This document shows positions 1-42,386 of a DNA stretch of 42,386 bases, one piece after another. Position 1 is the stretch's first letter. Each line of letters opens with the position of its first letter. A program made the translations under genes and the position numbers. Origin of the DNA: Eubacteriales bacterium (lineage in GTDB: Bacteria > Bacillota > Clostridia > Lachnospirales > Lachnospiraceae). The stretch is taken from positions 1 to 42,386 of the forward strand of contig JAUNAK010000013.1 of assembly GCA_030527665.1 (NCBI GenBank). The letters run 5' to 3'. Below the pieces are notes generated by a model. It was not told the origin of the DNA, ran no database searches, and was given only the letters and a program-made list of their open reading frames with translations.

Positions 1-922
1 CTGTTTCCGGAATGACCGCGTTTTTGTCTGCCGCCTTCCGGCAGTCCGGTTCCTTCACTGCTCCGAGCACTACGATATAGCCGGCAGTTTCCCCCGGTTT
101 CAGTGCCCGTTCCTCAAAAGCAAATGCACCGACACTTTCTTTGCCGTCAATGGTATCTCCGGGTCTGTACCCTTTTTTTCGAATCCGGACGGCTTCCGGA
201 TTCAGGAAGGAACCGCCTTCACCGATGAATGACTCAACGGTTGGATAAAAATCCGCCGGATACTGTCCGTTTTCATCAAACCCGCTGACAAAATATGCCG
301 TATCGTTCTTCTGATGCCCGCGCTCATCAAAGGACAGAGTAGGCTTTACATATACACCGGATTCCGTCACCTGGGTACGATGCAACAGCGAGGTTACATG
401 CCGGTGATCCCGGATATTGTCCGCACTTCTGCCATAGATCGGAACAGCAGCGATCGGTGTGAAAGTCAGCGGTCGGTCGGAGATGTTTTTGATCTCAACC
501 AGCATAATCTCCGCACTACCGTCTATGGAAACAAAGGATGAAGTAACTGCCTGCAGTCCGAATTCTTTCGATGTTCTGGTGAGTTCCTGCCACATAAAAC
601 CGGCCTTCAGTTCACTTTCATCCTGCTGTCCGGTAAACTTCTCATATTCCTGTCTGGCCGAGGATCCGGTCACCGACCAGGCTCCGTTCCCATCGATCAT
701 GCACCAGAAATTTCTGGTGTTTTTGTTGTTATGCAGATTCTCAATGCTGACCGGCTCCAGCAGAAAATGATTCTGATCTAGCTTGCTGTCACCGCCCAGA
801 TTCGGTGTGATGCTTGCCTTGATTCCCTGCTCACCGGCAAGCGGAAAATAGAGACCGCTGTAATTTTCGGGATTCCTGATGACAAACGTTCCGTTGTCAT
901 CGATAAAGGTGATTTTGCTCAT
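1..922 (-). CDS. GH94-family glycoside phosphorylase, N-terminal part (cut by window edge)
   Basis: The reading frame starts at ATG 922 (MSKITFIDDNGTFVIRNP) with AAGGAA about 9 nt upstream, and stays open for about 307 codons to base 1, so the C-terminal catalytic part lies outside the window. The visible part is the N-terminal beta-sandwich type region of long GH94 enzymes, with recognisable blocks such as YFPLAGEQGI, LLEPVSIENLHNNK and PIYGRSADNIRDHRHV. From memory, these resemble the roughly 1,100-residue Firmicutes branch that includes 1,2-beta-oligoglucan phosphorylases, often annotated as cellobiose phosphorylase. Such enzymes split a beta-glucoside with phosphate, giving a sugar 1-phosphate. 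The catalytic residues are not in view, so the substrate is inference only. It lies 77 bp downstream of another GH94 gene on the same strand and is probably co-transcribed with it. Confidence 0.75.
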   Translation of the reverse strand, partial: MSKITFIDDNGTFVIRNPENYSGLYFPLAGEQGIKASITPNLGGDSKLDQNHFLLEPVSIENLHNNKNTRNFWCMIDGNGAWSVTGSSARQEYEKFTGQQDESELKAGFMWQELTRTSKEFGLQAVTSSFVSIDGSAEIMLVEIKNISDRPLTFTPIAAVPIYGRSADNIRDHRHVTSLLHRTQVTESGVYVKPTLSFDERGHQKNDTAYFVSGFDENGQYPADFYPTVESFIGEGGSFLNPEAVRIRKKGYRPGDTIDGKESVGAFAFEERALKPGETAGYIVVLGAVKEPDCRKAADKNAVIPET

Positions 923-940
923 GGGGTGGTTCCTTATTTT

Positions 941-1015
941 GTATCTCTGTTACATGATGAAATATGTATCGCTGTTACATGATGAACTATGTATTTCTGT
1001 TACATGATGATCTCA
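941..1015. repeat. Three tandem 25-bp repeats between the two GH94 genes
   Basis: Units begin at 941, 966 and 991, and each has the form GTATNNCTGTTACATGATGA followed by about five bases. The period is exactly 25 bp and the CTGTTACATGATGA core is identical in all three. The third unit contains the last codons and the TAA stop (1000-1002) of the upstream phosphorylase. The array therefore looks like duplication of the 3' end of that gene into the short spacer before the next gene. Confidence 0.85.
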
Positions 1016-3405
1016 ACGATCGTCTGCTCTGTCATCATCTCTTCCGGAATATAACTGCCTGCCAGCTCCTGTCCATTAACCAGCAGCTTTTCGGTGCCGG
1101 ATTCCTTATGATTCGGATTCTTTACACTGATCTCCAGATGTTTGCCGCGGAAGTCTCTGGAGATCGTAAATCCATCCCACTCCTTCGGTATGGACGGCGC
1201 GATCCGCAGTCCGTAGAAGTCCGGGCGCATGCCCAGGATTCCCTCAACACAGCCGACCATAACGGTAGAAGCCGTACCGGTCAGCCAGTGTACATGTGAG
1301 CGTCCGAAGTTCGGGCTTGCCTTGCCTTCTGTAAACTGTCCGTAGCAGTACGGCTCCAGCTTACGGATCTCTGCCCGCTCATTCTGAGCGGCAGGTGCAT
1401 TTTCCTTGAAATAGGTAAATGCCCTGTTTCCGTGTCCGCGCAGTGCCTCTGCCAGAATGATCCAGCCCTGTGACTGTGAAAAGATTCCCGCATTTTCCTT
1501 GGATCCCGGATTATAGATCACGGCAAGTGCTCCGTCAAAGGCATGTGCATGATACGGAGGATCCATCAGAATCGCACCATATTCGGTATTCAGCTGTTTA
1601 TATACATTCTCCAGTGCTGCGTCCGCCTGCTCTCCGGATGCCAGACCGGAAATTACAGACCAGCTCTGCGGATTCAGCCACATATTTGCCTCCGGATCCT
1701 TACGGTTTCCGATCACCTCTCCTGCTTCCGTAAATCCGCGAATAAACCGGTCCTCATTCCAGCAGAGTTCATTGATCCGTGCACCGAGCTTCGGCTGCTC
1801 TTCATCCAGAAAGTGCAGATATTCCTCATCTTTTTTGTACTCGGCAAAGGAACGGATAACTGTCATGGCATAGTAGTACTGCAGAGCAACAAAGGTGGAT
1901 TCTCCCTGTGCACCCAGGCGCAGACAGTCGTTCCAGTCTGCATACAAGCCCGCCGGCAGACGATGCGGTCCCAGATGATCCGCAGAAAAGGCGATGGCAC
2001 GTTTCAGATGATCATATACGGTTCCTTCATCCTTGTTTGCATAGGGAATCACCTCATCGATAAATGCAAGATTTCCGGACTCTGCGATATATTTGTATAC
2101 TGTCGGGAAAAGCCACAGTGCATCATCGGCACGATAAGCGGGATGTCCAGTTTCCTGTACATAGGAAAGATCATCCGGTGTGTCCTCATGACCGGCATTG
2201 TGGGTAAATTTGACAAGAGGAAGCCCCCCTCCGTTATCTACCTGTGCAGATAACATAAAACGGATTTTTTCGACAGCCATCTCCGGAGCCAGATGGATCA
2301 CGCCCTGAATATCCTGTACGGTATCCCGGTAACCATAGCCGTTGCGAAGACCGCAGTAGATGAAGGAGGCCGCTCTGGACCAGATAAAGGTCATGAAACA
2401 GTTATAGGCATTCCATGTATTGATCATCGTATTGAAGGATTCATCCGGTGTTTTTACCTGGAAATGCTCCAGCTTCTCATGCCAGTAACCGATCAGCTCC
2501 TCCAGCTCCGCTGCACATGCTGTCTTCGGATCCGTATATCCGGCAAGGATCTTTTCTGTTTCTGCATTGTCATGCATGCCGACCAGAAATACGATCTCTC
2601 TGGTCTCGCCGGGCGCAAGGGTAAGCACAGTCGTCAAGGCACCGCAGGAATTCCCGTTTACATTGCCGCTGCAGGACAGCCCGCCGCTTTCTACACCGAC
2701 CGGATTCCGGTAGTCGTGATATCTCCCCAGAAATTCCTCCTTGGAACCGCACCAGGATGCAGCCGGACTGCCGGCCAGACCGAAGAATCGATGTTCAACG
2801 CCCTTATGATCTACCTCCTCGGTATAGCATTCCAGATTCGAATGGATCATCTGATCCACATAGTTTTCTCTGTAAACGGTTTTGGTAATGAACAGTGAGT
2901 ACTGCAGATTGACCTGATCCTGCTCATAATTGCAGTTATTGGTCAATTCTGCATATCCGGTAATATTCAGTTCACGGGTTTCCGGAGAGTTGTTGGTAAC
3001 CGCCAGATTCCAGACTTCGTAGGTCTGATTCAACGGAACATAGTATCGCACTTCCGAATGAATACCGCTGTAATCCGCCAGCATCTTTGTATATGCTGTT
3101 CCGTGATGACATTCGCTTTTGTAAGTCTCCTGATCCTTCAGAACCGGTGCCCAGGATGCCGACCAATAGTCTTTGCTTGCATTATCGCGGATATAGATAT
3201 ATCTGCCAGGCTGATCAAACTGGTTAAAAACATACCGCAGGATTCTTCCGTTGGCACCGGATCTTGCAAAGCTGTATCCGCCTGCATTGTTGGAGATGAT
3301 CGCGCCATACTCCGGCGATCCCAGATAATTCACCCACGGAGCCGGTGTATCCGGTCTGGTAATTACATATTCTCTTTTTTCATTGTCAAAATATCCGTAC
3401 TGCAT
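1000..3405 (-). CDS. GH94 phosphorylase (cellobiose/cellodextrin/chitobiose phosphorylase type)
   Basis: 801 residues, the usual length of GH94 disaccharide phosphorylases. The protein opens with MQYGYFDNEKREYVITRP and PWVNYLG, the start typical of N,N'-diacetylchitobiose, cellobiose and cellodextrin phosphorylases. The family motif ADWNDCLRLG is present with the general-acid Asp at 493, matching Asp492 of the Vibrio chitobiose enzyme. Later blocks (KENAGIFSQSQGW, SHVHWLTGTAS, GLRIAPSIPKEWDGF) are the conserved alpha/alpha-barrel and C-terminal pieces. It is cytoplasmic with no signal peptide, and would split a beta-linked disaccharide with phosphate to give an alpha-sugar 1-phosphate plus free sugar. 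AAGGAG lies before ATG 3405. Which sugar it uses cannot be read from sequence alone. A second GH94 gene follows directly. Confidence 0.88.
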   Translation of the reverse strand: MQYGYFDNEKREYVITRPDTPAPWVNYLGSPEYGAIISNNAGGYSFARSGANGRILRYVFNQFDQPGRYIYIRDNASKDYWSASWAPVLKDQETYKSECHHGTAYTKMLADYSGIHSEVRYYVPLNQTYEVWNLAVTNNSPETRELNITGYAELTNNCNYEQDQVNLQYSLFITKTVYRENYVDQMIHSNLECYTEEVDHKGVEHRFFGLAGSPAASWCGSKEEFLGRYHDYRNPVGVESGGLSCSGNVNGNSCGALTTVLTLAPGETREIVFLVGMHDNAETEKILAGYTDPKTACAAELEELIGYWHEKLEHFQVKTPDESFNTMINTWNAYNCFMTFIWSRAASFIYCGLRNGYGYRDTVQDIQGVIHLAPEMAVEKIRFMLSAQVDNGGGLPLVKFTHNAGHEDTPDDLSYVQETGHPAYRADDALWLFPTVYKYIAESGNLAFIDEVIPYANKDEGTVYDHLKRAIAFSADHLGPHRLPAGLYADWNDCLRLGAQGESTFVALQYYYAMTVIRSFAEYKKDEEYLHFLDEEQPKLGARINELCWNEDRFIRGFTEAGEVIGNRKDPEANMWLNPQSWSVISGLASGEQADAALENVYKQLNTEYGAILMDPPYHAHAFDGALAVIYNPGSKENAGIFSQSQGWIILAEALRGHGNRAFTYFKENAPAAQNERAEIRKLEPYCYGQFTEGKASPNFGRSHVHWLTGTASTVMVGCVEGILGMRPDFYGLRIAPSIPKEWDGFTISRDFRGKHLEISVKNPNHKESGTEKLLVNGQELAGSYIPEEMMTEQTIVEIIM

Positions 3406-3719
3406 GTGATGGGCTCCTTTTTATTTTATTTTCAGAAAATTAATCACATTAGATCGTTTCTTATCCGTGTTCTCGAATCGTTTTCTGAATTTTCTTTATC
3501 TCTATTCTATACTAAGCAATATACCCCTGTACACATACAGAATATACAAGATAGAAATGCAAAATATCAAAATCATGACATAGAACGGCTTTCTTGCGGA
3601 CTTGAAAAGCAAACAATATTTATTACGTCTGATTGGGGCTGCAGCACCGGTATTTTTCATACCGGTGCTGCAGCCCCATTCTGTTTTTTATGTCAGTAAA
3701 AGATATTTATTAACTTTGA
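3406..3719. promoter_or_regulatory. Upstream region of the GH94 gene with 12-bp direct repeats
   Basis: This non-coding stretch is AT-rich next to the phosphorylase start. It holds two similar direct repeats, GATCGTTTCTTA (3452-3463) and AATCGTTTTCTG (3476-3487), 24 bp apart. Spacing of that kind suits an AraC-type or similar activator, but this is inference. A 19-bp inverted repeat (listed separately) fills 3634-3678. No convincing sigma-A promoter was fixed. Confidence 0.3.
3634..3678. terminator. Perfect 19-bp inverted repeat, terminator-like
   Basis: TGGGGCTGCAGCACCGGTA (3634-3652), a 7-nt loop, then its exact reverse complement (3660-3678). A T-rich tail TTCTGTTTTTTA follows on the plus strand. 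The gene that ends next to it, the cysteine desulfurase, is on the minus strand, where the tail is only weakly U-rich. It may still end that transcript, or it may stop plus-strand antisense transcription. Confidence 0.6.
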
Positions 3720-4922
3720 TCAGTCTCTCTCTCCGGCCATTTCCGCTACACGCCCCTCCAGTCTGGGCGGACGGGACGCCTGCTCGTTTCTCAGCACATC
3801 CAGAGCTGTCCGAATCGCCTGAATTGCCGTTTCCACATCTTCTTCTGTATTGTCCATACCCAGCGTTACCCTCAGGGACGCACTTGCCAGCTGCTTTTCG
3901 TATCCAAGTGCCAACAGTACATGCGAAGCTTCCTTGGAGGAAGCTGAACATGCAGAACCGGAACTGACACAGATACCCATTTCGTTCAGCTTATTTACCA
4001 GAAGCACACTATGGGAAATCCCTTCCATTACGAAGGAACAGAATCCCGGCAGACGATGCTCCGGATCTCCGGTCAGATGCACGCCCGGAATTGCTCCGAC
4101 TTCACGAATCAGATGATCCCGCATACGGGTCAGATACTCGGTGTTTTCCTCGAGATGGGCCATATGTTCTTCCAATGCAACCGTCATACCCACGATTCCG
4201 GGGACGTTCTCTGTTCCGGAACGGTACTCCTTTTCCTGTCCACCGCCGGTCAGCAGCGGTTTGATTCGGTAGGGGATCTTACAGAAAAGGATACCCACGC
4301 CCTTGGGTCCGTTGAATTTATGTGCCGAAACGGACAGAAAATCCACGCCCAGCTTTCTGACATTGATCGGGATATGTCCTACCGCCTGTACAGCATCTGT
4401 ATGGAACAGAATACGATGTTTTCTTGCAACTGCAGAAAGTGCCGGAATATCCAGAATCGTTCCGACCACATTATTTGCATACATGATCGTGATCAGGATC
4501 GTATCCTCCCGAATGGCTTCCTCCAGCTGTTCAGGAGTGATCTGTCCTCTGGCATCCGGTTTCAGATAGGTCACTTCAAAGCCGTCCTCTTCCATCTGTT
4601 CCAGCGTTCTGCGGACAGCATTATGCTCGATCTCTGTCGAAATAATGTGCTTTCCCTTTTCTCTTTTTTCTCTGCAGATGCTTCGAATGACCCAGTTGTC
4701 ACTTTCCGTTCCGCCGGAAGTAAAATAGATCTCCGTAGATAATGCTCCCAGACATTTGGCAATCCGGTTCCGGCATTTCTCCACGGCATTTTTTGCATTC
4801 TTTCCATATTCATAAACAGCGGAAGGATTTCCGTACTCCTCAGTGAAATAAGGAAGCATTGCTTCCAATGCCTGATCAGACAGGCGGGTCGTTGCTGAAT
4901 GATCCATATAAATCGGCTTCAT
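3720..4922 (-). CDS. nifS: Cysteine desulfurase, NifS/IscS family
   Basis: 400 residues, usual length for the class V PLP enzyme that removes sulfur from L-cysteine as a persulfide for Fe-S clusters, tRNA thiolation and cofactors. MDHSATT at 6-12, the PLP-stacking His in EIEHNA (His100), the PLP Lys202 in SAHKFNGPKG and the active-site Cys325 in SSGSACSASS are all present. The C-terminal 20 or so residues after the aminotransferase fold are Arg-rich and look unconserved. ATG 4922 is preceded by AAAGGGACGG. The next gene on this strand upstream is an ArsC/Spx-like thiol protein (4976-5317). No IscU scaffold or thiI is adjacent, so the sulfur acceptor is unknown. Confidence 0.93.
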   Translation of the reverse strand: MKPIYMDHSATTRLSDQALEAMLPYFTEEYGNPSAVYEYGKNAKNAVEKCRNRIAKCLGALSTEIYFTSGGTESDNWVIRSICREKREKGKHIISTEIEHNAVRRTLEQMEEDGFEVTYLKPDARGQITPEQLEEAIREDTILITIMYANNVVGTILDIPALSAVARKHRILFHTDAVQAVGHIPINVRKLGVDFLSVSAHKFNGPKGVGILFCKIPYRIKPLLTGGGQEKEYRSGTENVPGIVGMTVALEEHMAHLEENTEYLTRMRDHLIREVGAIPGVHLTGDPEHRLPGFCSFVMEGISHSVLLVNKLNEMGICVSSGSACSASSKEASHVLLALGYEKQLASASLRVTLGMDNTEEDVETAIQAIRTALDVLRNEQASRPPRLEGRVAEMAGERD

Positions 4923-4975
4923 GATTCCGTCCCTTTCTGTAAGTCATGTATCTATGCCGGGTAATTCCCGGTGAT

Positions 4976-5317
4976 TTATGTCCAGCTCTTCCATACATCC
5001 GGCTGATAGCCCAGTGTGGACTGCTTACCGTTTCTGACAACCGGTGTTTTGATTACCGAGGGATGCTCCAGGATCTTCTCCAGTTTGTCTTCTTCGGCAA
5101 TATATCTGATCAAAGCCAGTGTTTCCTTATCCTTTCCATCCCAGTTGATCATGGCATCCATCCCTCCGTTGGCATTTGCCACGGAATTGAACTCACCCTT
5201 GCTCATCCCCTTTTCTTTCATATCTATGAACTGATATTTGATGCCGCGCTCCTTAAAAAAACGTTCCGCTTTTTTCGTATCATTGCACTTTTTCGTTCCA
5301 AATATCTGTATATTCAT
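4976..5317 (-). CDS. ArsC/Spx-like (YffB type) thioredoxin-fold protein
   Basis: 113 residues starting at ATG 5317 (MNIQIFGTKKCNDTKKAERF). This start is favoured over one four codons upstream because GGAGG lies five bases before it. The thioredoxin-like fold has one N-terminal Cys in KKCNDTKK. It has neither the Cys-x-x-Cys of Spx nor a clear ArsC resolving-Cys pair. KTPVVRNGKQ matches the cis-Pro region of the ArsC/Spx/YffB family, and GYQPDVWKSW is a typical C-terminal end. Family members are arsenate reductases or of unknown reductase role. No ars genes are nearby, so arsenate reduction is not supported by context. It lies 53 bp upstream of the cysteine desulfurase on the same strand. Confidence 0.8.
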   Translation of the reverse strand: MNIQIFGTKKCNDTKKAERFFKERGIKYQFIDMKEKGMSKGEFNSVANANGGMDAMINWDGKDKETLALIRYIAEEDKLEKILEHPSVIKTPVVRNGKQSTLGYQPDVWKSWT

Positions 5318-5396
5318 AACAGCCTCCATATCATGGTATTCTTACTCAATTTCTACTTTTATTATAGGAAATATACAGGAACAGTGCAAGAAGGCG

Positions 5397-5428
5397 AAAA
5401 AAAATGCCCGATGGATAACCACCGGGCA
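5397..5428 (-). terminator. Rho-independent terminator of pheST
   Basis: Read on the minus strand, TGCCCGGTGG, loop TTAT and CCATCGGGCA form a 10-bp stem with one G-U pair, followed directly by eight T (5404-5397). It lies about 140 bp after the pheT stop and before the ArsC/Spx-like gene. Confidence 0.9.
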
Positions 5429-5568
5429 ATTGTTCATGCAGATGCATATCGTATGATGTGCGCTTCTTCTTGTGAGCTTCACACATTTTTTCATTTTGAT
5501 CTATTTTTTTCATTTTGATCTTCATCATCTGCCGTTTACAGCGGTAAATGATATATCTCGCGAGACCA

Positions 5569-7989
5569 TCAGGATCTCAGATCGATCTCCAGTTCTTTCT
5601 TCAATGTCTTCAGGATCTTCTTGACATAACCGTCAACGGTATCTGCTTTGAATTCCTCATCCTTCGGAGTGAAGCGAACGGTGAATGCCATACTCTTCTT
5701 GTCTGCTGCGATCTGTTTTCCTTCGTATACGTCAAACAGAACAACATTCTTAACGAAGCCGCATGCTCTGCGGATGCATTCCTCAACCTGACCGCAGGTG
5801 ATTGCTTTGTCCATAACAAGAGCCAGGTCACGGTTCTCTTCTGCGAATTTCGGCAGTGCCTCGAAGGTCGGATAGGTTCCATAATAACCGTACAGGCTCT
5901 TCAGATCGATCTCCAGTACATAACCCGGAACGGTCATATCCTCTTCATCCATGATCTCGTAAGTCAGGCGTCCAAGATATCCAACCACTTCACCGTTGCA
6001 GAGAATGGATGCAGCCTGATACGGGTGCAGGAACGGTTTCTGTACCGGCTCATAAGTGAAGTTGATATTCAGAACGGCAGCTACGTTTTCTGCCAGACCC
6101 TTCAGTGTGAAGAAGGACTCATTTTTGCCGAATACACCGATGCAGAGAGTTTCTCTCTCATCCGGATACTCGGTCAGCGGCAGTTCCTTCGGGATGAATT
6201 TATTTCCGATCTCGAAGATACGTCCTTCCAGTGTGCCTCTCTTCTGGTTTCTTGCCATTGCATGGATCATCTGCGGTGCCAGTGTGGTACGCATCAGGGA
6301 CAGATCGATGTTGATCGGATTGATCAGAGAGATTGCATGACGCTCCGGAGCATCAGCGGCAAAACCGCACAGATCCAGATCGGACGGGGAGAAGAAGGAA
6401 TAATGCATGCCTTCGAATACGCCGCTTGCACACAGTGCTTTTTTCAGTTTCAGAGTAGTTTTCTGCTGCAGATTATTTCCGCCGATCGTAACCTTTGCTG
6501 TCGGCATGAAGGTCGGAACGATGTGCTCATAGCCATACATACGAATGACTTCCTCGGAGATATCCGGATAGTCTTCCATATCCTCACGATAAGCCGGAAC
6601 CTGGATGGTCAGCTCATCTCCGTTGATCACCGGAGCAAAGCTCAGGTTTGTCAGAATGCGCTCGATCTCTTCGGTCGGAACCTCGATACCCAGAACGGCA
6701 TTGACTTTCTTAATGCTTGCTTTCATCTCACGCGGCTCTACAGAATTGCCGGTATTGACATCTTTATGTGTTTTGGAGATCTTTCCGCAGCCCAGCTCTT
6801 CTACCAGATGAAGGGCACGTTTCATTGCCATGACGGTGGAATACTCATCTACACCCTTGGAATATTTTGCGGATGCATCGGAAACCTGTCCAAGTGCACG
6901 GGAGCTCTTACGAATATTGTCACGAGCAAATTTTGCCGACTCAAACATAACCTCTGTGGTAGTCGGACGGATCTCGGAGTTGAGACCACCCATGATACCT
7001 GCCAGAGCAACCGGTTTAACACCGTCACAGATAACCAGATTGTTATTGGTCAGTGTGAATTCTTTCTCGTCCAGAGTGGTGATCTTCTCACCCTCTGCGG
7101 CACGTCTGACGTTGATGGCATTTCCTTCCAGGAAATCACAGTCAAATGCATGCAGCGGCTGTCCAAGCTCGCGCATGATGTAGTTGGTAATATCTACAAT
7201 GTTGGAAATGGAGTTATTTCCAACAAGTGCCAGTCTTCTGCGCATCCATGCCGGGGACTGTCCCAGTTTTACATCATATACATAGTGTGCACTGTAGCGC
7301 GGGCAAAGATCCTGTGCCTCAACAGTTACCTCAAATCCCTCTTTTTCTACCTCTGTCTCGGTGTAGTCAAGTGCAGGTGTCTTCAGCTCTTTTCCAAGAA
7401 CAGCGGCAACCTCTCTTGCCAGACCGAAGATGCACTGGCAGTCCGGACGGTTTGCGGTAATGGATACATCAAAGATCCAGTCATTCATACCGGTCAGTTC
7501 TTTTACATCGGAACCGATCACGGCATCATCCGGAAGAACCAGCAGACCGTTGTAGCCTGCACCCGGATACAGATCTTCGTTTAAGCCAAGCTCGGTACCG
7601 GAGCAAAGCATACCATGAGACTCATAACCGCGAAGTTTGCCCTTTTTGATCTTCATGGTACCTTCAATGGTCACATGATCCTTGGCTGTTGCATATACCT
7701 GTGCGCCAACCATGGCAACCGGGAATTTCTTGCCTGCCTCTACATTATCGGCACCGCAGCAGATCTGAAGCAGTTCTTCTGCACCAACATTAACGGTACA
7801 TACATGCAGATGTGTCTCCGGGATCGGTTCGCAGGTTACGACTTCACCGACAACAACACCTTCAATGTCTCTTCCGAGCTGGTATTTCTCTTCTACTTCG
7901 AAACCGCAGGAAAACAGCTTCTCCTCCAGTACGTCTGCCGTTACATCAATATCTACATAATCTTTTAACCAACTTAAGGGTACTAACAT
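5569..7989 (-). CDS. pheT: Phenylalanine-tRNA ligase beta subunit
   Basis: 806 residues, normal for bacterial PheT. It opens with MLVPLSWLKDYVDIDV. A tRNA-binding (EMAP/OB) domain follows at about residues 40-150 (HLHVCTVNVG, GADNVEAGKKFPVAMVGA). The B3/B4 editing domain spans about 210-390, B5 about 400-475 (VPAYREDMEDYPDISEEVIR), then a catalytic-like core and a C-terminal anticodon-binding FDX-ACB domain (RDLALVMDKAITCGQVEECI to the end). With PheS it forms the heterotetramer that charges tRNA-Phe and edits Tyr-tRNA-Phe. It starts 21 bp after the pheS stop, so the two are one transcript controlled by the T-box leader at 9287-9548. Confidence 0.97.
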   Translation of the reverse strand: MLVPLSWLKDYVDIDVTADVLEEKLFSCGFEVEEKYQLGRDIEGVVVGEVVTCEPIPETHLHVCTVNVGAEELLQICCGADNVEAGKKFPVAMVGAQVYATAKDHVTIEGTMKIKKGKLRGYESHGMLCSGTELGLNEDLYPGAGYNGLLVLPDDAVIGSDVKELTGMNDWIFDVSITANRPDCQCIFGLAREVAAVLGKELKTPALDYTETEVEKEGFEVTVEAQDLCPRYSAHYVYDVKLGQSPAWMRRRLALVGNNSISNIVDITNYIMRELGQPLHAFDCDFLEGNAINVRRAAEGEKITTLDEKEFTLTNNNLVICDGVKPVALAGIMGGLNSEIRPTTTEVMFESAKFARDNIRKSSRALGQVSDASAKYSKGVDEYSTVMAMKRALHLVEELGCGKISKTHKDVNTGNSVEPREMKASIKKVNAVLGIEVPTEEIERILTNLSFAPVINGDELTIQVPAYREDMEDYPDISEEVIRMYGYEHIVPTFMPTAKVTIGGNNLQQKTTLKLKKALCASGVFEGMHYSFFSPSDLDLCGFAADAPERHAISLINPINIDLSLMRTTLAPQMIHAMARNQKRGTLEGRIFEIGNKFIPKELPLTEYPDERETLCIGVFGKNESFFTLKGLAENVAAVLNINFTYEPVQKPFLHPYQAASILCNGEVVGYLGRLTYEIMDEEDMTVPGYVLEIDLKSLYGYYGTYPTFEALPKFAEENRDLALVMDKAITCGQVEECIRRACGFVKNVVLFDVYEGKQIAADKKSMAFTVRFTPKDEEFKADTVDGYVKKILKTLKKELEIDLRS

Positions 7990-8010
7990 CCTCTTGTTCC
8001 TCCACTCTTA

Positions 8011-9054
8011 TCAATCATCGATCTGATCCAGTACGCGCAGATCAGATTCAAACAACAGTTTAATGTTGTTGATACCGTACTTCAGCATTGCAATTCTCTC
8101 CAGACCGAGACCGAAAGCAAAACCGCTGTACTTCTCAGAATCGATTCCGCAGTTCTCCAGAACCTTCTTGTTTACAACACCTGCACCAAGTACTTCTATC
8201 CAGCCGGTACCCTTGCAAAGCTTGCAGCCCTTGCCTCCGCACTGGAAACAGGATACGTCTACCTCAACCGACGGCTCGGTGAACGGGAAATAGGACGGAC
8301 GCAGACGAGTGGTTGTCTGCTCTCCGAAGATCTGCTGTACAAACATATTCAGGGAACCCTGCAGGTCACAGAGGTTGATTCCTTCATCAACAACCAGACC
8401 TTCCATCTGGCTGAACATCGGAGAATGAGTAGCATCATCATCGGAACGGAATACCTTACCCGGAGAAACGACCTTGATCGGCGGCTTCTTGCTCTGCATA
8501 ACATGGATCTGACCGGCAGATGTCTGGGTACGCAGCAGGAATTCCGGAGACAGATAGAAGGTATCCTGCATATCACGTGCCGGATGATCCTGCGGGGTGT
8601 TCAGTGCGGTGAAGTTGTAGAAATCGGTCTCGATCTCGGTTCCTTCATATACCTCAAAGCCCATGGATGCAAAGATCTCCGTCAGCTGATTGCGAACGGT
8701 TGTGATCGGATGAAGATTGCCGTACTTCGGCTGTACAGCCGGCATGGTAATATCGATCTTCTCGCTTTCATATCTGCGTTTCAGCTCTTCTGCCTTCAGT
8801 TTGGTATCCAGCTCTTCGAAGAAGTTTACGGCCCATTCCTTGGCAGCATTTACATTCTTACCGAACTCAGCTTTGCTCTCGTTCGGAATGTTTCTCATCT
8901 CCTTCATCAACTGGCTCAGCTTACCTTTCTTGGAATCCAGGAATCCTTTTTTGAATTCGTACACGCCTCTGGAACTTTCCAGTTCACCGGCATGATCGAG
9001 GATCTCCTGCTTGATCGCAGCGATTGCTTCATTCAATTCTCTTAAATCCTGCAT
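8011..9054 (-). CDS. pheS: Phenylalanine-tRNA ligase alpha subunit
   Basis: 347 residues, normal PheS length. The N-terminal coiled coil (about 1-95) starts [19 protein letters not shown]. The class II core carries [20 protein letters not shown] (motif 1 region), [11 protein letters not shown] and [12 protein letters not shown] (motif 2), and [18 protein letters not shown] (motif 3 with the conserved Arg). It catalyses ATP-dependent activation of Phe and transfer to tRNA-Phe. ATG 9054 follows AAAGGAGAGAATACA, a good ribosome binding site. Expression should rise when uncharged tRNA-Phe binds the T-box leader upstream. About 240 bp of unusual repeated and hairpin-rich sequence separate the T-box terminator from this start codon. 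Confidence 0.97.
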
Positions 9055-9092
9055 TGTATTCTCTCCTTTTTCATATTTGAAAAATCTTTTTT

Positions 9093-9271
9093 ATAGGACT
9101 TTTTTTGTAGGCCTTTTTGCATGAAAAGCGATTGCTCCATTATGTCTGCACCGCAGATTTTCATAACAAATAACATAGAATGTGCCCTAGCACATTCTTG
9201 CGCCGAGCGCGGTCGCATTGCGACATTCTCCTTTCGCACGAGTGTGCATCTAATAGGACTTTTTTTGTAGG
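9093..9271. repeat. 19-bp direct repeats flanking a cluster of small hairpins in the pheS leader
   Basis: ATAGGACTTTTTTTGTAGG occurs identically at 9093-9111 and 9253-9271, exactly 160 bp apart. Between them are five short perfect hairpins: CTGC/GCAG (9146-9156), GAATGTGC/GCACATTC (9178-9197), GCGC/GCGC (9200-9210), GTCGC/GCGAC (9212-9224) and GCAC/GTGC (9236-9247). No protein is convincing here. The segment looks like a small inserted or duplicated element placed after the T-box terminator. Its repeats copy the U-tract side of that terminator. Confidence 0.75.
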
Positions 9272-9297
9272 AACCCATGTTCCTACAAAAAAAGTCC
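9256..9297. repeat. 19-bp inverted repeat overlapping the T-box terminator U-tract
   Basis: GGACTTTTTTTGTAGGAAC (9256-9274), loop CCAT, then the exact reverse complement (9279-9297). The right arm includes the run of seven A (9287-9293) that is the U-tract of the T-box terminator on the minus strand. In RNA the U-tract could therefore pair with a downstream A-tract, which may alter how the terminator works. Confidence 0.85.
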
Positions 9298-9548
9298 CAT
9301 ATCAGCCTAAACTGATATGGGACGAGTAATCATAGTCATAACCCGCGGTACCACCCACGTTCGAAAAAAGCCGCGCTTCTTCCGCTCTTCTATATGCCTT
9401 AATGCGGCATGAACATCCGCTTACCGCGCAGAACGCTTTTCACGGAATACTCCCATGCTGAAATTCACCGACCGGACGTTTGTGTTCTCGCACCGAACGA
9501 ACACTCTCTTGGAACCTTTCCGACAGGCTACTTACACATGTTCACAGT
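9287..9548 (-). promoter_or_regulatory. Phe-specific T-box riboswitch leader upstream of pheST
   Basis: Minus-strand reading. The T-box consensus GGGTGGTACCGCG lies at 9356-9344. A stem I region with the typical AGAGAGTG motif (within 9500-9515) lies upstream. The specifier loop GGTGAATTTCAGC (9469-9457) contains TTC (9462-9460), a Phe codon, which matches the downstream gene. The intrinsic terminator is GTCCCATATCAG with its complement (12-bp stem, 9294-9323) followed by seven T (9293-9287). Uncharged tRNA-Phe is expected to stabilise the antiterminator and allow pheST transcription. The leader begins near 9548 according to the promoter at 9555-9584. Confidence 0.95.
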
Positions 9549-9554
9549 GCAACT

Positions 9555-9584
9555 ATTTTAACGCAGGCATCCTGCAGCTGTCAA
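9555..9584 (-). promoter_or_regulatory. Sigma-A type promoter of the T-box-pheST transcript
   Basis: On the minus strand TTGACA (9584-9579), 18-bp spacer, TAAAAT (9560-9555). A perfect -35 box and good -10 box sit just before the T-box stem I, about 40 bp after the moaB stop codon. Confidence 0.85.
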
Positions 9585-9621
9585 CCGGGAGTTTCCTTAT
9601 TTTCTGCAATTGGGAATTTCC

Positions 9622-10116
9622 TTATTTCCCGCAATCGGCAGAACCTTCACTGTACAGGATCTCCAGTCCGTGTGCGATCGGATCGATCACTGCCAGAATA
9701 TTCTCCGCAGATGCCTTCCTGCTTCCCGGCAGGTTTATGATCAGACTTCTGCCCCGGATGCCCGCTGTCGCTCTGGACAGACAGCCCTTCGGTGTGATCT
9801 GCATGGATGCAGCCCGCATTGCCTCCGGAATTCCCGGCGTCGGACGCTCAACGATCTCCATCGTTGCTTCCGGTGTAATATCTCGCGGTGAAAAACCGGT
9901 TCCTCCGGTAGTAAGCACCAATGCAATATGTTTTTCATCCGTACAGGTCAGCAATGCTTTCTGTATCATCTCCCGTTCATCGGGAACGATCTCCGTATGT
10001 ACAACTTTATAGCCGTTCTCGCCGAGGATCCTGCACAGATTCGGTCCGCTCGTATCCTCTCTCTCTCCTCGATATCCTTTATCACTTACGGTAATAACCG
10101 CCGCCGTAAAATCCAT
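9622..10116 (-). CDS. moaB: Molybdopterin adenylyltransferase-like protein, MoaB/Mog family
   Basis: 164 residues starting at ATG 10116 (MDFTAAVITVSDKGYRGERE), chosen because AGAAGGAG lies seven bases upstream; an upstream GTG start lacks such a site. The MoCF fold shows TVSDKG near the N-terminus and the molybdopterin-binding loop TTGGTGFSPRDITPEAT. PGIPEAMRAAS and SRATAGIRGRSLIINLPGS are the conserved C-terminal parts. Family members activate molybdopterin by adenylylation (Mog) or are MoaB homologues of that type. It follows moaC by 64 bp and moaA lies upstream of that, so the three probably form a molybdenum-cofactor operon. No moeA, moaD/E or molybdenum transporter is in the window. Confidence 0.92.
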   Translation of the reverse strand: MDFTAAVITVSDKGYRGEREDTSGPNLCRILGENGYKVVHTEIVPDEREMIQKALLTCTDEKHIALVLTTGGTGFSPRDITPEATMEIVERPTPGIPEAMRAASMQITPKGCLSRATAGIRGRSLIINLPGSRKASAENILAVIDPIAHGLEILYSEGSADCGK

Positions 10117-10180
10117 ACTCTCTCTCCTTCTGTTTTCCACCTGATCCGGGAATCACATCCTCCCGTATGTATAGCTGCCT

Positions 10181-10657
10181 CTATTCCCTGTTAAAATCCC
10201 CATGTACACCGCCGCTTTTATGCAGCAGACGGATATCCGCAATGACCATATCCTTCTGTACGGCTTTGCACATATCATAGACAGTCAGACATGCCGTAGA
10301 AACAGCTGTCAATGCTTCCATTTCCACACCGGTTTTTCCGTCACAGGAAACTTCCGCAACTACTTCTACCGACTGCCGTTCTTCATCCAGTGTAAGTTTC
10401 ATATCAATACCGTGAATGGCTACCGGATGACACATGGGAATCATTTCGGAAGTCTTTTTTGCCCCCATGATTCCTGCGATCTGTGCGACGGTAAGAACAT
10501 CGCCTTTTTTCATTCCGCCGCTTTTGATCAGCGAAAAAGTCTCCGCATTGACCAGAACACGGCCTGCGGCAACTGCCCTGCGTTCTGAAACAGGCTTCTC
10601 GCCAACATTCACCATTTTGGCTCTGCCCTGCTCATTAAAATGCGTAAAATCACTCAT
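10181..10657 (-). CDS. moaC: Cyclic pyranopterin monophosphate synthase
   Basis: 158 residues, normal length. MoaC converts the MoaA product, 3',8-cyclo-7,8-dihydro-GTP, into cyclic pyranopterin monophosphate. The conserved blocks are AAGRVLVNAETF, KKGDVLTVAQIAGIMGAKKT, EMIPMCHPVAIHGIDM and GVEMEALTAVSTACLTVYDM, followed by CKAVQKDM with the catalytic Lys region near the C-terminus. It starts six bases after the moaA stop codon, so translation is likely coupled. Cytoplasmic. Confidence 0.97.
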   Translation of the reverse strand: MSDFTHFNEQGRAKMVNVGEKPVSERRAVAAGRVLVNAETFSLIKSGGMKKGDVLTVAQIAGIMGAKKTSEMIPMCHPVAIHGIDMKLTLDEERQSVEVVAEVSCDGKTGVEMEALTAVSTACLTVYDMCKAVQKDMVIADIRLLHKSGGVHGDFNRE

Positions 10658-10663
10658 TATTCT

Positions 10664-11617
10664 CTATCCTCCGATCTGATTCATCCAGCGTCCGGCTTCG
10701 GATCGGTTATGTGCATCCAGAACTCCATGCCACTGCGGCTTATGAAAAACAGCGAGTTCCATTACCTGCTTCATTCCCGCCAGATCCATTCCCTTCAGGC
10801 TGTACTCTTCAGAAGAATGCAGACAGGGTTTGATCTTTCCGTCTGCTGTCAGACGTATACGATTGCAGGATGAACAGAAATGTGCACTGATGGGACTGAT
10901 CAGTCCGATGTTTCCCTTTGCCCCCGGGAGCCGATACAGTTTTGCCACACCGCCGTCCTGCTTCGCTTTTTCCAGCTCCGGAAGCTCCTGCAGAACACAT
11001 TCGGAAAAAATAAATGCTTTCTCGTCAAAATCGCCGCTGTCATACATCGGCATCAGTTCAATAAACCGTACATCGACCGGATATTTCAGAGTCAGCTCTG
11101 CCAATGGCCGTATCTCATCATCGTTGAATCCGCCGATCAGAACCACGTTGATCTTGATCTTATCAAATCCGGCAGACAGGGCAGCCTCCAGTCCGTCAAA
11201 GAACTGCTGCAGGTCCCCTCTTCTTGTGATAAATGCATACCGCTCCGCATCCAGCGTATCCAGTGAAAGATTCAGTCGGGTGACCCCTGCCGCACGTAGT
11301 TCTTCCGCCATATCCGGAAGCAGGATTCCGTTGGTAGTCATGCAGACTTCTTCAATTCCTTCCACCGAAGCTATATTTCTGCAGATCGATACAATATTTC
11401 TTTTAACAAGCGGCTCTCCTCCTGTGATCCGTATCTTCCGGATTCCGAGCCCGGCCGCAGCCTTTACGGCTGTTACGATTTCTTCCGCTGACATCATTTC
11501 CTGATGTGTCTTTTTACAGACGCCTTCTTCTCCCATGCAGTATCTGCAGCGAAGATTGCAGAGATCTGTTACGGAGATCCGCATATAATCGATAGTTCTT
11601 CCGCAGTTATCAATCAT
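10664..11617 (-). CDS. moaA: GTP 3',8-cyclase (radical SAM)
   Basis: 317 residues, slightly shorter than the usual 325-340. It catalyses the first step of molybdopterin synthesis from GTP. The radical-SAM cluster ligands are Cys20, Cys24 and Cys27 in CNLRCRYC. ITGGEPLVKRN is the SAM-binding GGEP motif. The second 4Fe-4S cluster ligands are in HFCSSCNRIRL and KPCLHS near the C-terminus. The protein ends in Gly-Gly, the dipeptide that MoaA needs for activity. The ribosome binding site before ATG 11617 is weak (AGCGG). It heads moaA-moaC-moaB. About 290 bp to the next gene contain a terminator and no recognised Moco riboswitch. Confidence 0.96.
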   Translation of the reverse strand: MIDNCGRTIDYMRISVTDLCNLRCRYCMGEEGVCKKTHQEMMSAEEIVTAVKAAAGLGIRKIRITGGEPLVKRNIVSICRNIASVEGIEEVCMTTNGILLPDMAEELRAAGVTRLNLSLDTLDAERYAFITRRGDLQQFFDGLEAALSAGFDKIKINVVLIGGFNDDEIRPLAELTLKYPVDVRFIELMPMYDSGDFDEKAFIFSECVLQELPELEKAKQDGGVAKLYRLPGAKGNIGLISPISAHFCSSCNRIRLTADGKIKPCLHSSEEYSLKGMDLAGMKQVMELAVFHKPQWHGVLDAHNRSEAGRWMNQIGG

Positions 11618-11750
11618 AATTCCGCTCTGTCCCTATAAAAATGCTGTATTATTCCGACAACAATGGACGATTTACCCATTGTTTCCTGAATAATCTGTTT
11701 TCGTTCTACAATTAAGTATACATAGTTTATTCCCATTTGTACACTCAGAA

Positions 11751-11785
11751 AAAAGCCCGGGACAACGTCCATGTCCCGGGCTTTT
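11751..11785. terminator. Bidirectional terminator, 14-bp stem
   Basis: AAAAGCCCGGGACA, seven-base loop, TGTCCCGGGCTTTT. T-runs follow on both strands. On the minus strand it ends the transcript of the acidic protein gene (11910-12524) before moaA. Confidence 0.9.
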
Positions 11786-11909
11786 CTATATGACAGCTGC
11801 GCTTTATTTCTGCTTAATTTCTGCCTTAATTCTGCAGTACTCACACAGCTTCACTTCTTCATACAGCATATAAAAAGCGGTTCTGTTATTCAGCCGTTTT
11901 CGCTTCTGC

Positions 11910-12524
11910 TTATTCTGCAGGAGTTTCCTCCGGCTCACTCTCTGCTGCCGCTTCCTCTGCCTCTGCAGTCTCTTTTACCGGTTCTTCTGCAGCGGCTTCT
12001 TTCATTGGCGGTGCAGCGGCTTCCTCTGCAGCTTCTTCTACTTGTGCCTCTGCTTCTTCCTCTGCAGCTTCTTCTACCGGTACCTCTGCTTCTTCCTCTG
12101 CAGGTGCCGCTTCCGAAGCTTCTTCTGTCTCAGCAGCCTCTTCTGCTTCCGCTGCCTTTGCCCGCTCTTCAGCTGCAGCCGCCTTTGCTGCTTCCTTCTC
12201 AGCGATCTGCTTCTCAATGTCTGCAAGTTTATCACGATTCGGCTGCATTGCTTCCAGAATATCTGAAACATCCAGAATCACATCGCCTTCCTCCGCTTCC
12301 ATATGTGCGACAAACCGCTTTCCGATCTGTGCATAGGACTCCTGCAGTTTCAGCTCAACTACGGATTTCTGGATCTTCAGGTTTGCAATTTCTCCCTGCT
12401 CCACAGTTGTTGCGAGAAGAGCTCCGCCAACAGCTTTTGCATTTCCGCCGATACTTTTTGCAGATTCTGCAACGGTTCCACTAACTTCCTTAACGGTATT
12501 CAGTACTGTTTCTACTACTCCCAT
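11910..12524 (-). CDS. Acidic Glu/Ala-rich protein, function unknown
   Basis: 204 residues from ATG 12524 (MGVVETVLNTVKEVSGTVAE). GGAGG lies eight bases upstream, so this start is preferred over one five codons earlier. Residues 1-110 look like an amphipathic helical domain (VEQGEIANLKIQKSVVELKL, AQIGKRFVAHMEAEEGD). The rest is a charged helix, then a very acidic low-complexity tail built of Glu, Ala and Val. The tail contains a 12-residue repeat (PVEEAAEEEAEA-like), visible in DNA as 36-bp repeats. There is no signal peptide or membrane segment. I do not recognise the family. The shape is loosely phasin-like or scaffold-like, but that is only a guess. It is divergent from an AraC regulator. 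Confidence 0.7.
   Translation of the reverse strand: MGVVETVLNTVKEVSGTVAESAKSIGGNAKAVGGALLATTVEQGEIANLKIQKSVVELKLQESYAQIGKRFVAHMEAEEGDVILDVSDILEAMQPNRDKLADIEKQIAEKEAAKAAAAEERAKAAEAEEAAETEEASEAAPAEEEAEVPVEEAAEEEAEAQVEEAAEEAAAPPMKEAAAEEPVKETAEAEEAAAESEPEETPAE
12021..12102. repeat. 36-bp tandem repeat inside the acidic protein gene
   Basis: Units start at 12021, 12057 and 12093, each beginning TTCCTCTGCAG. The first two differ only at a few bases near their middle and the third is partial. They encode a 12-residue Glu/Ala-rich repeat and keep the reading frame. Confidence 0.8.
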
Positions 12525-12562
12525 GATTCCAGCCTCCATTTTTTATTATTTGGTCAGTTCAT

Positions 12563-12623
12563 TCAGTCAGAAAACCTCCATCTTCTGAATTTGACTGACA
12601 ATTTATAAACACAGTATATACTG
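12563..12623. promoter_or_regulatory. Candidate operator sites between divergent acidic-protein and AraC genes
   Basis: TCAGTCA (12563-12569) and TGACTGA (12592-12598) are inverted repeats, and CAGTATATACTG (12612-12623) is a perfect 12-bp palindrome. They lie between the two divergent start codons (12524 and 12707). TTGACT (12591-12596) with TATATA 18 bp downstream could be the plus-strand promoter of the AraC gene. All of this is inference from sequence shape. Confidence 0.35.
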
Positions 12624-12706
12624 ATTCCCTCGTAAAAAACAGTAAATATATGATAAAATATCTGAAAAGATTGAAAACGTGTACAATAACCATCTAAGGA
12701 GAGCCC

Positions 12707-13594
12707 ATGTTTACGGACAGTGTCTACTGGAACAATGTTGTTCTGGATTTTGAAGATAAATCACATCCTCTGTTTGTCTGCAGTGCAGGCATTTTTCGCC
12801 TGATCAGCTGCCCGAAGCTGACGACCTATCGTCCGGATGGACGGCTGGATTATCAGCTTTTGTATATTGCATCCGGAACGGCACATTTTTTCTTCGATGG
12901 AAAAGAGCAGATCATAAATGCCGGAAATGTGGTTCTGTACAATCCCCACGAACCGCAGCAGTACTTCTATTACGGTGTCGACCAGACGGAGGTATACTGG
13001 GTACACTTTACCGGTTCGGATGTAAAGCTGCTGCTGCGCCGCTACCATCTGTCTGCCCATGAGCATGTCTTTCACGTCGGCATATCTCCGGACATTACCT
13101 CCCTTTTCCATACCTTTATGGAAGAGCTTCGAGATGAACGTCCTCATCATGAGGATGCTCTCTCACATTATCTGCAGCTTCTGCTGATCAAAATCGGCCG
13201 TCTGCAGGAGACAAAACCGCATATGGGAAGCGGCTCCCGTATCGATACCATCGAACACGCCGTTTCCTACTTCCGGAAACATTACACGGAGAACATTCAG
13301 ATCGAAGAACATGCAGAAAAATGCGGCATGAGCACCAGCTGGTTTATTCGAAACTTCAAGGACTACACCGGTTCGACACCGATGCAGTACATTCTGCTGC
13401 TTCGCATCTCTAAAGCGCAGACGCTTCTGGAATCCACCGCATACAATATCACAGAGATCGCCGATCAGGTCGGTTATGACAATCCGCTCTACTTCAGCCG
13501 TCTGTTCCGTAAGCAATGCGGCGTATCACCAAAAGAATTCCGGAAACAGCTGAAAAACAGCCGCTCCGGAATCCGTGATTTTGATGCCTTATAA
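12707..13594 (+). CDS. AraC-family transcriptional regulator
   Basis: 295 residues. An N-terminal cupin-type ligand domain (about 20-160) carries LLYIASGTAHFFFDGKEQII and LYNPHEPQQYFYYG. The C-terminal AraC/XylS DNA-binding domain has two helix-turn-helix units: IEEHAEKCGMSTSWFIRNF and ITEIADQVGYDNPLYFSRLF, ending GVSPKEFRKQL. Such proteins usually sense a sugar and activate sugar-use genes. ATG 12707 is preceded by AAGGAG. It is convergent with galT (stop at 13684), so galactose genes are possible targets, but the inducer and targets cannot be read from sequence. The last residues after the HTH are a short unconserved tail. Confidence 0.93.
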   Translation: MFTDSVYWNNVVLDFEDKSHPLFVCSAGIFRLISCPKLTTYRPDGRLDYQLLYIASGTAHFFFDGKEQIINAGNVVLYNPHEPQQYFYYGVDQTEVYWVHFTGSDVKLLLRRYHLSAHEHVFHVGISPDITSLFHTFMEELRDERPHHEDALSHYLQLLLIKIGRLQETKPHMGSGSRIDTIEHAVSYFRKHYTENIQIEEHAEKCGMSTSWFIRNFKDYTGSTPMQYILLLRISKAQTLLESTAYNITEIADQVGYDNPLYFSRLFRKQCGVSPKEFRKQLKNSRSGIRDFDAL

Positions 13595-13683
13595 AGTTTC
13601 TATCTTTTATATCTGCCTTTACCGTATTCTCTGAAATGCAGACGCATTCATACTACTGCAAAAATAATCTATTATTCTGCTTC

Positions 13684-15195
13684 TTACAGGCTGTCTGTAA
13701 AGCGGTCGAAGGCTTTTCTTCCTTCTTCAGTGCATTTGTATACGCCGGCATCTTCCAGCACTTTTACAAATACTTTTCCGATCTCCTCTTCAAGAATCGT
13801 CCGGACATTCTCACTGTTGAGTTCCGGATGATTCTTTTTCACATCTTCTGCCCATGTACGATGGATCGCAAGCTCCGGATAGGTATCCAGCGGCTTCTGC
13901 TCAACCAGACATTCTGCAAGCAGATCCATTTCTTTATTCAGTCGTGCAGGCAGAACAGCCAGACCCATGACCTCGATCAGACCGATATTTTCCTTCTTGA
14001 TATGGTGATACTCCGCATGCGGATGATACAGTCCCAGCGGACACTCTTCCGTTGTGATATTGTTCCGAAGTGTCAGATCCAGTTCGAACAGATCGCCGCG
14101 TTTTCTGGCGATCGGTGTGATCGTGTTATGCGGTTCTCCGTCTGTCTCCGCAAAAACATATGCATCCTCGTCGGTATATCCTCTCCATGCTTTCAGAATG
14201 TGCTCTGCCAGATCGATCAGACGATGATAGTCCGGTGCACTGATTCGGATAACCGAAAGCGGCCAGTGAACGATTCCTGCTTTTACATCCTCATAGCCGG
14301 GAACGGTAAATTCCTTTTCCAGCTCTGCCCGTTCCATGGCAAACTCATAATGACCGCCCTGGAAATGATCATGTGTCAGAATCGATCCGCCGACGATCGG
14401 AAGATCCGCGTTGGATCCAAGGAAATAATGCGGGAACTGTTCTACAAAGGAAAACAGCTTCTCAAAAGCAGCTCTGTCGATTTTCATCGGCACATGCTCA
14501 CCGTTGAATACGATGCAGTGCTCGTTGTAATACACATACGGAGAATACTGGAAGCCCCAGTCTCTTCCGGCAACGGTGATCGGAATGATCCGATGATTCT
14601 GTCTGGCCGGATGGTTGACTCTTCCTGCATAACCTTCATTCTCCATACAGAGCTGACATTTGGGATATGCGGTCTGCTTCACCGTTCTTGCAGCAGCGAT
14701 CGCCTTGGGATCCTTCTCCGGCTTGGACAGATTGATCGTAATATCGATTTCACCGTAGGCACTGTCCACCTTCCATCTGCGGTCCTTTACGATACGATCC
14801 CGACGGATATAGTTGGTATTGCAGCTGAAATCATAGAACCAGTCGGTCGCCGCTTCCGGTGACTCGGCATATCTGCACTTGAACTCCGCTGCGATCTCGG
14901 AAGGTTTGCTTACCAGAACGCCCATCAGCTTTGTATCAAACAGATCTCTCTGGGTGATGCCGTCATCCGGAAGCATGCCTTTTTCATATGCTGCCTGCAC
15001 AAGTGTATCCAGAATCTCCGGAAGTGCAGCCGGTTCTTCTTTGATCTTCTGCTCCTCTTCTTCGGTAAGAACAAAGGCATCCTCTCCCATCATCTCCAGA
15101 TAACGATTGATCGTATATCTTCTGTCCATTTCCCGGATCAGTCCGGTCTGTACACCGTATTCGGTCAGTCGTGCAATTGCTTCATAAATATTCAT
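13684..15195 (-). CDS. galT: UDP-glucose-hexose-1-phosphate uridylyltransferase, Firmicutes class II
   Basis: 503 residues from ATG 15195 (MNIYEAIARLTEYGVQTGLI). AAGGAG eight bases upstream decides against an in-frame start ten codons earlier. The length marks the long Firmicutes GalT class rather than the 350-residue enterobacterial one. GGSILTHDHFQGGHYEFAM holds the catalytic His region, and PKCQLCMENEGYAGR and NTITPIARKRGDLFELDLTL are family blocks. The enzyme exchanges galactose 1-phosphate with UDP-glucose in the Leloir pathway. galK lies 187 bp upstream on the same strand. Its leader carries a 74-bp element also found in the galK leader. No galE is in view. Confidence 0.95.
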   Translation of the reverse strand: MNIYEAIARLTEYGVQTGLIREMDRRYTINRYLEMMGEDAFVLTEEEEQKIKEEPAALPEILDTLVQAAYEKGMLPDDGITQRDLFDTKLMGVLVSKPSEIAAEFKCRYAESPEAATDWFYDFSCNTNYIRRDRIVKDRRWKVDSAYGEIDITINLSKPEKDPKAIAAARTVKQTAYPKCQLCMENEGYAGRVNHPARQNHRIIPITVAGRDWGFQYSPYVYYNEHCIVFNGEHVPMKIDRAAFEKLFSFVEQFPHYFLGSNADLPIVGGSILTHDHFQGGHYEFAMERAELEKEFTVPGYEDVKAGIVHWPLSVIRISAPDYHRLIDLAEHILKAWRGYTDEDAYVFAETDGEPHNTITPIARKRGDLFELDLTLRNNITTEECPLGLYHPHAEYHHIKKENIGLIEVMGLAVLPARLNKEMDLLAECLVEQKPLDTYPELAIHRTWAEDVKKNHPELNSENVRTILEEEIGKVFVKVLEDAGVYKCTEEGRKAFDRFTDSL

Positions 15196-15283
15196 AGCCG
15201 TTTCTCCTTGTGTATATCCAGCCATTGTCGGCTTATCTCTGTTTTCTCCTGCGTGCTCTGCTTACTGCTGTTCTTTTTGTATG

Positions 15284-15357
15284 CAAGTCGAGCTCTGCAA
15301 GACCTGGCGCAGGATTCAAGTCAGCTTTCGCTGACATCTACCCATCCGAATCCCTGC
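15284..15357 (-). ncRNA. 74-bp structured repeat, copy 1 (galT leader)
   Basis: Copy 1 matches copy 2 (16707-16780) at 69 of 74 positions in the same orientation. On the minus strand it can fold into an outer stem (GGGATTCGG with TTGAATCCT, using G-U pairs), an internal loop around ATGGGTAGAT, and an inner GTCAGC-GAAA-GCTGAC hairpin with a GNRA loop. It ends 88 nt before the galT start codon. I assign no known RNA family. It could be a dispersed repeat or a cis-acting RNA element. Confidence 0.6.
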
Positions 15358-15382
15358 GGAGCGTTTATCTGCTATTCTGTTT

Positions 15383-16666
15383 TTACAGGACCTTGCAGCC
15401 GCCGATCGGGCGAACCTTCATTACATGACAGGAACCTTCTCCCAGAAGTTTCTCCATTCCTTCCTTGTAAGCTGCAACCGCATCATCCGGAATAAATGCC
15501 TGAATGGTTCCAGCAAAACCGCCTCCATGCACACGATAAGCAGCCTTGTCTCCCAGCAGCTTTTTGGTCATGACCAGAGATACCGCAACACTCATCTCCT
15601 CCGGCTTGTGGCAGGCATATACATTCTGCAGATATTTGTAGGAAGACTGACCGGATTCCATGGCGATAGCCTTGAATGCCTCAAAATCCCCTTTCTGCAG
15701 AGCTGCGACCTCTTCATCCACACGTGCATTCTCATCAAAGAAATGAATGGCACGAAGAACGGCTCTGTCGCCCGCTGCCTTTCGGATCTCCGGAAGTGCC
15801 TGATAGAATGCAGCTTCGTCCACCTCGCGAAGAACCTTCTTGCCGAAATATGCCGCAACCTTGCACATTTCAACCGGAATTGCCGCATAATCATCGGTAA
15901 GATCCGCATGGGATCCCTTGGTATCCACGATGCAGAGAGAATGCTTGAATACACTGAAATCCACATCTACTTTTTTGACCTGCGGTGTCTTCGGATCTGC
16001 AAAATCAATAAAGATCAGACCGCCGACCGAGCAGGCCATCTGATCCATCAGACCGGAGGGCTTGCCGAAATATATATTTTCCGCTTCCTGTCCGATCTGG
16101 GCCAGTGTAACGGCATCCAGTTTTTCTTCGTTGTACAGTCCGGACAGGATATTTCCTACCAGGATCTCAAATGCTGCGGAGGAGGAAAGTCCGGATCCGG
16201 ACAGTACCTGACTGGTAGCATATGCATTAAATCCACCTGCCTGATATCCTCTTTTGCGAAGTCCTGCAGCAATTCCGTGGATCAGGGATCTCGTTGTTCC
16301 GAAGATAGATTCGTCGATCACCGGATCGGCAACCGATGTATCGATACGGTCATAGCCCTCGGATTTGAAATGCACCATCTGATCGTCGGTCGGTGATACG
16401 ACTGCAATAATATCGATGTTGACGGAAGAAGCCAGAACCTTTCCGTGCTGATGATCGGTATGATTTCCGCCGATCTCACTGCGTCCCGGCGCACTATAGA
16501 TCTCTACTTCTGCATTTCCAAAAAGCCCGATATACTCCTGTATAGCTTTTACATAACGTTCCCGCTGCATCTGCAGTACACTTTCGTCGATATAGATCTT
16601 TCTCAACACCTCATCATAAACACCGTTCTGCAGTCCGCTGATGATCTCCTCTGCCTGTCTTCCCAT
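15383..16666 (-). CDS. galK: Galactokinase
   Basis: 427 residues, a little longer than the usual 380-400 because of an N-terminal extension of about 55 residues. It is a GHMP-family kinase that phosphorylates galactose at C1. The galactokinase signature APGRSEIGGNHTDHQHG has a Ser-Glu-Ile variant of the usual Arg-Val-Asn-Leu-Ile stretch. The ATP-binding motif is LSGSGLSSSAAFE, DQMACSVGG gives the catalytic base region, and GGGFAGTIQAF is motif 3. ATG 16666 follows GGGAGG. It is upstream of galT. A 74-bp element and a candidate operator lie in its leader. The substrate call rests on family motifs and the galT neighbour. Confidence 0.95.
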   Translation of the reverse strand: MGRQAEEIISGLQNGVYDEVLRKIYIDESVLQMQRERYVKAIQEYIGLFGNAEVEIYSAPGRSEIGGNHTDHQHGKVLASSVNIDIIAVVSPTDDQMVHFKSEGYDRIDTSVADPVIDESIFGTTRSLIHGIAAGLRKRGYQAGGFNAYATSQVLSGSGLSSSAAFEILVGNILSGLYNEEKLDAVTLAQIGQEAENIYFGKPSGLMDQMACSVGGLIFIDFADPKTPQVKKVDVDFSVFKHSLCIVDTKGSHADLTDDYAAIPVEMCKVAAYFGKKVLREVDEAAFYQALPEIRKAAGDRAVLRAIHFFDENARVDEEVAALQKGDFEAFKAIAMESGQSSYKYLQNVYACHKPEEMSVAVSLVMTKKLLGDKAAYRVHGGGFAGTIQAFIPDDAVAAYKEGMEKLLGEGSCHVMKVRPIGGCKVL

Positions 16667-16706
16667 GGTATCCTCCCGTTTGTACTCTGTATTGTTCTCT
16701 AAAGTT

Positions 16707-16780
16707 CAAGTCGAGCTCTGCGAGACCTGGCGCGGGATTCGGGTCAGCTTTCACTGACATCTACCCATCCGAATCCCTGC
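16707..16780 (-). ncRNA. 74-bp structured repeat, copy 2 (galK leader)
   Basis: It begins CAAGTCGAGCTCTGCGAGAC on the plus strand and differs from copy 1 at five positions, all C/T transitions on the minus strand. There, GGGATTCGG pairs perfectly with CCGAATCCC, and GTCAGT-GAAA-GCTGAC forms the inner hairpin with one U-G pair. It ends 40 nt before the galK start. The changes relative to copy 1 swap G-C for G-U pairs in minus-strand RNA but would give A-C mismatches on the other strand. Confidence 0.6.
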
Positions 16781-16860
16781 ACATTCCTGCCGCAAACAAA
16801 TCTGTTCTCGCACAAAACCGACTTATGCTGCGCATGTCTTAAACTCTACCTCTATGATAG

Positions 16861-16897
16861 TATCACAAATAGGGGGAAACTATACCCTATTTGATAC
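16861..16897 (-). promoter_or_regulatory. Candidate operator upstream of galK (inverted repeat)
   Basis: TATCACAAATAGGG and CCCTATTTGATA form an imperfect inverted repeat around GGAAACTATA. The AAATAGGG/CCCTATTT core is exact. It lies about 80 bp before the 74-bp element and about 195 bp before the galK start, so it suits a repressor or activator site for the galKT transcript. No clear -35/-10 pair could be fixed nearby. Confidence 0.5.
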
Positions 16898-16931
16898 AAA
16901 ACATGCACAAAATTGAACTAATATAACTGCA

Positions 16932-17036
16932 AAAAAAAATACGAATATCCGACATATTGATATGTCCCCCCTTTACTGGACAAATCAGTAAGAAGGGTAC
17001 ATATCATATGCATATGCCCGGCATATTCGTATTTTT
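16932..17036 (-). terminator. Long imperfect hairpin after the HAD gene, terminator-like
   Basis: AAAAATACGAATAT (16935-16948) pairs with ATATTCGTATTTTT (17023-17036). Further pairing continues inward: GACATAT region with CATATCATATG, CCC with GGG, and CTTTACTG with CAGTAAG around GACAAAT. On the minus strand the structure ends in a run of nine T (16939-16931), so it can terminate the HAD gene transcript. It is unusually long for a terminator. Confidence 0.65.
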
Positions 17037-17042
17037 ATTTGC

Positions 17043-17636
17043 TTATAAATACTGTTCCAGTTCGGCACGCGCCTGTTCATAGGAGGAAAAAACGATTCCC
17101 TTCATTCCCATACGGATCGCGCCTGCTATATTATCCTTGTTGTCATCCAGAAAAACCGCCTTCTCCGGATCAATATCGTATTTTTTTAACAGATGCTCAA
17201 AAATGACCGGTGACGGTTTTACCGCTTCCAGCTCGTAGGAAACAACACGTCCGTCTACAAGGGACAGGAAATGATAGTTCACCGAATTCTTCTCAAATGA
17301 AATATTGTTGTAATTGGACAGCAGATATACTTTTTTGCCTCTTGCCTTTAATTCACGAATCCAGTCACAGCTGTACGGAAACTCAGTACTGATTTTGGGA
17401 AGCTCATCCCAGATCACATCCACTTCCTTCTCATATCCGGGAACCACACTTTTGAAGTAGGCACGTATCCCATCTTCCGTATACCGTTTCTCATCACAGG
17501 AAAGCCAGATGGCACGGAAGATCTTCTCCATCAAAACCTGAATGGTCTCCTCGGAAAATCCCATCGCTCTCATGCCTTTTTCCGGATTCCACTCCGCAAG
17601 AACACCGCCGATGTCAAAAACAACTGTATCGATCAT
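17043..17636 (-). CDS. HAD-superfamily hydrolase (YihX-like phosphatase)
   Basis: 197 residues, HAD IA type. Motif I is VVFDIGGVL: the nucleophile Asp8 is present but the usual second Asp (acid/base) is replaced by Gly, as in some YihX and epoxide-hydrolase-like members. Motif II is LLSNYNN, motif III contains the Lys in VKPSPVIFEHLL, and motif IV is AVFLDDNKDNI. Family members dephosphorylate small sugar phosphates. YihX acts on alpha-glucose 1-phosphate, but that substrate is only an inference here. It follows the rsmJ gene by 93 bp and is ended by a long hairpin. Cytoplasmic. Confidence 0.85.
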   Translation of the reverse strand: MIDTVVFDIGGVLAEWNPEKGMRAMGFSEETIQVLMEKIFRAIWLSCDEKRYTEDGIRAYFKSVVPGYEKEVDVIWDELPKISTEFPYSCDWIRELKARGKKVYLLSNYNNISFEKNSVNYHFLSLVDGRVVSYELEAVKPSPVIFEHLLKKYDIDPEKAVFLDDNKDNIAGAIRMGMKGIVFSSYEQARAELEQYL

Positions 17637-17729
17637 ACTCTATCTCCTCTGTTTGTTTTATAATTCTGCAATACTGCATGAACTGTCTATAAATGATCCT
17701 GTTCTTTTTTCAGGTATATCCGGCAGACC

Positions 17730-18443
17730 TCACTGCTTTTTCAGTCCGACATTGATCAGACAGTCATAACGGATTGCCTTTCCGTCCAGGGAATAATCAG
17801 GTTTCCTTCCTGCCAGATACGGTCCTTTCGCCGGTCTCTTGATGACGATCTTCAACGGTTCTGCTGCGATTGCTGCCTGCAGCAGCTCTTCCTCTGCAGA
17901 ACAGGGGCTCTCCAGTTGCTGCAGCAGCTGGAATTTCTTCTTGATCAGTCCGCTCTTTTTTCGTTCCGGAAACATCGGATCCAGGAGTACCACATCCGGC
18001 CGTTCCTCCTCCGGAAGTGCAGCCATCTGTGGAAGTGCTTTTGTACTGTCCCCTTCCAGCACCCTCATTCTGGCGGCGATCTCCGACAGCTGCGGATGCA
18101 GAGCCGCTCTTCGAAGTGCATCTTTCAGTAATGCCGCAATGACCGGATCATATTCAAACATGCATACCTGATGTCCGGATGCTGCAAGCAGAATCGCATC
18201 TTCTCCCAGTCCTGCCGTAGCATCTACTATGCGAAGCGGACGTGACAGACTCTTGATCCTGGCAGCCTTTACCAGCATTTCCCGCTGGAGATTATTCTGT
18301 TTCAGCCGCGGCAGCATTTTTGAAAAATCACCGCTTACCGTCAGCTTTCCGTCAGTCAGCACAAGTACATCGTCCTGCATCTCCAGTCGAAGCCCGGCTT
18401 TCTCTACTGCCGCAAGTGCCTGTTCCTGTATTGTAAATTCCAT
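17730..18443 (-). CDS. rsmJ: 16S rRNA (guanine1516-N2)-methyltransferase
   Basis: 237 residues from ATG 18443 (MEFTIQEQALAAVEKAGLRL), chosen because AAAGGAACAGA sits directly upstream. It is a class I SAM methyltransferase. The SAM-binding motif is IVDATAGLGEDAILLA, the acidic loop is MFEYDPV, and the catalytic motif is LLDPMFPERKKSGLIKKKF, typical of RsmJ. VIKRPAKGPYLAGRKPDYSL and AIRYDCLI are the C-terminal family blocks. It methylates G1516 (E. coli numbering) of 16S rRNA. It lies in a minus-strand run after the recD2-like gene and a second methyltransferase, 183 bp upstream; that gap holds no convincing gene. Confidence 0.92.
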   Translation of the reverse strand: MEFTIQEQALAAVEKAGLRLEMQDDVLVLTDGKLTVSGDFSKMLPRLKQNNLQREMLVKAARIKSLSRPLRIVDATAGLGEDAILLAASGHQVCMFEYDPVIAALLKDALRRAALHPQLSEIAARMRVLEGDSTKALPQMAALPEEERPDVVLLDPMFPERKKSGLIKKKFQLLQQLESPCSAEEELLQAAIAAEPLKIVIKRPAKGPYLAGRKPDYSLDGKAIRYDCLINVGLKKQ

Positions 18444-18626
18444 TCTGTTCCTTTCATTTCCGCCGGAAGCTCTCCAATTCCTGCAGCGGAGGCAGCCGTT
18501 CTGGATCATGTTACCAAGATGCTTTCTCTGGTCTCCATCTCCTGCAGAGGAGGATGCAGACTTGTCTCAGCAGAAGCAAGATCCCCGACAGAAATCCGTT
18601 TCTCTTATGCTTTCCTATATCATTCT

Positions 18627-19337
18627 CTATCTGCACACAAATATCCAGTCCGTACCGTGTCTTCCTGATTCTTCAGAAAGCGTATCACAGATCCGAACAT
18701 CTGTGAATCCGCATTTTTTCAGCAGTTTCTGAATCGTCTCCGGCTCATGCAGACGCTCATAGATGACATCTTTGCTGATCGTCGCACCGCTTCCGACATC
18801 ATATACTGCCGTTCCCAGTTCGACCAGCCGGTTCCCTTTATCCGTGATCCGGTACTCATAACGCCGGTCATTTTCTACGCCGATCTCGATGGAAGAAAAA
18901 GGCTGCACCTCTTCCGGCTTCAGCAGATCAAAAATAAAGACACCTTCTGCTCGCAGATATCCGCGGATCCTGCCAAATGCCCTTTCCAGCATTTCCTCCT
19001 CCAGCAGATGATTAAACACATCACAGGTTGCTGTTACCAGCTCCACCGGCTGCTTTGGCTGAAAACAGGTGATATCTGCCTGCACAAAATCCAGCTCCGG
19101 CCAGTTGATTTCTGCCGTCCGAATCATCTCTTCAGCCAGATCCACGCCAAGTGTCTGTATGCCGGCTTCTGCCAGCACATGACAGAGCATACCGGTTCCG
19201 CAGCCCAGATCGACCGCAGACTGCACCTGTATCTGCTCTTTGCGCAGCCACTGCAGGAGCATCTCTCCGAATGATTCCGGATAATAATTCCATCCGAATG
19301 TATTGTACATTTTACAAAAGCCTTCATTGTAAGCCAT
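18627..19337 (-). CDS. Class I SAM-dependent methyltransferase, substrate unknown
   Basis: 236 residues. SAVDLGCGTGMLCHVLAEAG is the glycine-rich SAM-binding motif I and LGVDLAEEMI supplies the ribose-binding acid. FVQADITCF and TATCDVFNHL are motifs of small-molecule or protein methyltransferases of the Methyltransf_25 type. A beta-rich insertion (SIEIGVENDRRYEYRITD) follows. ATG 19337 has GAAGGAG eight bases upstream and overlaps the last 14 bases of the recD2-like gene, so the two are translationally linked. The shared transcript does not reveal the substrate. Confidence 0.88.
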   Translation of the reverse strand: MAYNEGFCKMYNTFGWNYYPESFGEMLLQWLRKEQIQVQSAVDLGCGTGMLCHVLAEAGIQTLGVDLAEEMIRTAEINWPELDFVQADITCFQPKQPVELVTATCDVFNHLLEEEMLERAFGRIRGYLRAEGVFIFDLLKPEEVQPFSSIEIGVENDRRYEYRITDKGNRLVELGTAVYDVGSGATISKDVIYERLHEPETIQKLLKKCGFTDVRICDTLSEESGRHGTDWIFVCR

Positions 19338-22269
19338 GCAGTCGCTCCTTCAGCAGAGAATTTCTATTGGATACAGTGACATGCCGGACCGCATAGGACA
19401 ATGCTTTTCTGGTTCCGACCATGACAAGGATCTTTTTGGCACGGGTAATTCCGGTGTAGATCAGATTCCGCTGCAGCATCACATAATGGTTCATCAGTAC
19501 CGGCATGACAACGATGGGATACTCCGATCCCTGTGATTTATGGATCGTTGCCGCATAGGCAAGAACCAGCTCATCCAGATCACCGGTCTCATACTCCACC
19601 TGCCTTCCGTCAAATTCCACCTGCAGGGTGCGGTCCACATGATCAACCGAGCAAATCGTTCCGATATCCCCGTTAAACACTTCTTTATCATAATTGTTCC
19701 GGATCTGCATGACTTTGTCATTGACCCGGTATGCCATACCGCCCCGATAGATCGTGTCTCCCTCCGGATTCAGGGCAGCCTGCATCTCCCGGTTCATATT
19801 TGCCGCACCGGTCACGCCCCGCTGCATAGGTGTCAGAACCTGGATCTCCGTGGCCGGCACTCTATAATAGGCCGGCAGCTTATGCTGAACCAGATCCACG
19901 ATCTTTGCAGCAGCTTCCTCCGGTTCTTCTGCTGTCATAAAGAAAAAATCCGTATCTTTTCCGTTTGACAGATCCGGCATTTCTCCCTTATTGATCCGAT
20001 GCGCATTCATGATAATTCTGCTGGTCTGCGCCTGACGGAAGATCCTGGTCAGACGGATGACAGGAAAGCGCTCACTGTCAATAATATCCTGCAGTACATT
20101 TCCCGCTCCTACAGAAGGCAGCTGGTCAATGTCCCCCACCAGGATCAAACGCATATGCTCCGGTACTGCTTTCAGCAGGGCATTCATCAGGATCAGATCG
20201 ATCATGGAACATTCATCGACGATCAATACATCTCCTTCCAGCGGATTCTCCTCATTCTTCTCATAGCCTTCCGGCGGTTTGCACTCCAGCAGGCGGTGAA
20301 TGGTCTTGGCTTCCATCCCGGTTGCCTCCGACAGACGCTTCGCTGCCCGTCCGGTCGGTGCTGCCAGCAGGATCTTCAGACCATAGGCACGATAGGCGGC
20401 TATGATTCCCTGAGTCGTCGTTGTCTTGCCTGTTCCCGGTCCTCCGGTCAGAACCATTACCTTGGACCCGGCCGCTGTACGAATCGCATCTTCCTGCACC
20501 TCGTCATATTGCATTCCCAGGCGCTCGCCGATTGCCTTTGCATTGACGGAAAGTCCCGGATTGCCGCTCTGTACTCTTGCCGCCTCCAGTTTTTTCCAGA
20601 GTGGATCACCGGCCGGACAGTCTGCGAGTTTCTTCAGTTTTCCGGCAGCTCCGATCTCCGCATAATAGAACGGCGGCAGATAAAAGGCATCTTCCGACAG
20701 CGTATCAATTTCCGGTTTCTGCCGGATCACATCCTTGTCTGCGGTCATCTGATCCAGTGTCATTACGATCAGCTCCGGGGCCGTTTCCAGAATCTCCGCC
20801 GCCTTTGCAGCCAGCTGTTCCCGATAGGCAAATACATGCCCGTCATCCGCCAGCTGACTCAAAGTGTACAGAATCCCGGACCGGATCCGCATATAGGATT
20901 CCTTTTCGATCCCCAGTTTTTCCGCAATACTGTCTGCTGTACGGAAGCCGATCCCCCAGATATCGTCTGCCAGGCGGTAGGGATTCTCCTTTACCTTCGG
21001 AATACTTTCATTTCCGTACTGCCGGTAGATCTTCGCAGCAAAGGATGTGTTGACTCCGTGATCCTGCAGAAAGATCATGACATTTTTGATCTCCTTCTGC
21101 TTCTCCCAGCTTTCCCGGATCATACGGATCCGTTTGCTTCCGATTCCTTCGATCTCCTTCAGCCGGTCGATATCTTCTTCAATGACCTGTATCGTATCCG
21201 TTCCGAACTGCTGTACGATCTTCTTCGCAAACTTTGGACCGACCCCTTTGATCAGTCCGGATCCCAGATATTTCTCTATACCGAAGACCGTCGCCGGCAT
21301 GGTTTCCTCCCATGTTTCCGCCGCAAACTGCCTTCCGTATTTGCTGTCCTGCCTCCAGTTTCCATCGATCAAAAGCACCGATCCTACATATACATCCGGC
21401 ATATGACCGACTACGGCAACCAGCTCCGAGTAGCCTTTTACCGCACATTTCAGAACAGTGTAACCGTTTTCCGGATTCTGATAGGTGATCCTCTCCACCA
21501 CTCCGCGGATCTTCACTGTGTACTTCTTCACAGGAACGGTATGCCCTGTATTTCCGGACTGCCCATCTGTTTGCGCATCTGCTTTTTTTGCTGCTGTCTT
21601 ACGATCCGTTCCCTGCACAGGGAGGCGTTCATCTGCTGTACCCGCATGGGAACCACTGTCTGTTTTGTCTGTTTCGGCACCCGTCCGTCTGCCGGAAGCT
21701 TCTGCAGCTTTCTGCGCTCTTTCACGGCTGCTTCTGCAGATTGCCTCAAACACTTTCTGATTCATCCGGCAGTCATTCAATGCCCGATGTGCACCTTCCG
21801 AAGAAAAGCCGTAGTATTCGGCCAGATCGGTCAGCTTATGGCTTTTCAGTTCCGGCAGAATCCTGCGGGCAAGCAGCAGACTGTCCACATAGTCATTATC
21901 CGGAATCCTGCCGAAATACATTTCCGAATCCCGATAAATAAACTTCATATCGAAAGAGGCAATGTTGTGTCCCACCAGAACCGCATTCCCCGCAAACTCC
22001 AGAAAGGACCGGAGTGCCTTTTCCATAACAGGTGCACCGGAAACCATGCGATTGGTAATTCCATTCACTTTGCTTGCCCAATATGGAATCGGACATTCCG
22101 GATCGACCAGTGTACTGAACTCATCAATTACTCTGCCGCCCTGCACTTTTACCGCAGAGAGCTCGATCACCTTGTCCTTCTTCCAGGAGATTCCCGTTGT
22201 CTCCAGATCAAAAACGACATAATCCGGTGTATATGTATGTATTAATTTTCCAGCATTCGCACCAAGCAT
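19324..22269 (-). CDS. recD2: RecD2-type helicase fused to an N-terminal DnaQ-like 3'-5' exonuclease
   Basis: 981 residues, against about 740 for ordinary RecD2. Residues 15-185 form a DEDDh exonuclease: Asp21 and Glu23 in FDLETTG, Asp107 in HNIASFDMKF, His161 and Asp166 in HRALNDC. A charged, low-complexity linker follows (about 186-245). Then comes an RecD2 OB-fold region (VRGVVERITYQNPENGYTV) and helix-hairpin-helix segments (GSGLIKGVGPKFAKKI, LKEIEGIGSKRIRMI). The SF1B helicase has Walker A GGPGTGKTTTT (Lys614), Walker B LIVDECSM, motif VTGAAN and AATIHKSQGSEYPIVVMPVL. RecD2 proteins unwind DNA 5' to 3' in repair. GGAG precedes ATG 22269. Confidence 0.94.
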   Translation of the reverse strand: MLGANAGKLIHTYTPDYVVFDLETTGISWKKDKVIELSAVKVQGGRVIDEFSTLVDPECPIPYWASKVNGITNRMVSGAPVMEKALRSFLEFAGNAVLVGHNIASFDMKFIYRDSEMYFGRIPDNDYVDSLLLARRILPELKSHKLTDLAEYYGFSSEGAHRALNDCRMNQKVFEAICRSSRERAQKAAEASGRRTGAETDKTDSGSHAGTADERLPVQGTDRKTAAKKADAQTDGQSGNTGHTVPVKKYTVKIRGVVERITYQNPENGYTVLKCAVKGYSELVAVVGHMPDVYVGSVLLIDGNWRQDSKYGRQFAAETWEETMPATVFGIEKYLGSGLIKGVGPKFAKKIVQQFGTDTIQVIEEDIDRLKEIEGIGSKRIRMIRESWEKQKEIKNVMIFLQDHGVNTSFAAKIYRQYGNESIPKVKENPYRLADDIWGIGFRTADSIAEKLGIEKESYMRIRSGILYTLSQLADDGHVFAYREQLAAKAAEILETAPELIVMTLDQMTADKDVIRQKPEIDTLSEDAFYLPPFYYAEIGAAGKLKKLADCPAGDPLWKKLEAARVQSGNPGLSVNAKAIGERLGMQYDEVQEDAIRTAAGSKVMVLTGGPGTGKTTTTQGIIAAYRAYGLKILLAAPTGRAAKRLSEATGMEAKTIHRLLECKPPEGYEKNEENPLEGDVLIVDECSMIDLILMNALLKAVPEHMRLILVGDIDQLPSVGAGNVLQDIIDSERFPVIRLTRIFRQAQTSRIIMNAHRINKGEMPDLSNGKDTDFFFMTAEEPEEAAAKIVDLVQHKLPAYYRVPATEIQVLTPMQRGVTGAANMNREMQAALNPEGDTIYRGGMAYRVNDKVMQIRNNYDKEVFNGDIGTICSVDHVDRTLQVEFDGRQVEYETGDLDELVLAYAATIHKSQGSEYPIVVMPVLMNHYVMLQRNLIYTGITRAKKILVMVGTRKALSYAVRHVTVSNRNSLLKERLHGLQ

Positions 22270-22658
22270 ACCTTCACTCCGAGTCGATCTGTAGTATCTA
22301 TACCATTACTGTTAATAATCCGGTTTTAAACACCATTTCTGCTTAAAACGATCCGCAGAAACACCTGTAAAAACCGGCAGCCAAATATTGTTTTATTTTA
22401 TCATATTTCCTCTCATCCCGCTTACTAATTGTTTTTTCGTGTCCCCCTCCGTTAAAAAAACTTTTCATCTCTGTCCTGCGGTGGTAAAATCCCTAAAGGT
22501 ACATGCCTATATTTGTACAATTTTTCTGTACAATACATGCGGATACATAATTTATGAAAAACTGCTGCGGTATTACAATGCTGACCCAGTATTTCAAATA
22601 TTGCACGGCATTTCAAAAATATCGGATGCCAATTATCCACTTTAAGGAGATCAAATAT
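22270..22658. promoter_or_regulatory. Divergent intergenic region between recD2 and murT
   Basis: About 390 bp without a convincing gene, AT-rich in its middle. TTGTACA (22513-22519) and TGTACAA (22527-22533) form a 7-bp inverted repeat with a 7-bp gap, a possible operator for murT. No promoter with good -35 and -10 boxes was fixed on either strand. Confidence 0.3.
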
Positions 22659-24038
22659 ATGAAAAAACCAAATACAATCCAGGCTGCTGCAGCTTCCGCT
22701 GCCTGCAAAGCCACACGGGCAATTCTGAGAAAGACCGGACGCGGCGGTACCGCCCTTCCGGGTATCGTTGCCATGAAAGTTTCCAAAAACATTCTGGCAG
22801 CTGCTTCCGAAGGTATGGAGATCATCGTTGTCACCGGTACCAACGGCAAAACCACCAGCTGCAATATGATTGCCCATGCACTGACTTCCGGCGGTCACGA
22901 ATGTCTGCTGAACAAATCCGGAGCCAATCTGCTTCATGGTATTGCTGCTGACATGATCTGCAATACCAACTGGAAAGGAGATCCGAAGACCCATTATGCG
23001 GTTCTCGAATGTGATGAGGCTGCTCTGAAACAGGTCGTTCCCTTTATCCGTCCGAAAGCGATCGTTGTAACCAATCTGTTCAGCGATCAGGTGGACCGCT
23101 ACGGCGGAGTCGGCAACACCCTGAAAGAGATCCGCACCGGTGTGGAACGCAGTCCGGAATCCATTCTTGTTCTGAATGCCGAGGAACCGCTGTCTGCCTC
23201 CCTGGCTCTGAATGTACCGAACAAGGTTGTCTGGTACGGACTGAACGAAACCGTCGGAGAACAGGGCAATATCGATCTGGCCGATGCCGGAAAATGTCCG
23301 GTCTGCGGCAGTGAATATGACTATGACTATCACATCTATGCACATCTCGGCGGCTTCCGCTGCCCGAAATGCGGCTATAAGAGACAGAATCCGGATGTTG
23401 CCGTTACCGCCATCAACAAAATTGAGGCAACCGGCAGTGACATTACTCTGCAGACAGCTGCGCAGACCTGTGATGTCCATGTATCTCTTCCGGCTGTATA
23501 CAACGTATACAACGCTGCCGCTGCCGTTGCTGCGGTCAAAGCCATAGGGCTTCCGGAGCAGGAAGCCATCGATTCCCTGTCTTCGGTACAGTCTTCCTTC
23601 GGCCGTCTGGAGACCTTCGATCTGAACGGCAACCGACTGCAGATGATCCTCGTAAAAAATCCGGCCGGCTGCAACCAGGCATTCTCCTATCTGACCGGTC
23701 TGCAGGAAGATTTCACCGCGGTCCTCTGTCTGAACGACCGAACCGGTGACGGCCATGATATTTCCTGGATCAACGATACCGATTACGAAAAACTTGTAAA
23801 CGATCCGCATCTGAAAAAGATCTATGTCGGCGGCGATCGTGCGGCTGACCTCTCCGAACGTCTGCGGAAAGCAGGTGCCGGAGATGAACTGCAGGAAGTT
23901 GTCACCGATTACAACAAGCTGCTTGAACTGCTGCTGAAGGAGAAGTATCCGATCTTTGCACTGCCGAACTACACCTCGATGATGGACCTTCGTCAGGTAC
24001 TGAATCAGGCTTCCGGAAACAAGGAGTTCTGGGAGTAA
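22659..24038 (+). CDS. murT: Lipid II isoglutaminyl synthase, MurT ligase subunit
   Basis: 459 residues from ATG 22659 (MKKPNTIQAAAASAACKATR), with TTTAAGGAGA nine bases upstream. It is a Mur-ligase family protein. The ATP-binding P-loop is VVTGTNGKTTSCNMIAHAL and the Mur central domain contains ECDEAALKQVVPFIRPKAIV and TNLFSDQVDRYG. A four-Cys zinc ribbon typical of MurT follows (CPVCGS and CPKCGY). The C-terminal MurT domain (DUF1727) starts near LVKNPAGCNQAFSYL. With GatD it amidates D-Glu of the peptidoglycan stem peptide to D-isoGln. gatD normally lies directly next to murT but is not in this window on either side. Confidence 0.93.
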   Translation: MKKPNTIQAAAASAACKATRAILRKTGRGGTALPGIVAMKVSKNILAAASEGMEIIVVTGTNGKTTSCNMIAHALTSGGHECLLNKSGANLLHGIAADMICNTNWKGDPKTHYAVLECDEAALKQVVPFIRPKAIVVTNLFSDQVDRYGGVGNTLKEIRTGVERSPESILVLNAEEPLSASLALNVPNKVVWYGLNETVGEQGNIDLADAGKCPVCGSEYDYDYHIYAHLGGFRCPKCGYKRQNPDVAVTAINKIEATGSDITLQTAAQTCDVHVSLPAVYNVYNAAAAVAAVKAIGLPEQEAIDSLSSVQSSFGRLETFDLNGNRLQMILVKNPAGCNQAFSYLTGLQEDFTAVLCLNDRTGDGHDISWINDTDYEKLVNDPHLKKIYVGGDRAADLSERLRKAGAGDELQEVVTDYNKLLELLLKEKYPIFALPNYTSMMDLRQVLNQASGNKEFWE

Positions 24039-24140
24039 AACCTGTCTGCAGGATCTGTACGCTAACTGCAGATCGATCTAATGATACTTCTGCAAGCAAA
24101 AGAGCTTCCATCGGACGTTCTCTTTGTTTGCCGGACAACA

Positions 24141-24178
24141 AAAATGCTGCCGCACAGAACGTGCGGCAGCATTTTTTT
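24141..24178. terminator. Bidirectional terminator between murT and the RelA-like gene
   Basis: AAAATGCTGCCGCAC, loop AGAAC, GTGCGGCAGCATTTT, a 15-bp stem. A run of seven T follows on the plus strand and a T-rich stretch on the minus strand. It serves two convergent genes. Confidence 0.93.
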
Positions 24179-24219
24179 ATCCTGTTTTATATCTCTTTAT
24201 TCACCGTCTCTGCATGACA

Positions 24220-24825
24220 TTATGAAACAGGAATTTTATTTGCGAAATGTGCGAAGCGTTTTTCCATCTCCGACAGCTCATCGGCATAGATCTTCAGTTC
24301 CGCTGCAATATTCTCCCGGTTATCATTTTCCTTCTTGTACAGCACATGGTGTTCCATACTTGCCCAGAAATCCATGGACAGGGTTCGAAACTGCACTTCC
24401 ACCGGAAAATACTCCATGGCATCCGTATAATAGACCGGAATTCCCAGAATCAGATGAAAGCTTCTGTAGCCGTTTACCTTCGGCTCCTTGATATAGTTCC
24501 TTTCTTTCAGAATAATAATATCGCTCTGCCGCTTCAGACTGTCCACCAGGTTGTAGATATCATCCTCGAAATAACAGATCACGCGGATGCCTGCGATATC
24601 CAGCAGATAATCTCTGGCATTTTCAGCCGTTTCCTCTACATTTTTCTTGACAGCCAGTTTCCGTTCAATACTGTCCTTTGACTTGATTCTTGCCTGCAGT
24701 GTATGGATCGGCTTTCCCGCCGACGAATCATAAAGCTGATGCTTCATAACATTCAGACGACTCATCAGAATCTCCGATGCATCACTGTAGGGTCGTACCA
24801 ACTGCTGATATTCTTCCTCGGTCAA
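24220..24825 (-). CDS. Small alarmone synthetase (GTP pyrophosphokinase, RelA/SpoT domain)
   Basis: 201 residues, the length of stand-alone YjbM/YwaC-type (p)ppGpp synthetases without hydrolase or ACT domains. The synthetase blocks are ARIKSKDSIERKL, DIAGIRVICYFEDDIYNLVD, VNGYRSFHLILGIPV and VEVQFRTLSMDFWASMEHHV. It transfers pyrophosphate from ATP to GDP or GTP. The start is unusual: a TTG codon at 24825 with GGAGG about eight bases upstream. An out-of-frame ATG-TAT-TGA lies between the ribosome binding site and this codon, ending on the TTG's last bases. The gene is convergent with murT and probably transcribed alone. Confidence 0.92.
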   Translation of the reverse strand: MTEEEYQQLVRPYSDASEILMSRLNVMKHQLYDSSAGKPIHTLQARIKSKDSIERKLAVKKNVEETAENARDYLLDIAGIRVICYFEDDIYNLVDSLKRQSDIIILKERNYIKEPKVNGYRSFHLILGIPVYYTDAMEYFPVEVQFRTLSMDFWASMEHHVLYKKENDNRENIAAELKIYADELSEMEKRFAHFANKIPVS

Positions 24826-25049
24826 TACATTCCCCTCCTATGAAATATTTGTGATCTTTCTCGTTTTGCTTTCCCCTTTTACTCCCCCAAAAGGAAAACC
24901 ACGAATACCCATGAGACCTTCTATTATTATGCCACACAATTGTGAACATCCTATCGCCAAATCATAATTTTTTTCTAAACTCCCCCCTTGGCTGCTTTAC
25001 AGAATACAAATCCGCACACTTCCTGTACGGCGCCAGATTATTTTTTCAG

Positions 25050-25073
25050 AGAAATTCTGCTCGCAGAATTTCT
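25050..25073. repeat. 11-bp inverted repeat
   Basis: AGAAATTCTGC, two bases, GCAGAATTTCT. It is followed on the plus strand by TTCTTTTC and lies just beyond the antiporter gene's terminator. Its role is unknown. It could terminate plus-strand transcription. Confidence 0.6.
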
Positions 25074-25081
25074 TTCTTTTC

Positions 25082-25121
25082 AAAAAAAGCGGAAGAAAGC
25101 CCTTTCGCTTCTCTTCCGCTT
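25082..25121 (-). terminator. Terminator of the NhaC-like antiporter gene
   Basis: On the minus strand AAGCGGAAGA and TCTTCCGCTT form a 10-bp stem with further pairing inside, followed by seven T (25088-25082). It lies 17 bp after the antiporter stop codon. Confidence 0.9.
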
Positions 25122-25137
25122 ATTGACACATATGCAA

Positions 25138-26577
25138 TTACTCCTGTACAGCCTTTTTCTTTTTGATCAGACGTACGCCCTCTTTGTCTGCAATGGTAAC
25201 TCCGAGAACTGCCATGACAATGCATGCCAGCGGCATCAGCCAGTTGAACACGGCCCATGGACCATACTGAATAGCCGAAATACCCAGTGTGGATGTAATA
25301 AATACACCGCAGGTATTCCAGGGAATCAGCGCCGATGTGACCGTTCCGGAACTTTCCAGTGCATTGGAAAGTGTGGTCGGACTCAGTTCCATTCGGTTAT
25401 ACTCCTCCGCATACATACGTCCCGGTACAACGATGGAAATGTACTGTTCCGGCATGACCGCATTGGAAACAACACTGGTTGCCTCTGTCAGTGTAACCAG
25501 TCCTGCCGGTGACTTTATCAATGTTTTCAGCTTGTTGACAACGACCTCCAGCTGGTGTGTTTCTTCCATGATACCGCCGAACATCATTGCAATGATCGTC
25601 ATGGAGATCGAGAAGGTCATATTCATCAGACCGCCGGAATTCAGCAGACGGTCGATCTCATAGATGCCTGTCTCACAGGAAAATCCATTCATACCGCATT
25701 CAAACAGCGTACCGACCGTGCAGTTATCCTGAAAGATCAAACCGATCACTGCACCGGACAGAATTCCCAGGGTGATTCCCGGAATCGCCGGAACCTTCAG
25801 TGCAACCGCCACGATAACGATAACCGGAGGCAGAAGCAGAACCGGATTGATATTGAACATCGAACGAAGTGCCTCCTGCAGGCTGACTACCTGGCTGAGG
25901 TCTGCACTTCCACCGGTAGATTTTACTACGCCAAGCACGCCGAAAAAGATCAGTGTAAGCACATATACGATCGAAGTAGGAAGGATCATAAAGCGGATAT
26001 GACTCATAATATCCGTTCCTGCCATCGCCGGAGCCAGATTCGTCGTATCCGAAAGCGGTGACATTTTATCTCCGAAATACGCACCGGAAATGATCGCACC
26101 TGCTGTCATTGCCGGATCCATACCCAGTCCGAATCCGATACCCATCAGAGCTACACCCATAGTTCCCATGGTTCCCCAGGAGGTTCCGGTTGCCAGAGCC
26201 GTGATCGAACAGATCAATACGGTTGCCACAAAGAAGATGGACGGCTTCAGAATATGCAGTCCGTAATAGATCATAGCCGGAACAACACCGGCGTTCAGCC
26301 ATACACCGATCAGTACACCGATGATGACCAGAATGATGATCGACTGCATGGCCTTTGTGATGCCGCGGATCATAAAGTGCTCAATGGATTTCCAGGAATA
26401 GCCGAGTATTTTCGCCATAATTCCGGCCGCCAGAACACCGAGCAGCATCGGAACATGCGGATCGACTCCATATACGATAATACCGATTGCCAGCATGGCG
26501 ATCAGAAAAACGAGAACTGCCAGTGATTCCCATACACGGGGTCTCCGGTGTTTTCTCTTTTTTGTTGTTTCTGTCAT
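25138..26577 (-). CDS. nhaC: Na+/H+ antiporter family protein, NhaC type
   Basis: 479 residues with about eleven hydrophobic helices and a basic N-terminal tail (TKKRKHRRPRVWE). Blocks typical of NhaC are ICSITALATGTSWGTMGTMG, AGAIISGAYFGDKMSPLSDT, TNLAPAMAGTD and SALIPWNTCGVFITSTLG. NhaC proteins exchange Na+ for H+. Some family members (such as MleN) exchange malate for lactate with H+/Na+, so an organic-anion substrate cannot be excluded. It follows the acyltransferase gene after a terminator-like hairpin, so it may have its own promoter despite the shared orientation. GGAGG precedes ATG 26577. Confidence 0.9.
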   Translation of the reverse strand: MTETTKKRKHRRPRVWESLAVLVFLIAMLAIGIIVYGVDPHVPMLLGVLAAGIMAKILGYSWKSIEHFMIRGITKAMQSIIILVIIGVLIGVWLNAGVVPAMIYYGLHILKPSIFFVATVLICSITALATGTSWGTMGTMGVALMGIGFGLGMDPAMTAGAIISGAYFGDKMSPLSDTTNLAPAMAGTDIMSHIRFMILPTSIVYVLTLIFFGVLGVVKSTGGSADLSQVVSLQEALRSMFNINPVLLLPPVIVIVAVALKVPAIPGITLGILSGAVIGLIFQDNCTVGTLFECGMNGFSCETGIYEIDRLLNSGGLMNMTFSISMTIIAMMFGGIMEETHQLEVVVNKLKTLIKSPAGLVTLTEATSVVSNAVMPEQYISIVVPGRMYAEEYNRMELSPTTLSNALESSGTVTSALIPWNTCGVFITSTLGISAIQYGPWAVFNWLMPLACIVMAVLGVTIADKEGVRLIKKKKAVQE

Positions 26578-26713
26578 GTATTATACCTCCACATCAAACC
26601 TTAGAAATAATAAGCGGCAGATTCTCCTGCAAGATTATCGATTACACCTCCTGCTCTCTGTCTGCGTTACCAAATCTAGAGATACGATAGCACTATCATG
26701 CATGCATTGCAAC

Positions 26714-26781
26714 AAAAAAATGCAGTTTTATACCTTTTATATGCACTTTTATGCATATAAATCCGTATAAACCTGCATTTT
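26714..26781 (-). terminator. Long hairpin terminator after the acyltransferase gene
   Basis: AAAATGCAG (26717-26725) pairs with CTGCATTTT (26773-26781). Inside, TTTATAC pairs with GTATAAA and TTATATGCA with TGCATATAA around CTTTTA. On the minus strand a run of T follows (26720-26714). It lies about 90 bp after the acyltransferase stop. Confidence 0.8.
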
Positions 26782-26870
26782 ATACACTATTATTGATTTT
26801 TCAATCACTGCATGTGCTTATATTCCAAAACTCAAATTCTTTCTTTGAATATAAACAAAGAAGTCCCGCA

Positions 26871-27767
26871 TCACTTATAATCGAAACCGCAGTCGGTACC
26901 GATCGGCAGTTCCAGAAGCTCCGGATTGGCAAACAGATGCTTCACCAGCTTCAGACTTTTGGCAAAATAGAAACCATCTGCAATTCGTTCATCCAGCGTT
27001 GCACCGATATCCACGCAGTCGCGGATCTCTTTGTGTCCGTCCTCCATAAGCATCTCTTCCTTATGGATCACACCGATGGTAAGCAGAATACTAGTCGTTC
27101 CGTAATTGCTGAGATGATGATATACCGACGGACATTTGATGCTTCCCAGATTGCTCAATGTCACGGATGTAAAATTCGGATCTCCGTCGGTCAGAGATTT
27201 CGGTACCCTTCCCCAGAAATCCAGCCATCGGATGCAGCGGATAAAGATGAGCAGGAACAGTCGGGGGAATTTGGCCAATGTATCCAGCAGTTCATCCACA
27301 CCTCCGGTTGCCTTCTCACTCTTTCTGCTTTCCCGTACATCCCCGATGATCTTCCTGCTGATATCGTCTACCGTCATCTCCGGTTTTGCGTTCAGGACCA
27401 TCAGCGTCTCTTCAGCATGATCGGTGAAACGCCGCTTGGCAACAAAACTGAGCAGCTTATCGTAACGCTCATACGTACGTCCCCCCTGAACAAAGCGATT
27501 CATCTTCGGGCGTTCATAAAACATACGGGCCAACGCTGTCACCGTACAGTGAAAAAGTGTCATCTTCTCCTCTGTTTTTCCTTCATTTCTCTTCTCCAGA
27601 TATTTCAGCAGCTCCGTACAGTCGACCGTATCATGCAGGTACACTTCACAGTCTGTACGATTGGGCCACAGAAAAGCCATGATCGTATTCAATCCCGGAT
27701 TGTCTTTAACCAGCCTGCCGTCTCTGCGGTCTCCTCTTCTTCTCTTATATGCCGTATTCTTTTTCAC
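26871..27767 (-). CDS. E2-like (CAT-fold) acyltransferase with altered catalytic site
   Basis: 298 residues with the fold of the 2-oxoacid dehydrogenase E2 / chloramphenicol acetyltransferase catalytic domain and no lipoyl or peripheral-subunit-binding domain. Family blocks: LHDTVDCTELLKYLEKRNEG, LTIGVIHKE and the active-site strand DIGATLDERIADG. In E2 enzymes this last block reads DHRxxDG, with His the catalytic base. Here the His position is Glu260, while Asp264-Gly265 are kept. CoA-dependent transfer is therefore uncertain. It starts six bases after the AMP-binding gene and is surely co-transcribed with it. The N-terminus is very basic (KKNTAYKRRRGDRRDGR). A hydrophobic stretch at about 170-178 may contact a membrane. 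Confidence 0.8.
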   Translation of the reverse strand: MKKNTAYKRRRGDRRDGRLVKDNPGLNTIMAFLWPNRTDCEVYLHDTVDCTELLKYLEKRNEGKTEEKMTLFHCTVTALARMFYERPKMNRFVQGGRTYERYDKLLSFVAKRRFTDHAEETLMVLNAKPEMTVDDISRKIIGDVRESRKSEKATGGVDELLDTLAKFPRLFLLIFIRCIRWLDFWGRVPKSLTDGDPNFTSVTLSNLGSIKCPSVYHHLSNYGTTSILLTIGVIHKEEMLMEDGHKEIRDCVDIGATLDERIADGFYFAKSLKLVKHLFANPELLELPIGTDCGFDYK

Positions 27768-27773
27768 TGTTCT

Positions 27774-29489
27774 TTATTCTCCCTGTTTCGCAGCATTTTC
27801 CTGCTCCGATTCCTCTTCCAGTTTTCTGTATGCGACCTTTCCTACCAGTGTCCGGGGCAGTTCCTTACGGAATACGATCTCCCTCGGCAGTGCATAGGCA
27901 GCGATCTTTGTTTTGAGCACTCCCATGATCTTCTCACGAACCGCATCGCTTTCCTCTACACCGTCCTTTAATACAATATAGGCTTTTACCCGATGCATTC
28001 TTCTGGGATCCTTCACTCCGATGACACAGCTGTATGCAACTTCTTCACAGCTGTCGATCGCATTCTCCAGCTGACCCGGATATACATTGTAACCATTGGT
28101 TACGATCATGCGTTTGATTCTCTGTTTGAAATATACATAACCGTCCTCATCCATAAAGCCAAGGTCACCGGTATAGAGCCAGGTACGGCCGTCCGAAAGC
28201 TTCCGCAGTGTCTTGGCGGTCTCCTCCGGATTATCCAGATAGCCCAGCATAACAGTCGGTCCGGTCAGAATGATCTCTCCCTCTTCTCCGTAAGGCATGA
28301 CCTCATCGGTTCCGGGAGCAACGATCGCATAGGTGGTATCAGGGAAAGCCACACCGATACTTCCCGGACGATAGGTGTCCTTCGGTGTCAGACAGCTGGC
28401 GGTTACACATTCCGTCAGTCCGTAACCTTCGCGTACCTGAATGGAAGCCCCATGCTCCTTCAGGAAGGTATCCAGTTTCTTCTTCAGCTCGATCGTAAGA
28501 GAATCGCCGCCGCAGAACATGCCCATCAGAAAATCCAGTTTGATCTTATCCAGCTCCGGAATATGCAGAAGTGCTTCAAAGATCGTCGGCACACCGGCAA
28601 TGAAGTTCGGTCTCTTCCTGATCAGCATTTTGGCATAGCTCTGCTTATTGAATGTCGGCATCAGGATACAGGTGCCACCAAAGATAAATACCAGATGCAG
28701 ATTGATTCCCAGACCAAAACCGTGGAAACAGGGCATGCAGCTAAGCATTGTAATTCCCGGATGGAAAGCCACACCGGTAGCTTCCTTTCCCTGCATGGCA
28801 AGGGCATTCATATTCAGATCCGACAGACAGATTCCCTTCGGTGTTCCGCTGGTACCGCCGCTGTACAGAATAACCGCGGTGCGGTTCCTGTCAAAGGACG
28901 GCTCCGGCAGCTTGTTCATCATACCGATATTCAATCCGTTGGACATAAATTCATTCCAGGTGATGACATGCGGTACCTTCGGAATATGCCGGTATTTTTT
29001 TCCTTCCTTGGCCACATAAGCCACATTCAGCGGAAAGGGAAGCTCATCCTGCATCCGGGCCAGAATGATCGTGACCGGATGATCCACCTGCTTCAGCGAT
29101 TCTTCCACTTTTTCATAAAACATATCCGCTGTCAGGATCATCTTGCTTTTTGAAAAATTCAGATAGAAAGAGATCTCATCCCGTGCGGATAACGGATGTA
29201 CCATGTTAGCGATCGCACTGATCCGGTTCAAAGCATAAAAGCAGACCATCGCCTGCGGAATATTCGGCAGACAGATCGTTACTCGATCCCCTTCACGAAT
29301 GCCGGCACGCCAGAGTGCCCTGGCTGCCTGGTTGATTTTATCCAGAAAGATTCGATAACTGGTCTTCTTGTTATAAAACTCGATCGCAGCTGCATTCGGA
29401 TTCGCTTTTGCCGCTGCTTCGACCATCTGATACATGGTCAGCTCCGGATACTCCAGATGTTCATTTGTCCAATACTGTTTGTGTCCCAT
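27774..29489 (-). CDS. Adenylate-forming acyl-CoA synthetase-like enzyme
   Basis: 571 residues from ATG 29489 (MGHKQYWTNEHLEYPE), chosen for the upstream GGGGA; an ATG six codons earlier has no ribosome binding site. ANL-family motifs are all present: LYSGGTSGTPKGI (A3 P-loop), VREGYGLTEC (A5), WLYTGDLGFMDEDGYVYF (A7), QRIKRMIVTNGYNVYP (A8 and hinge) and the A10 Lys in RTLVGKVAYRKL. It should activate a carboxylic acid with ATP and pass it to CoA or another acceptor. No carrier domain is attached or nearby. The E2-like acyltransferase gene follows after six bases, so the product may feed that enzyme. The acid used is unknown. Confidence 0.9.
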   Translation of the reverse strand: MGHKQYWTNEHLEYPELTMYQMVEAAAKANPNAAAIEFYNKKTSYRIFLDKINQAARALWRAGIREGDRVTICLPNIPQAMVCFYALNRISAIANMVHPLSARDEISFYLNFSKSKMILTADMFYEKVEESLKQVDHPVTIILARMQDELPFPLNVAYVAKEGKKYRHIPKVPHVITWNEFMSNGLNIGMMNKLPEPSFDRNRTAVILYSGGTSGTPKGICLSDLNMNALAMQGKEATGVAFHPGITMLSCMPCFHGFGLGINLHLVFIFGGTCILMPTFNKQSYAKMLIRKRPNFIAGVPTIFEALLHIPELDKIKLDFLMGMFCGGDSLTIELKKKLDTFLKEHGASIQVREGYGLTECVTASCLTPKDTYRPGSIGVAFPDTTYAIVAPGTDEVMPYGEEGEIILTGPTVMLGYLDNPEETAKTLRKLSDGRTWLYTGDLGFMDEDGYVYFKQRIKRMIVTNGYNVYPGQLENAIDSCEEVAYSCVIGVKDPRRMHRVKAYIVLKDGVEESDAVREKIMGVLKTKIAAYALPREIVFRKELPRTLVGKVAYRKLEEESEQENAAKQGE

Positions 29490-29543
29490 TTCATTTCCCC
29501 GTCTCATTTTGTTTTTTTACCGGAAATTATTATTTTCCGGGAA

Positions 29544-30248
29544 TTACTTTCCGTTTCGATAAAGCATGTGGCATTGATCGATCTCATAGCGGATCATCAG
29601 CTCGGCGCGCGACGGATCCCGATCCCGGATTGCTTCCAGTATATTCCTATGCAGGCCGGAATCTACCAACAGGCTTCTCCTTTCCACATTCGCATCATTC
29701 ACTGCTTCCAGACGCAGCGACCGAACCTGCTTCAGCACCGTTACGATCTCTTTATACAAAAACTGATTACCGCTCAGCTTTCCGATCAGCATATGGAATT
29801 CCGTATGCAGATCGCGGGCACCGTCTCCGTAGGCACCGCTCGGCCGTGCTTTAAAATCCTCATAGGTTCCCAGCATATCATTGATCTCTTCCAGGGTCTC
29901 CATATCATCTTCACTGATGCCTCGCTGCGCAGCCAGATAGGCTGCACGTCCCTCGAGCAGCTGATCCAGCTCCATGAGATCCCGGATCTCCTTTTCGGAA
30001 AACACCTTCAGTCCGTAGTTATTCCGCGTAACATTCTGCAGAAGACCGTCTGCCTGCAGCTTCTGCAGGGCTGTACGTACCGGCGTACGGCTGCATCCCA
30101 GTGCCTTGGCAATGGCCTCCTCTGTGAATTTTTCTTTGGTCTGAAGCTTTCCGGAGTAGATACTGTCCTTGATGATCCTGTAGATCTTCTGATGTGCCGG
30201 CTTAAAATCCTTATACATTTCTACAATCTCTGCAGGAAATTCTACCAT
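29544..30248 (-). CDS. GntR-family regulator, FadR/FCD subfamily
   Basis: 234 residues. The N-terminal winged helix-turn-helix (about 18-85) reads KIYRIIKDSIYSGKLQTKEK, FTEEAIAKALGCSRTPVRTAL and LQADGLLQNV. The C-terminal all-helical FCD ligand domain includes LDQLLEGRAAYLAAQ, DLHTEFHMLIGKLSGN and DSGLHRNILEAIRDRDPSRA, with the metal-binding His residues kept. Such regulators usually repress genes for organic acids or sugar acids and respond to an acid or acyl-CoA. It lies 54 bp upstream of the AMP-binding gene in the same direction, so it probably autoregulates that operon. Confidence 0.92.
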   Translation of the reverse strand: MVEFPAEIVEMYKDFKPAHQKIYRIIKDSIYSGKLQTKEKFTEEAIAKALGCSRTPVRTALQKLQADGLLQNVTRNNYGLKVFSEKEIRDLMELDQLLEGRAAYLAAQRGISEDDMETLEEINDMLGTYEDFKARPSGAYGDGARDLHTEFHMLIGKLSGNQFLYKEIVTVLKQVRSLRLEAVNDANVERRSLLVDSGLHRNILEAIRDRDPSRAELMIRYEIDQCHMLYRNGK

Positions 30249-30381
30249 TCGTCTTACCTTCTTCTCCTTTACCTTCTCTCTGCCGCATTCCCCCCAAAAG
30301 AAAGCCGGCAGACGTAACTGTTATCAGTATACACGAATATGTTCATTATTGCATGAATTCCCCCGTATTTTCAAAAAAAAG

Positions 30382-30420
30382 TATACAAAAAAGGAGATGT
30401 ACATCTGCACATCTCCTTTT
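30382..30420 (-). terminator. Terminator after the GH35 gene
   Basis: AAAAGGAGATGT, eight-base loop, ACATCTCCTTTT, a 12-bp stem. On the minus strand a run of T (30392-30387) follows. It lies about 90 bp after the GH35 stop codon and before the GntR gene. Confidence 0.88.
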
Positions 30421-30509
30421 CGGTACTATTTCTCTCCGTTCTCTCGGACAGAAACTATTTTTAGTCAACTTATCCTCTTATTCTGTTCAATCAGATTGTT
30501 TCCAGGAGA

Positions 30510-32048
30510 TCAATATTTATAGATCTCCACCATCAGGCACTGCGGAACATCTCCGAGACGAAGCATCATCTTCTCATCTCCATTCAGTACCCGTCCGGAA
30601 ACCCATTCGCCTTTTTCCAGATGTCCCTCTTCCAGTTTTACGATATCGATTTTTACATTTTCTCCTGCCTTCGGCATAAAGGTAAATGTAGACATCATTC
30701 CGCAGAGAAGGAATTTATTCGGTTCCAGCTCGTAAACGATACCTGCGCCAAGCGGTTTGAACGGAATTCTCGGTGCATATGCTACCTGCAGATCAAATTC
30801 CTCAAACTCCAGGAAAGCACCAAAATCGGTTTCCGACTTTTTGCAGTATGCCTGCATATGCGATGTTCCTCTGTACTGCAGATACTGCGGTTTCATATCC
30901 TCCACCAGCTTGTATGCTGCAGCCACGTATTCCTTGCTTCCGGCAATGTCGAAAGCAGACGGATCGATATTCAGGGCGATCATGACCTCCATCGGCGGCT
31001 TGTCGATGGCATCCGGATCCATATTCAGCTCCTCCACGCCAAACGGAGAATAGCAGATGGCGTTGTGTTTGCCGAATGCATAGAGGCAGTAGGATGCGGT
31101 AACCGCATCTTTACGAACCTCCGGGATAAACAGCGGATTATTATCCGCATGATATTCATCCATGATCGACGGCACATACGATACATAGATATCCGGTCCA
31201 AAGGTAAATAAGGACGGTGCTGTCGCTCTCCAGATCGGCTGCATCTCTACGACCGGACCGCCGCTCGGATAGGAACCCGGATACCAGGGATACTGACGAA
31301 GCCATGCATTGGCATAGCAGGGAAGCGGATACTCTTCTCTTCCTGCCGCTGCGATCTCCTCTACCGCTTTTGCAAAGCTGTAGGCCATGAAAGACTCCTC
31401 TGCATCCTTACCGAATACTTCTTTCCATGTTCCTGCCGGCAGCTGCAGAGCCTCTGTCAGTTTTTCCGGAACTGCTGCTTCGAAAGCATCATTGGCAGCC
31501 TTGCAGTAGTCTCTTGCCGTTCCAAGCAGACCGATCTCATTCTCCACCTGCATAACGATAACCGTGCTCTCTTTTTCATCGAAGCTGCGAATAAAACGCA
31601 TCACCTGACGGAAAGCTGCTTTATCTTTTTCAACAGCAGCCCGGCACAGCGGAGAGATCGTTGTCATACGCTCACCGTTTACTTTTTCGGCACGGAAATA
31701 GGTCTGTGTATCTTTTTTCATCCAACCCGGAACATACATGGATTCTGCATTCTTCCAAAGGCCGAACCAGAGGAAGATCAGCTTCATCTGATTATCACGC
31801 GCCTGCTCGATCAGTCCCTGCACGGGCGAAAAATCATACTTTCCTTCTTCCGGCTCGATCAGCTCCCAGTAAAGAGGAACGATCACCGAATTCATGTTGA
31901 GTCCCTGCAGAAGCGGCCAGACATGCTCTTCCATGTACTTCAGATCACTGGCCGAAGAGTTATGCAGCTCACCTGCCAGACAGAAAAACGGTTCGTCATT
32001 AACAAAAAGCGTATCAATTCCATTCAGTTTACGAATTTCGGGAATCAT
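30510..32048 (-). CDS. GH35 beta-galactosidase-like glycosidase (DUF5597 type)
   Basis: 512 residues from ATG 32048 (MIPEIRKLNGIDTLFVNDEP). AGGAGG six to nine bases upstream rules out a longer reading. The N-terminal GH35 TIM barrel carries the acid/base Glu171 in VMQVENEIG and the nucleophile Glu310 in PLFIPEVRKD. The C-terminal part is the beta-sheet region found with this GH35 subgroup (FEEFDLQVAYAPRIPFKPLG, GEWVSGRVLNGDEKMML). There is no signal peptide, so it acts on imported oligosaccharides. GH35 enzymes mostly remove terminal beta-galactose. Two AraC regulators and a GH2 enzyme are its neighbours. Exact linkage specificity is unknown. Confidence 0.9.
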   Translation of the reverse strand: MIPEIRKLNGIDTLFVNDEPFFCLAGELHNSSASDLKYMEEHVWPLLQGLNMNSVIVPLYWELIEPEEGKYDFSPVQGLIEQARDNQMKLIFLWFGLWKNAESMYVPGWMKKDTQTYFRAEKVNGERMTTISPLCRAAVEKDKAAFRQVMRFIRSFDEKESTVIVMQVENEIGLLGTARDYCKAANDAFEAAVPEKLTEALQLPAGTWKEVFGKDAEESFMAYSFAKAVEEIAAAGREEYPLPCYANAWLRQYPWYPGSYPSGGPVVEMQPIWRATAPSLFTFGPDIYVSYVPSIMDEYHADNNPLFIPEVRKDAVTASYCLYAFGKHNAICYSPFGVEELNMDPDAIDKPPMEVMIALNIDPSAFDIAGSKEYVAAAYKLVEDMKPQYLQYRGTSHMQAYCKKSETDFGAFLEFEEFDLQVAYAPRIPFKPLGAGIVYELEPNKFLLCGMMSTFTFMPKAGENVKIDIVKLEEGHLEKGEWVSGRVLNGDEKMMLRLGDVPQCLMVEIYKY

Positions 32049-32183
32049 TAAATACCTCCTGATCCAATGCATATAATAGTTTTCCTGCAGCTGTATTACA
32101 CCCATATCACTGCTTTCTGTATTCAGTTTACGTCTTCCGCTCCGCTTCCGCAATCTGACGATTGTTATATTTATATAAATATA

Positions 32184-32228
32184 GTACACTAAGGTCAGTC
32201 GTGTTAAACACGACTGACCTTAGTGTAC
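32184..32228. repeat. 45-bp palindrome upstream of GH35 and AraC
   Basis: Two 21-bp arms that are exact reverse complements (32184-32204 and 32208-32228) around TAA. The left arm starts GTACACTAAGG. It lies between divergent genes: 135 bp from the GH35 start and 149 bp from the AraC start. Confidence 0.9.
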
Positions 32229-32365
32229 ATTAGAACGCAAAGTTCGGCATCTGAATGCTGCTTCGCAGCTGCCGAACTTGCGGCGCGAATCCTCTTCGAG
32301 ATTCGCGATTACATTTCAGTCGTGTTAAACGCAACTGTCTTGAGTGTACCTATGAATCGCAAAGT
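32196..32365. repeat. Imperfect 48-bp direct repeats flanking two hairpins
   Basis: Copy A 32196-32243 and copy B 32317-32365 both begin CAGTCGTGTTAAAC and end CGCAAAGT, and share AGTGTAC near the middle. Between them are hairpin AAGTTCGGCA/TGCCGAACTT (32240-32279, inner GCTGC/GCAGC) and hairpin CGCGAATC/GATTCGCG (32284-32307). Copy A is the right part of the 45-bp palindrome. The arrangement looks like an inserted repeat element or a complex operator. Confidence 0.7.
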
Positions 32366-32376
32366 GAGGCTTATCT

Positions 32377-33198
32377 ATGATCTACAGTTACCGGCATTCC
32401 GGCAAATATTCCCAGCGACTTCCTTTACTAGTTTCTCTGATCGGAATAGACCACGAACAGGAACCTGTTCATCGACCGAAGGGCATGCAGCTCTTTCAGT
32501 TTTTCTATTGTATCTCTGGCAAAGGAGAAGTGATCATCGACGGAAAACGTTCTGTCCTGCTGCCGGGGCAGGGCTTTATTCTCTACCCGGAGGTCTCCCA
32601 CAGCTATCGTCCGCTGACCGAAGACTGGAAGGTGGATTTTATTGGCTTCCAGGGATACAGCTGTGCCTCTCTGCTGTCCAATCTCGGGATGCATATTTCC
32701 GGACTGTATCAGATCTCCGGAGATAATCTTCTTCGGAAATATCTTCTGAATATTCTGGATCAGCCCTCTGATCAGCCTCTCCGGCAGCGTGAACGCACCT
32801 TTTCTGTACTGTGCTACGATTTTCTGCTGAATCTGTCGGATCACATTCGTTTCCTGACCGATGATACACTGGTCATTGGAAATGATATCGTTCGCAGCAT
32901 TCTTAGTTTTCTGGAGGAACATTATGCCGAATCCTTCAGTATTGATGACATAGCCGAAAGCCTGCAGCTTTCCCGAGGCTATATTCAGACCCTTTTCAAA
33001 AGAGAAATGCACTGCACCATCTGGCAGCAGGTGCTCCGCATCCGCCTGGGACGTGCCCGCTTTCTGCTGATCCAAAATCCGGGCAAGAAAATAGCCGAGA
33101 TTGCTTCCGAATGTGGATTCGAAAGTCCCGGCTATTTTGGTATGCTTTTTAAAAAGGAAACTGGGAAAACCCCTGAACAGTACCGCAGGGAGCTGTAA
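32377..33198 (+). CDS. AraC-family transcriptional regulator
   Basis: 273 residues. The N-terminal cupin ligand domain (about 30-110) has LFQFFYCISGKGEVIIDGKR and LYPEVSHSYRPLTEDWKV. The C-terminal AraC DNA-binding domain is FSIDDIAESLQLSRGYIQTLF and IAEIASECGFESPGYFGMLF, ending GKTPEQYRREL. ATG 32377 follows GTGAGG. It is divergent from the GH35 gene across the palindrome region and convergent with the GH2 gene, so it probably controls one or both glycosidase genes in response to a galactoside. This regulatory link is inference from position. Confidence 0.92.
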   Translation: MIYSYRHSGKYSQRLPLLVSLIGIDHEQEPVHRPKGMQLFQFFYCISGKGEVIIDGKRSVLLPGQGFILYPEVSHSYRPLTEDWKVDFIGFQGYSCASLLSNLGMHISGLYQISGDNLLRKYLLNILDQPSDQPLRQRERTFSVLCYDFLLNLSDHIRFLTDDTLVIGNDIVRSILSFLEEHYAESFSIDDIAESLQLSRGYIQTLFKREMHCTIWQQVLRIRLGRARFLLIQNPGKKIAEIASECGFESPGYFGMLFKKETGKTPEQYRREL

Positions 33199-33223
33199 GG
33201 CTCCTTCTGCAGTATCCTATCTG

Positions 33224-33272
33224 ATAGCAATTGCATGCACTTTATCTTTGATACAGCGCATGCAATTGCTAT
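33224..33272. terminator. 15-bp inverted repeat between convergent genes
   Basis: ATAGCAATTGCATGC, a 19-base loop, GCATGCAATTGCTAT. It lies just after the GH2 stop on the minus strand and after the AraC stop on the plus strand. No strong T-run follows on either side, so a terminator role is only probable. Confidence 0.55.
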
Positions 33273-33275
33273 TAA

Positions 33276-35807
33276 TTATTCAGTAACCTTCAGGCTGATC
33301 GAGGCCTGCAGTCCGGTTACTCCCTCTGCTTTAACGGTCAGTACAGTCTCACCTGACTCATATTTGCTGCGAAGAACGGCCAGTGCACGTCCGCGGTAGG
33401 AATGGAAGCTTCCGCTTGTATAATTCTCTGCCGTGATCGGATTGGCGGATCCAAATCCTGCCAGACCGGCTGCCCCGCTAACTTCTGCCTGTAAAGCGAT
33501 CTCTGCATCCGGAACTACATTTCCGTCAGCATCCACGATCTCCACACCCACATAAGCAAGACTGCTTCCGTCTGCTTTCATTTCCATCGTTTCCGGAACG
33601 AGGCGCAGCTCTGCCGGCTCACCAACCGTACATATGCGGTCTCTGGATACTTCTTCATTTTCGTTGTAAGAGATCGCAACTACCTCTCCCGGTGTATATA
33701 CGGTCTCAAATACAAAGGACAGCGGCAGATCTTCCGTTGTACGTGCTTCTCCCTGTTTCTTTCTTCCGAGAGATACACCGTTCACCAGAACCTCTACCTC
33801 TTCTGCAGAAGAGAATACCAGAAGTTTTACCGGATGGTTCTCTTTGTTTTTCCAGTTCCAGTTCTTTACACCTGCAGTGAATCCCCAGGAACTTAACAGT
33901 TCAACCAGATCAAAGGTATCCGGATCATAGGAATAGAGATGGGTCGCTTTGCTGCCCCATACAACACTGCGGTAGTCACCCTGCGGAAGAATATTTCCGT
34001 TGATATCGATATCCGCATCATTGGCCAGTCTCCAGGGGAAAGCCGAACCGTGAGACATCAGCGCCATCGGTCCCATATGAATTCTGGGATCATCCTTCTC
34101 TACAAAAAGAGATTTGCCGATTCCGGCTTCTCCGATATAGTCAAAGGCAGTCCAGGTAAAATCACCGATCACATACGGGGTGCTTTCCACCATCGGCCAT
34201 CTCTTGCCGATCTCCTTCGGATAGTTTTCGGAACCAAGTATGATACGTTCCGGGAAGAGTTCATGATCCTTCGGATACTTATCTTCCATATAGTTATAGC
34301 CGACGATATCCAGACCGTTGGTAAACGGTTCCGTTCCTATTTCCCAGGACAGATCTTCTGCACCGAAATCTACATTCTGCACGCTGTTGATTTCACCGGA
34401 CAGCATTTCCCGCATCTTTTTGATATCCTCTTCGGTCTTCTCATCATCCAATCCGTTCCAGAAAGAACAGATTCCATTGGATACCGGTCTGCTGCTGTCC
34501 AGAGCATGAACCACATCTGCCAGCTGTTTTGCCAGTGTATAGCCGTTGTTCAGTCCACCTCTCTCTACGATCTCGTTGCCGGTAGACCAGATAACAACAG
34601 ACGGATGATTTCTGTCTCTTTTAACAAACCCAGTCAGATCGCCTCTCCAATCCTCATTGAAAAACAGACTGTAATCGCCAGGCTGCTTCATGATGCCCCA
34701 GCAGTCAAATGCCTCGTTGAACACATACATTCCCAAACGGTCGCAGGCTTCCAGCAGCGCTTTTGACGGCGGATTATGGGAGGTTCGAACGGCATTGAAG
34801 CCAACCTTCTGCAGCAGACGAATTCTTCTGACTTCACTGTCATATAACGAAACTGCACCCAGAATACCGTTGTCATGATGAATACAGCCGCCCTTCAGTT
34901 TTACCGTTTTTCCGTTGATCTGCAGTCCTTTTCTGGTATCGGCTTCGATCGTACGAATACCAAAGAGCACCTCTGCTTCGTCTTCTGTCTTCTCTGCTTC
35001 CGTCACATGTGTGACAAACTGCTCGGTTCCGGTTACTTTTGCATGCAGACGATACAGATGCGGCTGTTCTGCAGACCAGAGCATCGGAGCATCAACAGTC
35101 AAACGAATCTCTGCTGTTTCGGTACTTCCCGGATTCACCTGAATCTTGCGGCTTCTCTTCAGGATCACAGCATCACTGTCATCTTCCGTCAGCCATACAT
35201 CTACCTGTGCAAGTCTGTTTTCATGGGTTAGATTTTCTACTGAGATCTCTGATTTTACTAATGCATATTCCGGATCACCATTTTCAGCATATACGATCTT
35301 CTCCGTATAACCGAAAATACCGTCCTCAACGATATGCAGCGGATCCCCGTGGAGCAGTTCGGCAGAACGCAGAATACCGGCACCGGAATACCAGCGGCTG
35401 TTCGGCTGTGTACCCGGATTCAGGGTAACAGTTACCCTGTTTTCTTTTCCGTAATAGATATATGGAGTAATATCCGTAATCATCGGCGTATATCCGTAAT
35501 GATGCAGGGCAGCCTTTGAACCGTTGATCTCCAGTGTGGCATTCATCATTGCTCCGTCGAATACCAGATAGATCTCCTGTCCTTTCCACTCTGCCGGTAT
35601 TTCTACTTTGCGGCTGTAATATGCGACACCTTCTGTATAAAAACCGCTTGCCGGTCCTGCCGGTGCATCCTCACGCACTTCGCTTTCGATCATATAGTCA
35701 TGCGGAAGATCAACGGTACGCATAGTCTCGCTTTCCATGATCGCGGAAAAACCACTTCGCATGCCATGATCAAATTCCCAGCCCCTGTTGATGGATACTC
35801 TTTTCAT
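33276..35807 (-). CDS. GH2 beta-galactosidase-like glycosidase
   Basis: 843 residues from ATG 35807 (MKRVSINRGWEF), with AGGAGG six bases upstream. The GH2 order is kept: jelly-roll sugar-binding domain (about 1-160, LPHDYM and GVAYYSRKVEIP), Ig-like domain (180-290), TIM barrel (295-600) with acid/base Glu412 in WSTGNEI and nucleophile Glu527 in ILGSENYP, then a DUF4982-like domain and an Ig-like C-terminal domain (VGEPAELRLVPETMEMKADG). There is no signal peptide. RTSHNPPSKALLEACDRLG is the classic GH2 signature. Most such proteins are beta-galactosidases, but beta-glucuronidase or other activities occur in GH2. It is next to AraC regulators on both sides. Confidence 0.92.
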   Translation of the reverse strand: MKRVSINRGWEFDHGMRSGFSAIMESETMRTVDLPHDYMIESEVREDAPAGPASGFYTEGVAYYSRKVEIPAEWKGQEIYLVFDGAMMNATLEINGSKAALHHYGYTPMITDITPYIYYGKENRVTVTLNPGTQPNSRWYSGAGILRSAELLHGDPLHIVEDGIFGYTEKIVYAENGDPEYALVKSEISVENLTHENRLAQVDVWLTEDDSDAVILKRSRKIQVNPGSTETAEIRLTVDAPMLWSAEQPHLYRLHAKVTGTEQFVTHVTEAEKTEDEAEVLFGIRTIEADTRKGLQINGKTVKLKGGCIHHDNGILGAVSLYDSEVRRIRLLQKVGFNAVRTSHNPPSKALLEACDRLGMYVFNEAFDCWGIMKQPGDYSLFFNEDWRGDLTGFVKRDRNHPSVVIWSTGNEIVERGGLNNGYTLAKQLADVVHALDSSRPVSNGICSFWNGLDDEKTEEDIKKMREMLSGEINSVQNVDFGAEDLSWEIGTEPFTNGLDIVGYNYMEDKYPKDHELFPERIILGSENYPKEIGKRWPMVESTPYVIGDFTWTAFDYIGEAGIGKSLFVEKDDPRIHMGPMALMSHGSAFPWRLANDADIDINGNILPQGDYRSVVWGSKATHLYSYDPDTFDLVELLSSWGFTAGVKNWNWKNKENHPVKLLVFSSAEEVEVLVNGVSLGRKKQGEARTTEDLPLSFVFETVYTPGEVVAISYNENEEVSRDRICTVGEPAELRLVPETMEMKADGSSLAYVGVEIVDADGNVVPDAEIALQAEVSGAAGLAGFGSANPITAENYTSGSFHSYRGRALAVLRSKYESGETVLTVKAEGVTGLQASISLKVTE

Positions 35808-35908
35808 TTTCAACCTCCTGTTTATTTTTGCACGATATAGTTTCGCCTGTCAGAATATTTGTTTTCTTAACATTTCTTATGTATATATCTTACTTTTCCG
35901 GAGGGCTC

Positions 35909-35937
35909 GTGACAAGGACGAAAGGCTTTGATACAAT
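35909..35937 (+). promoter_or_regulatory. Candidate promoter for the third AraC gene
   Basis: GTGACA (35909-35914), 17-bp spacer, TACAAT (35932-35937). Transcription would begin near 35944, which supports the later start codon at 36023 for the AraC gene. Confidence 0.6.
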
Positions 35938-36022
35938 GATAAAAAAGGACGATTTGCACGATTTTTTTAATGGAATTCGGGATAAAAAACCTTCCGTGAA
36001 GTTGAAAGGAGATGGAAACAGA

Positions 36023-37063
36023 ATGGACTATTTCGAAAATATAGAAGCAAGAAGCATTTACTATAGAAAACGAATGCACTCCGGTCTTCCGGTGATCTCG
36101 GAAGAGGAATCCAACAGATACATACAGATCGATTCCGTCATTTCCGAGAATCGAAGCCTGCCTGTCCGCTTTCGACCGCTGCTGATCCTATATGATCATA
36201 CCGGTTATGAATATCCGATTTCACTGATCGACGACCACCTGCTGCAGCGGCAGCTTCCGGCGCGAGGACGTCTTCACCGCCATGATTTTATCGAGATCCT
36301 GTATGTGCTCGAAGGAAGCTTTGACCAGATTCTGCTTGGAGAACAACTGCATTTTGAAAAGGGCACCTTTGTGATCACCGACCGCAACTGTGACCATGCA
36401 GATCTGTTTCTTCCCGTAGACGCTGCGGTTCTGTTTCTGCAGCTCCGCACCGACTATATGGAAGAACTTCTGCACAGCTCTGACAATTCCGATCAGCTGC
36501 AGAATTTTCTGTTTCATGCCCTGAGCAGACAGACATCGGAACAAAGTTTTCTGGAGTTACGAGGTGAAGCCGATCCATTTATACTGCGCCTGCTGGAGCT
36601 TTTATACACAGAATCTCTTCAGGATTCTCCGGGCCGATCGGATATCCTGCGCGGTCTGCTGATCCGCCTGTTTCACCGCCTGTGTACCGACTATGAACTG
36701 CATCTGCATTCCTCCAGCCAGTCCGGAAAAGAGAAAGCCCTGCTGTATGAGATCGAACGCTATATCCGTCTGCATCCTGCCGAAGTTTCTGCAGATATTC
36801 TGGAAGAAAAATTCCATTATCATCGCAATTACTATACGCTTCTTCTGAAAAAATACCGCAGTCAGTCTTTTCGTGAATACCTGCAGCAGGTTCGTCTGTC
36901 CATGGCAAAAGATATGCTCGTCCGTACCGATCTGTCGATCAAACAGATCGCACATATGGTCGGCTATGAAAACACCAGTCATTTTTATCATCTCTATGAG
37001 AAACGATATGGCTGCAGTCCATCCGAACACAGAAAAGAGCAATCACGTAATTCCGATGCATAA
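36023..37063 (+). CDS. AraC-family transcriptional regulator
   Basis: 346 residues from ATG 36023 (MDYFENIEARSIYYRKRM). AAAGGAG lies 11 bases upstream and a candidate promoter lies just before it, so longer in-frame starts are unlikely. The N-terminal part has a cupin core, LHRHDFIEILYVLEGSFDQI, with ERGTFV-like KGTFVITDRNCDHADLF, then a helical middle region. The C-terminal HTH pair is VSADILEEKFHYHRNYYTLL and IKQIAHMVGYENTSHFYHLY, ending GCSPSEHRKEQ. It is divergent from the GH2 gene, so control of that glycosidase is likely. It differs from the other two AraC proteins in its longer middle region. Confidence 0.92.
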   Translation: MDYFENIEARSIYYRKRMHSGLPVISEEESNRYIQIDSVISENRSLPVRFRPLLILYDHTGYEYPISLIDDHLLQRQLPARGRLHRHDFIEILYVLEGSFDQILLGEQLHFEKGTFVITDRNCDHADLFLPVDAAVLFLQLRTDYMEELLHSSDNSDQLQNFLFHALSRQTSEQSFLELRGEADPFILRLLELLYTESLQDSPGRSDILRGLLIRLFHRLCTDYELHLHSSSQSGKEKALLYEIERYIRLHPAEVSADILEEKFHYHRNYYTLLLKKYRSQSFREYLQQVRLSMAKDMLVRTDLSIKQIAHMVGYENTSHFYHLYEKRYGCSPSEHRKEQSRNSDA

Positions 37064-37140
37064 TCTCATGGTTTTTCCATATCTCTTCGCACATTCGGTC
37101 CTCTGTATGCGTGTCGAATATGAATCGATCACCGTAAAGC

Positions 37141-37181
37141 AAAAATACCTGCTGCCAATATTTCTATCAGCAGCAGGTATT
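37141..37181 (-). terminator. Terminator after the ECF S-component gene
   Basis: AATACCTGCTGC, 14-base loop, GCAGCAGGTATT, a 12-bp stem. On the minus strand five T follow (37145-37141). It also lies about 80 bp after the AraC stop on the plus strand and may serve both. Confidence 0.85.
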
Positions 37182-37192
37182 CAAATACTTTC

Positions 37193-37804
37193 TTATCTAT
37201 GAAGTACTTTTGCAAGTGTGATCGTAATCGTTCCGGCAATCAGCATGCAGCAGACAGCCTCGATCAGGCCCTGTACACCAACCAGTGCAACAACAAAGGC
37301 AAACGGATTGGTCACACCCAGATTGGAAACCAGTCCCTGGATATAATCACTGTTGTAGAAGAATACAACAATGCAGGTCATGAACAGCAGTGTGTTCAGC
37401 AGCGGGCAGCAGATCGATGCAATATAATAGGATGACTTATGCAGCTTCAGACCGCTGTGAAGAGCTTTAAAGATCAGTCCGACCAGCAGACCTTCCAGTA
37501 CACGGGGAACAACTGCGGTGAAAAATACACCGAAGGGATTTACACCGAACAGTACGGCCATCATTCCGCTGGTTCCGGTTACTGCATTGATAAAACTGGT
37601 AATTCCAAATGCAGCTCCGCAGATGGTTCCTCCGAGAGGTCCGATGATAATTGCGGCAATAGCTACCGGAATCGTTACAAGCGATACACTGAGGAATGGT
37701 GTACGGATCGTACCGAGAGGGGTCGTTCCCATGATGATCGTAACGGCAATCAGCACGGCAATCTCAACAAGTTTTCTGGTGTCAAAAGTTTTTGAAGTGT
37801 TCAT
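37193..37804 (-). CDS. ECF transporter S component (possibly pantothenate-type)
   Basis: 203 residues with six hydrophobic helices and no ATP-binding domain, as expected for a vitamin-binding S subunit that works with a shared EcfAA'T module. TTPLGTIRTPF, SLVTIPVAIAAIIIGPLGG and AAFGITSFINAVTG fit S components of the PanT/HmpT kind. Pantothenate is a guess based on these loops. ATG 37804 has GAAGGAGAG upstream. The upstream leader can fold into a nested hairpin, but no known vitamin riboswitch was recognised. No ecfA or ecfT gene is in the window. Confidence 0.82.
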   Translation of the reverse strand: MNTSKTFDTRKLVEIAVLIAVTIIMGTTPLGTIRTPFLSVSLVTIPVAIAAIIIGPLGGTICGAAFGITSFINAVTGTSGMMAVLFGVNPFGVFFTAVVPRVLEGLLVGLIFKALHSGLKLHKSSYYIASICCPLLNTLLFMTCIVVFFYNSDYIQGLVSNLGVTNPFAFVVALVGVQGLIEAVCCMLIAGTITITLAKVLHR

Positions 37805-37897
37805 TTCATTCTCTCCTTCGAAATAAAAAAGTAATAGAGTGAAATTAAGCGAAACACTTTGAGAAATGGATACTGCCTGACGTAAATTCTCCTCGCT

Positions 37898-37950
37898 CTC
37901 CTGCTGTATTCCGATCAGGCGCAGCGGTGCTGCTTCGTACCTGACAGGAG
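37898..37950 (-). other. Nested hairpin in the leader of the ECF S-component gene
   Basis: CTCCTG (37898-37903) pairs with CAGGAG (37945-37950), TCAGG (37915-37919) with CCTGA (37940-37944), and GCAGC (37921-37925) with GCTGC (37929-37933). It lies about 95 bp before the start codon of the S-component gene. The rest of 37805-38171 is unremarkable. It may be a regulatory RNA or a simple repeat; no family is assigned. Confidence 0.4.
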
Positions 37951-38171
37951 GGGCCTTCTCTGACGGATATAACTGCCGCGATGGGTCAATTTATCTGTTC
38001 TGTATACATGCCCGCATACTGCTTCGGGTTTTGCGATTCGATCTTTACATACATGATGTATTTGCTTGATGCATTTTCTCATTGGAATAACGCTCAAATT
38101 ACAACCACATTCTACACGCAGCCTTCCCGTCTTTCAATATCTATTCTTGTATGTTTTAAGATACATCTCAT

Positions 38172-39176
38172 TTAATATTCTGTTATGCGGCACTGTATCT
38201 TTCGCCGCATCGGAAGATATTCCAGCAGGTAGATATGGTATTGGATGCCGTCATTGTCCTCCGCAAATGGTTCTTCTACAAAGATTTCCGCTTCAATACC
38301 TTCCTGTTTACACTTCTTCCTCTCCTGCTCCGCCCGTTCCATTCGTTCCAGGTGCTGCTTCTCCTCTTCCTCGGGGTATGTTCTGAACGGATATGCTGCA
38401 GCCGCTTTTCGAATAGCCCTCTCCAGGCAAAGAATGACCGGCAGATGTTTTTTCTTTCCCAGCATTGCTGCCACACGTCCCGCCCGATATGCGGTAGGCC
38501 GCTGCCGATATCTCTGCAATTCCTTCAGCAGTCCCCGGTCATCCACTTTTGCAGCAAACGCCTCCATCAGATCGACAGCTTCTTCCGCCAGATCCATTCC
38601 GTTTACCCGTTCTGCAATATATCTGGCAGGGACCGCAGGATAATAATGATATCCAAGCGGAGGAAACATTCCCAGAACCGCCAGCTTCTGTTCTTCCGGG
38701 GTGCAGGCATCCGGTCCGAGATAACAGAACTTATCGTAAAGAATGGCGATCCGGAATTCAATCTGCCTCAGATACTCATACTCTTTTACCCAGAAATGAC
38801 CGGTTCTGCCATAGTTATACAAACGGGTCTCTAATTCCAATTGCTCAAAAAAGATCGTCAGCAGAGATGCTTCTCCCTGCCGGATCACCAGCATATACTG
38901 CTTTTTCTCCTCCTGATAGGAAATCTCACCGACGGGATACCCTTCAAATGCCGCATCGTATTTCCCCGTCATCACTGCCTTATGAAAAACAAGAAAACTC
39001 TCTGCTGCATCATTCATCAGATAGATCAGCCGAAGTTCTGCCGCCTCCTGCAGCAGTTCAAACTGGCCCTGCGCAAGCAGCTCTGCCAGAAGCCGGAACG
39101 TATCCGGCATCTCCGGTGTCAGTCCGGACAGGTACGGCTCATAATATATACAATCATCTGCAGGTATTGTATGCAT
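38172..39176 (-). CDS. Unassigned protein, possibly DUF3878-like
   Basis: 334 residues, soluble, no signal peptide or membrane segment. I do not recognise it with certainty; similarity to DUF3878 proteins of Lachnospiraceae is a memory-based guess. Visible features are an N-terminal helical region (TFRLLAELLAQGQFELLQEA), a beta-rich middle (QYMLVIRQGEASLLTIFF, WVKEYEYLRQIEFRIAILYD), a Pro/Tyr-rich segment (GMFPPLGYHYYPAVPARYI) and a charged helical C-terminal part (EEEEKQHLERMERAEQERKK). AAGGAGG lies 15 bases before ATG 39176, wider than usual; an in-frame stop rules out a closer upstream start. It is divergent from the deacetylase gene. Confidence 0.7.
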   Translation of the reverse strand: MHTIPADDCIYYEPYLSGLTPEMPDTFRLLAELLAQGQFELLQEAAELRLIYLMNDAAESFLVFHKAVMTGKYDAAFEGYPVGEISYQEEKKQYMLVIRQGEASLLTIFFEQLELETRLYNYGRTGHFWVKEYEYLRQIEFRIAILYDKFCYLGPDACTPEEQKLAVLGMFPPLGYHYYPAVPARYIAERVNGMDLAEEAVDLMEAFAAKVDDRGLLKELQRYRQRPTAYRAGRVAAMLGKKKHLPVILCLERAIRKAAAAYPFRTYPEEEEKQHLERMERAEQERKKCKQEGIEAEIFVEEPFAEDNDGIQYHIYLLEYLPMRRKIQCRITEY

Positions 39177-39295
39177 ACCGATATCTTACAACCTCCTTGC
39201 CATTCTCACGCTTTCTCCTGCCAAGTATACTCCTGATTCACATTTTTTTCTCCCTTAATTACTTTATAGTTTTTTTTCCTTAGTATACCGCTTTA

Positions 39296-39325
39296 TTGTT
39301 TTTTCCTGATTGTCTATGGTATATT
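39296..39325 (+). promoter_or_regulatory. Candidate promoter of the deacetylase gene
   Basis: TTGTTT (39296-39301), 18-bp spacer, TATATT (39320-39325), in a T-rich stretch about 65 bp before the start codon. Both boxes are imperfect. Confidence 0.4.
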
Positions 39326-39392
39326 TTTTTTAACTGGGCATATTCCATGCCCCTTACACAACTATACTATTGAAAGGGACATTCATACGACT

Positions 39393-40913
39393 ATGAGCAA
39401 CGTACAGACCGAACCCAGACGACGAAGAAGATCTCGCGCAAACCGCTATCGATTTTCCATGTTATGGCGCCATCCACTCCGTGTATTCAGTCGAAGCAGC
39501 TATGGACGCCGCTGGAGAAACCGCTGGATGCGGCAGCTTCTTGCCATTGCAGCAGTTCTTGTTATCGCTGTTATTCTGCTGATCTCTTCTGCCGTACGCA
39601 AGGCAAGATCAAAATCCCTTGGGGATTTTATTACTCCGACATTTGCCGTTGCCCAAAGGATTCAGGCTTCACTGGCATACGCCCAGAAAGTCAATGATGC
39701 ACAGAGCATTTTGAAAGAGGCAGCTACAATGGCAGCCAACTATGACTATGATTCCGCCATCGAACTGCTGAAAACAAATACAAAAGAAGAGATTGCCGAA
39801 GATGTCTCCAAAGCGATCACCGACTATACTTCAGCAAAGGAAAATCTGGTTCAGGTAAAACCGGAGGATGTAACGCATATCTTCTACCATTCCCTTGTCG
39901 TTGACCCGCAGAAAGCCTTCTCCGGAACCGACGCAGCGACTGCCGGATTCAAACAGTGGATGACAACTGTCGATGAGTTCAACAAGATCACACAGACCAT
40001 GTATGACCGAGGCTATGTACTGATCAGCATGTATGACATTGTAGAGAAGGTCACCGCATCCGACGGTACCACACGCATGCAGACCAAGGAGCTGTATCTG
40101 CCTGCAGATAAGAAACCATACATCCTCTCTCTGGATGATCTGAGCTATTATCACAGCTATGACGGACGCGGGGTTGCCTCCCGTCTGGTTCTTGATAAAG
40201 ATGGTACCCCAACCTGTGAGTATATTCAGGATGACGGAACGGTTGTCACCGGTTCCTATGACTGTGTTCCGCTTCTGGATGACTTTATGGAAGCCCATCC
40301 GGACGGCTGCTACAAAGGTGCACGCGGAACGGTTGCCCTGACCGGCTATGACGGTATTCTCGGCTATCGAACCGATATTGCCTACAAGACACGTGAAAAC
40401 CTTGATCCGGATCAGATCGAGTATCTGGAGAAACATCCGGATTTTGATTACGATAAAGAAGTGGAAGGTGCCCAACAGGTAGCAGAAGCCATGAAAGCCG
40501 AAGGCTGGACCTTTGCCAGCCATACCTGGGGCCATCTTAACATTGGCAGTACCGAGATGGAAAAACTGAAAAGAGATACCGAAAACTGGGATAACTACGT
40601 AAAACCGCTGGTCGGGGATACCAATATGATCATTTTCGCTCATGGTACCGACCTGGATCCCAACGGCTCCAAGGGATATGATTCCAATGAGAAATACCAG
40701 TATCTCAAGAGCATGGGATTTGATATCTTCTGTACCGTAAGTTCCTATCAGTACACCCTGGAAGTTCATGATGACTTCGTACATGACGGCCGCCGTAATC
40801 TGGATGGCTATCGTCTATGGAACGATGTCCACAATGATGAGGACTGGACCTCCGATCTGTTTGATGCATCCGAAATTCTGGATCCGGCAAGAACCGATAT
40901 GCCTGCTCTGTAA
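39393..40913 (+). CDS. Membrane-anchored polysaccharide deacetylase (NodB-like)
   Basis: 506 residues. A very basic N-terminal tail (PRRRRRSRANRYR) is followed by one membrane helix (about 48-67, LLAIAAVLVIAVILLISSAV), so the rest lies outside the cell. A helical spacer (about 80-160) precedes a NodB-type carbohydrate esterase 4 domain. Its metal-binding signs are LSLDDLSYYH (Asp248, Asp249) and SHTWGH (His377, His381). Large insertions sit between them. CE4 enzymes remove acetyl groups from peptidoglycan or other surface sugars. The expected Arg/Asp of later motifs could not be placed with certainty. AAAGGGA lies upstream of ATG 39393 with long spacing. An amidohydrolase gene follows. Confidence 0.85.
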   Translation: MSNVQTEPRRRRRSRANRYRFSMLWRHPLRVFSRSSYGRRWRNRWMRQLLAIAAVLVIAVILLISSAVRKARSKSLGDFITPTFAVAQRIQASLAYAQKVNDAQSILKEAATMAANYDYDSAIELLKTNTKEEIAEDVSKAITDYTSAKENLVQVKPEDVTHIFYHSLVVDPQKAFSGTDAATAGFKQWMTTVDEFNKITQTMYDRGYVLISMYDIVEKVTASDGTTRMQTKELYLPADKKPYILSLDDLSYYHSYDGRGVASRLVLDKDGTPTCEYIQDDGTVVTGSYDCVPLLDDFMEAHPDGCYKGARGTVALTGYDGILGYRTDIAYKTRENLDPDQIEYLEKHPDFDYDKEVEGAQQVAEAMKAEGWTFASHTWGHLNIGSTEMEKLKRDTENWDNYVKPLVGDTNMIIFAHGTDLDPNGSKGYDSNEKYQYLKSMGFDIFCTVSSYQYTLEVHDDFVHDGRRNLDGYRLWNDVHNDEDWTSDLFDASEILDPARTDMPAL

Positions 40914-40927
40914 CCGCATGTATTTTA

Positions 40928-40953
40928 CTTCAGCTGCTCTACTGCAGCTGAAG
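40928..40953. repeat. 10-bp inverted repeat after the deacetylase gene
   Basis: CTTCAGCTGC, six bases, GCAGCTGAAG, 15 bp past the stop codon. No T-run follows, so a terminator role is weak. Confidence 0.6.
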
Positions 40954-40980
40954 CGCATGATTTGTGTGATCGGAAGTATC

Positions 40981-41031
40981 GTAATTTAAGAAATACCGCA
41001 ATTTAAGAAATACCATAAGTTAAGAAGTACC
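40981..41031. repeat. Three tandem 17-bp repeats directly before the amidohydrolase start
   Basis: GTAATTTAAGAAATACC (40981), GCAATTTAAGAAATACC (40998) and ATAAGTTAAGAAGTACC (41015), period exactly 17 bp. Five bases separate the last unit from ATG 41037. A fourth, decayed unit may precede (GGAAGTATC, 40972-40980). Confidence 0.9.
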
Positions 41032-41036
41032 CTGCT

Positions 41037-41888
41037 ATGATCATTGATTTTCACACACATACGTTTCCAAACTCGATCGCGGAAAAAACCATTGAAAAAC
41101 TGAAACACGCATCTCATTCCCAGCCGTTTTCCAACGGAACCCTCTCCGGTCTTCTGGAGACCCAATCCAGAGCCGGTGTTGATCTGTCGGTCATTGTACC
41201 GGTTGCCACCAGTCCCCGACAGGTGGCACGTATCAACGAAACTGCTTATGAAACAAATGTACAATATGACGGCAAAGGAGTCCTCTCCTTTGCCGCCATG
41301 CATCCGGATCTGGAAGATCCCGCTGCAGAACTGCGAAGGATCGTTTCTCTGGGAATGAAGGGAATCAAGCTCCATTCCACCTATCAGCATGTCGATGCGG
41401 ACGATATACGTAATCTTCGCATTTATGACAAAGCCGCGGAATTAGGACTGGTTGTTATGATCCATGCTGGTATCGATATCGGTTTTCCAAATGATACATA
41501 CTGCGCTGTTTCCAAAATCCGTCATGCCTGTGATGAGATCGGCGATTTCAAGCTGATCGCCGCACATATGGGCGGATGGAAAAACTGGGATGAGGTCGTA
41601 TCCCTTTTGGCTGATACCTCCGTTTATCTGGACACCGCTTTTTCCACCGGATACATTCATCCTCTGGATGATGCCTTCTATAAACCGGAGGATCTGAAGC
41701 TGCTGGATTCGAAACAGTTTATGGATATGCTTCAGGTATTCGGCTCTGAACGCATCCTGTTAGGTTCTGACAGTCCCTGGAGTGATATTCGGGAAGGCAT
41801 CGAATTTATTCGGGAACTTCCTATTTCAAATGAAGAAAAAACCGCCATCCTCGGCGGAAATGCAGAAAAGCTGCTCGATCGTCACTGA
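41037..41888 (+). CDS. Metal-dependent amidohydrolase (Amidohydrolase_2, TIM-barrel)
   Basis: 283 residues. His6 and His8 in DFHTHTF are the metal ligands of the HxH motif. GIKLHSTYQHV, VMIHAGIDIG, IAAHMGGWKNWDEV and ILLGSDSPW supply the remaining barrel motifs, the last with the catalytic Asp. The family includes ACMSD-type decarboxylases and various hydrolases, so the substrate is open. There is no signal peptide. Nothing like a ribosome binding site lies in the last 15 bases before ATG 41037; instead the third 17-bp repeat ends there. It is 123 bp downstream of the deacetylase gene, but the repeat array makes co-transcription uncertain. Confidence 0.88.
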   Translation: MIIDFHTHTFPNSIAEKTIEKLKHASHSQPFSNGTLSGLLETQSRAGVDLSVIVPVATSPRQVARINETAYETNVQYDGKGVLSFAAMHPDLEDPAAELRRIVSLGMKGIKLHSTYQHVDADDIRNLRIYDKAAELGLVVMIHAGIDIGFPNDTYCAVSKIRHACDEIGDFKLIAAHMGGWKNWDEVVSLLADTSVYLDTAFSTGYIHPLDDAFYKPEDLKLLDSKQFMDMLQVFGSERILLGSDSPWSDIREGIEFIRELPISNEEKTAILGGNAEKLLDRH

Positions 41889-41907
41889 CGACCGGGCAGC
41901 TTTTTCT
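41867..41907 (+). terminator. Terminator overlapping the amidohydrolase stop codon
   Basis: AAAAGCTGCTCG and CGGGCAGCTTTT form a 12-bp stem with one G-U pair, with CGTC/GACG pairing inside, followed by TTTTTC. The stop codon lies in the loop. Confidence 0.85.
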
Positions 41908-41987
41908 TATTTTATACACTTGCTGCTCCTATGAAAATCCTGGTTCTCAAAAAGGATTTCCATACGGCTTATACTGATTATTCCATA

Positions 41988-42386
41988 TTAATTCAGTTTC
42001 TGCGGATTGGTTACAGAAACCTTGTGATCATACCAGTTTCCTTTTTTTCCTACCAGAGCCAGATCAAACTCCTCATCCAGAACCGGAACCGGAACGTCGT
42101 ATCCGTATACTTCTTCGACAGCCCCATCGCTGTAAGTCACTTCATCAGTCGTCGGCTGGAGAAGCTCTGCTCCCTCTTCCTGTGCATCCGCAGCCAGGCC
42201 CGGATAGAGGTTAACGATATTCTTGGAAACCAGTGTGATATGTACGGTCATCTGTCCGTCTGCAACGGTAAGCTCTGCTTTTCCTTCTTTTGTTTCATTT
42301 ACATGGAACATGCTGCTGTCAGTATTGAATTCTACCTCATATACACCATCCTCCAAGGCAGCTGCTGTAGCTGCATCCTCAGCAGT
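41988..42386 (-). CDS. Extracellular NEAT/iron-transport-associated-like domain protein, C-terminal part (cut by window edge)
   Basis: The reading frame enters from the right edge (Ala/Thr-rich TAEDAATAAALEDG) and stops at 41988; 132 residues are visible, so the start is outside. The visible part is a beta-sandwich (DGVYEVEFNTDSSMFHV, AELTVADGQMTVHITLVSK, EEVYGYDVPVPVLDEEFDLA, NWYDHKVSVTN). This resembles NEAT or iron-transport-associated extracellular domains from surface proteins of Lachnospiraceae, a memory-based match. An Ala/Glu-rich stretch before it is typical of linkers. Heme or other ligand binding is not shown by the sequence. No anchoring motif is in view. Confidence 0.55.
   Translation of the reverse strand, partial: TAEDAATAAALEDGVYEVEFNTDSSMFHVNETKEGKAELTVADGQMTVHITLVSKNIVNLYPGLAADAQEEGAELLQPTTDEVTYSDGAVEEVYGYDVPVPVLDEEFDLALVGKKGNWYDHKVSVTNPQKLN

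Follow-up and report, generated by a model that had tools for sequence, protein, structure and literature searches.

The window, as we call the whole 42,386-nt stretch of DNA analysed here, carries galK and galT on its minus strand, with a piece of repeated DNA in the leader of each (Table 1). A search of the window for repeats of at least 40 nt recovered this pair and one 41-nt pair, and no others. The gal-leader pair (15284-15357 and 16707-16780) aligned without gaps over 74 bp in the same orientation, at 93% identity with five differences. Together with the Pfam assignments of the two genes, this bore out an earlier note, made from the letters of the window, which described two 74-bp copies in the same orientation upstream of galT and galK. 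The copies are real, but the recognisable element is longer in both, and the 74 bp correspond to the 3′ part of a unit of 183 nt.

Table 1. Positions of the element copies, their hairpins and the neighbouring gal genes in the window
Feature	Position	Strand	Evidence
Third, degenerate class B relative, just behind a T-box terminator	9176..9263	-	R1 27.7 bits, E 0.00065; sequence
galT, neighbour outside the element	13684..15225	-	Pfam PF01087, PF02744 (galactose-1-phosphate uridylyltransferase)
Copy 1, 5′-truncated, element positions 84-183, galK-galT gap	15281..15370	-	nhmmer 88.1 bits; R1 57.0 bits at 15283-15366
Copy 1 hairpin P4 (CAGGTC...GACTTG)	15284..15306	-	sequence; structure counted on relatives
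Copy 1 hairpin P3: 9-bp stem with G-U pairs, 10-nt one-sided internal loop ATGGGTAGAT	15311..15354	-	sequence; structure counted on relatives
galK, neighbour outside the element	15383..16666	-	Pfam PF10509, PF00288 (galactokinase)
Copy 2, 5′-truncated, element positions 96-182, galK leader	16705..16791	-	nhmmer 90.2 bits; R1 67.5 bits at 16706-16806
Copy 2 hairpin P4	16707..16729	-	sequence; structure counted on relatives
Copy 2 hairpin P3, inner hairpin GTCAGT-GAAA-GCTGAC at 16743-16758	16734..16777	-	sequence; structure counted on relatives

Both gal copies lack the element's 5′ domain. The copy in the galT leader is also without a 10-nt segment (GCGCAGGGAT) that is present in most full-length copies and was apparently kept in the galK copy; its 3′ end is GACTTGCAT. 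The distance from the 3′ end of the element to the ATG is about 40 nt for galK, about 58 nt for the first ATG of galT and 88 nt for the second, likelier one; judging from the letters around it (AAGGAG-ACGGCT-ATG), galT may start at 15195 instead.

The hairpin GTCAGC-GAAA-GCTGAC, which the same note had pointed out, was found at 15320-15335 as the inner hairpin of P3, and its partner in copy 2 carries one change. The five differences between the copies also fell as described there: on the minus strand, C/T changes in stems account for four of them, exchanging G-C for G-U, and the fifth is in the loop of the last hairpin. These changes are weak evidence for selection at the RNA level, because four stem differences would all be C/T on one strand with a chance of about 1 in 16 if neither strand mattered.

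Two other repeats were seen in the window. The 41-nt direct repeat (32195-32235 and 32316-32356) is 80% identical, each copy having TCAGTCGTGTTAAACACGACTGA or a variant of this hairpin at its start. A long imperfect inverted repeat (ATACGAATATCCGACATAT ... GGCATATTCGTAT) at 16940-17037, between a HAD-like gene and galK, is perhaps a terminator.

A dispersed repeat with a conserved fold

In the genome to which the window belongs (2.95 Mb in 155 contigs, 94% complete), a search with the galT copy gave 40 places and one with the 183-nt query gave 57 matching pieces. Stretches fetched around these matches were scored with a profile built on 15 full-length copies. At least 52 non-overlapping copies were found, a minimum count from 40 scored candidates in stretches around search matches. 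They adjoin unrelated genes and show no tie to sugar genes. The full element, of about 183 nt, consists of a 5′ hairpin domain P1 (TTTATCTCAGTCG...CGACTGAGATAAA), a linker CGCTCCGCRRGGATGCGCA, the hairpin P3 with a 10-nt one-sided internal loop, the hairpin P4 and the end CTTGAA(T). Full-length copies share this end and a sharp start, TTTATCTCAG. The first 20 nt matched the reverse complement of the last 20 nt at 3 of 20 positions, so that the element has no terminal inverted repeats; its long inverted repeat (P1) is confined to the 5′ half.

Sixteen of the 52 copies reach both ends (one of them internally deleted), 28 are 5′-truncated, 7 are 3′-truncated (one of these really an internal deletion) and 1 is truncated on both sides. 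The 5′ breaks are concentrated near element positions 75-126, not spread along the whole element. A retro-element (SINE-like) reading was rejected: the early picture had been biased by a query from the 3′ half, a full-length query gave 3′-truncated and internally deleted copies, and the genome has no RT.

With respect to the genes on either side, every one of the four orientations occurred (upstream/downstream: same/same 20, same/opposite 11, opposite/same 10 and opposite/opposite 9, with 2 of the 52 copies at a contig edge without an upstream gene), counted on crude ORFs, with 20 of the 52 copies overlapping an ORF call of at least 70 aa. Because the copies adjoin unrelated genes in all orientations, a dispersed repeat is likelier than a gal leader RNA. 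The earlier note had offered both, an undescribed leader RNA or a mobile structured repeat that landed twice, and had held that random positions relative to genes would favour a dispersed repeat. The positions are varied, and the second of its proposals gained support from the number of dispersed copies, from the relationships of the gal copies and from pairing conserved at the level of the family.

Compared on the 3′ part, the galK copy is nearest to a copy on contig C24 (96%) and the galT copy to one on contig C134 (93%). The gal copies are 91% alike there and grouped together in 0% of 200 bootstrap trees, which had few resolved forks. Since the gal copies are not sisters and the galT copy is without the 10-nt segment, two separate landings would fit best. 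It is all but certain that the gal pieces represent copies of a structured repeat that is dispersed.

Conservation of the fold was examined in alignments of relatives, as the earlier note had proposed. Alignment A2 held 17 diverse copies aligned with MAFFT on sequence only, and its structure was written after the alignment had been seen. It supported P3, its inner hairpin and P4 with 31 pairs: 96.0% of the cells were paired (84.3% in shuffled alignments), changes on both sides occurred in 18 of the 31 pairs (5.6 shuffled), and the covariation was 0.314 (0.093 shuffled, at most 0.053 when slid). The covariance model R1 aligned 119 matches from other genomes. Its 101 distinct rows were 95.2% paired, with 699 doubly changed cells against 195.7 in shuffles and a covariation of 0.560 against 0.146 shuffled and at most 0.070 slid; that all 31 pairs showed a double change is less telling, as shuffles gave 23.0. 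Alignments A3 and A4, the latter of 99 out of 144 loci from the relatives search and the core-pattern search, were fitted to the R1 model structure. Conservation of the linker among loci L105-L223 is by construction, these loci having been found via an exact pattern on the linker. The copies within the genome of the window were 85.5% paired against 81.4% shuffled.

Conserved pairing across the element family is real, and the fold is a property of the element, not of the gal genes. Concerted changes in hairpin arms can also arise through quasi-palindrome correction, without selection. The perfect arms may come from RNA, from single-stranded DNA or from palindrome correction, and the inference that the fold serves mobility has about an even chance of being right.

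A strand bias was present among the copies of this genome: in 22 stem pairs, with three rows left out of the count, G-U occurred in 62 cells and A-C in 21, and 15 pairs leaned to G-U and 2 to A-C (p = 0.002). C-to-T changes were equally frequent at unpaired (19/296, 6.4%) and paired sites (72/1148, 6.3%). Nor were G-to-A changes, which break pairs, rarer at paired (52/1228, 4.2%) than at unpaired sites (7/281, 2.5%). Between genomes, G-U and A-C were nearly equal (44 and 37 of 2898 cells), against 13 and 0 in eight tRNAs of the same loci, a control that is biased in that ARAGORN favours pairs. Because the C-to-T bias is equal at unpaired sites, the G-U excess is no proof of RNA-level selection and we ruled it out as such, which weakens the earlier suggestion of selection on RNA in the direction of gal transcription. 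The simplest reading of the bias is a strand-specific mutation bias with near-neutral decay after landing.

These results bear on a leader RNA of the gal operon, riboswitch-like or protein-bound, that would regulate galK and galT. Two sense-oriented copies in one operon, the conserved fold and the excess of G-U over A-C in this genome would suit such an RNA. It is nevertheless highly improbable, given 52 or more copies beside unrelated genes in all orientations with no conserved position before one class of genes, gal copies that are truncated and not sisters, and a C-to-T bias that is the same at unpaired sites.

Spread, insertion sites and two classes

A DNA search of 61 relatives found the element in 8, the genome of the window included. 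At least 119 stretches carried the exact core pattern, mostly in records titled as Lachnospiraceae genera; among the matches listed were Butyrivibrio, Lachnospira, Agathobacter, Blautia, Coprococcus, Anaerobutyricum and others. With R1, the element was found in 119 of 299 genomes of the bacterial family, sampled at nearly one genome per genus, 85 of the 119 being positive at E 1e-6 or better. At E 1e-5, 4 of 291 genomes of the class were positive, 3 of them in the same family. An identical 72-nt core occurred at 17 different places in 7 assemblies. Phages and plasmids gave no match with one copy as query each, and viral contigs had no exact core match.

A scan of the window and the loci against Rfam gave no family at gathering score over the element, only sub-threshold matches of miRNA-model hairpins over P1. 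HEARO/OMEGA, tRNA and Rfam identities were rejected, none matching over the element. A literature search returned no description of this repeat family; it covered sources outside the subscription journals, so that one may be in print. In one genome of another family of the order (G041), two loci (L076:1501-1566 and L083:1501-1566) combine a related 5′ hairpin domain with a 3′ part of a different kind (CTGTAGCG...GAGGTTTATTCC).

A presence/absence site was found in [Clostridium] aminophilum. Strain KH1P1 has a 314-nt insert of the second class of the element, class B, in the T-tract of a terminator, with T7 before and T6 after it, and the matching site in DSM 10710 has T7 and no insert. The insert at this single site is a class B member, whereas the gal copies are of the other class, and insertion and excision are not distinguishable there. 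Of eight further sites queried in the two strains, the three that were resolved had a copy or remnant in both. At one of these three, both arms of P1 had changed in concert between the strains. Both strains hold many copies of the element family, and one KH1P1 class B copy (L118:230-440) has extra hairpin-like inserts inside P3 and P4. A search for empty sites at the gal locus within the genus of the window met members too distant for comparison (at most 70% over short pieces).

The element is very likely mobile: its many copies share their ends and keep the pairing, several assemblies have near-identical copies in unrelated places, and a class B member is present at one site in one strain and absent there from another. 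For the gal-type class, we infer movement.

By a simple rule, the 128 distinct copies from the pattern search fell into class A, the gal type (58), class B, which has a short P1 (50), and neither (20). P1 of class B was 96.3% paired against 74.3% shuffled, with 29 distinct arm pairs whose arms vary together. Class B copies lie directly after an intrinsic terminator (T-tract) in 34 of 46 testable cases, with 1.1 expected at random. For class A the count was 6 of 47 with 1.0 expected, a lower bound, as the boundary finder took the inner arm in some copies. The test left out 11 of the 58 class A copies, 4 of the 50 class B copies and the 20 unclassed ones.

The third relative in the window (Table 1) is of this kind. 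The T-box leader at 9315-9554 scored 91.6 bits, just below the gathering score of 93, and the ORF at 8011-9054 on the minus strand, downstream of the relative, is presumably pheS. On the minus strand of 9080-9400, the right arm of the relative's P1 (GTTCCTACAAAAAAAGTCC) is the reverse complement of the terminator end with its T-run (GGACTTTTTTTGTAGGAAC), and CCTACAAAAAAAGTCCTAT occurs again about 150 nt further on. A possible origin of P1 through fold-back copying of the terminator's T-run was set aside, the lengths of A-run and T-run being only loosely alike by eye.

We tentatively envisage, as a possibility with the balance somewhat against it, a superfamily of mobile folded elements across the bacterial family. 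Its shared core (linker, P3 and P4) would be recognised by an enzyme that is neither RT nor Y1 transposase; class B would home to terminator T-tracts, its P1 pairing with the U-run, and class A would land more freely.

A repeat could also have been co-opted after landing as an element of mRNA stability, processing or termination. Such roles have been proposed for BOX and SPRITE of pneumococci. The stable hairpins in the sense strand of the operon, the greater number of copies sense to both neighbours than the reverse (20 and 9) and the third relative in a T-box leader are consistent with co-option. The orientation bias is weak and comes from crude ORF calls, which 20 of the 52 copies overlap, and the copies of this genome show no visible purifying selection on pairs; we therefore consider co-option unlikely.

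Candidate mobilisers and the favoured explanation

RVT_1 had no match in the genome of the window (94% complete), which has one Y1_Tnp gene. Among 19 genomes of the family with at least 13 listed R1 matches, RVT_1 was present in 13 and Y1 in 13; two copy-rich genomes, G026 (86% complete) and G276 (99%), had neither. None of 12 Y1 loci had an element beside the gene (best R1 17 bits), and 12 Y1 and 12 RT loci together gave no convincing element (best 18 bits). A search for a linked mobiliser gene, by clustering 788 ORFs from 119 loci, brought up no candidate family next to the copies; those that recurred were common transporters and other genes, or else spurious ORFs lying over the element. In two loci (L011, at about 120-180, and L017, at about 1194-1260), two copies are followed by common sequence ending in GTGAYTTACAGTCATGTGAGGTTCA. 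This shared ending resembles what we take to be the right end of IS605-type tnpB elements.

Two kinds of mobiliser were weighed against these data. A selfish or trans-acting structured RNA, whose transcript would be both an RNP and the moving form, could, through reverse transcription for example, yield copies that are 5′-truncated and share a 3′ end. The 28 of 52 copies that keep the 3′ end without the 5′ part, and the conserved fold with its one-sided internal loop, point this way. Seven copies are cut at the 3′ side, the 5′ breaks cluster near positions 75-126, RVT_1 is absent from this genome and from 6 of the 19 copy-rich ones, and between genomes G-U is no commoner than A-C (44 and 37), against 13 and 0 in the tRNAs of the biased control, which makes this origin doubtful. 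The other candidate, a hairpin element of single-stranded DNA comparable to REP or IS200/IS605 and mobilised by a Y1 (HUH) transposase, would account for strand-specific hairpins with bulges in short non-autonomous repeats, and the one Y1 gene of this genome and the near equality of G-U and A-C between genomes agree with it. Y1 is, however, absent from 6 of the 19 copy-rich genomes, including the one that is 99% complete, and 0 of 12 Y1 loci have an adjoining element; we regard this reading, too, as improbable.

The explanation we favour, and consider probable, is that the gal copies are passengers from a small non-autonomous mobile folded repeat and not a galactose sensor. Each gal leader carries a 5′-truncated copy of the dispersed repeat of about 183 nt, which would multiply within genomes and move between genera. 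A trans-acting enzyme may move the element by recognising a folded single strand, either RNA or single-stranded DNA; active copies would keep the fold because mobility needs it, and landed copies would then decay. In the gal operon the hairpins of these probable passengers may affect mRNA stability or processing, with no galactose sensing, and a galactose-specific role of the copies is unlikely.

With its two classes, the element makes up a large family of structured repeats, patchily distributed and apparently unnamed, that behaves like the small interspersed repeats known from other bacteria. Among comparable repeats are the MITE-like elements treated in PMC2229807. Like a MITE, the element is short, non-coding, multi-copy and dispersed, but it has no terminal inverted repeats. 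The pneumococcal BOX, RUP and SPRITE, as described in PMC3049150, are likewise intergenic, shorter than about 200 bp and non-autonomous, with a predicted RNA fold, and BOX is modular. SPRITE is much like class B, being terminator-like with AAAA/TTTT ends and, as far as that account goes, no known TSD or mobiliser. The pneumococcal repeats belong to another branch of the phylum and differ in sequence, and for BOX and RUP the same account gives terminal inverted repeats as well as known TSDs. Our element further differs from all three in occurring across many genera, in the 10-nt one-sided loop of its P3 and, for class B, in its location in terminator T-tracts of the host.

REP/RAYT systems (PMC3733652) resemble the element as many-copy extragenic palindromes, possibly mobilised in trans, with a strand-specific bulged hairpin. 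REPs are, however, 20-40 bp long with a GTAG or CGTC foot in that source, whereas the element measures 183 nt, lacks a conserved tag and is not tightly linked to Y1. GTAG is present in the internal loop of the copies in the genome of the window; relatives have GGAAGAT and others there. Clostridiales-1 RNA (RF01699), a structured RNA of the same bacteria, has a separate position and a different structure and gave no match to the element; in one genome (G010) it lies near two copies (L075:592-755 and L091:1963-2138, 128 and 101 bits).

In about 40% of the sampled genera of a major gut family, this covarying repeat introduces stable hairpins into numerous operons, where it is readily taken for a regulatory leader RNA, as in the gal operon. 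Like class B, class C (IIC) group II introns have intrinsic transcriptional terminators as insertion sites (PMC4424553). The element differs from them in having no intron parts or RT and no Rfam group II match, and several copy-rich genomes are without RT. If the class B pattern holds, it would be a further case, beside IIC introns, of mobile DNA landing at terminators.
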